DNA of 64,000 bases from Salipiger pentaromativorans (lineage in GTDB: Bacteria; Pseudomonadota; Alphaproteobacteria; Rhodobacterales; Rhodobacteraceae). Below are positions 1 through 64,000 of the stretch, one piece after another. A model generated the notes under the pieces. That model saw nothing but the letters and a program-made list of their open reading frames with translations, searched no databases and was not told where the DNA came from. The position numbers and the translations under genes were made by a program. How positions within the stretch are numbered: the stretch's first letter is position 1; every line of letters starts with the position of its first letter. Where the stretch lies: the NCBI RefSeq assembly GCF_024721115.1, contig NZ_JAMDHK010000004.1:85862-149861 (forward strand). The letters run 5' to 3'.

Positions 1-625
1 CTTCCCGCAGCTTGGTGCGCAGCCGCGAGATCCGGACGTCCATCGCCCGGTCGAAACTCTCGCCCGCCGCGCCGCCCAGGGTCTCCTGCATCTGTGCGCG
101 GGTGATCAGCCGTTTCGGACTGTCCAGGAACAGCCGCAGCACCTCGCCCTCGGCATGGGAAAACGGCGTTTCGGCACCGCTTTCGTCCTCCAGCGCGTAG
201 CGGTCGAAATGGGCCGTCCAGCCGGCGAACGTCGCCGTGTCGCCCTGCCGCCGCGCCACGCGCGGGCCGCGCAGCCGGGCGCGGATGCGGGCGACCACCT
301 CCGCCGGATCGAAGGGCTTGATGATGTAATCGTCGGCGCCCAGCTCCAGCCCGGTCACCCGGTCCTGCACCTGCGCGCGCCCCGAGATGATGATCACCGC
401 CGCGCCCTGTTCCAGCGCCAGCCGGTGCACCAGCGTCAGCCCGTCGCGGTCGGGCAAACCCAGATCGACCAGGCACACATCCGGCGTGGCGCGCTTCAGC
501 GCTGCTTCGAATTCGGTGGCCCGCGCAAAGGTCATGGTGCGGAACCCGGCCTCGGTCAGCACGTCCGACAGGATCACGCGAATGGCCGGTTCATCGTCGA
601 GGATGGAGACGAGCGGGGCGGTCAT
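1..625 (-). CDS. OmpR-type response regulator (3' end outside window)
   Basis: DNA-binding response regulator, cut by the window edge after about 208 codons. The N-terminal receiver has the acidic pair D10-D11, the phospho-acceptor D54 in VCLVDLGL and K103 in IIKPF; the remaining part (from about residue 125) reads as a winged-helix effector of the OmpR/PhoB class, including the DVRISRLRTKL recognition-helix region. The start codon overlaps the stop of the upstream histidine kinase as ATGA, so the two are translationally coupled partners. They lie divergent to an acyl-CoA ligase/ABC transporter run, which is the obvious candidate target (inference). Confidence 0.93.
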   Translation of the reverse strand, partial: MTAPLVSILDDEPAIRVILSDVLTEAGFRTMTFARATEFEAALKRATPDVCLVDLGLPDRDGLTLVHRLALEQGAAVIIISGRAQVQDRVTGLELGADDYIIKPFDPAEVVARIRARLRGPRVARRQGDTATFAGWTAHFDRYALEDESGAETPFSHAEGEVLRLFLDSPKRLITRAQMQETLGGAAGESFDRAMDVRISRLRTKLRE

Positions 626-2502
626 GCGGCGCTCCTGCGGTGGCCGAGAAAGGCAGAGAGCTCGTCGGCGGTGAAGGGCTTGGTCAGCACGGGCGCGCGG
701 CGGCGGGCCTCCACATGCCGCGGGTGATCGGGGGGCAGCGCGGTCATCAGATGCACCGGCAGATGCGGCAGGCGCAGCGGCAGGTCCGAGCCCGGCTCGG
801 CCCCTTCCAGGGTGATGTCGGACAGCACCAGATCCACTTCCAGCCCCTCGGCCAGCGCGCAGGCCTCCTCGACCGAGGCGGCCTCGGCCACGACATGGCC
901 GAGCGCGGTCAGCATCTCGCGCACCTGGGCGCGCAGCTCGGGATTGTCCTCGACCAGCAGCACGAGCCCGGACTGCGGCAGCGACAGGGCGCGGCGCAGC
1001 GGCAGGCGCAGGGTCACGCAGGCGCCGGGCGCGCCGTTGCTGAGCTTCACCCCGCCGCCCGCGAGCTTGACCATGTCGTAGACCATGGCGAGCCCGAGCC
1101 CGGTGCCCTCGCCACCCTTGGTGGTGAAGAACGGGTCGAGCCCGTGTTTCAGCGCCTCTTCGCTGAACCCCGGCCCGGTGTCGGCGACCGACAGCTCCAG
1201 CCAGGTATCCTTGATCGCACGGGCGCTGACGCGGATGACGCCCTCGCTGCCGCAGGCATCGGCGGCGTTGAGGATCAGGTTCAGCACCGCGTCCTGCAAC
1301 AAGCCTGCGTCGAGCAGGAAGCTGCCTTCGATCTGCGCGTCGGTCTCCAGACGCACGCTGCCGGGCAGCGAGGGGGTGGCCAGCGTTGCGAGATCGCTGA
1401 GCAGCGCCGCCGGTGCGACCGGTTCGGGCCGCCAGGCGCGGTGGGTGGTGATGTCGGCGATGCGGTTCAGCAGATCGCCGCCACGCCGCGCCGCCTGAAG
1501 GGTGCCGGCGACCAGCGCCTCGGCCTCGCGGGTCTCGACCATGCGGGCGAGTTTCGACTGCATGCCGAGGATGATGGTCAGCAGGTTCGAGAAATCATGT
1601 GCCATGCCCGAGGTGAGCTGCACCGCCAGTTCGCGCCGCCGCGTCTGTTGCAGCGCCGCGCGCGCCTGGGTCTCTTCGGTGACGTCATGGCTGAGGATAT
1701 AGACCCCGGGATCCTGCGGATCGGGGGTAAAGACCGCGCGGATGCGGCGCGACGAGCCGTCATCGGTGAATTCGAAGATGCTTTGCGTCCCCGCGAGCGC
1801 GCGTTCCAGATGCGGTTTCACCTTTTCATAGGCGGGCCCCAGCGCCGTGGAGATATGCAGGCCCAGGATGTCCGAGGGCCGCCCGGGCATCACCGAGGAC
1901 AGCCGCCGGTTGGAAAAGGTGTAATGCCCGGTGGCATCCACGCGGGCGATATGGGCGGGCATCATCTCGGTGGTGAGCCGGGTGCGGGCCTCCATCTCGG
2001 TCAGTTCGCGCCGCGCCTCCTCCAGCGCCGCGTTGGTGGCGGCGAGCTTGCGGTTGGCGGCGGCGAGCTTTTCCGAGCGCAGCAGCACCTCTTCCGAGAG
2101 CAGCTCGGAGCGGGTGCGCAGGAGCTGCTCCTGCCGCTTCACCGCGGTGATGTCGGTATAGACCGTGACCCAGCCGCCCTGCGGCAGCGGCGCGCCCTCG
2201 ACGCTGATGGTCCGGCCGTTGGCGCGGGTGCGCTCCATGTAATGCGGCTCGAAGGCGCGGGCCTGATCGACGCGGGCGCGCACGAAGGCCTCGATGTCGG
2301 TGACCGTCCCGTATTCGCCGGCGGCGACGAGATGGCGGATGGTCTCCTCGAAGGTTGCGCCCTCGGTCATCAGCCGTTGGGGCAGGTCGAACATCTCGCC
2401 GAAGCGGCGGTTCCAGACCGCAAGCCGCAGATCGCTGTCGTAGATCGACAGCGCCTGCTGGATCAGGTTCAGCCCGGCCTGGGTCAGTGCAGCCTTGGTC
2501 AT
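622..2502 (-). CDS. hybrid PAS histidine kinase with C-terminal receiver
   Basis: Soluble hybrid sensor kinase, 626 aa. Order: PAS-like domain (about 1-120), coiled-coil linker (about 120-175), second PAS (about 176-285), HisKA with H302 in GMAHDFSNLL, HATPase (N box near 408-416, G1 DTGPGF 441-446, G2 GTGLGL 466-471) and a receiver (about 512-626) with phospho-acceptor D562. No signal peptide or membrane segment, so the input is probably cytoplasmic, such as an acyl-CoA or aromatic acid. Start chosen at the ATG preceded by GGAGGA; an in-frame extension upstream has no ribosome site. It overlaps the response regulator start by 4 bases. The ligand is not deducible. Confidence 0.92.
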   Translation of the reverse strand: MTKAALTQAGLNLIQQALSIYDSDLRLAVWNRRFGEMFDLPQRLMTEGATFEETIRHLVAAGEYGTVTDIEAFVRARVDQARAFEPHYMERTRANGRTISVEGAPLPQGGWVTVYTDITAVKRQEQLLRTRSELLSEEVLLRSEKLAAANRKLAATNAALEEARRELTEMEARTRLTTEMMPAHIARVDATGHYTFSNRRLSSVMPGRPSDILGLHISTALGPAYEKVKPHLERALAGTQSIFEFTDDGSSRRIRAVFTPDPQDPGVYILSHDVTEETQARAALQQTRRRELAVQLTSGMAHDFSNLLTIILGMQSKLARMVETREAEALVAGTLQAARRGGDLLNRIADITTHRAWRPEPVAPAALLSDLATLATPSLPGSVRLETDAQIEGSFLLDAGLLQDAVLNLILNAADACGSEGVIRVSARAIKDTWLELSVADTGPGFSEEALKHGLDPFFTTKGGEGTGLGLAMVYDMVKLAGGGVKLSNGAPGACVTLRLPLRRALSLPQSGLVLLVEDNPELRAQVREMLTALGHVVAEAASVEEACALAEGLEVDLVLSDITLEGAEPGSDLPLRLPHLPVHLMTALPPDHPRHVEARRRAPVLTKPFTADELSAFLGHRRSAA

Positions 2503-2611
2503 GTCTCCTCCTGGTCTATGGCTAGCACCGCCCGGCGCGGCTGGAAAGCGTGGCGCGGCATTTGCGTGGAGGCGGGCGGGAATGCTGCGGGGCGGCATGA
2601 CGCGCCCGGCT

Positions 2612-2687
2612 GTTACAATTCGTAAGGATTGGGAAAACTTCACGAAAACATTGACCGTCAGCATGCTCGTGACCCTTAATGGGGTCA
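2612..2687 (+). promoter_or_regulatory. divergent promoter region with two inverted repeats
   Basis: The 264-base gap between the kinase and the ligase holds a -35-like TTGACC (2651-2656) and a -10-like CTTAAT (2675-2680) reading toward the ligase, 18 bases apart. A perfect inverted repeat TGACCC-N6-GGGTCA (2670-2687) covers the -10, and a second small one, TTAC-N5-GTAA, lies at 2613-2625. These are candidate binding sites for the adjacent response regulator; promoter and operator assignments are predictions. Confidence 0.45.
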
Positions 2688-2766
2688 GAATCGCGCATCA
2701 GACGCGATGGCCCTCTGGAGGAGGGGGCGTGCGTCCGGGAGACCGGGCGAAACGGGAGGAAACAAC

Positions 2767-4740
2767 TTGGCGTATATGTCCGAGGGCGTGGAAGGTCTGC
2801 GCTCGATTCCGGCGCTGTTGCACAGGAACGCGACGCAATTCGCGGGGCGCCCGGCCTATCGCGAGAAAGAGTTCGGCATCTGGCAGAGCTGGACCTGGGC
2901 CGAGGTCGAAAAGGAGATCGAGGCTTTTGCGCTGGGGCTGCTGAACCTCGGCGTGAACCCCGGCGATCATGTCGCGGTGATCGGGCGCAACCGACCGACG
3001 CTGTACTGGTCGATGGTGGCGGCGCAGATGTGCGGCGCGGTGCCGGTGCCGCTGTATCAGGACGCGGTGGCCGAAGAGATGGAATATGTGCTGCAACATT
3101 GCGGCGCGCGCTTTGTCATCGCCGCCGATCAGGAGCAGGTCGACAAGGTCATCGACATCCAGGAGGACCTGCACCAGTTCGAGCATATGATCTATGTGGA
3201 CCCGCGCGGCATGCGGAAATACGATCACCGCACGCTGCACGAATATGCCCACATCCAGAACCAGGGTCGCGCCGCCTATGACGAGTTCATCGGCGAGCTG
3301 ACCAGGCGGCGCGAGGCGCTGGGTTATGACGACACCTGCGTGATGCTTTACACCTCGGGCACCACCGGCAAGCCCAAGGGCGTGGTGCTGTCGAACCGCA
3401 ATATCATCGAGACGGCGCGGAATTCGGCGGAGTTCGACAAGCTGGGACCGGGCGAGGAGGTGCTGGCCTATCTGCCGATGGCCTGGGTCGGCGATTTCAT
3501 CTTTTCCATCGGTCAGGCCTATTGGACCGGGTTCTGCGTGAACTGTCCCGAAAGCGCCGAGACGATGATGACCGATCTGCGCGAGATCGCGCCCAGCTAT
3601 TATTTCGCGCCGCCGCGGGTCTTCGAGACGCAGCTCACCCAGATCATGATCCGCATGGAGGATGCGGGCGCGCTGAAGCGCCGGATGTTCCACCATTTCA
3701 TGGCGCATGCGCGGCGGGTGGGGCCGAAGGTCCTGGACGGCAAGCCCGTGGGTGTGCTGGAGCGGCTGAAATACGCTTTGGGGTCGTTCCTGGTCTACGG
3801 GCCGCTCAAGAACACGCTGGGGTTTTCCAAGGTGCGGGTGGGCTATACCGCCGGCGAGGCCATCGGGCCGGAGATCTTCGATTTCTACCGGGCGCTGGGG
3901 ATCAACCTGAAACAGCTTTACGGGCAGACCGAGGCGTCGGTCTTTATCACCCAGCAGCCCGATCACGAGGTGCGGCCCGATACGGTGGGGGTGCCCTCGC
4001 CGGGGGTGGAGATCCGCATCGCCGAGAACGGCGAGGTGTTCTACCGTTCGCCGGGGGTGTTCGTGGAATATTACCAGAACCCCGACAGCACGGCGGACAC
4101 CAAGGACGCCGAGGGCTGGGTCGCCACCGGCGATGCCGGGTTCTTCGAGGAGGGCACCGGGCATCTGCGGATCATCGACCGGGCCAAGGATGTGGGCAAG
4201 ATGGCCGACGGGGCGCTGTTCGCGCCGAAATACGTCGAGAACAAGCTGAAGTTCTATCCCAATATCCTCGAGGCGGTGGTGTTCGGCGCGGATCGCGACC
4301 GCTGCACCGCCTTCATCAACATCGACCTGACGGCGGTGGGCAACTGGGCTGAACGCAACAATATTGCCTATGCCTCCTATCAGGAGCTGGCGGGCCATCC
4401 GCAGGTGCTGGAGACGATCCGGTCCCATGTGGAGGAGGTGAATGCCTCGGTGGCGGAGGACGAGATGCTCTCGGGCTGCCAGATCCACCGCTTTCTGGTG
4501 CTGCACAAGGAACTGGATGCCGACGATGGCGAACTGACGCGGACGCGGAAGGTGCGGCGCAAGATCATCGCGGAGAAGTTCCACGATCTGGTGACCGCGC
4601 TCTATGACGGCTCGTCGAGCGTCTACACCGAGACCGAGGTGACCTATGAGGACGGGCGCAAGGGCAAGATCAGGGCGACGCTGACGGTTGTGGACGCGCA
4701 GGTGGTGCCGGTGGCACCGCGCGCGATGGCGGCGGAGTGA
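2767..4740 (+). CDS. AMP-dependent long-chain-type acyl-CoA ligase
   Basis: Adenylate-forming enzyme of the long-chain fatty acid CoA ligase class (ATP + carboxylate + CoA to acyl-CoA), 657 aa. The P-loop YTSGTTGKPKG lies at residues 195-205; GQTEASVF and the ATGDAGFF hinge region follow. Start chosen at TTG 2767, six bases after a strong GGAGGA; ATG 2776 is the alternative but sits 15 bases away. First gene of a run continuing into an ABC importer, suggesting that it activates the imported acid. The sequence is closer to long-chain ligases than to PaaK, but the position beside a LivFGHM-type system argues for a short, branched or aromatic substrate; the true substrate is unknown. Confidence 0.9.
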   Translation: MAYMSEGVEGLRSIPALLHRNATQFAGRPAYREKEFGIWQSWTWAEVEKEIEAFALGLLNLGVNPGDHVAVIGRNRPTLYWSMVAAQMCGAVPVPLYQDAVAEEMEYVLQHCGARFVIAADQEQVDKVIDIQEDLHQFEHMIYVDPRGMRKYDHRTLHEYAHIQNQGRAAYDEFIGELTRRREALGYDDTCVMLYTSGTTGKPKGVVLSNRNIIETARNSAEFDKLGPGEEVLAYLPMAWVGDFIFSIGQAYWTGFCVNCPESAETMMTDLREIAPSYYFAPPRVFETQLTQIMIRMEDAGALKRRMFHHFMAHARRVGPKVLDGKPVGVLERLKYALGSFLVYGPLKNTLGFSKVRVGYTAGEAIGPEIFDFYRALGINLKQLYGQTEASVFITQQPDHEVRPDTVGVPSPGVEIRIAENGEVFYRSPGVFVEYYQNPDSTADTKDAEGWVATGDAGFFEEGTGHLRIIDRAKDVGKMADGALFAPKYVENKLKFYPNILEAVVFGADRDRCTAFINIDLTAVGNWAERNNIAYASYQELAGHPQVLETIRSHVEEVNASVAEDEMLSGCQIHRFLVLHKELDADDGELTRTRKVRRKIIAEKFHDLVTALYDGSSSVYTETEVTYEDGRKGKIRATLTVVDAQVVPVAPRAMAAE

Positions 4741-4876
4741 GCGGGATGGCTGGACGTCGCTCGTGCTGCGCACATCGCCCCGCCCGCCATCCCGTGGGGC
4801 GCCCGAGCCGGGGAGGCCCGCGATGATGGATGGGGCGGATCAGAGTATTTGGGGGGAAGATGAAAGGCAGGAGGCC

Positions 4877-5689
4877 GTGACGGACACGCAAGGCTATGTG
4901 ACCGCCGACGGGCGGCAGATCGGGGGGGTTCTGATGGAACTGCGCAACATCACCCTGCGCTTCGGCGGCGTGGTGGCGATCAAGGATATTTCCTTCGACA
5001 TTCGCGAAGGCGAGATCCGCGCGATCATCGGGCCCAACGGGGCGGGCAAGAGCTCGATGCTGAACATCATCAGCGGGTTCTACACGCCCTCCGAGGGCGA
5101 GCTTTGGTACAAGGGCGCGAAACGGCCTGCGATGAAACCTTATGAGGTGGCGCGCATGGGTGTGGCGCGGACCTTTCAGAACATCGCGCTCTTCGAGGGC
5201 ATGTCGGTGCTCGACAACGTCATGACCGGGCGGCTCACGCATATGCATGCGGGCATCGCGTCGCAGGCGCTCTGGTGGGGCCGCGCGCGCGACGAGGAGA
5301 TCGCCAACCGCGAGAAGGTGGAGAAGGTCATCGACTTTCTGGAGATCCAGGCGATCCGCAAGACGCCGGTGGGGCGGCTGCCCTATGGCTTGAAGAAGCG
5401 GGTGGAGCTGGCGCGGGCGCTGGCGGCGGAACCGTCGATCCTGTTGCTCGACGAGCCGATGGCGGGGATGAACGTGGAGGAGAAGGAGGACATGAGCCGC
5501 TTTATTCTCGACGTGAACGACGAGTTCGGCACCACGATCTGTCTCATCGAGCACGACATGGGCGTGGTGATGGATCTGAGCGACCGGGTGGTGGTGATGG
5601 ATTACGGCAAGAAGATCGGCGACGGGCCGCCCGAGGAGGTGCGGGCGAACCAGGACGTGATCGACGCCTATCTGGGAGTGGCGCATTGA
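4877..5689 (+). CDS. ABC importer ATPase, LivG type
   Basis: Cytoplasmic ATPase of a branched-chain-amino-acid-type (HAAT) importer. It carries Walker A GPNGAGKS, Walker B ILLLDEPMAG with the following IEHDMGVVMDL switch, and a Q-loop in TFQNIALF. The ABC signature is weak (GLKKRVELA), as is usual for LivG. Start: GTG 4877 is preferred (270 aa) because 4843-4867 is a copy of the dispersed GAGTATTT motif that otherwise lies between genes; ATG 4823 (288 aa, better spaced GGGAGG) and ATG 4934 are alternatives. It pairs with the second ATPase at 9837-10658. Confidence 0.88.
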   Translation: MTDTQGYVTADGRQIGGVLMELRNITLRFGGVVAIKDISFDIREGEIRAIIGPNGAGKSSMLNIISGFYTPSEGELWYKGAKRPAMKPYEVARMGVARTFQNIALFEGMSVLDNVMTGRLTHMHAGIASQALWWGRARDEEIANREKVEKVIDFLEIQAIRKTPVGRLPYGLKKRVELARALAAEPSILLLDEPMAGMNVEEKEDMSRFILDVNDEFGTTICLIEHDMGVVMDLSDRVVVMDYGKKIGDGPPEEVRANQDVIDAYLGVAH

Positions 5690-5771
5690 GGCCGGGGGGC
5701 GGTGTGTGCCGGCCGGCGGCAGAGCGCCGGTCCGGAATGGGGGTGACAGGGAGTGAGACGGGGCAGACGCT

Positions 5772-6725
5772 ATGCTGAACGAGATTTTCATCAAACCCTT
5801 CGCCGATATGGTCGGGGCGCCGGATTTTCTGTTGCAGGTGCTCTGGGAAGGGCTGGTGTCGGGGATCCTCTATGCGCTGATCGCGCTGGGCTTTGTACTG
5901 ATCTACCGGTCGAGCCGGATCTTCAACTTTGCCCAGGGCATCATGGTGGTCTTTGCCGCGCTGACGCTGGTGGGGCTGCACGCCATGGGCGTGCCGGCCT
6001 GGATCTGCGTGATCCTGACGCTGGGGGTGATGTTCGTGCTGGCGGTCACCATCGAGCGGGTGGTGCTGCGCCCGCTGGTCGGCCAACCCGACATCATCCT
6101 CTTCATGGCCACCATCGGGATCACGCTGTTCCTCATCGGCTTCGGCGAGATCATCTTTGGCGGCGAGAACAAGGTGATGATCACCTCGGAGCTGGGCATT
6201 CCCACGGACTCGGTGCTGCTGGAACCCTGGGGCGGGCTGCTGATCCTCGAGCAGAAGGACATCACCGCGGTTGTGGTGGCGGCCCTGCTGGTGGTGGCGC
6301 TGCTGGCCTTCCTCAACAAGACGCGCATGGGCCGGGCGATCCGGGCGCTGGGCGACGATCATCAGGCGGCGTTGTCGGTGGGGATCTCGCTTCAGACGAT
6401 CTGGGTGCTGGTCTGGTTCATCGCGGGGATCATCGCGCTGGTCACCGGCATCGCCTGGGGCGCGCGCGCGGGGGTGAGCTTTGCGCTGGAGGTCATCGCC
6501 TACAAGGCGCTGCCGGTGCTGATGCTGGGTGGACTCGAATCGATCACCGGGGCCATCGTGGGCGGGCTGATGATCGGCATGCTGGAGAAGCTCTTCGAGA
6601 TCTATTGGGGGCAGCCGCTGCTGGGCGGCAATACCGAGACCTGGTTCGCCTTCATGCTGGCGCTGATCGTGCTGCTGTTCCGCCCGCAGGGGCTCTTCGG
6701 GGAACGCATCATCGAAAGGGTCTGA
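5772..6725 (+). CDS. ABC importer permease, LivH type
   Basis: Inner-membrane permease of 317 aa, rich in hydrophobic helices (about eight). The LivH-type hallmark QVLWEGLVSGILYALIALG opens the protein and GGLESITGAIVGG lies in the conserved cytoplasmic EAA-like loop near residue 255. Together with the LivM-type permease at 7340 it would form the membrane channel. It starts 82 bases after the LivG-type ATPase. No signal peptide is expected. Family assignment is firm; the cargo is not. Confidence 0.92.
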   Translation: MLNEIFIKPFADMVGAPDFLLQVLWEGLVSGILYALIALGFVLIYRSSRIFNFAQGIMVVFAALTLVGLHAMGVPAWICVILTLGVMFVLAVTIERVVLRPLVGQPDIILFMATIGITLFLIGFGEIIFGGENKVMITSELGIPTDSVLLEPWGGLLILEQKDITAVVVAALLVVALLAFLNKTRMGRAIRALGDDHQAALSVGISLQTIWVLVWFIAGIIALVTGIAWGARAGVSFALEVIAYKALPVLMLGGLESITGAIVGGLMIGMLEKLFEIYWGQPLLGGNTETWFAFMLALIVLLFRPQGLFGERIIERV

Positions 6726-6748
6726 CGCCGGTCCGGGCGCAAGCCCGG

Positions 6749-6771
6749 CAAACCCTCCGGGGGAGGGTTTG
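6749..6771 (+). repeat. perfect intra-operon hairpin
   Basis: CAAACCCTCC, loop GGG, GGAGGGTTTG: a 10-bp perfect stem just after the LivH-type gene, without a T tract. It is more likely an mRNA-stabilising or processing element than a terminator, because the operon continues. Confidence 0.6.
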
Positions 6772-6884
6772 AGGCGGCAGAGGGCGGAGCCCCGATGACG
6801 AGGCAGCGACGAGGGCAGCCCGGAAAGACCTCCGGGGATCGGTTTCCGCCATATGCGGGCGCCTCGGAGGAAGAGACAGATGAT

Positions 6885-6904
6885 GGTGGGCAGGATTGCC
6901 CACC
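6885..6904 (+). repeat. GGTGGGCA hairpin repeat, copy 1
   Basis: GGTGGGCA-GGAT-TGCCCACC forms an 8-bp perfect stem inside the gap between the permease and the small membrane protein. A related GTAGGGTGGGCGAGACCCGCC sequence occurs at 61180-61200 upstream of the YrhK gene, so this looks like a dispersed short repeat. No function is evident. Confidence 0.5.
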
Positions 6905-6989
6905 CTACGACCGGGCCGTCGCGGTGACAGGACGGAGCGGGTGGCGCCGGGAGGAGAGACGGGGCCGCCGATCAAGGGAGAAGATCAAG

Positions 6990-7241
6990 ATGGCAAAGCT
7001 GATTGCGATCCTGAACGTGGTGGCCTGGGCGGGCTTCTGGGCGTTCGGCTATCTGGCGCTCACCGCCAATACGGCGGCCGGCGGGCAGACGGTCACCGCG
7101 CTCATCCTGGCGGCGCTTGGCGGCGCGCTGGGGCTCTGGGCCTGGTTCTGGCTGGTCGGGCACAGCGAGCGCACGGGCTATGCGCCCGCGCCCAAGCGGG
7201 CCTTCCCGGACGAGTTCCGGGAGCACGAAGGCAGCCTCTGA
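6990..7241 (+). CDS. small two-helix membrane protein in transporter operon
   Basis: Predicted 83-aa protein with two hydrophobic stretches (about residues 4-26 and 36-58: LNVVAWAGFWAFGYLAL and TALILAALGGALGLWAWFW) and a short charged tail ending EFREHEGSL. Start chosen at ATG 6990, with AGGGAG nine bases upstream; the frame extends further upstream but without a start site. It lies between the two permease genes of the importer. I do not recognise a characterised family. Its position suggests an accessory subunit or permease partner (inference only). Confidence 0.72.
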   Translation: MAKLIAILNVVAWAGFWAFGYLALTANTAAGGQTVTALILAALGGALGLWAWFWLVGHSERTGYAPAPKRAFPDEFREHEGSL

Positions 7242-7339
7242 CACCGCTTCAATAGCGGCTCTGATCAATGCAGTTCGCGGCGGGGTGTCCCGACCGCACG
7301 GGTGCCCTGCACCCTCACAGACAAGGGAGAGAAGGCGGG

Positions 7340-8416
7340 ATGCTGTATCGCACGGCCGGACAATTCAAGACCAGCTATCAGGCCGACCAGGCCCTGTTCC
7401 CGATCCGTCAGGACGCGGTTCTGCTGGGCATCATCCTGATCTTCGCCTGGGCGATCCTGCCGCTGGTGGCGAGCGAATTCGCCTATCAGACGCTGCTGAT
7501 CCCGATCCTGATCTATTCGCTGGCGGCGCTGGGGCTGAACATCCTGACGGGCTATGCCGGGCAGCTTTCGCTGGGCACGGCGGCCTTCATGGGGGTGGGC
7601 GCCTATGCCTGCTACAAGCTGGTCACGCTGTTCCCCTGGATGAACCCCATTGTGGCCATCCTGCTCTCGGGGGTGTTCAGCGCCGGGGTGGGGGTGCTGT
7701 TCGGCATCCCGTCGCTGCGGATCAAGGGGTTCTACCTCGCCATCGCGACGCTGGCGGCGCAGTTCTTCCTGGTCTGGCTCTTCGAGAAATGGGGCTGGCT
7801 TTACAACTACAACGCCTCGGGCGCGATCCAGGTGCCCAATCTCGAGATGTTCGGGGTCTATGTGGCCGGGCCGCAGGCCTCGTCCGTCGTGCAGTATTTC
7901 GTGGTGCTGGGGGTGGTGACGCTGATGACCCTCATCTGCATCAACCTCACCCGCGGCACGCTGGGGCGGAGCTGGAAGGCGACGCGGGACATGGACATCG
8001 CTGCCGAGCTCATCGGCATCAACCTGATGCGCTCGAAGCTCACCGCCTTTGCGATCTCGTCCTATGTGGTGGGCGTGGCGGGCGCGCTTTTCGTCTTCAT
8101 GTGGCGCGGCGCAGCGGAACCCAACCTCTTCGACATCCCGCTCAGCTTCCGCATCCTCTTCATCGCGATCATCGGGGGGCTCGGGTCGGTCCTCGGGAAC
8201 TACCTGGGCGCGATCCTGATCGTCGGCCTGCCGGTGGTGCTGAACACCGTGCCCGAGGCGCTGGGCCTGCCGATCTCGTCCGCCACGGTCGAGCATCTGA
8301 ACGTCATGATCGTCGGCAGCCTCATCGTCTTCTTCCTGATCATCGAGCCGCACGGGCTCGCCCGTCTCTGGGCGCTGATCCGGGAGAAGCTGATCATCTG
8401 GCCCTTCCCGCACTGA
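7340..8416 (+). CDS. ABC importer permease, LivM type
   Basis: Inner-membrane permease of 358 aa and the partner of the LivH-type protein. It has many hydrophobic helices; the LivM hallmarks LNILTGYAGQLSLGTAAFMGVG (about residues 60-80) and GGLGSVLGNYLGA (about 280) are present. Start ATG 7340 follows AAGGCGGG; the frame is open upstream but those codons run back toward the small membrane gene. The protein has a soluble N-terminal extension of roughly 25 residues before the first helix. Confidence 0.92.
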   Translation: MLYRTAGQFKTSYQADQALFPIRQDAVLLGIILIFAWAILPLVASEFAYQTLLIPILIYSLAALGLNILTGYAGQLSLGTAAFMGVGAYACYKLVTLFPWMNPIVAILLSGVFSAGVGVLFGIPSLRIKGFYLAIATLAAQFFLVWLFEKWGWLYNYNASGAIQVPNLEMFGVYVAGPQASSVVQYFVVLGVVTLMTLICINLTRGTLGRSWKATRDMDIAAELIGINLMRSKLTAFAISSYVVGVAGALFVFMWRGAAEPNLFDIPLSFRILFIAIIGGLGSVLGNYLGAILIVGLPVVLNTVPEALGLPISSATVEHLNVMIVGSLIVFFLIIEPHGLARLWALIREKLIIWPFPH

Positions 8417-8478
8417 CGGGCGGGTCGGCACGACCGGAAAACACAACCATTCATCGGACATTCAAGGGAGGAGACTCG

Positions 8479-9771
8479 ATGAAACACTTTACCAGACTGG
8501 CCGCCGCTGCGGCGCTGGGCGCGCTGATGGGCGGCACGGCGCTGGCCGAGGGGCTCTACACGCCGAACCTCGCCTATCGCACCGGGCCCTTTGCGGCGAC
8601 CGGCATCCCGATCATGAACGGGCAGAAGGACTATATGGAACTGCTGAACGCCCGCGACGGCGGCATCGGCGGCGTTCCGGTCGATTTCGAGGAATGCGAG
8701 ACCGGCTATTCCACCGAGAAGGGGGTGGAGTGCTACGAGAAGACCAAGGGCCGGGCCATCGTCACGCAGCCCTGGTCGACCGGCATCACGCTCCAGGTGC
8801 TGCCCAAGACCAATGTCGACGAGATCCCGATCCTGGCGCCCGGCTACGGCTTTTCGCCGATGGCCGACGGCAAGGTGTTCAAATGGGCCTTCAACACGCC
8901 GCTCTCCTATTGGGACGGCGCCTCGATCATCCTGGAATACCTGTCCCAGCAGGGGGATCTGAAGGGCAAGAAGGTCGCCTTCCTGCATCTCGACCACCCG
9001 TTCGGCAAGGAGCCGCTGCCCTATCTCGAGATGAAGGCGGAAAGCCAGGGCTTCGAGCTGCTGCCGATCCCGGTCGGGCTCAAGGAGATGCAGAACCAGT
9101 CGGCGCAATGGCTTCAGATCCGCCGCGAACGCCCGGATTACGTGATCATGTGGGGCTGGGGCGCGATGAATGCCGGTGCCATCACCGAGGCGGTGAAGAC
9201 CAAGTTCCCGATGGAGAACATGCTGGGGGTCTGGTGGGCCGGGCATGACGCGGATCTCAACCTCGTGGGCGAGGCCGGCAAGGGCTATAAATCGGTGAGC
9301 TGGTCCTTCCCGAACCCGGATGCGCCGATCATGGCGGATCTGCAGAAATATCTCGTCGAGCCGGGCAACACCCTGTCGAACCCGGAGGAGATGGCCGGGG
9401 TCTTCTATTCGCGCGGGCTGGTCATCTCGATGATGCTCGCCGAGGGCATCCATGTGGCGCAGGCGCATTTCGGCAAGGGCGAGATCTCTCCCTCCGAGCT
9501 GCGCTGGGGGCTGGAGAACCTCAACCTCACCGAAGAGCGTCTGGCCGAGCTGGGCATGACCGGCATGGTGCCGCCCTTCTCGACCTCCTGCGCCAACCAC
9601 ACCGGCCATTCGGGCGGCTGGATCCTGGAATGGGACGGGGCGAAATTCACCAAGGCCTCGGATCTGATCATGCCCGACAGCGCGGCGATCGCCGAGCTGG
9701 AGGAGGCCAAGGCCAAGGAATATGCCGAAGCCAACGCGCCCTGGCCGATGAACGACGATTGCAAGATGTGA
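8479..9771 (+). CDS. periplasmic substrate-binding protein of the ABC importer
   Basis: Type I periplasmic binding protein (LivK-like, 430 aa). A Sec signal peptide is evident (MKHFTRLAAAAALGALMGGTAL, cleavage near ALA-EG at 23-24). The mature protein starts with GLYTPNLAYRTGPFAATGIP, typical of the ABC binding proteins found with this class of acid-uptake locus. GGAGGA ribosome site six bases upstream. Length exceeds LivK of E. coli (369 aa) and is in line with HAAT proteins for aromatic or aliphatic acids. Four or more Cys (ECETGYS, VECYEKT, STSCANHT, DDCKM) could form disulfides. Confidence 0.9.
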   Translation: MKHFTRLAAAAALGALMGGTALAEGLYTPNLAYRTGPFAATGIPIMNGQKDYMELLNARDGGIGGVPVDFEECETGYSTEKGVECYEKTKGRAIVTQPWSTGITLQVLPKTNVDEIPILAPGYGFSPMADGKVFKWAFNTPLSYWDGASIILEYLSQQGDLKGKKVAFLHLDHPFGKEPLPYLEMKAESQGFELLPIPVGLKEMQNQSAQWLQIRRERPDYVIMWGWGAMNAGAITEAVKTKFPMENMLGVWWAGHDADLNLVGEAGKGYKSVSWSFPNPDAPIMADLQKYLVEPGNTLSNPEEMAGVFYSRGLVISMMLAEGIHVAQAHFGKGEISPSELRWGLENLNLTEERLAELGMTGMVPPFSTSCANHTGHSGGWILEWDGAKFTKASDLIMPDSAAIAELEEAKAKEYAEANAPWPMNDDCKM

Positions 9772-9836
9772 TCTGAGCTGCCCGGCGGCGGCGCGGGTGT
9801 CGCCGCCGGATTTCGCGTATTTGGAAAGAGAAGAAG

Positions 9837-10658
9837 ATGCTGGATTCGGGACGCACCGAGACCCTTCTCGAGGTCAACAATATCGAGGTGATCTACAACC
9901 ACGTCATCCTCGTGCTGAAAGGCGTGTCGCTGTCGGTGCCCAAGGGCGGGATCACCGCGCTTCTGGGCGGCAACGGCGCGGGCAAGACCACGACGCTGAA
10001 GGCGATCTCGAACCTGCTGCATTCCGAGCGGGGCGAGGTGACCAAGGGCTCGGTGATCTATCGCGGCGAGCGGGTACAGGATCTGGACCCCGCCGCGCTG
10101 GTGAAGAAGGGCGTCATCCAGGTGATGGAGGGGCGACATTGCTTCGAGCATCTGACCATCGAGGAAAACCTGATGACCGGGGCCTTCACCCGGCGCGACG
10201 GCAAGGCGGCGGTCGCCGCCGATCTGGAGATGGTCTATGAGTATTTCCCGCGCCTGAAGGAGCGGCGGAAATCGCAGGCCGGCTATACCTCGGGCGGCGA
10301 GCAGCAGATGTGCGCCATCGGGCGGGCGCTGATGAGCCGCCCCGAGACGATCCTGCTGGACGAGCCCAGCATGGGGCTGGCGCCGCAGTTGGTGGAGCAG
10401 ATCTTTCAGATCGTGAAGGCGGTGAACGAGGGCGAGGGCGTGTCCTTCCTGCTGGCCGAGCAGAACACCAATGTGGCGCTGCGCTATGCGCATTACGGCT
10501 ATATCTTGGAGAATGGCCGGGTGGTGATGGACGGGCCCGCGGCGGATCTGCGCGAGAACCCGGATGTGAAGGAATTCTATCTCGGCATGTCGGACGAGGG
10601 CCGCAAGAGCTTCCGCGACGTGCGGTCCTATCGCCGCCGCAAGCGCTGGCTGGCATGA
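9837..10658 (+). CDS. ABC importer ATPase, LivF type
   Basis: Second ATPase of the importer, 273 aa. Walker A GGNGAGKTT, signature YTSGGEQQM, Walker B ILLDEPSMGLAPQLVEQIF and the H-loop region AEQNTNVAL are all intact. The C-terminal tail is about 30 residues longer than classic LivF and very basic (RSYRRRKRWLA), a trait I associate with this subgroup. A copy of the dispersed motif (GCGTATTTGGAAAGAGAAG, 9815-9833) sits directly before the start and supplies the purine-rich ribosome site. Confidence 0.92.
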   Translation: MLDSGRTETLLEVNNIEVIYNHVILVLKGVSLSVPKGGITALLGGNGAGKTTTLKAISNLLHSERGEVTKGSVIYRGERVQDLDPAALVKKGVIQVMEGRHCFEHLTIEENLMTGAFTRRDGKAAVAADLEMVYEYFPRLKERRKSQAGYTSGGEQQMCAIGRALMSRPETILLDEPSMGLAPQLVEQIFQIVKAVNEGEGVSFLLAEQNTNVALRYAHYGYILENGRVVMDGPAADLRENPDVKEFYLGMSDEGRKSFRDVRSYRRRKRWLA

Positions 10659-10667
10659 CGCGCATGT

Positions 10668-11228
10668 ATGCGATGTTTTCTGGCGCTTCCCATCCCCGAG
10701 CCGCTTCTGCCCGCCCTGCTGGATGTGCAGGAGGCGGTGCCCGTGGGCCGCGCGGTGCCGGAGGAGAACCTGCACCTGACGCTGGTCTTTCTGGACGATC
10801 AGCCGCAGACGGCATTGCAGGAGCTGCATCTGGCGCTGGAGAGCCGCGCGCTGCCGGGCTGTACGCTGGCGCTGACGGGGCTTGCGCTGTTCGGCGGGCG
10901 CCGCGCCAGGCTGCTGGCGGCGGATGTGGCGCGGGCGCCGGCGCTGATGGCGTTGCAGCGCGCGGCGATGCGGGCCGTGAGCGCGGCAGAGATCGCCCTG
11001 CCACGCGCGCGCTTTCGCCCGCATGTGACGCTGGTGCGCTTCGGCGCCGGTCTGCGCGAGGCCGACCGGCTGCGGCTGGATGCGGCGCTGGCGCGGTTCG
11101 CGGGTCTGGCCACGCCGCCCGCGCCGGTGGCAGCGCTGCGGCTCGTGGGATCGGTGCTGACGCCCGAGGGGGCGGTTTACGAAACGCTGGCGGAGTATCC
11201 GCTGGGGCCATGGTCCGGGACGGAATGA
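10668..11228 (+). CDS. thpR: RNA 2',3'-cyclic phosphodiesterase (2'-5' RNA ligase-like)
   Basis: 2H phosphoesterase of 186 aa. Both catalytic HxTx motifs are present: H36-L-T38 in LHLTLVF and H119-V-T121 in PHVTLVRF. Members open 2',3'-cyclic phosphate RNA ends and ligate tRNA halves in vitro; the cellular role is unclear. It begins nine bases after the LivF-type ATPase and ends 13 bases before the PaaK-like gene, so it is co-transcribed with a transport operon, an odd setting for an RNA enzyme. A role on another cyclic phosphodiester is possible but untested. Confidence 0.88.
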   Translation: MRCFLALPIPEPLLPALLDVQEAVPVGRAVPEENLHLTLVFLDDQPQTALQELHLALESRALPGCTLALTGLALFGGRRARLLAADVARAPALMALQRAAMRAVSAAEIALPRARFRPHVTLVRFGAGLREADRLRLDAALARFAGLATPPAPVAALRLVGSVLTPEGAVYETLAEYPLGPWSGTE

Positions 11229-11241
11229 CAAGGAGGCTCGG

Positions 11242-12462
11242 ATGAGCAGGTATTACGACGATCTGGAGACGCGCAGCGCGGATGCGCGCGCGGCGGCCCT
11301 GGCGGCGGCCATGCCGGAGCAGATCGCGCGGGCCCGGGGGCTGCCGGGCTATGCGGAGACGCTGGCCGAGGTCGATGCGGCGGCGGTCACCGATCGCGCG
11401 GCGCTGGCGCGCCTGCCGGTGCTGCGGAAATCGGCGCTGGTCGCGGCGCAGGCGTCGGCGGCGCCTTTCGGGGGCTATGCGACGAAACCCGCGCATGGGT
11501 TTGCGCATGTCTTTCAGTCGCCCGGACCGATCTACGAGCCGGGCGGCAACGCGCACGACTGGTGGCGGCTGGGACGGTTCCTGTCGGCCTGCGGCATCGG
11601 GCCGGGGGACATCGTGCAGAATTGTTTCGGTTATCATCTGACGCCGGCGGGGATGATCTTTGAGAACGGCGCCCGCGCGGTGGGCGCGGCGGTGCTGCCC
11701 GCCGGCACCGGCCAGACCGAGCTTCAGGCGCGGGCGGCGCATGACGTGGGCGTGACCGCCTATGCGGGCACGCCGGATTATCTCAAGCTCATTCTGGAAA
11801 AGGCCGATGCGCTGGGCTTGGGGTTGGGAATCGCGCGGGCGGCGGTGTCGGGGGGGGCGCTGTTCCCGTCGCTCCGGCAATATTACGCGGATCGCGGGAT
11901 TTCCTGCCAGCAATGTTATGCCACCGCCGATCTGGGCATGGTGGCCTATGAAAGCGACGCCATGGAGGGGATGATCGTCGATGAACAGGTGATCGTCGAG
12001 ATCGTGACGCCCGGAACCGGCGATCCGGTCGCGCCGGGCGAGGTGGGCGAGGTGGTGGTGACCACGCTCAACCCCGATTACCCGCTGATCCGCTTCGCGA
12101 CGGGCGATCTGTCAGCGGTCATGGAGGGGGAAAGCCCCTGCGGCCGGACCAATATGCGCATCAAGGGCTGGATGGGGCGCGCCGACCAGACCACCAAGAT
12201 CAAGGGCATGTTCGTGCGCCCCGAACAGGTCGCCGCGCTGGTGGCCAAACATGCCGAGATCGACCGCGCGCGGGTGGTGGCGAGCCGCGAGGGCGAGATG
12301 GACGTGATGACCGTGCGTATCGAGACCGTTGCCGAGGATCCGGCCCCCTATGCGGGCACCGTGGCCGAGGTACTCAAGCTCAAGGGGACCGTGGAGCTGG
12401 TGAAGCCGGGCGGGCTGCCGCGCGACGGCGTGGTGATCGAGGACACGCGGCGCTACGATTGA
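11242..12462 (+). CDS. PaaK-like AMP-binding acyl-CoA ligase
   Basis: Adenylate-forming protein of the phenylacetate-CoA ligase family, 406 aa, with AGTPDYLKLILEKAD, YATADLGMVAYE and the hinge-region LIRFATGDLS typical of the family. The usual P-loop (TSGTTGKP) is replaced near residue 93 by QSPGPIYEPGG, and the C-terminal A10 region reads LPRDGVVIEDTRRYD with V where a lysine often lies. AAGGAGG precedes the ATG. Last gene of the uptake run; probably activates an aromatic or branched acid, or has a changed role given the altered P-loop. Confidence 0.82.
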   Translation: MSRYYDDLETRSADARAAALAAAMPEQIARARGLPGYAETLAEVDAAAVTDRAALARLPVLRKSALVAAQASAAPFGGYATKPAHGFAHVFQSPGPIYEPGGNAHDWWRLGRFLSACGIGPGDIVQNCFGYHLTPAGMIFENGARAVGAAVLPAGTGQTELQARAAHDVGVTAYAGTPDYLKLILEKADALGLGLGIARAAVSGGALFPSLRQYYADRGISCQQCYATADLGMVAYESDAMEGMIVDEQVIVEIVTPGTGDPVAPGEVGEVVVTTLNPDYPLIRFATGDLSAVMEGESPCGRTNMRIKGWMGRADQTTKIKGMFVRPEQVAALVAKHAEIDRARVVASREGEMDVMTVRIETVAEDPAPYAGTVAEVLKLKGTVELVKPGGLPRDGVVIEDTRRYD

Positions 12463-12569
12463 GCGCCGCAGCGCTTGACGCCCGGGCGGGCGCTGCGCAG
12501 GGTCGCGGCGGGCGCCCGGAGGCCGCGTGTCGGACGGGGAGGGAGGCGCTCTGAACGAGGAGCTGTCTC

Positions 12570-13031
12570 ATGTCCGTTTCCCCGGCCCTTGGGGTCTGCC
12601 GCTGCGGTGCCACCCGGATCGAGGTGAGTGCCGAGCCTCTGATGACCGCCGTCTGTCATTGCACCGGCTGCCAGAAGATGAGCGCCAGCGCGTTTTCGCT
12701 GACCGCGATGGTGCCCGCCGGGGCGTTTCGCGTGGTGCAGGGGGTGCCGGTGCGCGGCGGGGCGAAGACGCCGGGGCTGGATCACATGTTCTGCCCGGAC
12801 TGCCTGACCTGGATGTTCACCCGTCTGAGCGGCTTCGAGGGGGCCGACAGCTTTGTGAATGCAAGGGCCACCATGTTCGACCGGCCCGACTGGTGCGTGC
12901 CCTTCCTCGAGACGATGACGGATGAGAAACTGCCCTGGGTCAGCACCCCGGCGCAGCGCAGCTATGCGGGCTTTCCCGGCGTCGAGGATTTTGCGGGGCT
13001 GGTCGGGGACTATGCGGCAAGCCGCGCCTGA
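12570..13031 (+). CDS. GFA-family zinc protein
   Basis: Member of the glutathione-dependent formaldehyde-activating (GFA/CENP-V) fold, 153 aa. The metal-binding cysteines are visible as CRCGATR near the N-terminus, CHCTGCQKMSASAF near residue 30 and CPDCLTWMF near residue 75. The family binds structural zinc; the formaldehyde-activating role is established only for some members. Convergent with the ArsC-like gene, seven bases apart. A second GFA gene is at 19586. Confidence 0.85.
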   Translation: MSVSPALGVCRCGATRIEVSAEPLMTAVCHCTGCQKMSASAFSLTAMVPAGAFRVVQGVPVRGGAKTPGLDHMFCPDCLTWMFTRLSGFEGADSFVNARATMFDRPDWCVPFLETMTDEKLPWVSTPAQRSYAGFPGVEDFAGLVGDYAASRA

Positions 13032-13037
13032 GGCGGG

Positions 13038-13376
13038 TCAGAGCAGTTCCAGAACCCGTTCCGGAGGGCGGCCGATGATGGCCCGCCCTTCGGCGAAGGC
13101 AACCGGACGTTCGATCAGTTTCGGCTCGTCTGCCATGGCGCGCAGCAGCGCCTCGTCGCTGTCCTCGCGGGTCAGACCCCGCTCGCGGAAGGCGGCCTCC
13201 TTCGTGCGCATCATCGCGATGGCGGGCAGGCCGAGCGCGGTCTGCGCGGCCTTCAGCTCGTCGTAGCTGGGCGCGTCGTCGAGATATTTGCGAATCTCCG
13301 GGCGAAGCCCCTTTTCCTCGAGCAGCGCCAGGGCCTGCCGGGATTTCGAACAGCGGGGGTTGTGCCAGAGAATCAT
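13038..13376 (-). CDS. arsC: ArsC-family reductase (arsenate reductase, glutaredoxin type)
   Basis: Thioredoxin-fold ArsC/Spx-family protein, 112 aa. The catalytic cysteine lies in NPRCSKSR (C9) and the substrate-binding [10 protein letters not shown] segment closes the protein. Glutaredoxin-coupled arsenate reduction is the family activity, although many chromosomal copies lie outside any ars operon, as here. The start overlaps the pyrD stop by ATGA, so it is the third gene of a coupled operon DUF952-pyrD-arsC. Confidence 0.85.
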
Positions 13377-14431
13377 GTCCAGTCCTCTCGTCCGGTGCCC
13401 ACTGCCTCGGCGACCGAGGCGAATCCGTCCCGCGCCAGCAGAGCATCGAGCCCGTGCAGGATTTCGGAGACGAGGCTGAGACCGCCATAGACCAGGGCGC
13501 TGTAAAGCTGCACCGCCGAGGCGCCGGCGCGGATCTTCTGATAGGCCTGCTCGGCCGAGCCGACACCGCCCACGCCGATCAGCGGCAGCCGTCCCTCGGT
13601 CAGCACCGAGAGGCGCGCCAGCACGCGGGTCGATTTCTCGAACAGCGGCTGGCCCGAGAGCCCGCCGGCTTCCGCCCGCAGCGGCGAGCGCAGGCCGTCG
13701 CGGTCGAGGGTCGTGTTGGTGGCGATCACCCCGGCCACACCCGAGGAGAGCGCCACCTCCGCGACATCGGCAAGCCCGGCCGCGTCGAGGTCGGGCGCGA
13801 TCTTGAGAAAGACCGGGATCGGGCGGTCGAGATCCGCGCGGGCCTCCATCACACCGGCCAGCAGCGCCGCGAGCGCCGCCTTGCCCTGAAGGTCGCGCAG
13901 CCGTTCGGTATTGGGCGAGCTGACATTGACCGTGGCGAAATCCAGATCGGCGCCGCAGCGCGCCAGGACGCGGGCGAAATCCCCCGCGCGGTCGTCGCTG
14001 TCCTTGTTGGCGCCGAGATTTAGACCTAAAATCATGTCCTTGGGCCGATGCATCAGCCGCCCGGCGATGGCATCCATCCCGTCGTTGTTAAAGCCGAACC
14101 GGTTGATCACCCCGCGGTCTTCGGTCAGGCGGAACAGCCGGGGCCGGGGGTTTCCGGGCTGCGGCCGAGGGGTGGCCGCGCCCACTTCGACAAAGCCGAA
14201 TCCGGCGCGGGAGAGGCCCGACAGCGCCTCGGCGTTCTTGTCGAACCCGGCGGCAAGGCCCAGCGGATTGGCAAGATCGAGCCCCGCGAGGCGGCAGCGC
14301 AGCCGGTCCGAGGTGATCGTGCCCGGTGCCGCGGCCAGCCCCGATTGCAGCGCCTTCAGCGCCAGCCCGTGGGCGGACTCGGGGTCCATGCGGTGCAACA
14401 GCGCCAGCCCGGCGCGCTCGACGAGGCTCAT
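13373..14431 (-). CDS. pyrD: dihydroorotate dehydrogenase (quinone), class 2
   Basis: Membrane-associated flavoprotein that oxidises dihydroorotate to orotate with ubiquinone in pyrimidine synthesis. 352 aa, with the class 2 N-terminal helix ([21 protein letters not shown]), [16 protein letters not shown] for FMN binding, [14 protein letters not shown] with the catalytic serine region, and [13 protein letters not shown] at the phosphate site. Overlaps both neighbours by ATGA, coupling it to DUF952 upstream and ArsC downstream. Confidence 0.96.
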
Positions 14432-14766
14432 GTCATGTCATCCGGAAACACATGCCCGCCCATGCCCAGCGGCAGGGGGCGCGACCAGCGCACATCGGCC
14501 AGCCGCAGGGCGCCGTAGAGATGCGGGAACAGGGCCCCGCCGCGCGAGGGTTCCCATCTCAGGGCATCGCCCAGATCGTCGGCCTCGAAGGCCAGGATAA
14601 AGAGCCCGTCCTCGCCCGCGAAATGCTTGGAGGCGGTTTCGCGCACCTGATCCAAGGTGGAGAAATGGATAAAGCCATCGGCCTCGTCCACCGGTGCTCC
14701 GGTGGTTTCGCCCTCGGCTTGCAGCGCGGCCCATTCCCCGGACCTCAGGATTTTATAGATCAGCAT
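14428..14766 (-). CDS. DUF952 family protein
   Basis: 112-aa protein of the DUF952 family ([19 protein letters not shown] ... [12 protein letters not shown] ... [11 protein letters not shown]). The family is distantly related to ADP-ribosyltransferase-like folds and has no established function. It is the first gene of the DUF952-pyrD-arsC operon and overlaps pyrD by four bases. The ribosome site is weak (AGTGAGA); a 57-base gap separates it from the preceding minus-strand membrane gene. Confidence 0.82.
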
Positions 14767-14823
14767 GAGAGTGAGATGCCGGGGAACGCCCCGCCGGTCA
14801 ATCCCCGGCGGAGCGATAGAGCG

Positions 14824-15042
14824 TCACAGCCAGCGTCCGAAATGGCGGTGAATGCGGGGAATGATGACCCAGATCATCGACACGACGATGATCGGCACCA
14901 TCACGAGGTTGCGTTGCCAGATCGTCCAGCCCTCGGTCATGGGGGCGAGCCCGTAGAGGGCCAGCGTGACAAGCGGGTAGACGCCGAGGAAGACAAAGAC
15001 CGCAAGGCGCGGCCGGGAAGGCGGACGGGAGGAGGAAGTCAT
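14824..15042 (-). CDS. small two-helix membrane protein, TetR-divergent
   Basis: 72-aa protein with two hydrophobic helices (about residues 13-33 and 44-61) and a WTIWQRNLVMVPIIV motif that resembles the C-terminal membrane part of some antibiotic-biosynthesis-monooxygenase proteins. Start ATG with GAGGAGG upstream on the minus strand. It is divergently transcribed from a TetR regulator with a palindromic operator between them, so it is probably the regulator's target. Function not known. Confidence 0.75.
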   Translation of the reverse strand: MTSSSRPPSRPRLAVFVFLGVYPLVTLALYGLAPMTEGWTIWQRNLVMVPIIVVSMIWVIIPRIHRHFGRWL

Positions 15043-15063
15043 GCGCGTTTCCTTTATATGAAC

Positions 15064-15078
15064 GGAACGTATCGTTCC
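15064..15078. promoter_or_regulatory. candidate TetR operator
   Basis: GGAACG-TAT-CGTTCC is a perfect 6-3-6 inverted repeat, flanked by TATAT and TATATT, between the divergent membrane protein gene (start 15042) and the TetR gene (start 15137). Size and placement fit an autoregulatory TetR site controlling both genes. Confidence 0.65.
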
Positions 15079-15136
15079 TATATTTTCTGGCATCGCCCTC
15101 TGTAAAGGGGTAAACAGGCGGAAACGGCGAAAGGCG

Positions 15137-15724
15137 ATGCAAATGACTGTCAAGCGTGCGTCCATCGGGGCCCGGCGCAATCCCGCGACCGAAACGGCCA
15201 TTCTGGATGCCGCCGCGGCGCTGCTGGCGGAGCGCGGGATCGCCGGGGTCAGCATGGAAGCGGTGGCCAAGCGGGCACGGGCGGGCAAGGCGACGCTCTA
15301 CCGCTGGTGGCCGACGCGGGGCGCGCTTCTGATGGCCGTCTACCGCCGGCAGAAGCAGATCACCGGCTACCCCGAGACCGGCACGCTCGAGGGCGATGTG
15401 GCGGCGGTGCTCGACACGCTGTTCGCGCATTGGCGCCGGCCCGAGGGGCGGATCTTTCGCCATATCATCGCCGCGTCGCAAAGCGACGACGATCTGCGCG
15501 AGGCGCTGGAGATCTACCGTCAGGAGCGCCTGATAGGGCTTGGCGAGGTGTTCGAGCGCGCCGCAGGGCGCGGCGAGCTGTCCGGCGAGGTGCCGGTCCC
15601 CGAGATGGCGCGGACGGTCATGGCGATGGCCTGGCTGCATCTGCTGGTGGACAGGCTCGACACCGACACCGCCGGAATGGCGCGGTCTCTGGTGCGGGGC
15701 TGGGCCAAACCCGCCGACGGTTAG
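15137..15724 (+). CDS. TetR/AcrR family repressor
   Basis: 195-aa one-component regulator. The N-terminal helix-turn-helix is clear (ILDAAAALLAERGIAGVSMEAVAKRA then GKATLYRWWPTRGALL, about residues 20-65), followed by an all-helical ligand domain with a TetR C-terminal 11-like look. An alternative start is the ATG at 15143. It faces the small membrane protein gene across a GGAACG inverted repeat and probably represses both. The inducer is not predictable. Confidence 0.9.
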   Translation: MQMTVKRASIGARRNPATETAILDAAAALLAERGIAGVSMEAVAKRARAGKATLYRWWPTRGALLMAVYRRQKQITGYPETGTLEGDVAAVLDTLFAHWRRPEGRIFRHIIAASQSDDDLREALEIYRQERLIGLGEVFERAAGRGELSGEVPVPEMARTVMAMAWLHLLVDRLDTDTAGMARSLVRGWAKPADG

Positions 15725-16653
15725 TCGCGGAGCCCGTCCTGGATCGCCCCGGGGGCCGCGCCGGCGCGCCGGGCAAGCCGCGTCGCCGCGAATTCGGCCA
15801 CGCCTTCGTCGTGGCCGTCGGCGAAACTCGCCACGGTGACCGGGCGGTCCAGATCCGGGAAGTGATAGACCGCGCAGACGCAGCCGGGGCCGCCGCCTGA
15901 ATGCCCGATGCACCGGCCGGCATCGCCCGCCCGGCCGTTCATCAGGCCAAGACTGTAGCCGCATTCGGTCCAGGGCCGGCCTGCGAGCGCGCCGCCGAGG
16001 GGAACGGCCTCAAGCATCTGTGCCAGAGCCGGCGCAGACAAAAGCGCACCCGAGAACAGCGCATGCAGGAGCCGCGCCGCATCGCGCGCGGTTCCTGTCA
16101 GACAGCCGTGATAGACCCAGCCGGGATGATAGGCGCCGGCGGTGGGGCAGGCCGTGCGGGCGAAATCGGCGCGGGTCCGGGCAAGCGCGATGCTGTCGAG
16201 CCCGAGCGGATCGCCGAGCGCCGCCTTGAAGAGCGAAAAGAAATCCGTCCCGGCGGCCCGCTCGATCTCTTCGCGTGCCAGCATGTAGCCGAGATTCGAG
16301 TAGGCCCAGCCCTGTCCGGGCGCGAATAGCGGGCCCTCTGCCATGACAGCGGCGACAAGCCGCTCACGCGGCCAGGGCTCTTCCTGCGCGGCAACCGCCG
16401 CCGCATAGGCGGGGAGCGGCCCGTAGTCCGGCAACCCGGCGGTATGGGTCAGAAGCTGCCGGAGCGTGGCGGGGAACGCCGTCACCGGCGCGTCGAGATC
16501 GAGCTTGCCGGTCTCGGAGAGCGTCAGCGCGCAAAGGGCTATGACGGTCTTGGTAAAGCTCCAATAGGGAAACACGGGCGCGGACCCGGCGGTTGCGCCT
16601 TCGCGCCCGTCAGCGCAGCTCCAGTGAGCGTGTGTCTCTGCCGGGTTTTGCAT
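15721..16653 (-). CDS. class C beta-lactamase-fold serine hydrolase
   Basis: 310-aa serine hydrolase. The active-site SxxK is S32-F-T-K35, the second motif is Y118-S-N, and HSGGG near residue 265 stands for the third box. No signal peptide, so it is probably a cytoplasmic esterase or peptidase rather than an exported beta-lactamase. Start chosen at the ATG preceded by AGGAGA; a longer frame to 16722 lacks a ribosome site. Its end overlaps the TetR gene end by four bases (convergent). Confidence 0.85.
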   Translation of the reverse strand: MQNPAETHAHWSCADGREGATAGSAPVFPYWSFTKTVIALCALTLSETGKLDLDAPVTAFPATLRQLLTHTAGLPDYGPLPAYAAAVAAQEEPWPRERLVAAVMAEGPLFAPGQGWAYSNLGYMLAREEIERAAGTDFFSLFKAALGDPLGLDSIALARTRADFARTACPTAGAYHPGWVYHGCLTGTARDAARLLHALFSGALLSAPALAQMLEAVPLGGALAGRPWTECGYSLGLMNGRAGDAGRCIGHSGGGPGCVCAVYHFPDLDRPVTVASFADGHDEGVAEFAATRLARRAGAAPGAIQDGLRD

Positions 16654-16764
16654 GGTCTCTCCTGGCGACAACCGGCGCATCGCGCCACCGGCCGGTTTCG
16701 GCCTGAGTTTGGGCGATGCCATGGGAATGTCATCTCCCGGCGCTACGTCACGCGAAGCAGTGCT

Positions 16765-16793
16765 TTGACACTCTCCCCGAAGCGTTGCAACAT
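16765..16793 (+). promoter_or_regulatory. predicted promoter of the 5'-nucleotidase gene
   Basis: TTGACA (16765-16770) followed after 17 bases by CAACAT (16788-16793), 35 bases before the nucleotidase start. The -35 is consensus, the -10 poor. Confidence 0.4.
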
Positions 16794-16827
16794 TTCTGTC
16801 ATAAAACGCCTACAGAGAGGTTTTCCC

Positions 16828-18390
16828 ATGTCTTTCCGTCTTCTGACGAGTGTTGCGGCGCTGGCACTGTCCGCCGGTGCGGCCAGCGCGGACTATTCGC
16901 TGACCATCCTGCACACCAACGATTTCCATGATCGCTTCGAGCCGATCAGCAAATACGATTCGACCTGTTCCTCCGAGGACAACACCGAGGGCAAATGCTT
17001 TGGCGGCATCGCACGCCTTGTGACCGCGATCGAGGCCGCGCGCGCGGGCGCCGAAGGCGACGTGCTGCTGCTCGACGCGGGCGACCAGTTCCAGGGCTCG
17101 CTGTTCTTCACGCAATACGGTGGCGATCTGGCCGCCGAGTTCATGACCAAGCTGAACTATGACGCGATGGCCGTGGGCAACCACGAGTTCGACAAGGGCC
17201 CCGAGGGCCTGTCGGCCTTCCTCGACAACGTGTCCTTCCCGGTGCTTTCGGCGAATATCGACGTCAGCCAGAACAACCTGCTGGCGGGCCGCGTGGCCAA
17301 ATCCGCCGTGCTCGAACCCGGTTCGGAAAAGATCGGCATCATCTCGGTTCTGGCCGAGGACACGCCCGAGACCTCCTCGCCCGGCAATACCGTGATCTTT
17401 TCGCCCTCCATCGACGCGGCCCAGGCCGAGATCGACCGTCTGACCGCGGAAGGCGTGAACAAGATCATCCTGCTGACCCATGTCGGATACAAGGCCGACA
17501 TCCATCTCGCCGAATCGCTGAGCGGCGTCGACCTGATCATCGGCGGCCACAGCCACACGCTGCTGGGTGACATGGACGGCGCCGAGGGCCCCTATCCGAC
17601 CATGGCCAACGGCACGCCCATCGTCACCGCCTATGCCTATGGCAAGTATCTGGGCGAGATGAAGGTGACCTTCGACGACGCGGGCACCCTGACCGGGCTG
17701 ACCGGCGCGCCGATGCTGCTCGATGCCTCGGTTGCCGAGGACGAGGCCACCGTCGCCCGCGTCGCCGAGCTTGCCGGGCCGCTCGACGAAATGCGCCAGA
17801 CCATCGTCGCCGAGGCGGCCGAGCCGATCGACGGCGACCGGACCAGCTGCCGCGCGATGGAATGCACGATGGGCAACCTCGTGGCCGATGCGATGCTCGA
17901 CCGGGTCAAGGATCAGGGCATCGAGATCGCCATCCAGAACGGCGGCGGCCTGCGCGCCTCCATCGACGCGGGTGAGGTGACGATGGGCGAGGTGATCTCG
18001 GTCCTGCCGTTCCAGAACACGCTGTCGACCTTCCAGGTGACCGGCGCGACGATGATCGCGGCGCTCGAGAACGGCGCCAGCCAGATGGAAGAAGGCGCGG
18101 GCCGTTTCGCGCAGGTCGCGGGCCTCTCCTACACCGTCGATCCCAAGGCCGAGGTCGGCAGCCGCATCTCCGACGTGAAGGTGGGCGGCGAGCCCATCGA
18201 CCCGGAAAAGCTCTACGGCGTGGTGTCGAACAACTACGTGCGCAACGGCGGCGACGGCTACAAGATGTTCGTCGATGCGCAGAACGCCTATGATTTCGGT
18301 CCGGACCTGGCGGATGTGACGGCGGAATTCATCGCCGCCAACGCGCCTTACACGCCCTATACCGATGGCCGCATCACCGTGAAGGAGTAA
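16828..18390 (+). CDS. periplasmic 5'-nucleotidase / UDP-sugar hydrolase family
   Basis: Secreted metallophosphoesterase of 520 aa. Signal peptide MSFRLLTSVAALALSAGAASA, then the metallophosphatase signature ILHTNDFHDRFEP (metal ligands D and H), GDQFQGSLF, GNHEFDKGPEG and GGHSHTLLG. The C-terminal 5'-nucleotidase domain starts near residue 330 and has NLVADAML, IQNGGGLRASI and NNYVRNGGDGY for nucleoside binding. It hydrolyses extracellular nucleotides to give phosphate and nucleosides. Single-gene unit with its own promoter and strong terminator. Confidence 0.94.
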   Translation: MSFRLLTSVAALALSAGAASADYSLTILHTNDFHDRFEPISKYDSTCSSEDNTEGKCFGGIARLVTAIEAARAGAEGDVLLLDAGDQFQGSLFFTQYGGDLAAEFMTKLNYDAMAVGNHEFDKGPEGLSAFLDNVSFPVLSANIDVSQNNLLAGRVAKSAVLEPGSEKIGIISVLAEDTPETSSPGNTVIFSPSIDAAQAEIDRLTAEGVNKIILLTHVGYKADIHLAESLSGVDLIIGGHSHTLLGDMDGAEGPYPTMANGTPIVTAYAYGKYLGEMKVTFDDAGTLTGLTGAPMLLDASVAEDEATVARVAELAGPLDEMRQTIVAEAAEPIDGDRTSCRAMECTMGNLVADAMLDRVKDQGIEIAIQNGGGLRASIDAGEVTMGEVISVLPFQNTLSTFQVTGATMIAALENGASQMEEGAGRFAQVAGLSYTVDPKAEVGSRISDVKVGGEPIDPEKLYGVVSNNYVRNGGDGYKMFVDAQNAYDFGPDLADVTAEFIAANAPYTPYTDGRITVKE

Positions 18391-18413
18391 GCGGCTCCCA
18401 TCGCTCGGATGGC

Positions 18414-18442
18414 AACGCGCGGGGGCGACCCCGCGCGTTTTT
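18414..18442 (+). terminator. rho-independent terminator after the nucleotidase gene
   Basis: AACGCGCGGGG, loop GCGA, CCCCGCGCGTT followed by TTT: an 11-bp perfect stem and a T run, 23 bases after the stop. Confidence 0.9.
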
Positions 18443-18479
18443 CGTTTCGGGCGCTTTGTTCTGTCGGGCGGCCACGGTC

Positions 18480-18938
18480 TCATGCCACATGCGCGCGTTT
18501 CCGGGCCTTCATGGCCATCCCCGCCCGCATGTTCAGCCCCAGCAGCACGATGTTCAGCGCGCCGGCGCAGAGTTCCAGAAGCTGCACATAGGCGAAGGCG
18601 CCGGTCAGATCTCCGGCCCGTGCCCGCAGCCCGAGAAACACCGCCGCCGGGACGAGCACCAGCAGACCGTTCAGCGCCGCCACCCGCATCCGTGCCATCT
18701 TGGCCCGCACGGCGGGGGCTTTCGACCCTCCGGCGAGCCTGGCGCCGCTGGCGCCGGCGGCCGCCATGGCCAGCACCAGGAATGGCAGCACATAGAGGAT
18801 CGCCTGCCGGATCGCGATCACCGCGCCGGAAGAGGCGAGGAATTCGGCATAAAGTGCCAGCGACCAGAACGATGCGACAATCGCCAGCGCGGCGGCGCCC
18901 GAGGCGCCATGGATCAGAACCAGACGGGAACGGGACAT
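18480..18938 (-). CDS. four-helix membrane protein, MarR-divergent
   Basis: 152-aa membrane protein with about four hydrophobic helices (near 10-35, 42-62, 88-108, 115-138). I do not recognise a named family. It is transcribed away from a MarR regulator, and two copies of an ATAGCnnGCTAT palindrome lie between them, so it is very likely controlled by that regulator. Role unknown; possible transporter-like or stress-related membrane protein. Confidence 0.72.
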   Translation of the reverse strand: MSRSRLVLIHGASGAAALAIVASFWSLALYAEFLASSGAVIAIRQAILYVLPFLVLAMAAAGASGARLAGGSKAPAVRAKMARMRVAALNGLLVLVPAAVFLGLRARAGDLTGAFAYVQLLELCAGALNIVLLGLNMRAGMAMKARKRAHVA

Positions 18939-18956
18939 GGGGAAGACTCCTTTTTG

Positions 18957-18968
18957 ATAGCAAGCTAT
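18957..18968. promoter_or_regulatory. MarR box 1
   Basis: ATAGC-AA-GCTAT, perfect 5-2-5 palindrome, 18 bases upstream of the divergent membrane protein start. Confidence 0.65.
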
Positions 18969-18980
18969 GTATGTGGCGTA

Positions 18981-19000
18981 TTGAATAGCGCGCTATGCAA
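18981..19000. promoter_or_regulatory. MarR box 2
   Basis: TTG-a-ATAGCGCGCTAT-g-CAA: the same ATAGCnnGCTAT core with extended TTG/CAA arms, 15 bases upstream of the marR-like start. Centre-to-centre distance to box 1 is 28 bases. Confidence 0.7.
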
Positions 19001-19015
19001 GTGTAGGCAAGCCCC

Positions 19016-19447
19016 ATGAGCGATTTCGAAAAGACCCGGTCCGCGGGCTATCTGGCCAATCACATGGCGCGGCTCTTTGCCCATGCGCTGGCCGAGCGGA
19101 TCCGCCCGCTGGATCTGGCGCCGGCGCAGTTCATGACGCTGCTCGAGCTCTGGCGCGAGGACGGGCTCACCCAGCGCGATCTGGTGGCGCGGCTGGATGT
19201 GGAACAGGCGACCATGGCCAATACGCTGAAGCGCATGGAGCGCGACGGGCTGATCACCCGCCGCGCCCATGCCGAGGATGCCCGCGCCCGCACCATCCAT
19301 CTCACCGCCCGGGCCCGCGCCCTTCAGGGGCCCGCCGAACGGGCCGCGCAGGAGGTGAACGACCGGGCGATGGCCGCGATGACTGCGCCGGAGCGCGCCG
19401 CTTTCGTCGCCGCGATGACCCGCGCCATCGACGCGCTGAAGGACTGA
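19016..19447 (+). CDS. MarR family transcriptional regulator
   Basis: 143-aa winged-helix regulator: MSDFEKTRSAGYLANHMARLF dimer helix, LTQRDLVARLDVEQATMANTLKRMERDGLI as the recognition region (about residues 60-88), RRAHAEDARARTIHLTARA wing, then a C-terminal helix. Divergent to the membrane protein at 18480-18938, with two palindromic boxes placed to repress both promoters. No conserved Cys redox switch is visible, so ligand sensing is more likely. Confidence 0.9.
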   Translation: MSDFEKTRSAGYLANHMARLFAHALAERIRPLDLAPAQFMTLLELWREDGLTQRDLVARLDVEQATMANTLKRMERDGLITRRAHAEDARARTIHLTARARALQGPAERAAQEVNDRAMAAMTAPERAAFVAAMTRAIDALKD

Positions 19448-19452
19448 CCGCC

Positions 19453-19520
19453 TCTTTCATCTTTCCGGCAAATACGCCGGGGGAAAGCGCGCCCCGGCGC
19501 GCGAGGGGGCAGCGCCCCCG
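19453..19520. repeat. dispersed 65-base repeat, copy A
   Basis: Begins CTTTCATCTTTCCGGCAAAT and continues with a GCGC/GGCGCG-rich palindromic part and GGGGGC-AGC-GCCCCC hairpin. A near-identical block occurs at 48946-49011. Both lie directly after a gene's stop codon. The first 25 bases are the reverse complement of the GAGTATTT...GAAAGATGAA motif. Confidence 0.75.
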
Positions 19521-19585
19521 CCTGGCCACTGGCCAAACCCGCGGATCGCCGGCATGCTGTCCGCCAAAGTCAGCCGGAGAGAGCC

Positions 19586-20077
19586 ATGCACGGGCGCTGC
19601 ACCTGCGGAGAGATCCGCTTTCACCTGACCGATACGCCGCTCATCACCCATTGCTGCCATTGCACATGGTGTCAGCGGGAGACCGGTTCGGCTTTTGCCC
19701 TGAACGCCATGATCGAAACCCGCAACATCGCATGCGACGCGGGCCGTCCGCAGGAAATCGCGCTGCCCTCGGCCAGCGGCAAGGGCCAGACCGTGGCGCG
19801 CTGCCCCAGCTGTCAGGTGGCGCTCTGGTCGCATTATGCCGGGGCCGGGCGCGCCTTTGCCTTTGTCCGGGTGGGCACGCTCGACGACGCGTCGCGCGTC
19901 GCGCCGGACGTGCATATCTTCACCGAAAGCGCCCATCCCTGGATCCCCTTTCCCGACGGCGCGCGGGTCTTTCCCGCCTTCTACCGCCGCTCGGCCACCT
20001 GGCGCCCCGAGGCGCTGGAACGGCGCGCGGCAGAGCTTGCGCGCGTGGCGCAGCAGCAACAGCAACAACAGGGCTGA
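19586..20077 (+). CDS. GFA-family zinc protein, second copy
   Basis: 163 aa, GFA/CENP-V fold. Cysteines: GRCTCGEIRF at the N-terminus, CCHCTWCQRETGSAFAL near residue 30 and CPSCQVALWSHY near residue 73. It is not closely similar to the copy at 12570. The C-terminus ends in a run of seven glutamines from a CAG/CAA tract (20053-20073), likely a length-variable tail. Followed six bases later by the DUF1992 gene, so probably co-transcribed. Confidence 0.87.
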   Translation: MHGRCTCGEIRFHLTDTPLITHCCHCTWCQRETGSAFALNAMIETRNIACDAGRPQEIALPSASGKGQTVARCPSCQVALWSHYAGAGRAFAFVRVGTLDDASRVAPDVHIFTESAHPWIPFPDGARVFPAFYRRSATWRPEALERRAAELARVAQQQQQQQG

Positions 20078-20082
20078 ACGCG

Positions 20083-20385
20083 ATGGACCACCCGCTGATC
20101 GACCTCATCAACGCGCGCATCCGCAAGGCCGAGGAGGAGGGCGCCTTCGACAACCTGCCCGGCGCCGGACAGCCCTTGCCGGCCTGCGACGACCCTGAAA
20201 ACGCGGTGCTGAACCGGATCCTGAAGGACAATGGCGCGGTGCCGGAATTCGTCTCGCTCTCGCGCGAGCTGGCAAAGCTGCGCGAAGAGCTGCGCGAGAC
20301 CGCCGACCGCAGCGCGCGGCGCCGGCTGATGCAGGATATGTCGCTGCTGGAAGCGAAGATCGAGATCGCCCGCAAGGCGCGCTGA
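20083..20385 (+). CDS. DUF1992 family protein (DnaJ-homologue subfamily C-like)
   Basis: 100-aa protein opening MDHPLIDLINARIRKAEEEG and containing FDNLPGAGQPLP, the signature of DUF1992 (a short conserved domain also found in DnaJ homologue subfamily C member 28). No J-domain is present. It has no established bacterial function. The start follows the GFA stop closely; no strong ribosome site, consistent with coupling. Confidence 0.85.
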   Translation: MDHPLIDLINARIRKAEEEGAFDNLPGAGQPLPACDDPENAVLNRILKDNGAVPEFVSLSRELAKLREELRETADRSARRRLMQDMSLLEAKIEIARKAR

Positions 20386-20457
20386 GGCTTGGACATCCCG
20401 CGCCGCCCGTGCCAGTGTCGCGCGCGGCGGAAGCTGGGGCACAGGAGGCGCGGGCGC

Positions 20458-21672
20458 ATGGTCACGGTCAAGGAACAATACGAAGCCTACCCCTATCCCG
20501 AGCGCGATCCGGAAGACGAACGCACCCGCCTGATCACCGGATCGCCCTCGCATCCGCTGGAAATGGACCATTTCCTCTGGAACGGGCTGCGCGACTGGTC
20601 AAAGCCGCTGCGGGTGCTGGTGGCGGGCGGCGGCACCGGCGACGGGCTGATCCAGCTTGCCACGCTGATGCAGAAGGCCGGCGCGCCCGCAGAATTCACC
20701 TATCTCGACCTCTCGGCCGCCGCGCGCGAGGTGGCCGAGGCCCGCGCCGCGATCCGGGGCCTGGGCAATATCGCCTTTCACAGCGGCAGTCTGCTGGAGG
20801 CGCCAGAGCTCGGCACCTTCGACTATATCGACTGCTGCGGTGTGCTGCATCACCTGCCCGACCCGGCGGCGGGGTTCCGGGCCCTGCGCGCGGCGCTGGC
20901 GCCGGGCGGAGGCCTGGGCTTCATGGTCTATGCGCCCTATGGCCGATCGGGCGTCTATCCGCTGCAAGAGGCGTTCGGCGCGCTTTTCGAGGGGCTGCCG
21001 CCCGAGGCGCGGCTCGACCGGGCGAAACGGCTGGTGGCGGGGCTGCCCGAGGGGCATCCCTTTGCCTGCAATCCCAATCTGAGCGACCACCGCAAGAGCG
21101 ACGCGGCGTTCTACGACCTGCTTTTGCACGGGCAGGACCGTGCCTATGCGGTGCCGGATCTGCTGGCGGTGCTGGCCGAAACCGGATGGGATCTGGCCTC
21201 CTTCACCACACCGGCGCTTTACGATCTGGCGCTGATCACGGAGGTGCCCGAGGACATGGCGCCCGAGACGCAGATGGCGGTGGCCGAAAAGCTGCGCGGG
21301 ACGATCCGGATGCATACGGCCTATGCCGTGGCGCAGGGCGCCGGGCCAAGCGTCGCACAGGGGCGCAACCGCCAGCTCGTGCCGCATCTGCGCGGGGTGC
21401 AGCGGCAGGCGCTGGCGCGGGCGGTGGCGCAGGGGCGGTCGCTGCCGCTGCGCATCGGCCAGCTCTCGGCCGAGCTGGCGCTGCCCAGGGAGGCGGCGGC
21501 GCTGATCGCGGGGATCGACGGTCGGCGCAGCCTGGACGAGATCGCCCGTGCCGCGCGGATCGACCCGCTGGCCTTCGGCGCGCTCTGGGCGCGAATCGAC
21601 GGCGCGCTGGCGCCTTGGGGTCTGCTGCTTTATTCGGGACTGCTGCGGCGCCCGGAACCGCCACGGCGCTGA
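20458..21672 (+). CDS. class I SAM-dependent methyltransferase
   Basis: 404 aa. A YEAYPYPERDP opening is followed by the SAM-binding motif VLVAGGGTGDGLIQLA (about residue 50-65), an acidic post-motif residue in TYLDLSAAAREVAEAR and motif IDCCGVLHHLPDP. The C-terminal 170 residues have no family I recognise and contain an LSAELALPREAAALIAGIDGRRSLDEIA helix-rich module resembling a winged helix. AGGAGG nine bases upstream. Substrate unknown; the opening motif is found in methyltransferases with tetratricopeptide or protein substrates. Confidence 0.82.
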   Translation: MVTVKEQYEAYPYPERDPEDERTRLITGSPSHPLEMDHFLWNGLRDWSKPLRVLVAGGGTGDGLIQLATLMQKAGAPAEFTYLDLSAAAREVAEARAAIRGLGNIAFHSGSLLEAPELGTFDYIDCCGVLHHLPDPAAGFRALRAALAPGGGLGFMVYAPYGRSGVYPLQEAFGALFEGLPPEARLDRAKRLVAGLPEGHPFACNPNLSDHRKSDAAFYDLLLHGQDRAYAVPDLLAVLAETGWDLASFTTPALYDLALITEVPEDMAPETQMAVAEKLRGTIRMHTAYAVAQGAGPSVAQGRNRQLVPHLRGVQRQALARAVAQGRSLPLRIGQLSAELALPREAAALIAGIDGRRSLDEIARAARIDPLAFGALWARIDGALAPWGLLLYSGLLRRPEPPRR

Positions 21673-21799
21673 CCCGCGGCCCCGGCGTTCCCAGTCCGGG
21701 CGCGGCCAAAATGCCGCGTCACAGCGGTTTTTCCCTCTTGCCCTCGGGTGGGGCGGCGCAGAGATTGCCCCGGCAATGTGTAATCGGGGAGGATCCGAG

Positions 21800-22228
21800 A
21801 TGGGTCTGTTCAACTTCTGGAAAAAATCCGGCAAATCGCTCGCTGGCGGCGGTGACGCCGCGCCGACCGCCGAGGTGCTGAAGCAGGAGGTCGCCGCTCT
21901 GGGCCTCAAGGCCGACGATGTCGAGATCTCGGTCGCGGGCGACAAGGTGACCGTTTCCGGCGGCGCGCTGAGCGCGGAAGAGCGGGAAAAGGTGATCCTC
22001 GCCGTGGGCAATGTCGAAGGCGTGGCCGAGGTCGAGGCGGAAGAGGCCGACACGGCGGTGTTCCACACTGTCGAGAAAGGCGATTCGCTCTGGAAGATCG
22101 CCGCGAAGACCCTGAGCAACGGTGCCCGCTACAACGAGATCTTCGAGGCCAACCGCCCGATGCTGAAGGATCCCGACGAGATCTATCCCGGCCAGGTGCT
22201 GCGTATTCCCGCCAGCGCCGAGGCCTGA
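21800..22228 (+). CDS. kbp: BON-LysM protein, Kbp (YgaU)-like
   Basis: 142-aa protein with an N-terminal BON domain (about 25-80) and a C-terminal LysM domain (about 90-138, FHTVEKGDSLWKIA ... FEANRPMLKDPDEIYPGQVLRIP). Same length and architecture as E. coli Kbp/YgaU, a cytoplasmic K+-binding protein; it begins MGLFNFWKK like the E. coli protein and has no signal peptide. GGGAGGA precedes the ATG. The gene stands alone and is followed by two hairpins. Confidence 0.88.
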   Translation: MGLFNFWKKSGKSLAGGGDAAPTAEVLKQEVAALGLKADDVEISVAGDKVTVSGGALSAEEREKVILAVGNVEGVAEVEAEEADTAVFHTVEKGDSLWKIAAKTLSNGARYNEIFEANRPMLKDPDEIYPGQVLRIPASAEA

Positions 22229-22236
22229 TCGCCTCC

Positions 22237-22294
22237 GGGCGAGGGGGCATCCCCTCGCCCCACGGCCCGGCGCACCGGCGGTGTGCCGGGCTTT
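22237..22294 (+). terminator. tandem hairpins after the Kbp-like gene
   Basis: First hairpin GGGCGAGGGG-GCAT-CCCCTCGCCC (22237-22260), perfect 10 bp without T run; second GCCCGGCGCACC-GGC-GGTGTGCCGGGC (22265-22291), 12 bp with one G-T pair, followed by TTT. Together a likely terminator, the T run being short. Confidence 0.65.
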
Positions 22295-22397
22295 GCCGCA
22301 ATTCCGCCTCTTGCGCTGCGGCGCGTTCCTTTCCAGACTGCGGCTCTAGCAGGGAGACGCCCGAACCCATTCGGGACGTCAGGGAGGAGCGACGACC

Positions 22398-24308
22398 ATG
22401 ACCTTCGCGTCCGTGGCCGACCGAGATGCCATCGAAGCGGAAATGCCCTGGGCCGCGCGCGATGTGCCCGCCACGCTTTACGCCCAGTTGCAGCGCACCG
22501 CCGAAGCCTTTCCCGACCGCCCCGCCGTCAGCTTTCAGCTTTTCTCGGGGCCCGGCGACACGGCCGAGACGCTGAGCTGGCGGGTTCTGAAGGACAAGAC
22601 GACCCAGGCGGCGAACCTCTTCCGTAGCCTCGGCGTGGGCGAGACCGATGTGATCGCCTATGTGCTGCCGAACTGCAACGAGACGGTGTTCACGCTGCTC
22701 GGCGGCGCCGTGGCGGGGATCGTGACACCGATCAACCCGTTGCTCGAGCCCGAACAGATCGCCGCCATCCTGCGCGAGACCGAGGCCAAGGTCGTGGTGA
22801 CGCTCAAGGCCTTTCCCAAGACCGACGTGGCGCAGAAGGTGGCAGAGGCCTGCCGTCATGCGCCGCAGGTGAACTATGTGCTCGAGGTCGATCTCAACCG
22901 CTACCTGTCGCCGCCGAAATCCTGGATCGTGCCCTTCCTGCGCCCCAAGGTCACGGCCAAGCGCCACGCCGATGTGCTGTGCTTTGCCAGGGAACTGGCA
23001 AAGCAGCCGACCACATTGACCTTTGCCGATGGCGCCGAGGACCGTGTCGCGGCCTATTTCCACACCGGCGGCACCACCGGCATGCCCAAGGTGGCGCGGC
23101 ACCGCTATTCGGGGATGCTCTACAATGGCTGGCTCGGCAGCACGCTGCTGTTCAGCGAGGAAGACAACATCATCTGTCCGCTGCCGCTGTTCCACGTCTT
23201 CGCGGCGCATGTGATCCTGATGTCGGCGCTCTGTTCAGGCGCGCATGTGGTCTTGCCGACACCGGCGGGTTATCGCGGCGAGGGGGTGATCGGGAATTTC
23301 TGGAAGCTGTGCGAACGCTGGAAGATCAGCTTCATCATCACCGTGCCCACCGCCGTTTCGGCGCTGATGCAGCAGAAGCCGGATGCGGATATTTCCTCGG
23401 TCAAGGTGGCATTCTCGGGCTCGGCACCGATGCCGCTGGAGCTCTTCCGCCGCTTCGAGACCGCCTGCGGGGTGACCGTCTGCGAAGGCTACGGGCTGAC
23501 CGAGGCCACCTGCCTCGTTTCGGTGAACCCGCCCGAAGGGGTCAAGAAGGTGGGCTCGATCGGCATTCCCTTCCCCTATACCCATGTCAAGATCGTCAAG
23601 CAGACAGCAGAGGGGCCGCGCGAATGCGCCTGTGACGAGGTGGGCGAGATCTGCGTCTCGAACCCGGGGGTCTTTTCCGGCGCGACCTATACCGAGATCG
23701 ACAAGAACCGGGATCTGTTCCACGAGGGGATCTTTCTGCGCACCGGCGATCTGGGGCGGATGGATGCGGACGGCTATCTCTGGATCACCGGACGGGCGAA
23801 GGATCTGATCATCCGGGGCGGCCACAACATCGACCCCGCCGAGATCGAGGAGGCGCTGCTGGTGCATCCCGCGGTGGCCTTTGCCGGCGCGATCGGCCAG
23901 CCCGACGCGCATGCGGGCGAGCTGCCCTGCGCCTATGTCGAGCTGGTGGCCGGGGCGGAGGTGACCGAGGACGAGCTGATGAAACACGCGCGCGTGCATA
24001 TCCACGAGCGCGCGGCCTTTCCCAAGCACATGACGATCCTGCCGGAGCTGCCCAAGACCGCCGTGGGCAAGATCTTCAAGCCCGAGCTGCGGATGCAGGC
24101 GATCACGCGGGTCTATAACGGGGCTCTGGAACAGGCGGGGCTGTCCGCGCGGGTGGTCTCGGTGGTCGATGATCGCAAGCGCGGGCTGATCGCGCTGGTC
24201 GAACGCAACGGCGCCGATGCCGAAGCGGTCGGCCATTGCCTCGGGGCGTTCACCCGGCCCTGGGACTGGGCGGAAGAGGAGGTCGCGCTGACGCGGGCCT
24301 CGGCATGA
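22398..24308 (+). CDS. acyl-CoA synthetase (AMP-binding)
   Basis: Adenylate-forming enzyme of 636 aa that should make an acyl-CoA from a free acid. P-loop FHTGGTTGMPKVARH (about 219-233), GYGLTEATCLVS, the ADP/AMP hinge LRTGDLGRMDADGYLW and the C-terminal lysine region LPKTAVGKIFKPELR are all intact. GGGAGGAGC precedes the ATG. Monocistronic as far as seen; no other beta-oxidation gene is adjacent. Medium- or long-chain substrate is possible; the class cannot be set from sequence. Confidence 0.9.
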   Translation: MTFASVADRDAIEAEMPWAARDVPATLYAQLQRTAEAFPDRPAVSFQLFSGPGDTAETLSWRVLKDKTTQAANLFRSLGVGETDVIAYVLPNCNETVFTLLGGAVAGIVTPINPLLEPEQIAAILRETEAKVVVTLKAFPKTDVAQKVAEACRHAPQVNYVLEVDLNRYLSPPKSWIVPFLRPKVTAKRHADVLCFARELAKQPTTLTFADGAEDRVAAYFHTGGTTGMPKVARHRYSGMLYNGWLGSTLLFSEEDNIICPLPLFHVFAAHVILMSALCSGAHVVLPTPAGYRGEGVIGNFWKLCERWKISFIITVPTAVSALMQQKPDADISSVKVAFSGSAPMPLELFRRFETACGVTVCEGYGLTEATCLVSVNPPEGVKKVGSIGIPFPYTHVKIVKQTAEGPRECACDEVGEICVSNPGVFSGATYTEIDKNRDLFHEGIFLRTGDLGRMDADGYLWITGRAKDLIIRGGHNIDPAEIEEALLVHPAVAFAGAIGQPDAHAGELPCAYVELVAGAEVTEDELMKHARVHIHERAAFPKHMTILPELPKTAVGKIFKPELRMQAITRVYNGALEQAGLSARVVSVVDDRKRGLIALVERNGADAEAVGHCLGAFTRPWDWAEEEVALTRASA

Positions 24309-24392
24309 GGCGCTGACCGCGCGGGGTCTGCGGGGACAGGGCGCGGCCGGGTCCGGAGGTCGCCGGGCAAGGGTGTCGGGCGGGTTGGCTGC

Positions 24393-24719
24393 TCAGCAGG
24401 CGCCCTTGGCGCAGAAGATCTCGTAAAGCAGGCCGATCACCCGGCCGGTGTCTTCGTTGGCGAGGCTGTAATAGATCGTCTTGCCGTCGCGCCGGGTGGT
24501 CACCAGCCCTTCCTCGCGCAGCCGCGCCAGCATCTGGCTGACCGCCGCCTGACGGATGCTGAGCAGTTCTTCCAGTTCGCCCACCGACTTTTCGCCCGAT
24601 CCCAGATGACACAGGATCATCAGCCGGCCTTCATGGGCCAGTGTTTTCAGAAAGGACGCCGCGCTGCGCGCATTGGTGGCCATTTCCTCGGGCGGGGCAG
24701 GGATCGTCTGGGAGTTCAC
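24393..24719 (-). CDS. SqrR/BigR-type ArsR regulator (persulfide sensor-like)
   Basis: 108-aa ArsR-family repressor with a winged helix (LSIRQAAVSQMLARLREEGLV). C37 (in LMILCHLG) and C103 (in YEIFCAKGAC) are 66 residues apart, the same spacing as Cys41 and Cys107 of Rhodobacter capsulatus SqrR, which form a tetrasulfide to sense reactive sulfur. No sqr, pdo or bigR-type sulfur gene is next to it. It lies 135 bases after the PcaB-like gene, in the same direction, but an AT-rich candidate operator just upstream suggests its own promoter. Confidence 0.85.
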   Translation of the reverse strand: MNSQTIPAPPEEMATNARSAASFLKTLAHEGRLMILCHLGSGEKSVGELEELLSIRQAAVSQMLARLREEGLVTTRRDGKTIYYSLANEDTGRVIGLLYEIFCAKGAC

Positions 24720-24734
24720 GTGTCAGGACCTCTT

Positions 24735-24764
24735 CGCAAGTGTCGAATATATAGCATGTTTGCG
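24735..24764. promoter_or_regulatory. candidate SqrR-type operator
   Basis: CGCAA (24735-24739) and TTGCG (24760-24764) flank an AT-rich centre GAATATATAGC, 15 bases upstream of the regulator start. AT-rich dyads upstream of the gene are typical for BigR/SqrR autoregulation; the site is a prediction. Confidence 0.4.
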
Positions 24765-24854
24765 GCGGAATGCGAGATGGCGACGTGGTCGCTTGGCCTC
24801 TGCCCGGGCGGGAAAAGCCGGAAAAGCGGCGCTTTTTGCCCTTTGGGGGCCGTG

Positions 24855-25877
24855 TCAGGCGGGAGGCGCCGTGCGGACGGCCCGCACGAAACGGCGCGCC
24901 TCTTCGGCGGCCTGCGCCGTGCCCTGCCGCGAGTCGGCCAGCGGCGCGTCGGGGGCGGTCAGTGTCTCGGCGAGGCTGCGGGCGTGGTGCAACGCGGCGC
25001 CGGTGCTCAGCAGGAGCTGCGGCAGGCTCAGCCATTCGGTGCAGCGCGCCGCCATGTCCTGCGGTTGATGCAGGGCGCCCAGCAGCCCCGCGACATGTCT
25101 GCCGCAGGCCATCACGATCGAAGCCGCGACCCCGGTTGCCGCGTCGGTGGCGCCGGGGGCGAGATCCTGCCCGATCTTCGCGAGCGCGGTGGCGAGCCCC
25201 GCGCTCCAGCCCGCGACGGCCAGCACCGGGCGGCGGTCGCCATGCCAGCCATGGCCGGGATCGCCGAGGTTCAGCGCCTCCGCCAGAGCCGTGCGCAGGG
25301 CGGGGGCCTTCGGGCCAAGCTCGGCCAGACCGGTCAGCGAGACCCGGAGCGCCGTGCTTCGCAGCGCGGGCAGCCCGTCGCGCAGCGCCAGCAGCGGCCA
25401 GCCCCAGCCCGCCACCAGGGCGCCGGCTTCGCTCTCTGCCCGCGCGTCCGCGGCGACGGCGAGCGACGCCAGCAGCGCCGTCAGCTCGGAGCCGAAGATC
25501 GTCAGCACCTGGCGCAGCCTGAGCATCAGCGCGCTGTCCTCGATGTCCTGCGGGCAGACGCCCCAGCCGAGGTGCCGCGCGTGCTCGGGGGCCTGCATCA
25601 GACTGCGGAAGGCGGCGATCAGCTCCGGAACGGGGCTGCCGTCGCGCAGGGTGCCGGCGGCAAGCCCGCCCGGGTCGATCTGAAGCTCGAGGCTGGCGCG
25701 GTGGATCGCCTGTGCCGAGGTCTCGGGGATGAGCCCCGCAGCGCCCTGCACCTTGGCCAGCGCACCCAGCACGATCATCATCGCGCGGATCTCGGCGCTG
25801 TCGGAAAACAGCTTGCCCAGATCTCCGGCGGGAAAGAGCCGGTGCAGATGCGCGCTGTCGAAAGGGGTTGCGGTCAT
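24855..25877 (-). CDS. PcaB-like lyase-superfamily protein, catalytic motifs missing
   Basis: 340 aa against about 450 for typical 3-carboxy-cis,cis-muconate cycloisomerase. The first third matches PcaB in order: LFSDSAEIRAMMIVLGALAKVQ, then HLGWGVCPQDIEDSALMLRL where active PcaB has HxGATSQDxxDT. The later TWLQHA block (catalytic histidine) is shortened to ALVAGWGWPL, and the superfamily signature GSSxMPxKxNP is absent: the alignable text jumps from KIGQDLAPG to ATGVAASIVMA, then resumes with WLSLPQLLLSTGAAL. It is therefore probably inactive as a lyase. It sits in order pcaD-esterase-this gene. Confidence 0.75.
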   Translation of the reverse strand: MTATPFDSAHLHRLFPAGDLGKLFSDSAEIRAMMIVLGALAKVQGAAGLIPETSAQAIHRASLELQIDPGGLAAGTLRDGSPVPELIAAFRSLMQAPEHARHLGWGVCPQDIEDSALMLRLRQVLTIFGSELTALLASLAVAADARAESEAGALVAGWGWPLLALRDGLPALRSTALRVSLTGLAELGPKAPALRTALAEALNLGDPGHGWHGDRRPVLAVAGWSAGLATALAKIGQDLAPGATDAATGVAASIVMACGRHVAGLLGALHQPQDMAARCTEWLSLPQLLLSTGAALHHARSLAETLTAPDAPLADSRQGTAQAAEEARRFVRAVRTAPPA

Positions 25878-25936
25878 GGCGTCCTCGTCTCTGGCTGCGC
25901 CTCCCTATAGGCAAGCGCGCCGCCGGAGACCAGCGC

Positions 25937-26647
25937 TCAGCCCCGTGCGATGCGGTCGAGCAGCGCCGCCAGCCCCTCCGGATCGGAGAGGAAGGGCGAA
26001 TGCGACCAGGCGCGTTCGTAGACGTCTCCCGCCGGCAGGGCTGCCGCCATTTCGCGCTGATACGCGGGCGGAATCGCTCCGTCCTCGCCGCAGACGATGT
26101 AGCTGCGCGGCAGCGTTTCGGCCTGGCCGGTGAGGGTCACGGGGGTTTCCTGCGGCGGGATGGCCTGCGGAGTGAGATGCGCCAGCGCATAGGCCACCGC
26201 CGCGTCGGAGCAATCGTGATAAAAGATGTCGCGGGCCATTTCGGGCGCGAAATGAAAGGTCACGCCGCCCGGATCGCGCCGGACCGCCGGCAGCAGCGGC
26301 TGGTCGCGCTGCTTGCGCCGCAGCGTGGCGACGCTGTCGCCGGTCTCGGGGATGTAGGCGCAGAGATAGACCAGCCTGCGGAACCGCTCCGGCGCGCGGT
26401 CGGCGGCCTGTGTTATCGGCACGCCGGCCATGGAATGCCCGACCACGATGGCGGGCTCGGCGAGCGCGCCGAGGATCGCATCGACATAGGATTCGAGCGT
26501 GACCGCCTCTGGCGGGGTGGTGTCGGCGCCGTGGCTGGGCAGGTCGATGGCCTGCGCCTCATGTCCAAGCGCTGTCAGCGCCGGCAGAACGTCGCGCCAG
26601 CACCAGGCGCCATGGGCGGATCCGTGGACGAGCAGGAAACGGGTCAT
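25937..26647 (-). CDS. alpha/beta-hydrolase, methylesterase-like
   Basis: 236-aa hydrolase similar in layout to plant methylesterases and EstC: MTRFLLVHGSAHGAWCW oxyanion opening, nucleophile elbow GHSMAG (S near residue 71), and the terminal histidine in AWSHSPFLS. The start overlaps the pcaD stop by ATGA, and it lies 59 bases before the PcaB-like gene. Likely an esterase acting on a methyl or aryl ester that feeds the same pathway as PcaD (inference). Confidence 0.88.
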   Translation of the reverse strand: MTRFLLVHGSAHGAWCWRDVLPALTALGHEAQAIDLPSHGADTTPPEAVTLESYVDAILGALAEPAIVVGHSMAGVPITQAADRAPERFRRLVYLCAYIPETGDSVATLRRKQRDQPLLPAVRRDPGGVTFHFAPEMARDIFYHDCSDAAVAYALAHLTPQAIPPQETPVTLTGQAETLPRSYIVCGEDGAIPPAYQREMAAALPAGDVYERAWSHSPFLSDPEGLAALLDRIARG

Positions 26648-27438
26648 TGGATGCCATGCCCCTGTGCGGTGAGGAAGTCGGTGAGGAGCCGCGCGTAATC
26701 GTCGGGCTTCTCGACGCAGGGCAGATGCCCGGTGCCGCGGATCAGCGCGAATTGCGATCCGGGGATCAGCTCGACGGTCTCGCGCACCAGATCCGGCGGG
26801 GTCGAGCCGTCCTCGGAGCCGGCGATCCCCAGCGCGGGCAGCCGCAGCCCCGAGGTGGGGGTCATGAAATCGGTGCCCGCGATGGCGGCGCAGCAGCCGA
26901 TATAGCCCTGCATGTCCGTCCGTTCGAGCATGTGCCGCCAGGCCGCGCATTCGGCGCTTTCGCGAAAGGCGGGGGCGAACCAGCGCTGCATCGTGCCCGC
27001 GGCAAGCGCGGCGATGCCGCCGGTCTCGACCGCGGCGATGCGCTCGCCCCAGATCTCGCGGGTGCCGATCTTGCAGGCGGTGTTGGAAAGCACCAGCGCC
27101 CGCACCAGATCCAGCCGCTTGGCCGCCAGCCCCTGGGCGATCATCCCGCCGATGGAGAGGCCCACGAACACCGCGTCGCGAAAGCCCAGATGGTCCATCA
27201 GCCGCTCGGCGTCGCGCACCAGCGTGCCCATGGAATAGGGGCCCTCGGGGGCGTCCGAGAGCCCGTGCCCGCGCTTGTCGTAGCGCAGGATGCGCAGCCC
27301 GGCGGGCAGCCGCGCGACCACCTTGTCCCAGAGCCGGAAATCGGTGCCGAGCGAATTGGCGAAGACGACGGGTGCGCCGTCCTCGGGGCCGTCGATGCGG
27401 TAATGCAGGCGGATGTCGCCCAGATCGGCCATCTGCAT
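26644..27438 (-). CDS. pcaD: 3-oxoadipate enol-lactonase
   Basis: 264-aa alpha/beta-hydrolase that opens beta-ketoadipate enol-lactone in protocatechuate degradation. Features: VVFANSLGTDFRLWDKVV oxyanion region, RYDKRGHGLSD, nucleophile GLSIGGMIAQGLA, IAGSEDGSTPPDLV with the catalytic Asp, and GTGHLPCVEKPD with the catalytic His. GGGAGG seven bases upstream of the ATG. The gene leads an operon with an esterase and a PcaB-like protein; pcaC, pcaGH and pcaQ are not in this window, so the rest of the pathway must lie elsewhere. Confidence 0.87.
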   Translation of the reverse strand: MQMADLGDIRLHYRIDGPEDGAPVVFANSLGTDFRLWDKVVARLPAGLRILRYDKRGHGLSDAPEGPYSMGTLVRDAERLMDHLGFRDAVFVGLSIGGMIAQGLAAKRLDLVRALVLSNTACKIGTREIWGERIAAVETGGIAALAAGTMQRWFAPAFRESAECAAWRHMLERTDMQGYIGCCAAIAGTDFMTPTSGLRLPALGIAGSEDGSTPPDLVRETVELIPGSQFALIRGTGHLPCVEKPDDYARLLTDFLTAQGHGIQ

Positions 27439-27581
27439 GGGGCTGCCTCCCTGATCTTCTCGCGGCGAGCCTAGCGGGGCTTGCCGCGAGAGGAAAGAGA
27501 GGGCGCGCAAGGGCCGTGGCGACCGTCGGCAGGACCGGGCCGCGGACGCCCCGGTCTGTGGTGCGATGGCAGGCCGCGGCC

Positions 27582-28010
27582 TCAGGCGATCTCGATCAGT
27601 TCGATGGCGAAGGTGAGGTCCTTGCCGGCCAGCGGGTGGTTGGCGTCGAGCGTGACCTCGGTTTCGGTCACCTCGGCGACCACCACCTGCATGGTCTGGC
27701 CGGTGGGCGTCTGCACTTGCAACTGCGTGCCGAGGTCGAGCGGGATGTGATCGGGGATTTCCTGACGCGGCACCGCCTGGCGCGCTTCGGGATGCATCGG
27801 GCCATAAGCCTCGTCCGAGGGCACCTCGACGGTCTTCTTGTCGCCCACGGTCATGCCGGGGATCGCCTTGTCCAGACCGGGGATGATCTGGCCCGAGCCG
27901 ACGGTGAATTCCAGCGGATCGCGGCCCGCGCTGGAATCGAAGGTGGTGCCGTCGGCCAGCGTGCCGGTGTAATGAATGCGGACAGTGTCGCCGGTCTTGA
28001 CCTGCGTCAT
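27582..28010 (-). CDS. FKBP-type peptidyl-prolyl isomerase, SlyD-like
   Basis: 142-aa cytoplasmic FKBP with the SlyD architecture: MTQVKTGDTVRIHYTGTLADG, IPGLDKAIPGMTVGDKKTV, the inserted-in-flap chaperone domain (about residues 68-120), and a return to the FKBP strand LTFAIELIEIA. It lacks the histidine-rich metal tail of E. coli SlyD. The gene is single; the nearest neighbour on the same strand, pcaD, begins 144 bases away. Confidence 0.92.
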   Translation of the reverse strand: MTQVKTGDTVRIHYTGTLADGTTFDSSAGRDPLEFTVGSGQIIPGLDKAIPGMTVGDKKTVEVPSDEAYGPMHPEARQAVPRQEIPDHIPLDLGTQLQVQTPTGQTMQVVVAEVTETEVTLDANHPLAGKDLTFAIELIEIA

Positions 28011-28182
28011 GAGAAACTCCGTTCTGTTGGGGGAAGCTGTGTGAATGGACGAGGCCGCGAAAGCGGGTGCTCGTATCGCTCGCCTCCAACCTAGCCCCGG
28101 GCTCGCCCGATTGCAAATCTTGACGGGTTTGGCCTTCCCCCGGCCCGCCGCCCGTGCCACCTTTGCGCGCGGAGGGGCCCGC

Positions 28183-28860
28183 ATGACCATCACGACCTGC
28201 ATCTTCGACGCCTATGGCACGCTTTTCGATGTCTCTGCCGCCGCCCGCAACGCCGCCGGAGAGCCGGGGCAGACGGCCCTCGCGGCGGTTTGGGAGGCGC
28301 TGGCCGAGGATTGGCGGCGCAAGCAGCTCGAATATTCCTGGCTGCGCGCGATCACCGGCGATCATGTCTCGTTCTGGCAGGTCACGCAGGACGGGCTCGA
28401 CTGGGCGATGGAGCGCCACGGGCTGGCCGACCCGGAGCTGCGCGAACGGCTGCTGGCGCTCTACTGGGAGCTGGCCGCCTATCGCGAGGTGCCCGCCCTG
28501 CTGGCGCGGCTCAAGGCGGCGGGCAAGCGCTGCGCGATCCTGTCGAACGGCTCGCCGGACATGCTGGAGGGCGCTGTGGACAGCGCCGGTCTGGGGCTCT
28601 ACCTCGACGCGGTGCTGTCGGTGGAGGAGGCCGGCGTCTTCAAGCCCGCAAGGGCGGTCTATGACCTGGTCGGGGCCCGTTTCGGCACCGACCCGGGCGA
28701 GGTGCTTTTTGTGTCGTCCAACGGCTGGGACGCGGCAGGCGCCGCAGCCTACGGCTTTGCCACCGTCTGGGTGAACCGGGCGGGGCTGCCGACCGACCGG
28801 CTGCCGGCCCGCCCGCAGCATATCCTCACCGATCTCACGTCTATCCCGGAGCTTCTCTGA
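28183..28860 (+). CDS. haloacid dehalogenase, type II
   Basis: 225-aa HAD hydrolase of the L-2-haloacid dehalogenase group. Nucleophile Asp in CIFDAYGTLFDV (D9), then the SNG motif AILSNGSPDML, a lysine in GVFKPARAVY and FVSSNGWDAAGAAAYGF, all arranged as in DehII enzymes. GGAGG precedes the ATG. Its stop shares a base with the next start (TGATG), so it forms an operon with the alpha/beta-hydrolase. Halogenated substrates are plausible for a marine bacterium but are not shown. Confidence 0.9.
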   Translation: MTITTCIFDAYGTLFDVSAAARNAAGEPGQTALAAVWEALAEDWRRKQLEYSWLRAITGDHVSFWQVTQDGLDWAMERHGLADPELRERLLALYWELAAYREVPALLARLKAAGKRCAILSNGSPDMLEGAVDSAGLGLYLDAVLSVEEAGVFKPARAVYDLVGARFGTDPGEVLFVSSNGWDAAGAAAYGFATVWVNRAGLPTDRLPARPQHILTDLTSIPELL

Positions 28861-29681
28861 TGCCGCGTTTCACCACCTCCGACAATTTCTCGCTGTACTA
28901 CACCGATGACGGGGAGGGCCTTCCGCTGCTCTGCCTTGCGGGGCTCACCCGCGACGGGCACGATTTCGACTATCTCGCGCCGCATCTCGACGCTGTGCGG
29001 ATGATCCGGCTCGACTATCGTGGGCGCGGGCAGTCTGACTGGGGGGATCCCGCGACCTACACCATCCCCGTCGAAGCCCGCGACGCGCTGGAACTGCTCG
29101 ACCATCTCGGACTCGAGAAGGCCGCGCTGCTCGGCACCTCGCGGGGCGGGCTGATCGCCATGGTGCTGGCGGCCACGGCAAAGGGCCGGCTGCTGGGCGT
29201 GGCGCTGAACGACATCGGCCCCGAGATCGCGCCGGGGGGGCTTGCGGTGATCAAGGATTATCTGGGGCGCAACCCGCCCTGGAAAACCGTAGACGAGGCG
29301 GTGGGCAAGCTGAGCGCCGCCCGGTTCGGTTTCGACGATGTGCCGGAAAGCCGCTGGCGCGAGGAGGTGGAGAAGCTCTATCGCGAAACGCCGGACGGGC
29401 TGAAAATTCCCTATGATCCCAAGCTGCGCGACGCGGTGCTGGGCGACGGCGCGCAGCCGGCGCCCGATCTGTGGCCGCTCTTCGATGCGCTGAAGGGGCT
29501 GCCGCTCTGCGCGTTGCGGGGCGGAAACTCGGATCTGCTCTCAGAAGAGACCTTTGCCGAGATGAAGGCGCGCCGCCCCGACATGATCGCGGTGGAGGTG
29601 CCTGGGCGCGGACATATCCCCTTCCTCGACGAGCCCGAGGCGCTCGATGCACTCTCCCGCTGGATCAAGATGCTGGGCTGA
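28860..29681 (+). CDS. alpha/beta-hydrolase
   Basis: 273-aa hydrolase of the haloalkane/epoxide hydrolase-like class. Opening LPLLCLAGLTRDGHDF, RLDYRGRGQSD, nucleophile elbow GTSRGGLIAMV (S near residue 97), a helical cap, GNSDLLSEETFAEM and the C-terminal VPGRGHIPFLDEPEAL histidine. Translationally coupled (TGATG) to the haloacid dehalogenase upstream. A hairpin follows 12 bases after the stop. Substrate unknown. Confidence 0.9.
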   Translation: MPRFTTSDNFSLYYTDDGEGLPLLCLAGLTRDGHDFDYLAPHLDAVRMIRLDYRGRGQSDWGDPATYTIPVEARDALELLDHLGLEKAALLGTSRGGLIAMVLAATAKGRLLGVALNDIGPEIAPGGLAVIKDYLGRNPPWKTVDEAVGKLSAARFGFDDVPESRWREEVEKLYRETPDGLKIPYDPKLRDAVLGDGAQPAPDLWPLFDALKGLPLCALRGGNSDLLSEETFAEMKARRPDMIAVEVPGRGHIPFLDEPEALDALSRWIKMLG

Positions 29682-29693
29682 CGGAGGATGATG

Positions 29694-29730
29694 TGGAAAC
29701 AATTTCCGCATTGGCGGGCGATTGTTTCCA
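29694..29730. repeat. 37-base imperfect hairpin after the hydrolase gene
   Basis: TGGAAACAAT...ATTGTTTCCA, a perfect 10-bp outer stem, encloses CCGC-ATTG-GCGG. There is no T tract. It may act as an RNA 3' end signal or as an operator for the downstream small gene. Confidence 0.6.
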
Positions 29731-29830
29731 GAACGGCGATCAATGGGGGCGTCTGCCCCTAGGGTGGTCAAACAAGGCCGAATCGTGAGTGAATTGAAAC
29801 ATAGGTTTTCGACTCGCCTTTGGCGGTAAT

Positions 29831-30121
29831 GTGTTTGGTATCAGAGCACTGGGGCTTTTGTTCGGCGCGGTCGTTCTGGGCTGGGCGTTCGGCGTCCTCG
29901 ATGGAAGCGGCGCCGCCAACGACACCATCGTCACGGAGCACAGCGATGCAACGGTCACCGGCGGCGATGGCGACGACGTGCTGGATCTGCGTGAATCGGG
30001 CGCCGGGAACGATGTGATCTACACGCCGGCGCTTTGGAATTACGGCTCTCCCGGGGGCGGGATCGCGCTTGGCGGCGACTTTGCCGAAGTCAGGTTTGCG
30101 ACGGCGCTGGAGGCGGGCTGA
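29831..30121 (+). CDS. hypothetical small protein with RTX-like calcium motif
   Basis: Frame of 96 codons from GTG 29831: one hydrophobic helix ([19 protein letters not shown]), then [24 protein letters not shown], which resembles one or two RTX GGxGxD turns. The coding potential is uncertain: no good ribosome site, and the last 32 bases overlap the end of truB from the other strand. Otherwise the 408 bases between the hydrolase and truB hold only the hairpin at 29694. Confidence 0.35.
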
Positions 30122-31016
30122 CGAACACCCGGGTCGGGTGCAGCTCTCCGGCCTTGAAGACCCCAACGGCCACGGGCTGGCCTTCGAACGAGGCCCAAGC
30201 CTCGTCGCCATACTCGGCCTCGCCGGGGATCACCATGCCGGGGTTGCCGTTGCGCAGCCGCGCCGCACCCTCGGCAGTGCATTTCAGCTCGGGCAGCTCG
30301 GCGAGCCCGACTTCGAGCGGCAGCAGTCTCTCGTCCAGGGCGGGCGTTTTGGCCAGCGCGTCGATCTCGTCGATGCCGATGCCGTCCTCGGCGTCGAACG
30401 GGCCCGACCAGATCCGCCGCAGTCGCAGCACATGGCCGTGGCAGCCCAGCTTTGCGCCCAGATCGCGGGCAATCGACCGCACATAGCCGCCCTTGCCGCA
30501 GGTCATCTCCAGCTCGACATGATCCGCATCGGGGCGCCCGGTCATCACCAGTTCCTCGACCCAGAGCGGTCGCGCGGCGATCTCCATGGTCTCGCCGTCG
30601 CGCGCGCGCTTGTAGGCGCGTTCGCCGTCGATTTTCACCGCCGAGAATTGCGGCGGCACCTGCTGGATCTCGCCGACGAAGGCGTGCAGCGCCTCCTTGA
30701 TCTCGTCATCCGAGGGGCGCATGTCGGAGGAGGCGATCACCTCGCCCTCGGCATCGTCGGTGTTGGTCGCCTGTCCCAGCCGCACCGTAAAGCGATAGGC
30801 TTTCAGCGCGTCGGTGATATAGGGCACCGTCTTGGTCGCTTCGCCAAGGGCCACCGCAAGAACGCCGGTCGCCTCCGGGTCGAGCGTGCCCGCATGGCCG
30901 GCTTTCTTGGCGTCGAGTGCCCAGCGGACCTTGTTGACCACCGAGGTCGAGGTCATGCCGGCGGGTTTGTCGACGATCAGCCAGCCGGAAATGTCGCGGC
31001 CCTTCTTGCGTGCCAT
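30090..31016 (-). CDS. truB: tRNA pseudouridine(55) synthase
   Basis: 308 aa; makes pseudouridine 55 in the T-loop of tRNAs. Catalytic D46 in [13 protein letters not shown], then Y in [10 protein letters not shown] and the [12 protein letters not shown] and [16 protein letters not shown] motifs. The C-terminal region continues to a PUA-like part ending HPTRVFV. AGAGGG ribosome site upstream of ATG 31016. No rbfA/rpsO neighbours here; the LysR gene follows after 53 bases on the same strand, upstream. Confidence 0.96.
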
Positions 31017-31069
31017 ATCTGCCCTCTGGTTGCTGAGGCGCGCGGGGTAGCGCGGACCGGATGGGCTTG

Positions 31070-31909
31070 TCAATCGTCGCCCGGCGGTGCGGCGCTCAGT
31101 GTCCGCGCGATGGTGTCGAGCGCGGCGCGGACCGGCGGGTCGTGGCGCGCCTCGTGGTGGCTGACCAGCCATTCGTCATGGGCCAGCGCGGCGATGGGAT
31201 CGGAGAGCCGTCGCAGCCCGGTCTCGGCATCGCCGGCGAAACAGGGCAGCACCACCCGCCCGAACCCGGCCAGCGCCAGATCGAGGCAGAGCCGCAGGTC
31301 GCTGGCGGTGGTTGCGATCTCGTCGCCATGCTCGGCGCGCAGCCAGCGCTGCGAGGCGGCCAGCCCCGGCCCGTCGGGTTGCGCGACATAGCCGGTGACC
31401 TCGGCGCTGCTGCCATAGACCGCATAACCGATGCGCCGCAGCCGCCGCCGCGCCAGACGGGACGAGTCGGGCGGACGGTTGCGGATGCCGATGTCGGCCT
31501 CGCGTCGCGCCAGATCGAGCGGCGCGTTCGAAGGCAGGAACAGCGGCAGCCAGAGCGGATTGCGGCCCGGCGACAGCGCCCGGGCCAGGTGGCGCGAAGT
31601 CCAGGTTCCGGCGGTGATGCGCACCGGTGCGGGGCCGTGGCCGGCATCGGCCCAGAGCGCCACCCGTCGGCGCACCGCGCGCAGCTCGGCCGCCTCCGCC
31701 GCCAGCGCGCGCCCCTCGGCTGTGAGCGCGTAGCCAGCCTTGCCGCGCAGGAACAGCACCCGCCCGCTGTCGCGTTCGAGCCGGGTCATGCGCCGCGACA
31801 GGGTCGGCAGCGGCACGCCCCGGCGTTGCGCGGCGCCGGTCAGCGACCCGGCATCGGCCACATCGAGCAGCAACAGAAGGTCGTCGAGGCTGAAATGACT
31901 TTCATTCAT
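31070..31909 (-). CDS. LysR-family transcriptional regulator
   Basis: 279-aa regulator. The N-terminal winged helix spans residues 1-60 ([35 protein letters not shown]), followed by a substrate-binding-like domain, shorter than usual but with [12 protein letters not shown] and the return strand VVLPCFAGD. The ATG lies inside a 22-base perfect palindrome (31896-31917). The neighbours on both sides are housekeeping genes, so the target is not evident; self-regulation is likely. Confidence 0.88.
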
Positions 31910-31917
31910 GAAAGTCA
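31896..31917. promoter_or_regulatory. 22-base perfect palindrome over the LysR start codon
   Basis: TGACTTTCAT-TC-ATGAAAGTCA: ten-base arms with two-base spacer, covering the first codons of the LysR gene. Placement is expected for repressor-type autoregulation, or a translation-blocking hairpin in the mRNA. Confidence 0.6.
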
Positions 31918-32156
31918 GTTTGCGCCGAACGGCAGTATTTTCAAGGGATCTGTCGCGAGAGGATCGCCGCCGGGGGGAAGGCTTTGCTTGCAAAGGTGGA
32001 AGATGTGCAAGAATGACCCGTATGACACGACCCAACCGCCGACGCTTTATCGGAGCGAGCAGGCGCTGTTTGCCCGCAGGCTTGCCAGCCACCGGAAATG
32101 GCGCCGGCGAAGGCGGATCTTGTGGGTCCGAGCGTGGCTGTTCGGGCGGCGAAAGC

Positions 32157-33869
32157 TCAGTCGCGCCGCCCGGCAAAGCGCGCCTGCCAGTCCTCGCGCT
32201 CGGCATCCGTGATCTTGCGGAAGGTCACCTCGGGCACGACAAACCCGTGGCCGGCGGGCAGGGTCTCGAGCGCCGCCGCCACATCGTCGGGCCATGCCTC
32301 GCCATCCGCCGCAAGCGCGGTCAGGAGCTGCGCCGAGGCGTCGGGGATGAAGGGCGCGGAAATCACCGCATAAAGCCGGATGAGGTTCAGCGCGAGGCGG
32401 ATCTGCATCGCCGCCGCCTCGGGATCGGTCTTGAAGGTCGACCAGGGGGCGGCTTCTTGCAGATATTCATTGCCGAGCACCCAGGCAGCGCGCAGCGCGG
32501 TGGCGGCCTTGCGCACCTCGTTGGCGGACATGTGGGTTTCGTATTCCCGGACCTTCTCGGTCAGAGCGGTGATGAGCTTGGTCTCGAGATCGCCATAGGC
32601 GCCGCCCTCGGGCACCGCCTCGCCGAATTTCGAGCGGCAGAACTTGGTGACGCGGCTGGCGAAATTGCCCAGCACGTCCGCCAGATCCTTGTTCACCGAG
32701 GCCTGAAAATTTTCCCAGGTGAACTCGCTGTCCGAGCTTTCCGGCGCGTGGCTCAGCAGCCACCAGCGCCAGTAATCCGCCGGCAGGATCTCCAGCGCCT
32801 GATCCATGAACACCCCGCGCCCGCGCGAGGTGGAGAACTGGCCGCCATCGTAGTTCAGGTAGTTGAACGACTTGATGTAATCGACGAGCTTCCAGGGCTC
32901 GCCCGAGCCGAGAATGGTCGCGGGGAAGCTGAGCGTGTGGAAGGGCACGTTGTCCTTGCCCATGAACTGGGTATAGGTCACGTCCTCCGCGCCCTTGTCG
33001 GTGCGCCACCAGCGCTCCCAGTCGGCGCCCTTGCCGGCCTCGACCCATTCCTGCGCGCAGGCGATATATTCGATGGGCGCGTCGAACCAGACATAGAAGA
33101 CCTTGCCTTCCATTCCCGGCCAGTCCTCTGTGCCCTTCTTGACCGGGATGCCCCAGTCGAGATCGCGGGTGATGCCCCGGTCCTGAAGCCCGTCACCGTC
33201 GTTCAGCCATTTCTTGGCGATCGAGGTGGTGAGCACCGGCCAGTCGGTCTTGCTGTCGATCCAGGCTTCCAGCTCGTCCTTCATCTGGCTTTGGCAGAGG
33301 TAGAGGTGCTTGGTCTCGCGCATCTCCAGATCGGTGGCGCCCGAGATCACCGAGCGCGGGTTGATCAGGTCCACCGGGTCGAGCTGCTTGGTGCAGTTGT
33401 CGCACTGGTCGCCGCGCGCATCCTCGAAGCCGCAATTCGGGCAGGTGCCCTCGATATAGCGGTCCGGCAGGAAACGCCCGTCGGTGGGCGAATACATCTG
33501 GGTTTCCGAAACCTCGCGGATCAGCCCGCGCTCGGCCAGCACCCCGGCGAAATGCTGGGTGAGCCGGTGGTTCTGCGGGCTCGACGAACGGCCGAAATGG
33601 TCGAAGCTGAGCCGGAATCCCTTGGCGATCTCGGCCTGGATCTCGTGCATCTCGGCGCAATACTCCGCCACCGGCTTGCCCGCCTTGGCGGCGGCCAGCT
33701 CGGCCGGGGTGCCATGTTCGTCGGTGGCGCAGAGGAACAGCACTTCGTTACCACGGGCGCGCTGGTAGCGGGCAAAGAGATCGGCGGGCAACTGGCTGCC
33801 CACGAGATTTCCCAGATGCTTGATCCCGTTGATATAGGGGATCGCCGAGGTGATGAGATGACGCGCCAT
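32157..33869 (-). CDS. metG: methionyl-tRNA synthetase
   Basis: 570 aa class I synthetase. HIGH region reads [15 protein letters not shown], the zinc module [17 protein letters not shown] holds four Cys (about residues 134-150), and the KMSKS position reads [12 protein letters not shown]-like [10 protein letters not shown], the form common in alphaproteobacteria. The anticodon-binding helical domain is at the C-terminus. The 247-base gap upstream of the LysR gene (31910-32156) shows no gene or clear signal. Confidence 0.96.
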
Positions 33870-34005
33870 CTGTTGCCTGCCTTCTGCTCCGCTTCGAAGC
33901 CGCTTTAGCGGATGTGGCAAGGCGTGGAAAGTCCGGTGTCGGCGGGGGTTGGCTTTGCCGCGTCGCGGCGTAGTGTGGCGCCGAATGCGAAGCAGGAGAG
34001 ACGCC

Positions 34006-35046
34006 ATGAAGATGAAACCGCTGGGCCGCACGGGGATGACGGTCTCGGAGCTCTGTCTCGGCACCATGACCTTTGGCAGCCAGACCGGTTCCGACGAGGC
34101 CCTTGCCCAGATCGACCGGGCGCTGGCTGCGGGCGTCAATTTCATCGACACCGCCGAGATCTACCCGGTGAACCCGATCAGTGCCGAAACCGTCGGGCGC
34201 ACGGAAGAGATCGTCGGCGCGTGGTTCGAAAAGACCGGCCGCCGGGCAGAGGTGGTGCTGGCCACCAAACATGCGGGCGATTCCAAGTTCATCCGCGACG
34301 AGGCCCCGATCAGCGCCGACTCCATTCCGGTCGCCATCGAAGGTTCTCTGAAACGGCTCAAGACCGATGTGATCGACCTCTATCAGTTCCACTGGCCGAA
34401 CCGGGGCAGCTATCATTTCCGGCAGAACTGGCGTTTTGCGCCCTGGACCCAGGACCGGGCGGCAACCGTGCAGCACATGCAGGATGCGCTGGGCGCGTTG
34501 CAACGCGAGGTCGAGCGCGGCACGATCCGGGCCTTCGGCCTGTCGAACGAAAGCACCTGGGGCACCGCGATGTGGCTGCGCATCGCCGAAGAGAGCGGCG
34601 GGCCGCGGGTGGTCACGGTGCAGAACGAATATTCGCTGCTCTGGCGCATGGCCGACACGGATCTGGCCGAGCTGATGGTCAACGAGGAGGTGGGGCTGCT
34701 GCCCTTCTCGCCGCTCGGGGCCGGGCTGCTGAGCGGCAAGTATCAGAACGGCGCGGTGCCCGAGGGCTCGCGCATGGCGATCAACGGCGATCTGGGCGGG
34801 CGCAAGGGGCCGCGCGTGTTCCCGGCGGTCGATGCCTATCTGGCGGTGGCGCGGGAGTTCGGCCTCGATCCGGTGCATATGGCGCTGGCCTGGGCGGCAC
34901 GGCGCCCCTTCGTGGCCTCGGCGATCTTCGGCGCGACGACGCTGGCGCAGCTCGACCGCGCGCTGGGCGCGGCAGAGGTGACGCTTTCGGAGGAGCTTCT
35001 GGAAGCGCTGGACACGGTGCACCGGAGCCATCCGATGCCCTATTAG
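34006..35046 (+). CDS. aldo/keto reductase
   Basis: 346-aa NADP(H)-dependent oxidoreductase with the AKR opening [24 protein letters not shown], catalytic residues D (FIDTAEIY), Y48-like (TAEIY), K (VVLATKH) and H (YQFHWPN), and the cofactor segment [16 protein letters not shown]. It resembles the YajO/Tas group of stress-related AKRs. AGGAGA precedes the ATG. Divergent from metG, 136 bases away. Confidence 0.9.
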
Positions 35047-35076
35047 GAAGGCGCGGGCCGGGCCGGCGGGTCCGGC

Positions 35077-36876
35077 CTATTCCGCCGCCATCCCGTCGGT
35101 GAATTGCAGCCGGGCCAGGCGCGCGTAAAGCCCGCCCTGGGCCACCAGCGCATCATGCGAGCCCTGTGCCACGATACGCCCGTGATCCATCACCACGATC
35201 CGGTCGGCCTTTTTCACCGTTGCCAGCCGGTGCGCCACGATGATCGTGGTGCGCCCCTCGGCCAGACGGTCCACCGCCGCCTGCACCGCGCGCTCGCTTT
35301 CCGCATCCAGCGCCGAGGTCGCCTCGTCGAGCAGCAGCACGGGCGCGTCGCGCAGGATCGCCCTTGCGATCGCGACTCGCTGCTTCTGACCGCCCGACAG
35401 CATCACGCCGCGCTCGCCCAGATAGGTGTCGTAACCGTCGGGCAGCGCGGTGATGAAATCATGCGCCGCCGCCGCCTTTGCGGCCTCCTCGATTTCCGCG
35501 TCGGTTGCGCCGGGGCGTCCGAACCGGATGTTCTCGCGTGCGGAGGCGGCAAAGATCACCGGATCCTGCGGCACCAGCGCGATATGCTGGCGGAAGGCGT
35601 CGCGCGTCATCTCGGTCAGGGGAACGCCGTCCAGCGTCACCCGGCCGGTATCGGGATCGTAAAAGCGCTGGATGAGCTGCACGATGGTGGTCTTGCCCGC
35701 CCCCGAGGGGCCGACCAGCGCCACCGTCTCGCCGGGACGGATCGAGAGGTCCACATCGTCGAGCGCTTGCACGCCGGGCCGGGCGGGATAGGCAAAGCCG
35801 ACGTGATCGAGTGCGATCTCGCCCCGCACCGGCGCCGCGAGCGCGCGCGGCTGGGCCGGGTCGCGAACCGTGTCCTGGGCCTCCAGCAGCTCCACCAGCC
35901 GTTCGGTGGCGCCCGCCGCGCGTTGCAGCTCGCCGAAGATTTCCGACAGCGCCGCCACGGCGCCCGCGACCATCACCGAATAGATCACGAACTGCACCAG
36001 CGCGCCGGTGCTCATATGGCCCGCCCGCACGTCCCAGGCGCCCATCCAGAGCACGCCGACGATGCCGGTGAAGACCAGAAAGATCACGATCGCGGTCATC
36101 AGCGCCCGGACCCAGATCCGCCGCCGCGCCGCATCGAAGCTCTTTTCCGTAACCGCGCCGAAGGCCTCGCGCGAGATCGCCTCGTGGGTGAAGGCCTGCA
36201 CGGTCTGCACCGCCGCCAGTGCCTCGGCGGCATTGCCCGAGGAGGCGGCGATCCAGTCCTGGTTTTCGCGGCTGAGCTTGCGCAGCTTGCGTCCCAGCGT
36301 GAGGATCGGCACGATCACCACCGGCACCAGCAGCAGCACCAGCCCGGTCAGCTTGGCCGAGGTCAGCAGCATCAGCACCAGACCGCCCGCCATCATCAGG
36401 ATGTTGCGCAGGGCGATGGAGACGGACGAGCCGATCACCGACTGGATCAGCGTCGTGTCGGTGGTGATGCGGCTCAGCACCTCGCCGGTCATGACCTTTT
36501 CGTAGAACACCGGCGACAGCCCGATCACCCGGTCGAACACCGCCTTGCGGATGTCGGCCACCACCCGTTCCCCCAGCCGCGTGACCAGCGCGTAGCGCAG
36601 CGCGGTGCCGATCGCGAGCAGCGCCGCGATCCCGAGCGCCGCGAGGAAATAGAGATCGAGCAGGGCGCCGTCCTCGACGTTGAAATTGTCCACCACCCGG
36701 CGCACCGCCAGCGGCAGGGTCAGCGACACGCCTGCGGTGGCGATGAGCGCCAGCGTGGCGGCCAGCATCAGCGCCTTATAGGGCAGCATGAAGGGCCAGA
36801 GCGCCGCCAGCGATCCGAGTTTGCGTGATTTCTCCCGTTCTTCCGCGACCGCGGTCGCCGGGTTTCCGTGAGCCAT
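35077..36876 (-). CDS. ABC exporter, fused permease and ATPase (MsbA-like)
   Basis: 599-aa half-transporter: an N-terminal six-helix membrane domain (about residues 25-320) and a C-terminal ATPase with Walker A GPSGAGKTT, signature LSGGQKQR, Walker B VLLLDEATSALDAES and H-loop IIVAHRLATV. Functions as a homodimer for lipid or drug export; substrate not predictable. Start ATG with CAGGAGGGGA ribosome site. Lies next to tRNA-Gly, 152 bases upstream. Confidence 0.94.
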   Translation of the reverse strand: MAHGNPATAVAEEREKSRKLGSLAALWPFMLPYKALMLAATLALIATAGVSLTLPLAVRRVVDNFNVEDGALLDLYFLAALGIAALLAIGTALRYALVTRLGERVVADIRKAVFDRVIGLSPVFYEKVMTGEVLSRITTDTTLIQSVIGSSVSIALRNILMMAGGLVLMLLTSAKLTGLVLLLVPVVIVPILTLGRKLRKLSRENQDWIAASSGNAAEALAAVQTVQAFTHEAISREAFGAVTEKSFDAARRRIWVRALMTAIVIFLVFTGIVGVLWMGAWDVRAGHMSTGALVQFVIYSVMVAGAVAALSEIFGELQRAAGATERLVELLEAQDTVRDPAQPRALAAPVRGEIALDHVGFAYPARPGVQALDDVDLSIRPGETVALVGPSGAGKTTIVQLIQRFYDPDTGRVTLDGVPLTEMTRDAFRQHIALVPQDPVIFAASARENIRFGRPGATDAEIEEAAKAAAAHDFITALPDGYDTYLGERGVMLSGGQKQRVAIARAILRDAPVLLLDEATSALDAESERAVQAAVDRLAEGRTTIIVAHRLATVKKADRIVVMDHGRIVAQGSHDALVAQGGLYARLARLQFTDGMAAE

Positions 36877-37028
36877 GTCCCCTCCTGTCCTGCGCCGGGC
36901 TGTTTTGCCATGCCTCCCACGGGCGTCAAGTCGCCTGTCGCCCCGCGCGGGGCGGAAACCGCCGCGCTGGCGGGATCGGCCGCGTCCGGATCGGTCGGCA
37001 CGGGCGATGGCTGGCGGCGGAGGGAGGA

Positions 37029-37102
37029 TGGAGCGGGCGACGGGAATCGAACCCGTATCTCTTGCTTGGAAGGCAAGGGTCTTACCATTACACAACGCCC
37101 GC
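37029..37102 (-). tRNA. tRNA-Gly (TCC anticodon)
   Basis: 74-nt cloverleaf on the minus strand with encoded CCA (37029-37031) and a 7-bp GCGGGCG/CGCCCGC acceptor stem. The anticodon stem CTTGC/GCAAG encloses CTTCCAA, anticodon TCC, and the T-arm contains GGTTCGATTCC. The D-arm TGGTAA is normal. Confidence 0.95.
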
Positions 37103-37306
37103 TCAGCGGTTAGCACGCCTAGTTCATGGGGCAGCGGCGGTCAAGCGGGATGTTTCCGCAGCGCCTTTGGCGGTGCCGCGCCCGGCGGGAAAAGTTTCGC
37201 TTCTGCTCGCGTGCTCCGGGCTCTACGGTTGCGGGTGAGCGGCCCCTGCGGTCGTCCCTGCCCGTATCCGCCGCCCCGCGCGGCCCGTTCCGCAAAGACC
37301 CTGCTC

Positions 37307-38383
37307 ATGGCCTTCGATTTCATCCTGATGCTCACCGAGAACGACCGCACGATTCCGGAGGCACGGGCGCGGCTCGACGAGGCGCTGGAAGGCGGCGTGC
37401 GGCATATCGGCTTCAAGGATGTCGGGCTGCCGTTCTCCGAGCTCAAGGGGCTGGCCGATGCCATCCGCGCGGCGGGCGGGCGCTCGTATCTGGAGGTGGT
37501 GAGTCTGGACGAAGAGAGCGAGCTGGTCTCCGCCCGCGCGGCGGTCGAACTGGATGTGGATTGTCTTCTGGGGGGCACGCGGCCGCAGGCGGTAACCCGG
37601 GTGACCCGCGATCATCCGCTGCGCTACTTCCCCTTCGCGGGCCGGATCACCGGCCATCCCAGCGTGCTGGAAGGTCCGGAAGGAGAGATCGTCGAGTCGG
37701 CTCGCCGGCTGGCCGATCTGGAACATGTGCACGGGCTCGACCTGCTGGCCTATCGCTTTGCCGGCGAGGTGCCGGCGCTGATGACGGGCGTCTGCTCTGC
37801 CGTGGGCAAGCCGGTGATCATGGCGGGCAGCATTGACAGCGAGGCACGGATTCTGGCCGCCGCCGAGGCCGGGGCCGCCGGCTTTACCGTCGGCACGGCG
37901 GCGCTGGCGGGGGCCTTTCCCGCCGAGGGGCCGGGCTTTGCCGCACAGGTGCGCGCGATCATGGGCTTCACCGCGCGCGGACGGGCCCGCTCGACCGCGC
38001 CGCGCCGGCTGGCGCTGGCCGCGCATGACACCCGCAAGGCGCATCTGCGGGCCTGGGTGATCCGTCACGCGGCGGCGCTGCGGGGGCACCGTCTGGTCTG
38101 CACCGGCGGCACCGGGCGGATGATCGCCGAGGCCGCGCCGCAGCTCAGCCTGCGCCGCCTGCAACGCGGTTCGCACGGGGGGGACCAGCAGCTCGGAGCG
38201 CTGATCGCCACCGGCGAGCTGGATGCGGTGATCTTTTTCGCCGATCCCACCGTGCCGCATGGCGGCGAGGCGGATCTTCAGGCGCTGAGCCGGCTGGCGG
38301 CGCTGCACGACACGCCGCTGGCGCTGGGCCCCTCCGCCGCCGACATGATCGCCACCGCGCTGCTGGCCGCGCCCGGCGTTTGA
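37307..38383 (+). CDS. TIM-barrel / methylglyoxal synthase fusion protein
   Basis: 358-aa protein with two parts. Residues 1-221 form a TIM-barrel-like domain: FILMLTENDRTIPEA at the first strand, HIGFKDVG near 33-40, a phosphate-site-like AGSIDSEARILAAAEAGAAG (173-192) and VGTAAL (195-200). Residues 235-353 match methylglyoxal synthase: AAHDTRK (H240, D241, K244), CTGGTGRMIAEA, GGDQQLGALI with the catalytic D293, FFADPTVPH (H318) and ADLQAL. The second part should convert DHAP to methylglyoxal plus phosphate. The first domain is not one I recognise. Start: ATG 37307, no strong ribosome site. Followed 32 bases later by the LHPP-like HAD gene. Confidence 0.85.
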   Translation: MAFDFILMLTENDRTIPEARARLDEALEGGVRHIGFKDVGLPFSELKGLADAIRAAGGRSYLEVVSLDEESELVSARAAVELDVDCLLGGTRPQAVTRVTRDHPLRYFPFAGRITGHPSVLEGPEGEIVESARRLADLEHVHGLDLLAYRFAGEVPALMTGVCSAVGKPVIMAGSIDSEARILAAAEAGAAGFTVGTAALAGAFPAEGPGFAAQVRAIMGFTARGRARSTAPRRLALAAHDTRKAHLRAWVIRHAAALRGHRLVCTGGTGRMIAEAAPQLSLRRLQRGSHGGDQQLGALIATGELDAVIFFADPTVPHGGEADLQALSRLAALHDTPLALGPSAADMIATALLAAPGV

Positions 38384-38415
38384 CCGGCGGGGCGGATGCA
38401 TGCTCCACTGACGGC

Positions 38416-39204
38416 ATGATCAAGGGGATTCTGCTCGATATCGCGGGCGTGGTGCTTGACGGCGAGACGGCGCTGCCCGGCGCGGCGGAGGCGGTGGAGG
38501 CCCTGCGCGCGGCGGGGCTGCCGCTGCGGTTCCTGACAAACTCCACGCGCAAGCCGCGCCGGCGGGTGGTTGCGGCGCTGCGGGACGCGGGTATCGAGGT
38601 GGCCGAGACGGATGTGCTGACCCCCGCCGCCCCGGCGCTGGCGCGGCTGCGGGCGGGCGGATACCGCCCGCATCTGCTGGTGCATCCCGATCTGGAAGAG
38701 GATTTTGCCGGGGCGCCGGCCTCTGGCCCGGAGGCGCTGGTTCTGGGGGATGCGGGCGAGGGGTTTTCCTATACGCGGCTCAACGCGGCGTTCCGGGTGC
38801 TGGAGACCGGGGCGCCGTTTCTGGCGCTGGCGGCGAATCGGGTCTTCCGCGACGCCGACGGGCAGCTCAGCCTCGATGCCGGGGCCTTTGTCCGGGCGCT
38901 GGAATATGCCAGCGGCACGCCGGCCGAGGTGCTGGGCAAGCCGGCGCCGGCTTTCTTTCGCGCGGGCTGCGAGAGCATGGGGCTGGCGCCGTCGGAAGTG
39001 GCGATGGTCGGAGACGATGCGGAAAGCGATGTCGCGGGCGCGCTGACGGCCGGTCTTGGGCAGGCATTTCTGGTGGAGACGGGCAAATACCGTCCGGGAG
39101 ACGAGGCCCGCGCGCGCCTGGCGCCCACCGCGGTGCTGCCGGGGCTGGGCGCGGCGGCGGCGCGGATCCTGAGCGCATCGGCGGGAGAGGGGCCTCTTGC
39201 GTGA
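38416..39204 (+). CDS. LHPP-like HAD phosphatase (subfamily IIA)
   Basis: 262-aa HAD protein that follows human LHPP (phospholysine/phosphohistidine inorganic pyrophosphate phosphatase) closely in motif order: MIKGILLDIAGVVLDG for motif I, FLTNSTRKPR, LVLGDAGEGFSYTRLNAAF, LDAGAFVRALEYASGTPAEVLGKPAP, MVGDDAESDVAGALTAG and VETGKYRPGDE. Motif I is D8-I-A rather than DxD, as in LHPP (D-I-S), so the usual second Asp is missing. It probably dephosphorylates pyrophosphate or phospho-amino acids. Coupled to the MGS fusion gene upstream. Confidence 0.88.
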   Translation: MIKGILLDIAGVVLDGETALPGAAEAVEALRAAGLPLRFLTNSTRKPRRRVVAALRDAGIEVAETDVLTPAAPALARLRAGGYRPHLLVHPDLEEDFAGAPASGPEALVLGDAGEGFSYTRLNAAFRVLETGAPFLALAANRVFRDADGQLSLDAGAFVRALEYASGTPAEVLGKPAPAFFRAGCESMGLAPSEVAMVGDDAESDVAGALTAGLGQAFLVETGKYRPGDEARARLAPTAVLPGLGAAAARILSASAGEGPLA

Positions 39205-39342
39205 TGCGCAGCTTTATTCTGCCTTATGGCGCCAAAAAACGCCGAGAATCTGAAAATTCGACAAATTTTTGCCTTAGTTACCCCTTATGAAAGCCATCAG
39301 CCATGAGGTGGGGGCCGATTGTGCTGTTCTAAGGAGCGAACC

Positions 39343-39705
39343 ATGCTGCGCAAGACCGGTCTTCTTGCCCTCACCCTGGGCTGCCTCGCCATGCCCCTTC
39401 AGGCCAAAGAGCATTATGTGCTGCTGCTTGGTGACGGTTATTTCCCCGATTATGTCTATCCCAACTACGGCGACACGATCCGTTTCGTGAACAACTCCAA
39501 CGTCGCCATGTCGGCCACCGCGACCGATGCGAGCTGGACCACCGGCCGGATGGAGCCGGGCGCGGTGGTGATCCTCGAAGTCGTCGAGGGCATGAAGCAG
39601 ACCTTTGTCGATACCGTCGCGACCGACAGCACCGCTGTAGGCGTGATCGACTATCTCAACGCGGCGCCGCTCGATCTCGAGCGCAACAGCGAACACAATC
39701 ACTAA
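39343..39705 (+). CDS. small exported protein, cupredoxin-like fold
   Basis: 120-aa protein with signal peptide MLRKTGLLALTLGCLAMPLQA. The mature part (GDTIRFVNNSNVAMSATATDASWTTGRMEPGAVVILEV) reads as a cupredoxin-type beta barrel, but the Cys-His-Met copper ligands are not in place, so it may not bind copper. It ends with NSEHNH. AAGGAGCG ribosome site. The gene stands alone; function not known. Confidence 0.75.
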   Translation: MLRKTGLLALTLGCLAMPLQAKEHYVLLLGDGYFPDYVYPNYGDTIRFVNNSNVAMSATATDASWTTGRMEPGAVVILEVVEGMKQTFVDTVATDSTAVGVIDYLNAAPLDLERNSEHNH

Positions 39706-39728
39706 GATTTCCGAGCCGCGTATCGGGC

Positions 39729-40388
39729 TCAGAGCGGTGCGACAAGCTGCGCGCCGCTCGCGCGGTTGGAGTTGACCTCCGGCGCGACCCGATGAAAGCG
39801 CAGGGCGTCCTCCGGCGCGGCCCGCATCAGCACGGCCGCGCCATGGCCGCGTTCGCCCAGCCAGAGCGCCCAGTCCGCCTTGGCCAGCACCACCGGCACC
39901 CGGTGGTGGATCTGCCGCATCGCGCCTTCTGCCGCGGTGGTCACGATGGCGCAGCTCCGCAGGCGCTGCCCGTCGCGCTCCCAATCCTGCCAGACACCGG
40001 CAAAGGCCATCGCCCGATGATCCGGGGCGTGGATGTACCAGGGCAGCCGATTGCCCTCGGCGTCCTTGGTCCATTCGTAGAACCCGCTGGCGGGGATCAG
40101 GCAGCGTCGGCTGCGGCAGGCGTCGCGGAAGGCGGGTTTCCGCGCCAGGGTCTCGGCCCGGGCGTTGAAGAGCAGCGGCCCGTCGCCGGGGGTCTTGTAC
40201 CAGTGCGGAAGGAACCCCCAGCGCATGGCCGAGAGCCTGCGATGGCCGGCATCGCTGCGCACCGTGGCGACCGGCACGGTGGGGCAGATGTTATACGCCG
40301 GCAGCTCCGGCAGATCGTTGTCGGGCGTGGCCTGAAACAGATCCGTCAGAACGTCGAGCGGCTGGGTCAGCGCGAAGCGCCCGCACAT
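39729..40388 (-). CDS. SOS response-associated peptidase YedK/HMCES
   Basis: 219-aa SRAP-domain protein that crosslinks to abasic sites in single-stranded DNA. Catalytic Cys2 in MCGRFALTQP, N in NARAETL, E in GFYEWTKD and H in IHHRVPVVL are all present. The start codon leaves the Cys at position 2 after Met removal, as required. No recA or lexA neighbour is seen. Confidence 0.93.
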   Translation of the reverse strand: MCGRFALTQPLDVLTDLFQATPDNDLPELPAYNICPTVPVATVRSDAGHRRLSAMRWGFLPHWYKTPGDGPLLFNARAETLARKPAFRDACRSRRCLIPASGFYEWTKDAEGNRLPWYIHAPDHRAMAFAGVWQDWERDGQRLRSCAIVTTAAEGAMRQIHHRVPVVLAKADWALWLGERGHGAAVLMRAAPEDALRFHRVAPEVNSNRASGAQLVAPL

Positions 40389-40401
40389 CCGGCGCGGCCG
40401 C

Positions 40402-41010
40402 TCAGCGGATCAGCGTCTTGATCGCCCGGGCATGGGCCGGATCGGCGCCCAGCGTGTCCTCGGCCAGTGCGCGGGCCGCGGGCAGCAGCGCCTCGGGCGC
40501 GACCACACGGTCGATCAGCCCCCAGCTCATCGCCTCCTCGACGGGCACCTTCTGCCCTGCCATGAGGATCATCTTGGCCCGCGCCGGCCCCACCAGCGCC
40601 GCCAGCCGGGCGGGATCGGAGGGCTGCGGCAGGAAGCCCAGCTTCATCACCGGATAGAACACCTTCGCCCCCGGCACCGCGATGCGCAGATCGCAGGCCA
40701 GCGCCATGCCCATGGCGCCACCCGCAAGCGTGCCGTTCAGCGCCGCGATGCTGAGCCCGGGCAGCCGCGCGATGGCACCCGAGAGCCGCTCCCAGAGCGG
40801 CGAGGTGGCAAGCCCCGCGCGCGCGGCTTCAAGATCGGCGCCGGCTGAGAACACCTTGCCCACCCCGGTCAGCACGAGAACCTGCGCCTCGCGCGCCGCT
40901 TCGGCGATTTCACAGAGCTTTTCCAGCATCTCCGGGGTCAGCGAATTGGCCTTGTCCGGGCGGTCGATCACCGCCAGCCAATAGCCTCCGTCCTTTTCCA
41001 GCGAGATCAT
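40402..41010 (-). CDS. enoyl-CoA hydratase/isomerase family protein
   Basis: 202-aa crotonase-fold protein, shorter than the usual 255 aa. The acyl-CoA oxyanion regions are visible (FSAGADLEAA and NGTLAGGAMGMALACDLRIA), and the C-terminal part carries the usual amphipathic helices. The catalytic pair of glutamates is less clear: the PVMKLGFLPQPSD segment has no clear E164-like residue, so an altered reaction is possible. Its start overlaps the SDR stop by ATGA. Confidence 0.85.
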   Translation of the reverse strand: MISLEKDGGYWLAVIDRPDKANSLTPEMLEKLCEIAEAAREAQVLVLTGVGKVFSAGADLEAARAGLATSPLWERLSGAIARLPGLSIAALNGTLAGGAMGMALACDLRIAVPGAKVFYPVMKLGFLPQPSDPARLAALVGPARAKMILMAGQKVPVEEAMSWGLIDRVVAPEALLPAARALAEDTLGADPAHARAIKTLIR

Positions 41011-41756
41011 GCCACGCCCACCTTTTTCCGAATCTCCTCCTCGCGCAGCGACACCTCGCCGCCGAGGAACCCGTCCGCCTCTTCGCCGCACATCCAGAGC
41101 AATGTCTTGGCCACCCAGTCCGGCGGGATGTGATCCTCCCAGTCGAGCTGGCTGACCTGATTCACGCCGCTCGCCTTGATGGTGCGCTGCATCTGCGTGG
41201 CGACCGTGCCCGGTGAGAGCGAGATCGCCCGGATGCCCTTGGCGCGGTATTCCTCGTCCGCCGCGCGGGTCAGCATCAGCGCCCCGGCCTTGGAGGTGCA
41301 ATAGGCCGACCAGCCTTCGAGCGGGCGATGCGCCGCACCCGAGCCGATGGTCAGGATCGTGCCGCCGCCGGCCTGCGTCATCACCGGCAGCGCGGCGCGC
41401 ATCCCGTGGTAGACACCCTTGATATTGATGTCGATGAGCGCGCCCCAGGCCTCGGGATCGCTTGCGCCGAGCGGCGCGATGGGCTCGATCACGCCGGCGT
41501 TGTTGATCAGGATGTCGAGCCCGCCAAAGGCGGTCAGACAGTTCTGCACCGCCTGCTCGACCTCCCAGTAACGCGAGATTTCGCAGGGGATGGCCACGGC
41601 GTTTGCACCGATCTCGCCGGCCAGCTCGGCAACGGCGTCGCCGCTGCGGGCGACCAGAGCCACCTTGGCGCCGGCCGCAGCGAAGGTCCGGGCGGCGGCG
41701 GCGCCGATGCCGCGGCTCGCCCCGGTGATCAGCGCGGTTTTCCCTGTCAGATCCAT
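41007..41756 (-). CDS. short-chain dehydrogenase/reductase
   Basis: 249-aa NAD(P)-dependent oxidoreductase. TGASRGIGAA nucleotide motif, NNAGVIEPI, catalytic S in TIGSG and Y-x-x-x-K in YCTSKAG. The start MDLTGKTALITG has no strong ribosome site but is well positioned. Co-transcribed with the enoyl-CoA hydratase-like gene through ATGA overlap, which suggests that the pair acts on a hydroxyacyl or keto substrate. Confidence 0.92.
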   Translation of the reverse strand: MDLTGKTALITGASRGIGAAAARTFAAAGAKVALVARSGDAVAELAGEIGANAVAIPCEISRYWEVEQAVQNCLTAFGGLDILINNAGVIEPIAPLGASDPEAWGALIDINIKGVYHGMRAALPVMTQAGGGTILTIGSGAAHRPLEGWSAYCTSKAGALMLTRAADEEYRAKGIRAISLSPGTVATQMQRTIKASGVNQVSQLDWEDHIPPDWVAKTLLWMCGEEADGFLGGEVSLREEEIRKKVGVA

Positions 41757-41888
41757 GGGATGCCTCGTTTTTTCGATTCACATCCTTGGTAAAGGCTGGA
41801 ATACCCCCGGTCCAGCCTCTTGACCCGGCAGGTCATGAGGCAGAAGCTCCGCCCATTGATTTTTCGCACGCCGAAGAGAGGGTTGATT

Positions 41889-43415
41889 ATGCGGGTTTCG
41901 AAATATGCCATCGTGCCGGTGGCCGCAGCGTTGCTGATGGCATCGCCGGCGCTGGCCGAGGTGACGCCCGAGCAGGTCTGGGAGGATTTCAGCGGCTATC
42001 TGAAGAGCTTCGGCTACGAGGTGAACGCCAGCGAGGCGCTGTCCGGCGACACGCTGACGCTGTCGGATCTGCGCGTGACCATGGCACTGCCCGAGGCCAA
42101 TGGCGCGGTTGCGGTCGCGTTCGGCAGCATGGAGCTGCGCGGCCAGGGCGACGGGTCCGTCAAGGTGGTCCTGCCCGAAACCGTGCCGATTTCCGTCACC
42201 GTCGCGCCCGAGGACGAGGACGCGGTCGATATGGAGATCGGTTATTCGCTCGACGCGCTCGACATGGTGGTGTCGGGCGATCCCGAGGCGATGACCTATG
42301 TCTTCAGCGCCGAGGCGATGGCGATGGCGCTGTCGAAGCTGGTGGTCGATGGCAAAGAGATCCCGCGCGACGGTCTGCGGGCCGAATTGACCACCGGGCC
42401 GGTCGAGGGCGAGGCTCAGGTGACCATTGCCGACGGCACGCGCGAGGTGGTGCAGACGGTCTCGATCGGGACGGTCTCCTATGACGTCGCCGGCCAGGAT
42501 CCCGAAGGCGAGGGGGCGGGCATGCTGCTGGGCTCGCTCACCGGGCTGGTCTCGGAGAGCCTTGCGCGCATTCCGGCCGAGTCCGGTGCGGCGGATATGC
42601 CCGCGCTTCTGGCCGCAGGCATGACCGTGTCGGGCAAGATGACCTATGACGCCGGGCAGTCGCAATTCTCCTTCACCGAAGAGGGGCAGACCACCAGCGG
42701 CCAAAGCGCGAGTGCGGGCGGCAGCTTCGAGATCGGCATGTCGAAGGACGCGCTGATGTATGACATCGCCGCGCGCGAGGTGAATTACAGCCTGTCCGGG
42801 GGCGAGATCCCCTTTCCCGTCAGCGCCGCGATGGAGGAGATGAGGCTGACGATCGCCGCGCCGATCAGCAAATCCGACACGCCGCGCGATGTGGCGCTCG
42901 CGCTGACGCTGGGCGGGTTCACCACCTCGGACATGATCTGGAACATCTTCGACCCGGCGGCGGTGCTGCCGCGCGATCCGGCGACGGTGGCCTTCGACCT
43001 GACCGGCAAGGTGACGCCGTTCGTCGATTTCATGGATCCCGCGCAGCTTGCCGGGGTCGAGGCCGGATCGCAGCCGCCGGGTGAGTTGAACGCGCTGACG
43101 CTCAACAGCCTGACGGTCGAGGCGGCGGGGGCGAAAATCACCGGCACCGGCGATTTCACCTTCGACAACACCGATTTGCAGAGTTTCGACGGGATGCCGA
43201 AACCCACCGGCGCGCTGGATCTTCAGGTGGCCGGGGCCAATGGGTTGATCGACAAGCTGATCCAGATGGGGCTGGTCGCCGAACAGGACGCCATGGGGGC
43301 GCGCATGATGATGAGCATGTTCGGCGTGCCGGGCTCGGAGCCGGACACGCTGACATCGAAGATCGAGGTCAACGAGCAGGGGCATGTGCTCGCCAACGGG
43401 CAGCGGATCAAATAG
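41889..43415 (+). CDS. DUF2125 exported protein
   Basis: 508-aa protein with a signal peptide (MRVSKYAIVPVAAALLMASPALA) and a long beta-rich mature part that looks repetitive in tone (LTLSDLRVTM, LDALDMVVSGD, LNALTLNSLTVEAAGAKITGTG). DUF2125 proteins are common in Rhodobacteraceae; the role is unknown, probably in the periplasm or outer membrane. AGAGGG ribosome site. It is followed by a strong terminator. Confidence 0.85.
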   Translation: MRVSKYAIVPVAAALLMASPALAEVTPEQVWEDFSGYLKSFGYEVNASEALSGDTLTLSDLRVTMALPEANGAVAVAFGSMELRGQGDGSVKVVLPETVPISVTVAPEDEDAVDMEIGYSLDALDMVVSGDPEAMTYVFSAEAMAMALSKLVVDGKEIPRDGLRAELTTGPVEGEAQVTIADGTREVVQTVSIGTVSYDVAGQDPEGEGAGMLLGSLTGLVSESLARIPAESGAADMPALLAAGMTVSGKMTYDAGQSQFSFTEEGQTTSGQSASAGGSFEIGMSKDALMYDIAAREVNYSLSGGEIPFPVSAAMEEMRLTIAAPISKSDTPRDVALALTLGGFTTSDMIWNIFDPAAVLPRDPATVAFDLTGKVTPFVDFMDPAQLAGVEAGSQPPGELNALTLNSLTVEAAGAKITGTGDFTFDNTDLQSFDGMPKPTGALDLQVAGANGLIDKLIQMGLVAEQDAMGARMMMSMFGVPGSEPDTLTSKIEVNEQGHVLANGQRIK

Positions 43416-43458
43416 CGATGCGCTTCGGCGCCCATGCTGGGAGGCCGGAATAGATTCG

Positions 43459-43487
43459 GGGCGGGCAATCATGCCCGCCCTTTTTTT
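43459..43487 (+). terminator. rho-independent terminator after DUF2125 gene
   Basis: GGGCGGGCA, loop ATCA, TGCCCGCCC and seven T residues. Lies 44 bases after the stop, and may also serve the convergent SDR gene from the other strand. Confidence 0.9.
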
Positions 43488-43531
43488 GTGCCAGATGCGC
43501 GTCGAATGGCGCAGCGATGTGTTGAGGGGCG

Positions 43532-44302
43532 CTAGGTGCTTTCCGGGGATCGTTCCCGCAGCGCCGGAAGCCCCACGCCGGTCGAGTCGAACCCGCCGTC
43601 CACCGCCAGCACCTGCCCGGTGATATAGGAGGCATTTGGCGAGGCCAGGAACACGATGGCCTCGGCCAGCTCCTGCTCGGATCCGTAGCGGTTGAGCGGG
43701 ATCGCGTCGTGATAGGCGTCGATGATGTCCTGCGTGTGCACCGCCATGGCGAGTTTCGTCCGCACCGGCCCCGGCGCGACGCAGTTCACTCTGATGCCGA
43801 CCTCTCCGAGTTCGGCGGCGTATTGCTTGGTGAGCTGGATCACCGCCGCCTTCGAGGTGCCATAGGCCACCCGCAGCGTCGAGGCGCGCAGCCCGCTGAT
43901 CGAGGCGATGTTGACGATGGCGCCACGCGTTTCGGCCAGCGCCTCGGTGCAGGCCTGGCTGCACAGGAACACCCCGTCGAGATTGGTGGCCATGACGCGC
44001 CGCCACATGGCGAAATCGCAGTCCCGGATCGGGCCGAACTCGGCCACGCCCGCGTTGTTCACCAGCGCGTCGATCCGGCCCGCCCAACGCAGCACCGCGT
44101 CGCGCATCCCGTCCACCTGGGCGGGGTCGGAAATGTCGAAGGGCAGTGCCAGCATGTCGGGCCGCGTGGCGGCCACCGTCTCCAGCTCGTCGCTGTCGCG
44201 GTCGACCAGCGCGACCTTCCAGCCGCGCGCGGCGAACAGATCGGCGGTGGCAAGGCCGATGCCGCGCGCGGCCCCGGTGACGATTGCGCAGTTTCCGGTC
44301 AT
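43532..44302 (-). CDS. short-chain dehydrogenase/reductase, second copy
   Basis: 256-aa SDR. TGAARGIGLATA nucleotide motif, LVDRDSDEL for NAD preference (acidic residue after strand 2), NNAGVAEF, catalytic S in NIASISG and Y-x-x-x-K in YGTSKAA, ending LAVDGGFDSTG as in many classic SDRs. GGAGGAGA precedes the ATG. Separated by 66 bases from the LLM gene on the same strand. Substrate unknown. Confidence 0.92.
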   Translation of the reverse strand: MTGNCAIVTGAARGIGLATADLFAARGWKVALVDRDSDELETVAATRPDMLALPFDISDPAQVDGMRDAVLRWAGRIDALVNNAGVAEFGPIRDCDFAMWRRVMATNLDGVFLCSQACTEALAETRGAIVNIASISGLRASTLRVAYGTSKAAVIQLTKQYAAELGEVGIRVNCVAPGPVRTKLAMAVHTQDIIDAYHDAIPLNRYGSEQELAEAIVFLASPNASYITGQVLAVDGGFDSTGVGLPALRERSPEST

Positions 44303-44368
44303 GTGTCTCCTCCCTCCCACATGGCTTTGCCAAGTCTTGGCACGGGGGAGGGAGGATAGAAAGCCGTC

Positions 44369-45388
44369 CTAGCGCCAGCCGAGCGCCGGGGCGATCTCTT
44401 TCAGGATCGTCTCGATCACATGGGCGTTGTAGTCGACGCCCAGCATGTTCGGCACGGTCAGCAGCAGCGTATCGGCCTCGGCAATCGCCTCGTCACGGCG
44501 CAGCTGCTCGATCAGCCGGTCGGGCTCGTCGGCGTAACCGCGTCCGAAGATCGAGCGCTGCTCTTCGATGAAGCCCACCTGATCGCTCTCCTTGCCGCCA
44601 CGGCCGAAATACATCCGGTCCATGTCATTGGTCAGCGCAAAGATCGAGCGGCTGACCGAGACGCGCGGCGCATGCGCATGGCCCGCCTCTTTCCAGGCGG
44701 CGCGATAGGCGCGGATCTGGTCGGCCTGCTGGATGTGGAAGGGCTCGCCCGTCTCGTCGTCCTTGAGGGTCGAGCTTTGCAGATGCATGCCTTGCTCGGC
44801 CGCCCAGATCGCGGTGGCGTTCGACCCCGCGCCCCACCAGATGCGGTTGCGCAGCCCTTCGGAATGCGGCTCCAGCCGCAAAAGGCCCGGCGGGTTGGGG
44901 AACATCGGTCGCGGGTTCGGCTGGGCAAAGCCTTCGCCCTTCAGCAGATCGAGAAACACCAGTGCGTGGCGCCGTGCCATGTCGGCGGCGCTTTCGCCCT
45001 CGTCGGGGCGGTAGCCGAAATGTTTCCAGCCGTCGATCACCTGTTCCGGCGAGCCGCGCGAGATGCCGAGCTGCAGGCGTCCGCCTGCGATCAGATCCGC
45101 CGCGCCCGCGTCCTCGGCCATGTAGAACGGGTTCTCGTAACGCATGTCGATGACGCCGGTGCCGATCTCGATTTTCGAGGTGCGCGCGCCGACCGCCGCC
45201 AGAAGCGGGAAGGGCGAGGCGAGCTGGCGGGCGAAATGGTGGACACGGTAATAGGCGCCGTCGAGCCCCAGCTCTTCGGCGGCGACCGCCAGTTCGATGG
45301 ACTGCGTCAGCACATCCGCGGCGGTCCTGACCTGCGAACCACGGGAGGCATCCCAGTGGCCGAAGGAAAGAAATCCGAGTTTCTTCAT
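44369..45388 (-). CDS. LLM-class flavin oxidoreductase
   Basis: 339-aa luciferase-like monooxygenase family protein. Opening GFLSFGHWD, AVAAEELGLDGAYYRVHHFA for the flavin-binding strand, GRLQLGISRGSPEQV and the terminal TVPNMLGVDY. Likely F420- or FMN-dependent oxidation of an unknown substrate. AGGAG eight bases before the ATG. The downstream SDR gene begins 67 bases after its stop. Confidence 0.9.
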   Translation of the reverse strand: MKKLGFLSFGHWDASRGSQVRTAADVLTQSIELAVAAEELGLDGAYYRVHHFARQLASPFPLLAAVGARTSKIEIGTGVIDMRYENPFYMAEDAGAADLIAGGRLQLGISRGSPEQVIDGWKHFGYRPDEGESAADMARRHALVFLDLLKGEGFAQPNPRPMFPNPPGLLRLEPHSEGLRNRIWWGAGSNATAIWAAEQGMHLQSSTLKDDETGEPFHIQQADQIRAYRAAWKEAGHAHAPRVSVSRSIFALTNDMDRMYFGRGGKESDQVGFIEEQRSIFGRGYADEPDRLIEQLRRDEAIAEADTLLLTVPNMLGVDYNAHVIETILKEIAPALGWR

Positions 45389-45506
45389 GAATCCGGCTCC
45401 TTGAACGGTTTGCGCGGCCTCTGCCGCCTTGACCCTGAGATAAGGAGCGTGCCCCGCTCCCGGCAAGCCGCGTGGCGGTTCGCCTGGGCGCAGGGTCTGT
45501 GCAAAT

Positions 45507-45535
45507 CCGCTCCGACCGCTGTGCGGCCGGAGCGG
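45507..45535 (-). terminator. hairpin after the SnoaL-like gene
   Basis: CCGCTCCGACCGC-TGT-GCGGCCGGAGCGG gives a 13-bp stem on the minus strand with one G-U pair, 11 bases after the gene end; only a short ATTT follows, so it is a likely but unproven terminator. Confidence 0.45.
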
Positions 45536-45545
45536 TGCCCGCCGA

Positions 45546-46106
45546 TTACTCGATCAGGCCGATTTGCTGATAGAAGGCGTGGTTGTCCCAGAAGAGGTAT
45601 TCCTCGTCCATCACGCCCGCGTCGGTCCAGTGGCCGATGGTGGCCATGGTCAGCGTGTAGCGCTTGCCGGTGGGCTGGATGACCTGGCCGCCGCCGATCG
45701 GCATGGGCTCCGAGAAGGTGCCGGTGATCTCACCCACGACGCCGGTCCATTCGCCCTGGCCGATGCGGATCGGGTGCTTGTCGATGGTGGTGTCGGGCGC
45801 AAAGACGAAGAAGGCGCTCAGATCGTCGATATGGGCGTCGAGGCCCTGCACCGTGCGGCCATCGGGCCAGTGCACCACGATGTCCTCGGCGTGGCTTTCG
45901 TGCAGGCGGTCCCATTGCTGGCCGGAGAAGACCTCGAAATCGAGCGTGTCGAAGGTTTCGAGGTTCTTGGCGATGCGGGCGTCCTCGGCCTGGCGCTGGG
46001 CCAGCTCGGCGAGGGCGGCGGTGACGACCGCGCTGTCTTGGGCAAATGCGGCTGTGGCGAGGCCGGCGGTCAGAGCGGCGGCGGTGAGGGTCGTGAGCGT
46101 TTTCAT
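45546..46106 (-). CDS. exported SnoaL/NTF2-like protein
   Basis: 186-aa protein. Signal peptide MKTLTTLTAAALTAGLATAAFA, cleavage before QDSAV. The mature part has a SnoaL-like polyketide-cyclase/NTF2 fold: FEVFSGQQWDRLHESHAEDIVVHWPDG and MATIGHWTDAGVMDEEYLFWDNHAFYQQIGL. NTF2-like exported proteins of this kind have unclear roles. AGGAGA lies about nine bases before the ATG; an open frame continues upstream without a signal peptide. Confidence 0.85.
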   Translation of the reverse strand: MKTLTTLTAAALTAGLATAAFAQDSAVVTAALAELAQRQAEDARIAKNLETFDTLDFEVFSGQQWDRLHESHAEDIVVHWPDGRTVQGLDAHIDDLSAFFVFAPDTTIDKHPIRIGQGEWTGVVGEITGTFSEPMPIGGGQVIQPTGKRYTLTMATIGHWTDAGVMDEEYLFWDNHAFYQQIGLIE

Positions 46107-46313
46107 GTCGTGGTCTCCTTGGTTGGATCGGTGCATCTCTGCGTTGCGATGAGGGCAACCTAGGCCGAGTTTATTTTCCACGAAATGGATATTTTGTTGA
46201 ATGACTATCCTTGAAATGTTCCTAATTTGAGCGAACAAAACTCCGCGCGCACCCCTGCCGTCTGGCAGGAGCGTCCCGGTCGTTTCTCCGTTGGGGAGGC
46301 GAGGCGCGCGCGG

Positions 46314-47531
46314 TCAGGCGCGCATCAGGTCCGGCAGGTCTCCGGTGATCCCGGCGGCTTCGCGGATAAAGCCCCGGCGCAGCGGTGCGGCGGCGTTGAT
46401 CGCCGCCATGCCCAGGTCCCGGCCCAGCCGCAAAAGCGGATTGTCGTTCGAGAACAGCCGGTTGAAAAGGTCCGTCGCCGCCGCCAGCGAGGCGGTGTCG
46501 AAGCGCCGCCATTGCTGGTAGCGCGCCAGAACCATGGGCGAGGCGATGTCCTCGCCACGCCGCTGGGCATGGGCGAGCACATGCGCCAGCGCCGCCACGT
46601 CGCGCAGCCCGGCGTTCAGCCCCTGCCCGGCGATGGGATGCATGCCATGCGCCGCGTCTCCGATCAGCGCCAGACGATCCCCCACAAAGCTGTTCGCCAG
46701 CGTCAGGTTCAGCGGATAGAGGAACCGCTGCCCGGCGAGCGCGATCTCTCCCAGGAAATCGCCGAACCGCGGGCGCAGCACGGCGAGATAGTCCTCGTCC
46801 GGCAGCGCCTGAATCGCCCGGGCCCGGTCGTCCGCCTCGCTCCAGACGATGGAGCTGCGGTTGCCCGGCAGCGGCAGGATCGCCAGCGGTCCCGGCGGCA
46901 TGAAGAACTGATGCGCGATGCCGTGATGCGGTTTCTCATGGGCGATGGCGCAGACCAACGCCGTCTGGCCATAGCCCCAGCCCGTCCGCCGGATGCCCGC
47001 CCGCTCCGCCGTGCCGCTGCGGCGCCCGTCGGCGCCCACCAGCAGTCGTGTGGTCAGGGTCTCACCACTGGCCAAGGTCACCGTCGCGCCCTGCGGTGTC
47101 ACGCTCTGCGCCACCACCGTCTCGCCCGCGCGATGGGTGACCCGTTCGGAGGCGTCCATCGCCGCCATCAGCGCGCGGCGCAGGTAGCGGTCCTCGATCA
47201 TCTGGCCCATCGGGCCTTCCTCGATCTCCGCCGAATCGAAATGCAGCCCAAGGAAGACCCGCGCCTCGCCGACACGCCCGTCGCTGACCTTGATTTCGGT
47301 CATCGGCTGGGCATTCGGCGCCAGAACCGGCCAAATCCCCAGATTTTCCAGCAACCTGACCGAAGACAGCGCCAGCGCGTAGCCGCGCCCGTCGAAATCT
47401 TCTTCCGCACGCGCAGCCTCGGGAAGCGCGTCGATGACGATGCTTTTCAGGCCGCTTTGCGCGGCTGCAAGCGCCAGGGCGGGGCCATTGAGCCCGCCGC
47501 CCACGATCAGGATGTCGCAATCATGTTCCAT
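46314..47531 (-). CDS. UbiH/UbiF/VisC-family FAD hydroxylase
   Basis: 405-aa flavoprotein of the ubiquinone-synthesis hydroxylase family. FAD motif DILIVGGGLNGPALALAA, DG motif LLVGADGRRSGTAE and second FAD motif ALIGDAAHGMHPIAGQGLNAGLRDVAALAHVL. Acts on the benzoquinone ring in coenzyme Q synthesis by analogy. ATG 47531 chosen because FAD motif begins ten residues after it; a start at 47567 adds 12 residues. The exact Ubi step (UbiH, UbiF or UbiI/L) cannot be told. Confidence 0.9.
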   Translation of the reverse strand: MEHDCDILIVGGGLNGPALALAAAQSGLKSIVIDALPEAARAEEDFDGRGYALALSSVRLLENLGIWPVLAPNAQPMTEIKVSDGRVGEARVFLGLHFDSAEIEEGPMGQMIEDRYLRRALMAAMDASERVTHRAGETVVAQSVTPQGATVTLASGETLTTRLLVGADGRRSGTAERAGIRRTGWGYGQTALVCAIAHEKPHHGIAHQFFMPPGPLAILPLPGNRSSIVWSEADDRARAIQALPDEDYLAVLRPRFGDFLGEIALAGQRFLYPLNLTLANSFVGDRLALIGDAAHGMHPIAGQGLNAGLRDVAALAHVLAHAQRRGEDIASPMVLARYQQWRRFDTASLAAATDLFNRLFSNDNPLLRLGRDLGMAAINAAAPLRRGFIREAAGITGDLPDLMRA

Positions 47532-47614
47532 GGGGGCAAATATGCCCCCCTTCCCGGGATTGTCCATGCGCCGCGCTGCCGCTACCGTCGCGCGCGAACA
47601 GGAGAGGGAAGACG

Positions 47615-48943
47615 ATGAGCGACTGGACGGAGATGAGTGCCACAGAACTGGGGCAGGGGATCGGCAAGGGCGAGATCGACCCCGTGGCGCTGGCGCAGGC
47701 CTTTCTCGACAAGATCGCCGCGCATCCGCTCAAGGACCGCATCTATGCCCGTCTGACCCCTGAACGCGCGCTGGCCGAGGCCGGGGCCGCCCGTGACCGC
47801 GCCGCCGCCGGGCAGCGCCGCTCGCCGCTCGACGGGGTGCCGGTGAGCTGGAAGGATCTTTTCGACACGGCGGGGGTCGCGACCGAGTCGGGCTCCAAGC
47901 TGCTCGAGGGCCGGGTGCCCGAGGTCGACGCGCCGGTGCTGCAGGTGGCCACGGCCATGGGGCTGGTCTGCCTGGGCAAGACGCATATGTCCGAACTGGC
48001 CTTTTCCGGCCTGGGGCTGAACCCGGTCACCGCGACGCCGCCCTCGGTCAACGATCCCGAGGCTGTGGCGGGCGGATCCTCCTCCGGCGCCGCCGCCTCG
48101 GTGGCCTTCGGGCTTGCCGCCGCCGCCATCGGCTCGGACACCGGCGGCTCGGTGCGGATTCCCTCCTGCTGGAACGATCTGGTGGGGCTCAAGACCACCT
48201 CGGGCCGCATCTCGCTCGAGGGTGTGGTGCCGCTGGCCGCGGGGTTCGACACGGTGGGGCCGCTTTGCCGCTCGGTCGCGGATGCCGCGCTGGTCTTTGC
48301 CGCGCTCGAGGGGCGGGCGGCGCCCGATCTGCGTGGCGCCACGCTCGAGGGCAAGCGCTTTGCCCGGCTCACCAATATCGTGCTCGACGACCTGCGCCCC
48401 GAGCCCGCGCGCGGCTATGCGCAGGCGCTCGAGAAACTGGCGCGGGCCGGGGCAGAGATCGTCGATCTCGAGGTCCCCGAGATCGCCATTCCCATGGCGG
48501 ATGCGGGCGTCCTCTACACCACCGAAGCCTGGGCCACCTGGGGCGAGGCCATCATCGCCAACCCCGACGTCATGTTCGCCCCGATCCGCGAGCGTTTCGA
48601 GGCCGGGCAGCATTACACCGGCGCCGATTACCTGCGCGCCTGGGAACGGATGATGGCCGCGCGCGACGCCTATTATGCCGCCAGCGCCGGGGTGGATGCG
48701 GTGCTCTGCCCGACCGCGCCGATCCTGCCGCCGAAGATCGACAAGCTGATGGAGCAGGGAGAGTATTACGTCACCGAGAACCTGCTCGCTCTGCGCAACA
48801 CACGGGTCGGCAATCTCATGGGCACCTGCACCCTGACCCTGCCCACCGGTGTGCCCTCCTGTGGCATCTCGCTCATGTGCCCGCACCGGCAGGAGGACAG
48901 GCTGCTCCGGCTGGGCGCCGCTGCGGAAAAAGCGCTCGCCTGA
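47615..48943 (+). CDS. amidase signature family hydrolase
   Basis: 442-aa amidase with the Ser-cisSer-Lys triad: K80 in VSWKDLFD, the cis-serine run GGSSSG (S155-S157) and nucleophile S179 in GSDTGGSVRIP. Longer and looser than GatA at the C-terminus, so it is probably an independent amidase rather than the GatCAB subunit. Monocistronic; a copy of the 65-base repeat follows the stop. Substrate unknown. Confidence 0.9.
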   Translation: MSDWTEMSATELGQGIGKGEIDPVALAQAFLDKIAAHPLKDRIYARLTPERALAEAGAARDRAAAGQRRSPLDGVPVSWKDLFDTAGVATESGSKLLEGRVPEVDAPVLQVATAMGLVCLGKTHMSELAFSGLGLNPVTATPPSVNDPEAVAGGSSSGAAASVAFGLAAAAIGSDTGGSVRIPSCWNDLVGLKTTSGRISLEGVVPLAAGFDTVGPLCRSVADAALVFAALEGRAAPDLRGATLEGKRFARLTNIVLDDLRPEPARGYAQALEKLARAGAEIVDLEVPEIAIPMADAGVLYTTEAWATWGEAIIANPDVMFAPIRERFEAGQHYTGADYLRAWERMMAARDAYYAASAGVDAVLCPTAPILPPKIDKLMEQGEYYVTENLLALRNTRVGNLMGTCTLTLPTGVPSCGISLMCPHRQEDRLLRLGAAAEKALA

Positions 48944-48945
48944 GC

Positions 48946-49011
48946 CTTTCATCTTTCCGGCAAATACTCCGGGGGGAGCGCGTCCCGGCGCGCGAGGGGG
49001 CAGCGCCCCCT
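48946..49011. repeat. dispersed 65-base repeat, copy B
   Basis: CTTTCATCTTTCCGGCAAAT with a GCGCG...GGCGCGCGAGGGGGCAG tail, nearly identical to copy A at 19453-19520. It starts three bases after the amidase stop. The remaining part of the 286-base gap to the aminotransferase shows no gene. Confidence 0.75.
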
Positions 49012-49229
49012 CTCCCCCGCAAGGGCGCCGGACGCGCGGCGGAAATGCAACGCCCAAAGGGTCTTGCACGCTTTCCGCCGGAGCTGCGGCTTTCGCGCCA
49101 CATCCCCCGGCGGACTCACCTCGGCGCTGGACGAAGCGCCGTCTCATCCCTTATCGTGCTCACAAAACGGGACGACAACGATCCCGAGAACAAAAGCAGT
49201 ATTGCAGGCAGTCCAAAGGCACGTAGCCC

Positions 49230-50411
49230 ATGTTTCCCGAGCGGTTTTCGAACCTGCCGCCCTATGCGTTCCCGCGTTTGCGGGCGCTGCTCGACGCGCA
49301 TGCGCCGGGCGGCCCGGTCACGCATATGTCGATTGGCGAGCCCAAACACGCCTTTCCCGCCTGGGTGGGCGAGGTGCTGGCGGCCAATGTCGCGGAATTC
49401 TCGAAATACCCGCCCAATGACGGGACGCCCGAACTGCGCGCGGCGATCACCGGCTGGATCGCCCGCCGCTACGGGGTCGAGCTGGACCCGGCCACTCAGG
49501 TGATGCCGCTGAACGGCACCCGCGAGGGTCTCTACAACGCCGCGATGGCGCTTTGCCCCGAAACCAAGTCCGGCCAGCAGCCCACGGTGCTGATCCCCAA
49601 TCCGTTCTATCAGGTCTATGCGGTGGCCACGGTCTCGGTGAATGCCGAGCCGGTGTTCGTGAACGCCACGCAGGAGACCGGCCATCTGCCCGATTACGGG
49701 GCGCTGCCCGCCGAGGTGCTCGACCGTGCGGCGCTGGCCTATATCTGTTCGCCCGCCAACCCGCAGGGCGCGGTGGCGGACCGCGATTACTGGGAGCGGC
49801 TGATCGCGCTGGCCGAAAAGCACGATTTCCAGATCCTCGCCGACGAATGCTATTCCGAGATCTACCGCGACACGCCGCCCCCCGGCGCGCTTCAGGTCGC
49901 GCGCGAGATGGGCGCCGACCCCGAGCGCGTGGTGATCTTCCATTCGCTCTCCAAGCGGTCGAACCTGCCCGGCCTGCGCTCGGGCTTTGTCGCCGGCGGG
50001 CCGGAGAGCCTGGCGCGGATCAAGCAACTGCGCAATTACGCGGGCGCGCCGCTGCCGCTGCCGATCCAGCGGGTCAGCGAAAAGGTCTGGGCGGACGAGG
50101 GACATGTGGTCGAGAACCGCGCGCTCTATGCCGAGAAATTCGCCATGGCCGACCGCATCTTCGGCAATGTGCCGGGCTACGCGCCGCCGCAGGCGGGGTT
50201 TTTCCTCTGGCTGCCGGTCGAGGATGGCGAGACGGCGGCGCTGAAACTCTGGCAGGAGACCGGGGTGCGGGTGCTGCCGGGGGCCTATCTGTCGCGCGAT
50301 ACGGCCGCGGGCAATCCGGGCAAGGGATATATCAGGGTGGCCCTCGTGGCCCCCGCAAAAGAAACCGAACAGGGGCTGACGCGGATCCGTGACTGTCTCT
50401 TCGGGCAATAA
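49230..50411 (+). CDS. class I/II aminotransferase, DapC-like
   Basis: 393-aa PLP enzyme. [32 protein letters not shown] and the PLP lysine K242 in [16 protein letters not shown] are all intact, with R in GYIRVALV for carboxylate binding. The best match in motif order is succinyldiaminopimelate aminotransferase (DapC), a lysine/diaminopimelate pathway enzyme, but no other dap gene is adjacent. ftsK begins 19 bases after it. Confidence 0.88.
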
Positions 50412-50430
50412 GAAAAAGACGAGGCGAGCG

Positions 50431-53400
50431 ATGGCATATCAGGCACGGGGGCGTGACCCCCTATTCGACAGCAACATGCAGGCGGCAATCGAGAAGCGCG
50501 GCAAGGAGCTGGGCGGTCTGGCGCTGGTGGCGCTGGGGCTGATGGCTGCCGCGATGATCGGATCCTATACGCCCGACGATCCCTCCTGGCTGTCGGCCAC
50601 CGATGCGCCGGTGCAGAACTGGATGGGTCGCATGGGCGCCTCCATCGCAGCGCCGCTTTTCATGATCGTCGGCTGGGGAAGCTGGGGTCTTGCGCTTGTG
50701 CTGCTGGTCTGGGGGGTGCGCCTCGCCCTTCACCGCGGCGAAGAGCGTGCGCTCTCGCGGGTCGTCTTTGCTCCGATCTGGATCGCCCTGTCCGCCGTTT
50801 ATGCCGCAGGCCAGCCCGTGGGGCCGGAATGGACCCACAGCTTCGGGCTGGGCGGGCTGTTCGGCGATATGATGATGGGCTCTGTGCTGGGCATCCTGCC
50901 GCTGGGCGCGGGGCTCGGGCTCAAGCTCGCGATGATCGTGCTGGGGGTCGGCATCGTCACCATGGGCGCCTTCGTGCTGGGCTTCACCCGGATCGAGTTG
51001 AATGCCATCGCGCGGTTCCTGCTGGTCGGTGTGGTCATGGTCTATGCCACCCTGTTGACCCTGCTGGGACGCGGGGCCAGCGCGTCGGTGGCTGCCGCGC
51101 AGCATATGCAGGCGGCTCAGGCCGCCCGCCGCGAGCGTCGCCAGCAGGAAGCGGCAGAGGCCGCCGCCTGGGCCGCCGCGCAAGAGGCGGTTCCGTCTCC
51201 CTCGCTGGTGCGCCGCCCGCCCGCTGCCGCGCCCGCGGCTGCGCCGATGGCCACGCAGCCCGTCGCCCCGCGTGTCATGACCGCCACGCCCGCTCCGGCA
51301 CCGGACTATGACGAGGGCTATGCCGGCTTTGTCGAGGCAGAGCCCGCGCCCGAGCCGAAAAAGCAGGGGTTGCTGGCGCGCGTGCCCGGGCTGATCAAGC
51401 GCCCCGAGCCGATGCCGGAACCCGAGCTGGTCGAACCCGCCGAGATGGATCACGATGTGGAGCAGCCGGGCGAGGAGCGGATCCGCGCCAAGATCGCCGA
51501 TGTGATCCGCGCCCGCCGTCCCGAGCCGGCCTCCGAGGCGGCGCCCGCCTTTGTGCCCGACCCCTCGAAGCCGCTGACCAAGGGCCGTGGCCGTGGCCCC
51601 GATCCGCTGATCTATCAGCCCGCCCCCGCTGTGCGCCGCGAGCCGCCGGTGAGCGCCGCGCATCCGCATCCGCACAGCCTGCCGCCGGAGCCGCCGCTTT
51701 CTGCGCCGCGTGCGGCGGTGGCGGCCGCGCCTGTCGCAGCGCCTGCTGCCCCGGCGCCGGCCCTCGCGCCCGAGCCTGTCCTGTCGGCCCCGGCGCCCGC
51801 GCCGCAGCCGGAGACCGCCCGGGTTGCCGCGCCGATGCCAGTCGTGCCGCCCGCTCCGGCGCCTCTGAGCGAGGCGTTGCAGGCCGAGGACGCGGTGACC
51901 GACGATTACGACGATTTTGCCGATTACCGCGATTTCGACGATTACGGCGACGAGGACGACCACATCCCCGCCATGCCCGCTCATGTCGAACGCACGGCGA
52001 TCCCGATCGCACAGCCCAAGAAGGTGGTGCAGCAGCCGCAGCGCAAGCCGATGCAGCCCTCGCGCCGCGCGCAGGCCGAGGCGCAGCCGCAGCTCAGCTT
52101 TGACGAGGGGCATTCGGAATACGAACTGCCGCCGCTCAGCCTGCTGGCCAGCCCCGATGCCATCGAACGCCATCACCTCTCCGACGAGGCGCTGGAAGAG
52201 AACGCGCGGATGCTGGAAACCGTGCTCGACGATTACGGCGTGAAGGGCGAGATCGTCTCGGTCCGCCCCGGCCCCGTGGTCACCATGTACGAGCTGGAAC
52301 CGGCGCCGGGCCTCAAGGCATCGCGCGTGATCGGCCTTGCCGACGACATCGCGCGCTCCATGTCGGCGCTGTCGGCCCGTGTCTCGACCGTGCCGGGCCG
52401 CTCGGTGATCGGCATCGAACTTCCCAACGAGAACCGCGAGATGGTGTCGTTCCGCGAGATCCTGTCGTCCCGCGATTACGGCGACGGCAACCAGAAGCTG
52501 CCGCTGGCGCTGGGCAAGGATATCGGCGGCGACGCGATGGTCGCGAACCTCGCCAAGATGCCCCACCTGCTGATCGCCGGGACCACCGGCTCCGGCAAGT
52601 CCGTGGCCATCAACACCATGATCCTGTCGCTGCTCTACAAGCTGACGCCGGACGATCTGCGGCTGGTGATGATCGACCCCAAGATGCTGGAACTTTCCGT
52701 CTATGACGGCATCCCGCATCTGCTCTCGCCCGTGGTGACCGACCCCAAGAAGGCCGTCGTGGCGCTGAAATGGGTCGTGGGCGAGATGGAGGACCGCTAT
52801 CGCAAGATGTCCAAGATGGGCGTGCGGAACATCGACGGCTACAATGGCCGGGTCGCCGAGGCACTGAAGAAGGGCGAGCTGTTCAAGCGCACGGTGCAGA
52901 CCGGCTTTGACGACGAGACCGGCGAGCCGGTCTTCGAGACCGAAGAGTTCGAGCCCAAGAAGATGCCCTATATCGTGGTCATCGTGGACGAGATGGCCGA
53001 CCTGATGATGGTCGCGGGCAAGGAGATCGAGGCCTGCATCCAGCGTCTGGCGCAGATGGCGCGGGCCTCGGGCATTCATATCATCATGGCCACGCAGCGG
53101 CCCTCTGTGGATGTGATCACCGGCACGATCAAGGCGAACTTCCCCACGCGGATCTCCTTCCAGGTGACCTCGAAGATCGACAGCCGGACGATCCTGGGCG
53201 AGATGGGCGCCGAGCAGCTTCTGGGCATGGGCGACATGCTCTACATGGCCGGTGGGGCAAAGATCACCCGCTGCCACGGACCGTTTGTGTCGGATGAGGA
53301 GGTCGAGGAGGTGGTGAACCATCTCAAGGCCTTCGGTCCGCCGGATTATGTCGCGGGCGTGGTGCAGGGGCCGGATGACGACAAGGCCGAGAACATCGAC

Positions 53401-53634
53401 GCGGTGCTGGGGCTGAACACCGGCGGCAACACCGGTGGCGAGGATGCGCTTTACGATCAGGCGGTGGCCATCGTCATCAAGGACCGGAAGTGCTCGACCT
53501 CCTACATCCAGCGCAAGCTGGGCATCGGCTACAACAAGGCCGCGCGGCTTGTGGAGCAGATGGAGGACGAGGGCGTCGTCTCGCCGGCGAACCACGTGGG
53601 CAAGCGCGAGATCCTGGTGCCGGAGCAGGCCTGA
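50431..53634 (+). CDS. ftsK: DNA translocase FtsK
   Basis: 1067-aa membrane-anchored DNA pump for chromosome segregation at the septum. Four hydrophobic helices lie within residues 28-215; a long proline/alanine-rich linker (about 220-560) follows, rich in APAPEP-type runs; the motor domain has Walker [14 protein letters not shown] and Walker [13 protein letters not shown], and the C-terminal winged-helix gamma domain has [27 protein letters not shown] for KOPS reading. Start ATG 50431 ([12 protein letters not shown]), 19 bases after the aminotransferase. Confidence 0.96.
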
Positions 53635-53663
53635 ACCCGCGGGGGCAGGATTCGCTGACAGGA

Positions 53664-53700
53664 CCGCCGTTCGCGCCTTTGGCGCGGGCGGCATTTTTTT
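53664..53700 (+). terminator. terminator after ftsK
   Basis: CCGCC and CGCGCC arms pair with GGCGCG and GGCGG around a TTT loop with a small bulge, followed by seven T residues (53694-53700). Confidence 0.8.
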
Positions 53701-53721
53701 GAGTATTTTTAGAAAGATGAA
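53701..53721 (+). repeat. dispersed GAGTATTT motif, copy after ftsK
   Basis: GAGTATTTTTAGAAAGATGA, directly after the ftsK terminator T run. Other copies are at 4843-4867, 9815-9833, 19453-19477 (reverse) and 48946-48969 (reverse). Consensus: GmGTATTT-N4-GAAAGATGAA. Confidence 0.65.
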
Positions 53722-53860
53722 GGGGGGCGGCGCGCTTTGCCCGGTGCGGGGCTGGACCGGCGCAGCGGGGCGCCTATCTGCTCATATCGGCGGGCGGCTA
53801 TCGCATAACCGCGTTCGGGTTGCCATATAGAGGCGACGACACGAGCAGGAAGGACGTCAC

Positions 53861-54448
53861 ATGCTCCGACTCATCCCCGCCGCGCTGGCGGCGCTGATGC
53901 TGACCGCGCTGCCGGCGGCGGCGCAGAAACTCTCGCTGAACGAGATTTCGGGCTATCTGAACACGATCCAGTCGGCCAAGAGCCCTTTCACCCAGATCAA
54001 TGGCGACGGCACGATCTCGACCGGGACGATCTATATCAAGCGCCCGGGCAAGGCGCGGTTCGAATACAACCCGCCGGATCAGGCGCTGGTGCTGGCCTGG
54101 TCGGGGGCGGTCTATATCTTCGACAAGAAGGTGAGCGGGCAGCCCGAGACCTATCCGCTGGCACAGACGCCGCTGTCGATCATCCTGGCGCGCAACGTCA
54201 ATCTGGCGCAGGCCGGCATGGTCACCGGGCACAGCTATGACGGCACCGCGACCACGGTGACCGCGCAGGATCCGAAGCGGCCGGAATACGGCTCGATCCA
54301 GCTCAAGTTCACCGGCAATCCGGTGGAGCTGCGGCAATGGGTGATCGACGATGGCAACGGCAACCGGACCACGGTCGTGCTGGGCGGTCTGGAAGACACC
54401 GCGCTGGCCAACAGCGTGTTCGACGTGAAGCGCGTGGGCGGCCGCTGA
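53861..54448 (+). CDS. lolA: outer-membrane lipoprotein carrier protein
   Basis: 195-aa periplasmic chaperone that carries lipoproteins from LolCDE to the outer membrane. Signal peptide MLRLIPAALAALMLTALPAAA; the mature part has the LolA-type FTQINGDGTISTGTIYIKRPGKARFEYNPP and the closing VFDVKRV. Order after ftsK (ftsK-lolA) is common in alphaproteobacteria. AGGAAGGA ribosome site. A perfect 22-base palindrome with a T run follows. Confidence 0.94.
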   Translation: MLRLIPAALAALMLTALPAAAQKLSLNEISGYLNTIQSAKSPFTQINGDGTISTGTIYIKRPGKARFEYNPPDQALVLAWSGAVYIFDKKVSGQPETYPLAQTPLSIILARNVNLAQAGMVTGHSYDGTATTVTAQDPKRPEYGSIQLKFTGNPVELRQWVIDDGNGNRTTVVLGGLEDTALANSVFDVKRVGGR

Positions 54449-54462
54449 CCCGTCCCAAAGGG

Positions 54463-54491
54463 CAGGGCGCCCCGGGGCGCCCTGTGTTTTT
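54463..54491 (+). terminator. terminator after lolA
   Basis: CAGGGCGCCCC and GGGGCGCCCTG form a perfect 22-base palindrome, then TGTTTTT. The zero-loop palindrome can form a hairpin with a few bases opened. Confidence 0.8.
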
Positions 54492-54494
54492 CCG

Positions 54495-55091
54495 TCAGCG
54501 CCGCGCGGCGCGGCAATTGGCGAGTTGCACCTCGTAGACCACCGCGCGGTCTCCGACCTCGTCTGCGACGCGCAGCAGCCAGGCCTTGGAATTGTAGGTG
54601 CCGCGTTTGAAGCCCGTCCGCCCTTCGTGATAGGCGAGATACTGGTTGCGGGCGTCGCGCAGGCTGATGCCCAGACGGTCGCGGCTTCCGGCCATGTACC
54701 AGCCCATGAAATCGGTCGCGTCGCGGATGTCGTCGCGCTGCGCGCCGCGCTTGCCGGTGGCGGTCAGATATTCCTCCCAGGTGCCGTCCAGCGCCTGGCT
54801 GTAGCCGAAGGCCGAGCTTTGGCGGCCATAGGGAATCACGCCGAGCGCGTAGCGGAACGGGGTCCGCGCGTCGGATTTGAATTTGCTTTCCTGATAGATT
54901 GTCGCCATCTGCACATGCACCGGCACGCCCCATTTCCGTTCGGTCGCCCGGAAGGCGCGGATGTATTGCGGCCGCTGGTTCAGGATCGAACAGGCGTCGT
55001 CAAGATTGCCGGGCGACTGCCCGCTTCCGCCGCCGCCCCCGCAGGAAGCGGCCAGCAACACAATCACCAACGCGCGAAGCCATCTGCTCAT
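54495..55091 (-). CDS. lytic transglycosylase-like lipoprotein
   Basis: 198-aa lipoprotein: signal peptide MSRWLRALVIVLLAASC with lipobox LAASC (Cys17), then a Gly-rich linker. SLT-type domain with the catalytic-glutamate motif IYQESKF, GYSQALDGTWEEYL and YLAYHEGRTGF. Probably cleaves peptidoglycan at the outer membrane inner face. Start chosen at ATG 55091 after GAGAGG; an upstream ATG at 55109 lacks a ribosome site. It is convergent with lolA. Confidence 0.88.
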   Translation of the reverse strand: MSRWLRALVIVLLAASCGGGGGSGQSPGNLDDACSILNQRPQYIRAFRATERKWGVPVHVQMATIYQESKFKSDARTPFRYALGVIPYGRQSSAFGYSQALDGTWEEYLTATGKRGAQRDDIRDATDFMGWYMAGSRDRLGISLRDARNQYLAYHEGRTGFKRGTYNSKAWLLRVADEVGDRAVVYEVQLANCRAARR

Positions 55092-55335
55092 CTGCCTCTC
55101 GCTTTTCATTGTTTTTATGGGTTTCTTGCCTAAACTTGAGTTTACCCCAATGCGCAGGCGGAGGGAATCACATTTCCGCTGGTAGCCCGCGTCAGCAACT
55201 CTATGCTGGCGAACGGGCAACGCTGTCCGGGAATGCCACTGTTGGGCCGCAGTTCACAGTGTGTTTCCTGTAAAAATCGTCCTTAAGTTGGACAATCCGC
55301 CACGGAAATGCCAAAACTTGGCCCAAGAGGTCTGA

Positions 55336-55662
55336 ATGCACACACAGCGCGCGAAATATCATCTGGGCCAGGTCGTCCGGCATCGCAAGCACCCTTTCCG
55401 GGGCGTGGTCTTTGATGTCGATCCCGAGTTCAGCAATACCGAGGAATGGTACGAAGCCATCCCCGAGGAGTCGCGCCCGGTGAAGGACCAGCCTTTTTAT
55501 CATCTGCTCGCCGAGAACGATCAGAGTTTCTACGTGGCCTATGTGTCCGAGCAGAATCTGGTTGCCGATTATTCCGGCGAGCCGGTGGATCATCCCGACA
55601 TCCCGGACCTGTTCGGCGCCTTCAACGATGGCAGCTACGAGCTGCATTTCCAGCTTAACTGA
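55336..55662 (+). CDS. hspQ: heat-shock protein HspQ
   Basis: 108-aa protein with the YccV-like beta-barrel domain: YHLGQVVRHRKHPFRGVVFDVDPEF, then YHLLAENDQSFYVAYVSEQNLV. HspQ modulates Lon-type proteolysis in enterobacteria and is a small heat-shock-induced protein; the alphaproteobacterial role is less studied. AAGAGG precedes the ATG. The 244 bases upstream show no further gene. Confidence 0.93.
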   Translation: MHTQRAKYHLGQVVRHRKHPFRGVVFDVDPEFSNTEEWYEAIPEESRPVKDQPFYHLLAENDQSFYVAYVSEQNLVADYSGEPVDHPDIPDLFGAFNDGSYELHFQLN

Positions 55663-55683
55663 CGCAGCGGCGGGGCCTCGGGC

Positions 55684-56298
55684 ATGGATCTCGCGGCGGC
55701 TCTGACCCTTGTGCTCTCCACGGCGGTTCTGGTGGCGATTCCGGGGCCGAACGTGGCGCTGATCGTGGGCAACACGTTGCGGCACGGGCTGCGCCATGGC
55801 GCGGCCACCGTCGCGGGCACCACGCTGGGCGTGGCCTTGCAGGTGGGGCTTGTGGTGGCGGGGCTGGCGGCGCTGCTCGATCTGGCGGGCTGGGCGCTGC
55901 ACTGGCTGCGCTGGGCCGGGGTGGTCTATCTGCTTTGGCTCGGGGTCGCGGCCTGGCGACGCGGGGCCGAGGGGCTGGCACCGGCAGAGCCGCCGCGCTG
56001 TCCGCCGCTGCGGCTGGTGGGGCAGGGCGCGCTGGTGGCCGCGGTGAACCCCAAGACGCTGCTGTTCAACGCGGCCTTCCTGCCGCAATTCGTCGCCCCT
56101 GAGGGCGGCGCGGCGGCGCTGGCGGGAGTCGCGGGGCTGTATCTCACGGTGCTGTTTGCGGGAGATCTGCTTTGGGCGCTGGCCGCCCGCCGGGCGCGCC
56201 GGTGGCTTCAGGGCGCGGGGCGGCTGCGGCACCGGCTGACCGGAGCGCTCTATCTGCTGGCGGGGACCGGGCTGGCGCTTGCGCGCCTGCCGCGCTGA
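55684..56298 (+). CDS. LysE/RhtB family exporter
   Basis: 204-aa inner-membrane protein with about six helices and the LysE signature IPGPNVALIVGNTLRHGLRHG at residues 20-40. It exports amino acids or related metabolites. It begins 21 bases after hspQ and probably shares its transcript. Convergent with the threonine aldolase gene, seven bases apart. Confidence 0.93.
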   Translation: MDLAAALTLVLSTAVLVAIPGPNVALIVGNTLRHGLRHGAATVAGTTLGVALQVGLVVAGLAALLDLAGWALHWLRWAGVVYLLWLGVAAWRRGAEGLAPAEPPRCPPLRLVGQGALVAAVNPKTLLFNAAFLPQFVAPEGGAAALAGVAGLYLTVLFAGDLLWALAARRARRWLQGAGRLRHRLTGALYLLAGTGLALARLPR

Positions 56299-56305
56299 GC
56301 GCGGA

Positions 56306-57349
56306 TCAGAGCGCCTTGCCGACCAGATCGAGGAAGTCGGACACGGCTTTCGGCGAGAGCGACCAGTCGCAGACGAGCCGCGCCAGCGCGGGGCTGTCCC
56401 CGGGCCCCTCCAGATCGTCCCAGAGGTGATAGACCGCGCCGGCCTCCTGTACGGCGCGGTGCACGCGCCGGGGCATTTCGAAGAACACCACATTGGCATG
56501 GGCCTCGGTCCTGACCGCGACCCCCATGCCTTTCAGCCCCTGCACAAGCTGGTCGCCGCGGGCATTGGCCCGCGAGGCGAGATCGTGCCAGAGATCGCCG
56601 TCCAGATAGGCCGCCATCTGCGCCGCGAGATAGCGATGCTTGGAAAACAGCAGCGCGCCGCGCTTGCGGCGCAGCTCGAACTCGGCGGCTTTGGCCGGGT
56701 CGAAGATCAGCACCGCCTCCACCCCCATCAGCCCGTTCTTGGTGCCGCCGAAGACGCAGATGTCCACGCCGATCTTCCAGCTCATCTCGGCGGGCGTCAC
56801 ACCCAGCTTCACCGCCGCGTTGGAGAAGCGCGCGCCATCGAGATGCACCGGCAGGCCGAACTCCCGCGCGACATCGGTCAGCGCGCGCAGCGCGTCGAGG
56901 CTGTAGACATTGCCGCGCTCGGCAACCTGGGTGATCGAGACCGGGCCGCGCAGCGGGCCGTGCACGCCCCGGGTCTCTTCGTTCGCGATGGCCGCGCGCA
57001 GTGCCTCGGGGCGCATGCGGTCGCCGTCGCCCACCAGCGTCAGCTTGGCGCCGCCGGTGTAGAATTCCGGCGCGTTGCACTCGTCTTCCTGGATATGTGC
57101 CACAGGGGAACAGAAGACCGTGGCATAGGGCGGGCAGAGACAGGCCAGCGACAGAACATTGGCCGCCGTGCCGGTGGGCACCAGATAGACTGCCGCCTCG
57201 GGCGCCTCGAACAACGCGCGCAGCCGCTCCACCACCTGTTCCGACAGCGTGTCGCTGCCATAGCCCGGCGCATAGCCGTCATTGGCGCGCGCCAGCGCTT
57301 CCAGCACTTGCGGCGCCACGGGACCGGAATTGTCGGAGGCAAAGAACAT
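56306..57349 (-). CDS. low-specificity L-threonine aldolase
   Basis: 347-aa PLP enzyme that cleaves threonine to glycine and acetaldehyde. PLP lysine in CVFGGTKNG, EDECNAPEFYTGGAKLT, VHLDGARFSNA for the carboxylate and PLP phosphate contacts. Its start overlaps the YcgN-type gene stop by ATGA. It is the last gene of the ribF-YcgN-aldolase operon, all coupled by ATGA overlaps. Confidence 0.94.
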   Translation of the reverse strand: MFFASDNSGPVAPQVLEALARANDGYAPGYGSDTLSEQVVERLRALFEAPEAAVYLVPTGTAANVLSLACLCPPYATVFCSPVAHIQEDECNAPEFYTGGAKLTLVGDGDRMRPEALRAAIANEETRGVHGPLRGPVSITQVAERGNVYSLDALRALTDVAREFGLPVHLDGARFSNAAVKLGVTPAEMSWKIGVDICVFGGTKNGLMGVEAVLIFDPAKAAEFELRRKRGALLFSKHRYLAAQMAAYLDGDLWHDLASRANARGDQLVQGLKGMGVAVRTEAHANVVFFEMPRRVHRAVQEAGAVYHLWDDLEGPGDSPALARLVCDWSLSPKAVSDFLDLVGKAL

Positions 57350-57819
57350 CAGGTCGGTTCCTCGATGATATGGTCTTCCCAATCGTCCTCGTCGATTTCG
57401 AACTCCGGCACCGTGCGGTGTCGCATCGACACGCCGGCGGCGTGCACCGTCTCGGGATCGCCCGAGATCAGCGGATGCCAGTCGAACAGCGGCTTGCCCT
57501 GCCAGAGCAGACGATAGGCGCAGGTCTGCGGCATCCAGTAGGCGTGTTCGTCGATATTCGAGGGTTTCAGAACGATGCATTCCGGCACGAATTGATGCCG
57601 GATCTCGTATTGCGCGCAGCGGCAGGTGCTGTCGTCGAAAAGCCGGCAGGCCACGCAGGTCAGCGCCACCTCGCCGGTTTCCTCGTCTTCGAGCTTGTTC
57701 AGGCAGCATTTGCCGCAGCCGTCGCAGAGCGCCTCCCATTCGCGCTCGGAAAGCTGGTCGAGCCGTTTCTTCTCCCAGAAGCGCGGCGTCAGGCCGCTGC
57801 GGTCGATGGGATCGCTCAT
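57349..57819 (-). CDS. UPF0260 (YcgN-type) cysteine-cluster protein
   Basis: 156-aa protein rich in cysteines: CDGCGKCC (about residues 32-39), CVACRLFDDSTCRCAQY (about 55-70), ECIVLKP and TCAYRLLW, the YcgN/UPF0260 pattern of a zinc- or Fe-S-binding fold. Function not established. ATG overlaps the ribF stop and its stop overlaps the aldolase start, both by four bases. Confidence 0.88.
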   Translation of the reverse strand: MSDPIDRSGLTPRFWEKKRLDQLSEREWEALCDGCGKCCLNKLEDEETGEVALTCVACRLFDDSTCRCAQYEIRHQFVPECIVLKPSNIDEHAYWMPQTCAYRLLWQGKPLFDWHPLISGDPETVHAAGVSMRHRTVPEFEIDEDDWEDHIIEEPT

Positions 57820-58748
57820 AGGGCGGCCAGGATTGCGCGCGCCTGTGCGCAATCGGCCTCCATCTGGGTGATCAGCGCGTCGAGGCTATCGAATTTCTCT
57901 TCGGGGCGGAGATAGTCGACCAGCCCGATGCTGAGCGTGGCGCCATAGAGATCGCCGGAAAAATCGAAGATGAAGGTCTCGAGATTGGGCCGGTTCTCGC
58001 CGAACATCGGGCGCACGCCGATCGAGGCGGCGCCGTGATACTGGCCCTTGTGCTCGCCGTCCATGACATCGACCAGCACCGCATAGACGCCGAGCCTGGG
58101 CGGATGCAGCCCGTCGATGGACATGTTGGTGGTGGGATAGCCCAGCTCGCGGCCGCGCTGTTCGCCGCCGATGACCGTGCCTTCGATCCGGTGCCAGTGG
58201 CCGAGCTGCGCCGCCGCATCGCGGGGGCGGCCATCGCTCAGCGCCTGACGGATGGCGGTGGAACTGACCTGACCGCCGTCATATTCGAGGATCTCGGCGA
58301 CGGTCACGCCAAAGCCCATCTCGTCGCCGAAGCGCTTGAGATCGTCCACGGTGCCCTTGCGGTCCTTGCCGAAACAGAAATCGGCGCCGACAACCACATG
58401 CGACAGGCCCAGCCCGTCGGTGATCACGCGGCGGGCGAACTCATAAGGGGTGAGCGCCGCCAGCGCACTGTTGAAATTCAGCTCGTAAAGCCGCTCGACC
58501 CCCAGTTTCTCCAGCCGCGAGGCGCGCGCCTTGGGCGACATCAGCCGGAAGGGCGGGGCGTCGGGGGTGAAATACTGGCGCGGATGCGGCTCGAAGGTCA
58601 GCACCCCCAGCGGCGCGCCGGCGCAGGCCGCGCGCGCGAGGCGGATCACTGCCTGGTGGCCGCGGTGCACACCGTCGAAATTGCCGATGGCCACGCTGGC
58701 GCCCCGGTCCTGGGTCTCGACGAATTGATAATCCCGGATGATCCGCAT
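57816..58748 (-). CDS. ribF: bifunctional riboflavin kinase / FAD synthetase
   Basis: 310 aa. The N-terminal FAD synthetase has [16 protein letters not shown] (nucleotidyltransferase HxGH), FCFGKDRKG and [11 protein letters not shown]; the C-terminal kinase has [11 protein letters not shown]-type ELGYPTTN and the catalytic [11 protein letters not shown] with the Glu. Makes FMN and FAD from riboflavin. Start [10 protein letters not shown]. First gene of a coupled operon with the YcgN-type and threonine aldolase genes. Confidence 0.95.
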
Positions 58749-59063
58749 GGCCGAAGCCCTAGCCGCCCGCGCGTCCGGGTGCAAGGTGGCTTGGAACGCG
58801 CCTGGAAAAGCGGGGCGGGCTGTGGCAGATGTCGCCGCAAGCGCGCCCGCCGCTTCGGCCTTTGCCGGGCCGGGCGCCGCCGCTGGCCTGTGTGTGCCGT
58901 GGCACGCGCCGCAGGGCACGGCGCGTCGGTATGGCCGGGCGCAGGGCCCGATTCCCGCTTGCATCACCGGGCGCTCGGTCCTATAGGGGCGCCTCTACCC
59001 GCGCGGCCGGCCCGGAGTGGCATGCCGAGTCGCGCGTCAACGCCAAACGTCAAGGAGACGGAA
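58749..59063 (+). other. 315-base intergenic region upstream of rpmI
   Basis: No gene is seen between ribF and rpmI. The right half holds a predicted promoter (58959-58987) and a roughly 75-base leader. I could not establish an L20 autoregulatory structure by eye. Confidence 0.4.
58959..58987 (+). promoter_or_regulatory. predicted rpmI-rplT promoter
   Basis: TTGCAT (58959-58964), 17 bases, TATAGG (58982-58987), about 75 bases upstream of rpmI. Confidence 0.5.
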
Positions 59064-59264
59064 ATGCCCAAGATGAAGACAAAGTCGAGCGCCAAGAAGC
59101 GCTTCAAGGTGAGCGCCACCGGCAAGGTGATCACCGCTCAGGCCGGCAAACGCCACGGCATGATCAAGCGCACCAAGAAATTCATCCGCGACGCGCGCGG
59201 CACCACCACGCTGTCGGCCCCCGACGCGAAAATCGTCAAGGGCTACATGCCCTACGACCGCTGA
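59064..59264 (+). CDS. rpmI: 50S ribosomal protein L35
   Basis: 66 aa, the standard length for L35: [20 protein letters not shown] with the Lys/Arg-rich core. AAGGAGA ribosome site. infC, the usual neighbour in many bacteria, is not upstream here. rplT begins 16 bases after it. Confidence 0.97.
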
Positions 59265-59279
59265 TAGGAGGATCGACAC

Positions 59280-59645
59280 ATGTCCCGAGTCAAAGGTGGA
59301 ACCGTCACCCACGCCCGTCACAAGAAGGTTCTCTCGCAGGCGAAAGGCTATTACGGCCGCCGCAAGAACACCTTCAAGGTCGCAGCCCAGGCCGTCGACA
59401 AGGCCAACCAATACGCGACCCGCGACCGCAAGAACCGCAAGCGCAACTTCCGCGCGCTGTGGATCCAGCGGATCAACGCGGCTGTCCGCTCGTATGACGA
59501 GGCGCTGACCTATTCGAAATTCATCAACGGTCTGACCAAGGCCGGGATCGAGGTGGACCGCAAGGTTCTGGCCGATCTCGCCGTGCACGAGCCCGAAGCC
59601 TTCGGCGCCATCGTGGAGCAGGCCAAAGGCGCTCTGGCCGCCTGA
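59280..59645 (+). CDS. rplT: 50S ribosomal protein L20
   Basis: 121 aa. [40 protein letters not shown]-like [18 protein letters not shown] and the closing [16 protein letters not shown] are typical. AGGAGG precedes the ATG. Second gene of the rpmI-rplT operon, closed by a strong terminator. Confidence 0.97.
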
Positions 59646-59666
59646 GCCCGCGCTTATTAATCGAGA

Positions 59667-59705
59667 AAAACCGCGTCCGGAGCGATCCGGGCGCGGTTTT
59701 CTTTT
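59667..59705 (+). terminator. terminator after rplT
   Basis: AAAACCGCGTCCGG, six-base loop, CCGGGCGCGGTTTT (one G-T pair), then CTTTT. Lies 21 bases after the stop. Confidence 0.92.
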
Positions 59706-59720
59706 GCACATGAGGGGTGC

Positions 59721-59797
59721 TGGCGACCCGTGAAGGACTCGAACCCTCAACCTGCTGATTAGAAGTCAGCTGCTCTATCCAGTTGAGCTAACGGGCC
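59721..59797 (-). tRNA. tRNA-Arg (TCT anticodon)
   Basis: 77-nt minus-strand cloverleaf with encoded CCA (59721-59723). Acceptor GGCCCGT/ACGGGTC with one G-T pair, anticodon stem CTGAC with loop TTCTAAT, anticodon TCT, T-arm GGTTCGAGTCC. It lies 16 bases after the rplT terminator, in the opposite direction. Confidence 0.95.
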
Positions 59798-59941
59798 GGC
59801 ATATCGTCCTTCTAGCCCCTCGCCCGGTGCTGCGCAATCGCCGCCGGAGGGGCATTTCCCGCCCTCTCCCGCGCTGTCCGCTTGCGTCCGGCCCCCGGCC
59901 TCGGTAGGTGAGGCGGCAAAGACAGATCCGAGGGTACCGCG

Positions 59942-61012
59942 ATGGATGACCTGCGCGACAAATATATCGACCTGATCGCCACAGCGGCCGACGAGGCCAC
60001 GCTGGAGGAGCTGCGCGTGCAGGCCGTGGGCAAGAAGGGCGAGATCAGCCTGCAGATGCGCAGCCTCGGCAAGATGAGCCCCGAAGAGCGGCAGGTTATG
60101 GGGCCGAAGCTCAACGCGCTCAAGGACGAGATCAACTCGGCGCTTTCCGCCAAGAAGGTGGCGCTGGCCGATGCCGCGCTGAACGACCGGCTTGCCGCCG
60201 AATGGCTGGACGTGACCCTGCCGGGCCGCACCCGCCGCGTGGGCAGCATCCACCCGGTCAGCCAGGTCTGGGAGGAATGCACCGCGATCTTCGCCGATAT
60301 GGGCTTTGCCGTCGCCGAAGGCCCGCAGGTCGAGGAAGACTGGTACAATTTCGATGCGCTGAACATCCCCGGCCACCACCCGGCCCGTGCCGAGATGGAC
60401 ACGTTCTACATGCACCGCGCGGCGGACGACGACCGCCCGCCGCATGTGCTGCGCACCCATACCTCGCCGGTACAGATCCGCTCGATGGAACAGCATGGCG
60501 CGCCGCTGCGCATCATCTGTCCGGGGCGCGTCTACCGGGCCGATTACGACCAGACCCACACGCCGATGTTCCATCAGGTCGAGGGGCTGGCGATCGACAA
60601 GGACATCTCCATGGCGAACCTGAAATGGGTGCTGGAGGAGTTCTTCTCGGCCTATTTCGGCACCACGGTGAAGACCCGCTTCCGTGCCTCGCATTTCCCC
60701 TTCACCGAACCGTCGGCGGAGGTCGACATCCAGTGTCAGTGGAAAGACGGCTCGGTCGTGGTGGGCGAAGGCGACGACTGGCTGGAAGTGCTGGGCTCGG
60801 GCATGGTGCACCCGCATGTGCTACGGTCGGGCGGGGTTGATCCGGACAAATGGCAGGGCTTTGCCTTCGGCATGGGGATCGACCGGATCGCGATGCTGAA
60901 ATACGGCATCCCCGATCTGCGCGCCTTCTTCGACAGCGATCTGCGCTGGCTGCGGAACTACGGCTTTGCGTCGCTGGACGTGCCGACGATCCGGGGCGGG
61001 CTGTCGCGGTAA
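59942..61012 (+). CDS. pheS: phenylalanyl-tRNA synthetase alpha subunit
   Basis: 356-aa class II subunit with the N-terminal coiled-coil (residues 1-85), motif 1 region [19 protein letters not shown], motif 2 [21 protein letters not shown] and motif 3 [22 protein letters not shown]. The pheT gene does not follow within the window: a YrhK gene and an oppositely oriented kinase gene come next, so the two subunits are encoded apart. Confidence 0.96.
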
Positions 61013-61179
61013 GGCGGCTGCAAGGTACGCGGCTCGGGGGGATCCGGACCGTAGACCGCCTGATCGCAAGCGAAACGAAAGCCGGGCCCGGCGGCCTTCG
61101 GCCTTGATTCCGGGCCGAGCGCACGGGGATTGGACGTTTCGATGTCTCGAAGCAGAGGTTCGCCTGCCCCTCTCGACTT

Positions 61180-61200
61180 TGTAGGGTGGGCGAGACCCGC
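61180..61200 (+). repeat. GTAGGGTGGGC repeat, copy 2
   Basis: GTAGGGTGGGCGAGACCCGCC in the 208-base gap between pheS and the YrhK gene; related to the hairpin at 6885-6904. The arms here pair less well. Confidence 0.4.
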
Positions 61201-61220
61201 CACAAGAGAGACTGTTCGGC

Positions 61221-61505
61221 ATGAAGCTCTTTCACCATGAGAACCGCGAACGCAACGACGCCACCCGCCGTGTCTACGCGCTCTTCGAGATCGCCTATAC
61301 CGCCGTCGATTTCGCCGCCGCGCTCTGCTTTACCGTGGGCTCGGTGCTGTTCTTCTTTCCGGTCTACGAGATCCCGGCGGTCTGGCTCTTCACCATCGGC
61401 TCGGTGTTTTTCATGGCCAAGCCGACGCTTCGCCTGAGCCGCGAGATCAAGCTCTACCGCATGGGCCGGCTCGACCGGCTGGCGCAGCGGGCGGAGGGCG
61501 AATAG
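61221..61505 (+). CDS. YrhK-domain membrane protein
   Basis: 94-aa protein with a YrhK-type pair of membrane helices (AALCFTVGSVLFFFPV and VWLFTIGSVFFMAKPTLRLSREI) after a short charged N-terminus. The YrhK domain is of unknown function. No strong ribosome site is visible. Convergent with the kinase gene at 61509, three bases apart. Confidence 0.85.
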   Translation: MKLFHHENRERNDATRRVYALFEIAYTAVDFAAALCFTVGSVLFFFPVYEIPAVWLFTIGSVFFMAKPTLRLSREIKLYRMGRLDRLAQRAEGE

Positions 61506-61508
61506 CGT

Positions 61509-63029
61509 TCACAGCCCCAGCGCTTCGCGCGCCCGCAGCAGGGTGTCGCCGGGCCGGCCCGAGGCGTCGATGCGCCGCCAATGGGCGGGCACCTGGGCAT
61601 GCAGCGCCTGGCGGGCGACGACGCCCGCATCCGCATCCGAGGCATCGCCGCGCCGCGCTGTGACGCGGGCCTGCAAGGTGCCGGTTTCCGCCTCCAGCCA
61701 GAGTGCCGCGAACGGTAGGTTCAGCCGTGTTGCCATCGCCTCCACCGCCCTGCGCTCGGCGGGGGCGAGCCAGGTGGCGTCGATCAGCACGCTGCGCCCG
61801 GCGCGGAGCAGCGCTTCGGCGCGGGCCAGCAGCCGGTCATAGACCGCCTGCGTCGCCGCCGCGCCATAGGCATCGGCGGGCAGCCGGTCGAGCGGGCGCA
61901 CCCCGGCAAGCCGCTTGCGCTCGAGATCGCTGCGCAGATGCACGGCGCCGGGGGCAGGGCTCAGCAGCGGGGCGAGGTCGCGGGCCAGCGTCGTCTTGCC
62001 GACGCCCGAGAGCCCGCCCGCCACCAGCAGCCGCGGCGGCGGCGGGGCAAAGCTGGCAAGCGCGTCGTCGAGAAAGCCCCGCGCCTGCGCGGCATGCTCT
62101 GCGGGGTCTCCGGCGGCGCGTCCGGTCTGGACCTCGACCATCGCCTTGATCGCCGCGCGGATGCCCAGGAAATAGGGCAGGGCGGCGAGCCCGGCATCCT
62201 GCTGCCCCTCTGCCGCGAAGAGCCAGGAATCGAGCACGATGCAGGCGGCGCGGGCCAGCCGGCGGTGGCGCAGATCCATCACCAGAAAGGCGAGATCGTA
62301 GAGCACGTCGCAGGTGCCCAGAACCTCGTCGAATTCCAGCGCGTCGAACAGCACCGGGCGCCGGTCCAGCAGCACGATATTGTGCAGATGCAGATCGCCA
62401 TGCGCCCGGCGGACATGGCCCTCTGCCGCGCGCGCCGTCAGCAGCGGCGCCAGCGCCGCTTGCAGGCGCCGCGCGCGCTGGCGGAAGAGCAGGGGGCGCT
62501 CCGGGCCCAGCTCCTCCGTCATGCCGGAAAAGGCATCTTCCAGCTCGGTCACGATGTCGGCCATCAGCCGGGCGCCATCGGCATCGCGCCGGGGCGCCTG
62601 TTCGTGGTAGGCGTGAATGGACTCTCCCAGCGCTTGTGCGAGCCCGTCGGTCAGGGCGCCCCGCCCGGCAATCTCCGAGAGCTCGTTTTCGCGGGGGAAT
62701 CGGGCCATGCGCAGCACCCATTCCACCACGGCGCCCCTGCCATCCAGCTCCAGCCCGCCATCCTCGCGGCGGGTGAGCGGGCAGATGTCGCGGTAGATCT
62801 CCGGCGCCATGGGACGATTCAGATCAAGTTCGCGGCGCAGCATCGCCTCGCGCAGCGGCAGGGTCGAGAAATCCATGTAGTCGTAGGTTACGGCGCGCTT
62901 GATCTTGTAGGCGTGGTCGCCGGCGAGAAACACATGCGCCCCATGGGTTTGCACATGTTCCACCGGCGCGCCGCCATGGCTGGCCGGGTCGGAAAGATAG
63001 GCAATCACCTCTGTCTGGTCGTCTGGCAT
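61509..63029 (-). CDS. two-domain phosphotransferase/P-loop kinase protein
   Basis: 506-aa protein. The N-terminal half (about 1-300) resembles aminoglycoside phosphotransferase-type kinases, with the Brenner motif AHGDLHLHNIV (209-219) and FDALEFDE for metal binding. The C-terminal half (about 330-506) is a P-loop kinase of the gluconate/chloramphenicol kinase kind with Walker A AGGLSGVGKTTLARDL (337-352) and an IDATWLAPAERRAVE segment. The pairing is found across proteobacteria as a hypothetical bifunctional kinase; neither substrate is known. Confidence 0.88.
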   Translation of the reverse strand: MPDDQTEVIAYLSDPASHGGAPVEHVQTHGAHVFLAGDHAYKIKRAVTYDYMDFSTLPLREAMLRRELDLNRPMAPEIYRDICPLTRREDGGLELDGRGAVVEWVLRMARFPRENELSEIAGRGALTDGLAQALGESIHAYHEQAPRRDADGARLMADIVTELEDAFSGMTEELGPERPLLFRQRARRLQAALAPLLTARAAEGHVRRAHGDLHLHNIVLLDRRPVLFDALEFDEVLGTCDVLYDLAFLVMDLRHRRLARAACIVLDSWLFAAEGQQDAGLAALPYFLGIRAAIKAMVEVQTGRAAGDPAEHAAQARGFLDDALASFAPPPPRLLVAGGLSGVGKTTLARDLAPLLSPAPGAVHLRSDLERKRLAGVRPLDRLPADAYGAAATQAVYDRLLARAEALLRAGRSVLIDATWLAPAERRAVEAMATRLNLPFAALWLEAETGTLQARVTARRGDASDADAGVVARQALHAQVPAHWRRIDASGRPGDTLLRAREALGL

Positions 63030-63148
63030 GGGTGCCTCCGCCTCGCGGCATTGTCTCAGATTCCGCGACGCCGGCCATGACCAGAATCAATGGCGGCATT
63101 GCGGTGATGTGTTAGAATCGCCAAATTATGAAAGGGTGGAGGTTCATC

Positions 63149-63490
63149 ATGAATATGATCGCTACCAAAGACCGTCTCACAACCGACCGCATGCCGGATC
63201 GCGACTTTCACATCCGCTGGAGCCTTGAGCCCTTCGCAGCCACCTCGGTGGTGGATGCGTGGCTCGATCTCGGTAGCGAGATGCAGTCCTTCTATGCGGA
63301 CCGGATTCGCGAGGACGTGAGCACGCAGCACCGGTTCCTGCACTGCAAGAGCCCGGCTGAAATGTTCGAGATCCAGGCGGGGTTCTTCCGCAAGGCCGTC
63401 ACCGACTACCGGGCTCATGCGGGCCGGATGTCGGAGCTGGCCGAGCGGCTGTGGTTCCCGAAACCCGGCGCGGATCAGCCGAACACATAG
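63149..63490 (+). CDS. phasin-family granule protein
   Basis: 113-aa protein of the phasin class with the helical PhaP-like region ATSVVDAWLDLGSEMQSFYADRIREDVSTQHRF and EMFEIQAGFFRKAVTDYRAHAGRMSELA. Phasins coat polyhydroxyalkanoate granules. Start chosen at ATG 63149, with GGAGG six bases upstream; an earlier ATG at 63128 has none. Its last 16 bases overlap the end of phaC from the other strand, which supports a granule role. Confidence 0.85.
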   Translation: MNMIATKDRLTTDRMPDRDFHIRWSLEPFAATSVVDAWLDLGSEMQSFYADRIREDVSTQHRFLHCKSPAEMFEIQAGFFRKAVTDYRAHAGRMSELAERLWFPKPGADQPNT

Positions 63491-64000
63491 GTTCCCGGCG
63501 CTGCCCCGAGCGAGGGCAGCGCATCGGTGACAGCGGGGCGCGTCCCCGAGGACCGGCCAGAGAGCCAGTCTGCCCATGCGGGCCACCACGATCCCTCGAC
63601 AGGCGTATGGGATGCCTGCCAGGCGTCGGCGCTTTCCGCGTGGCCAATCACCTCGCCGATCCGGTAATGCCGGCGCGGGTGGCCCGGCTCCGAGACGATG
63701 CCCGCGTTGTGGCCGCCGCTCGTCAGCAGGAAGGTGTTGCTGCCATCGGCGAAGCGGGTGATCTTCCAGACCGATTTCCAAGGCGCCACATGGTCCTTTT
63801 CGGTGCCGACGGCAAAGACCGGAATGTCGATGTCTTCGACCGAAACCGGCCGTCCGCCGAGCTTGTACTGCCCCAGCGCCAGCCTGTTTTCGAGGAACAG
63901 CCTGCGCAGATATTCCGAATGCATCCGCGCGGGCATGCGCGTGGCATCGGCGTTCCAGGCCATCAGGTCGTTCATCCCGCCGCGTTGGCCCAGCAGGTAA
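63475..64000 (-). CDS. phaC: PHA synthase, C-terminal part (truncated by window)
   Basis: The last 175 codons of a class I polyhydroxyalkanoate synthase; the 5' part is outside. The fragment has GGMNDLMAWNADATRMPARMH, the catalytic Asp in VGTEKDHVAPWKSVW and the catalytic His in TSGGHNAGI. It ends convergently with the phasin gene with a 16-base overlap of coding tails. The active-site Cys lies beyond the window. Confidence 0.92.
   Translation of the reverse strand, partial: YLLGQRGGMNDLMAWNADATRMPARMHSEYLRRLFLENRLALGQYKLGGRPVSVEDIDIPVFAVGTEKDHVAPWKSVWKITRFADGSNTFLLTSGGHNAGIVSEPGHPRRHYRIGEVIGHAESADAWQASHTPVEGSWWPAWADWLSGRSSGTRPAVTDALPSLGAAPGTYVFG

Follow-up and report, generated by a model that had tools for sequence, protein, structure and literature searches.

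One gene of the 64,000-nucleotide stretch analysed here (the window), from the marine bacterium Salipiger pentaromativorans, encodes a TIM barrel joined to a methylglyoxal synthase (MGS)-like domain, and this barrel-MGS fusion is genuine and fixed. The main clue to its function is a link of the barrel to PdxA, which the first-pass annotation of this DNA missed. The gene context of the barrel's relatives independently points to three-carbon phosphoketones, the class to which the methylglyoxal synthase substrate belongs, as the compounds concerned. We favour, tentatively and with slightly more doubt than belief, a two-domain enzyme in which the barrel and an MGS-like lyase act in tandem on a three-carbon phosphoketone, either dihydroxyacetone phosphate (DHAP) or 1-amino-3-phosphoacetone. 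What seems new is the fusion itself and, possibly, a pathway behind it.

One reading frame across relatives

The frame at 37307-38383 on the forward strand is open from an ATG start to a stop at 38381-38383 and gives a product of 358 aa (Table 1). A scan of species genomes yielded 93 relatives, of which the best 80 were retained; each of these best 80 of 93 is 64-90% identical and matches from the first residue up to residue 340 or beyond. A separate search of 100 related genomes plus that of the window, 101 in all, found a match in 25, comprising the whole chain in 14 (own genome included), the barrel alone in two and the MGS domain alone in nine. When the 14 loci from this search, including the window's own copy, were taken together with the best 80 of 93 relatives, a set of 94 loci partly from the same species, the two-domain chain lay in one frame in 94 of 94 full-length loci. 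Furthermore, 51 fusion rows fit 358 alignment columns, which is the window protein's own length. The first-pass annotation had described a continuous frame with both halves apparently intact, and these loci bear it out; it had also considered that the halves might be separate in most relatives and joined here by a sequencing error, which is not so. MgsA normally stands alone and nothing else was found in favour of a sequencing or assembly error that joined two genes, whereas the continuous frames and the shared alignment length make the chance of such an artefact negligible. The fusion is not a sequencing error, because it is full length in all of the best 80 of 93 loci.

The open-licence PMC papers searched contained no description of a barrel fused to an MGS domain, nor of an MGS domain linked to PdxA. 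Four fusion genes (L068, L070, L076 and L085) lie on contigs titled as Verrucomicrobia or Gemmatimonadetes metagenome bins. The two that were placed in the tree (L068 and L076) sit among alphaproteobacterial rows, so these contigs may be mis-binned or the genes transferred.

Table 1. Features of the barrel-MGS gene and its flanks in window coordinates; residue numbers are those of the fusion protein unless E. coli equivalents are named.
Feature	Position	Strand	Basis
Whole gene, TIM barrel and MGS-like domain, 358 aa	37307..38383	+	ORF; relatives' loci; alignment
N-terminal barrel, residues 1-222	37307..37972	+	structure prediction; barrel family profile
K37-D38 (FKDVG), end of strand 2	37415..37420	+	invariant in 33 barrels; predicted strand 33-37
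E63, end of strand 3	37493..37495	+	invariant in 33 barrels; predicted strand 59-64
H117 (GHP loop)	37655..37657	+	invariant in 33 barrels
D145-R150 (DLLAYR), strand 6 and after	37739..37756	+	R150 invariant, D145 nearly invariant, 33 barrels
AGSID, residues 173-177, likely phosphate loop after strand 7	37823..37837	+	A173, G174 invariant, S175 nearly invariant, 33 barrels
VGTAA, residues 195-199, likely phosphate loop after strand 8	37889..37903	+	G196, A198 invariant, 33 barrels
MGS-like domain, residues 232-353	38000..38365	+	C-terminal half of gene
H240, D241, K244 (equivalents of H19, D20, K23)	38024..38038	+	H, K invariant in 51 rows
TGGTG, residues 266-270, phosphate motif, third residue (T47 of E. 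coli) lost	38102..38116	+	alignment, 51 rows
R287-G-S-H-G-G-D293-Q-Q; S65, P67 replaced, catalytic base D71 (D293) retained	38165..38191	+	R287, D293 in 51/51 rows
H318-D323; H318 off register, H98 position = G320, D101 equivalent = D323	38258..38275	+	51-row alignment
HAD-IIA phosphatase gene, 32 bases after fusion	38416-39204	+	TIGR01458, 217.5 bits vs 175.95
tRNA-Gly (tcc) gene, just upstream of fusion	37029-37102	-	opposite strand to fusion

Fold and residues of the two halves

Predicted alone (residues 1-228), the barrel reached a pLDDT of 96.6 and a pTM of 0.92, and the N-terminal half is confidently predicted to be a phosphate-binding TIM barrel without a named function. The first-pass annotation had proposed a barrel of this type, and its proposal is upheld by the fold prediction and by invariant polar residues at the strand ends. 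It had also suggested that the halves be searched separately: residues 1-221 reached no cut-off in Pfam or NCBIfam, and the C-terminal half passed the NCBIfam methylglyoxal synthase model NF003559. The HisA family model His_biosynth (PF00977) gave the window barrel 13.3 bits, under its gathering score of 23.6; it was passed by three of 20 relatives scanned (L140, L141 and L164), with 25.2-25.4 bits for matches that covered roughly 80 of the 228 positions. In a fold search of the barrel no phosphoketone enzyme stood out, and PdxJ tied with other folds such as pyruvate kinase. Hexulose-6-phosphate synthase, PdxJ, KDPGal aldolase, HisA and PcrB/GGGPS have the fold and the C-terminal phosphate motifs in common with the window barrel, but sequence matches to them are confined to this common C-terminal phosphate part, and the barrel differs from all of them in its own invariant set of FKD, E63, GHP and R150.

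The C-terminal half has the MGS fold. Residues 231-353 passed NF003559 with 121.3 bits (cut-off 84) and residues 259-338 passed the Pfam MGS model PF02142 with 32.8 bits (cut-off 24.1), whereas the 97.8 bits obtained against TIGR00160 did not reach its cut-off of 146.9. Besides the fold, this half shares with MgsA (EC 4.2.3.3; NF003559, TIGR00160) the equivalents of H19, K23, T45, T48, G66, D71 and D101; the window protein differs from MgsA in being fused to a barrel, in lacking T47, S65, P67 and H98, and in scoring under the TIGR00160 cut-off. Across 51 fused rows the equivalents of D71, H19, K23 and D101 are invariant (D323 in 51/51), position 268 is G in 48 and never T, and position 320 is never H. 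None of the 13 fused rows compared retains T47, S65, P67 or H98, whereas all 18 readable stand-alone MgsA rows have all four. The first-pass annotation had reported all key MgsA residues as present: H240, D241, K244, D293 and H318 are indeed there as named, but H318 is off register, two residues before the E. coli H98 position, position 241 carries D in 29 of the 51 rows and N in the other 22, and the equivalents of T47, S65, P67 and H98 are gone. Because these four residues are lost, the lyase may have another substrate, and the altered pocket suggests that it has moved away from plain DHAP; any activity on DHAP is putative.

The MGS-like domain of carbamoyl phosphate synthetase is a ligand-sensing control domain, and a non-catalytic MGS-like half that controls the barrel in the same way would fit the loss of four pocket residues and the variable equivalent of D20; with the catalytic base D71 and the equivalents of H19, K23 and D101 kept in 51 of 51 rows, we regard this as quite improbable. 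The MGS half might instead be an ordinary methylglyoxal synthase acting on DHAP, with the barrel as a partner, perhaps an isomerase or aldolase, that draws on the same DHAP pool, so that the protein would serve as a DHAP overflow valve. The shortfall against TIGR00160 and the loss of the phosphate-pocket residues T47, S65 and P67 in all fused rows compared render this unlikely, even though NF003559 was passed, D71, H19, K23 and D101 are retained, a second MGS match was found in none of 14 fusion-bearing relatives, and H98 of methylglyoxal synthase is termed accessory in the available part of one paper (PMC7843640).

PdxA and the gene context of the barrel

At E < 1e-69 the barrel profile hit 23 of the 289 alphaproteobacterial genomes, with a gap to 3.7e-5 before the next match; among genomes of the phylum, 12 of 398 were hit at E<=1e-20. 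Gene contexts were counted by tblastn, because the gene caller missed the anchor gene in seven of 80 loci and mis-called high-GC loci (L134, L148). They comprised 41 loci, namely 20 stretches from 19 alphaproteobacterial genomes (19 of the 22 others with a clear match), 10 phylum-level loci and, out of 22 plasmid hits, 11 selected records. Three of the 41 were MGS fusions; of the other 38, 17 had a co-oriented PdxA gene immediately upstream, and all 17 carried a divergent LysR gene and 12 of them a DUF1537 kinase. Twelve barrels were fused to a C-terminal cupin, nine of them after PdxA. Ten of the 11 plasmid records contained PdxA (unannotated in L177, where it was detected by tblastn), nine of those ten contained a DUF1537 kinase, and four (L171, L177, L181 and L182) had a threonine aldolase within the stretch. 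The eleventh, from Staphylococcus, had no PdxA, kinase or threonine aldolase in its stretch. A more distant barrel branch of 18 rows was accompanied by glycerol-1-phosphate dehydrogenase in six loci, one of them 7 kb off, and in some loci by FGGY kinase, GlpD, DeoR or HAD-IIB genes.

A tree of 59 barrels united the 21 MGS-fused barrels with a support of 100/98 and put five PdxA-linked barrels, treated as stand-alone, beside them as the sister group (98/93). One of these five, L164, is a natural PdxA-barrel fusion of 603 residues (L164:5852-7663), and a second such fusion (L210) has 71% identity to it; the two come from genomes G523 and G891, that is, at least two of 200 genomes searched of one family. 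PdxA adjoins the barrel-MGS fusion itself in two of 80 loci (best 80 of 93), where the barrel-MGS gene begins before pdxA has ended, the two sharing 11 bases in L084 and four in L100. Both PdxA proteins passed TIGR00557 (385.2 and 382.7 bits, respectively; cut-off 290.35). L100 is the first to branch among the MGS-fused rows, with an unstarred support of 89/79; L084 was left out of the tree.

In the window, neither PdxA nor a PdxY-like kinase nor a DUF1537 kinase adjoins the fusion gene. A DUF1537 homologue was found in none of 80 fusion-locus stretches (best 80 of 93; at most 6 kb on either side, less in several), and no DUF1537 match was found in the window's own genome. In a set of 25 genomes searched for these genes, more than one PdxA-like match was present in five of 17 with the fusion vs eight of eight without it, and a DUF1537 match in 11 of 17 vs eight of eight, all of these DUF1537 matches being distant. 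The idea that additional PdxA or DUF1537 genes accompany the fusion was therefore rejected, and extra PdxA copies were not enriched in fusion-bearing genomes; with no co-occurrence outside operons, the fusion may use another source of phosphoketone. A PdxY-like kinase often occupies the upstream place in Rhodobacterales (28 of 80 loci, best 80 of 93, two of them more than 800 bases off). Matches to it at E < 1e-79 occurred in two of 101 genomes, both beside the fusion. It was rejected as an obligate partner on the 28 of 80 loci and on strong matches in two of 14 fusion relatives. The HAD-IIA gene that follows the fusion in the window was likewise rejected as a general partner, with a homologue in one of 80 fusion loci (best 80 of 93), about 3 kb away.

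These neighbours also bear on a role in vitamin B6 metabolism, in which PdxA and the PdxY-like kinase would be true B6 enzymes and the barrel would be PdxJ-like. We consider this highly unlikely: PdxJ was only one of several tied folds, the PdxY-like kinase scored below all cut-offs of the pyridoxal-kinase models, many of the neighbouring kinases are DUF1537 proteins, and the second barrel branch has glycerol-phosphate genes.

Side observations from these loci include a remote barrel relative (L175:6992-7654; 32-35% identity) with a very long branch on a Staphylococcus warneri plasmid. Distant stand-alone barrels lie beside glycerol-1-phosphate dehydrogenase in L142, L145, L147, L150 and L169, an unassigned glycerol-phosphate cluster that in some of them includes FGGY kinase, GlpD or HAD-IIB genes. 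The PdxA-barrel operon of L178 is near genes annotated for ectoine/hydroxyectoine transport, and that of L181 is near genes annotated for amino-acid breakdown.

A possible route through three-carbon phosphoketones

Three-carbon phosphoketones are the products of PdxA-type enzymes, and 1-amino-3-phosphoacetone, the PdxA product of phosphohydroxythreonine, is the amino analogue of DHAP. A three-carbon phosphoketone is the point common to the PdxA operons, the glycerol-phosphate operons and the MGS substrate; we infer that the barrel handles such a compound and that the MGS-like domain carries out an elimination. The lyase reaction would follow from the residues, and the substrate class has the backing of gene context. 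The first-pass annotation had suggested a two-step enzyme whose barrel makes or binds a triose phosphate for the MGS site; such production or transfer by the barrel is hypothetical.

DUF1537 kinases, the subject of papers by Zhang et al. and Thiaville et al. (2016), phosphorylate 4-hydroxythreonine and have roles in four-carbon acid catabolism according to the available part of PMC7954711, which also makes LtaE part of a route from glycolaldehyde to 4-hydroxythreonine. Partial texts of two further papers describe the conversion of L-threonate to DHAP in bacteria (PMC12540250) and regard PdxA2 as a catabolic paralogue (PMC9997740). The sister clade of the fused barrels resembles these DUF1537 kinase/PdxA2 operons for four-carbon acids in being PdxA-linked and mostly located in such operons. 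The published accounts, in the parts available, differ in naming no barrel or MGS-like step, and the window gene differs in not lying beside such an operon.

Under the favoured reading of a two-domain phosphoketone enzyme, the ancestral pathway would begin with a kinase that phosphorylates a four-carbon acid, which a PdxA-type enzyme would oxidise, with loss of CO2, to a three-carbon phosphoketone. The barrel would bind or rearrange this compound through K37, E63, H117, D145 and R150, and the MGS-like domain would eliminate phosphate, with D293 as base, to give methylglyoxal or a close relative; the substrate may be the amino analogue. Most Rhodobacterales have another neighbour in place of PdxA, often the PdxY-like kinase, which may supply the phosphorylated substrate.

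A more specific cascade is conceivable but somewhat on the unlikely side: a PdxA-type enzyme would pass its unstable three-carbon phosphoketone directly to the barrel, and the remodelled MGS domain would then remove the phosphate by elimination. If true, four-carbon acids or the antimetabolite 4-hydroxythreonine would be broken down or detoxified by a branch not yet described, and it would constitute an unrecorded bacterial outlet for the short-lived product of PdxA-type reactions. In the detoxifying variant, 1-amino-3-phosphoacetone would be converted to methylglyoxal imine and then to methylglyoxal, ammonia and phosphate. The barrel family, found both by itself and in fusions with MGS, cupin or PdxA, would then represent a new enzyme activity, and DHAP may not be the substrate of some proteins that score above a methylglyoxal synthase cut-off.

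The analysis defines a barrel enzyme family without a named function, for which natural fusions to PdxA, an MGS-like lyase and cupin point to a testable substrate class. It also exposes a mis-annotation on several plasmids: the stand-alone barrels of L172, L173, L178, L179 and L182 are labelled 4-hydroxythreonine-4-phosphate dehydrogenase, a name apparently copied from the pdxA neighbour.
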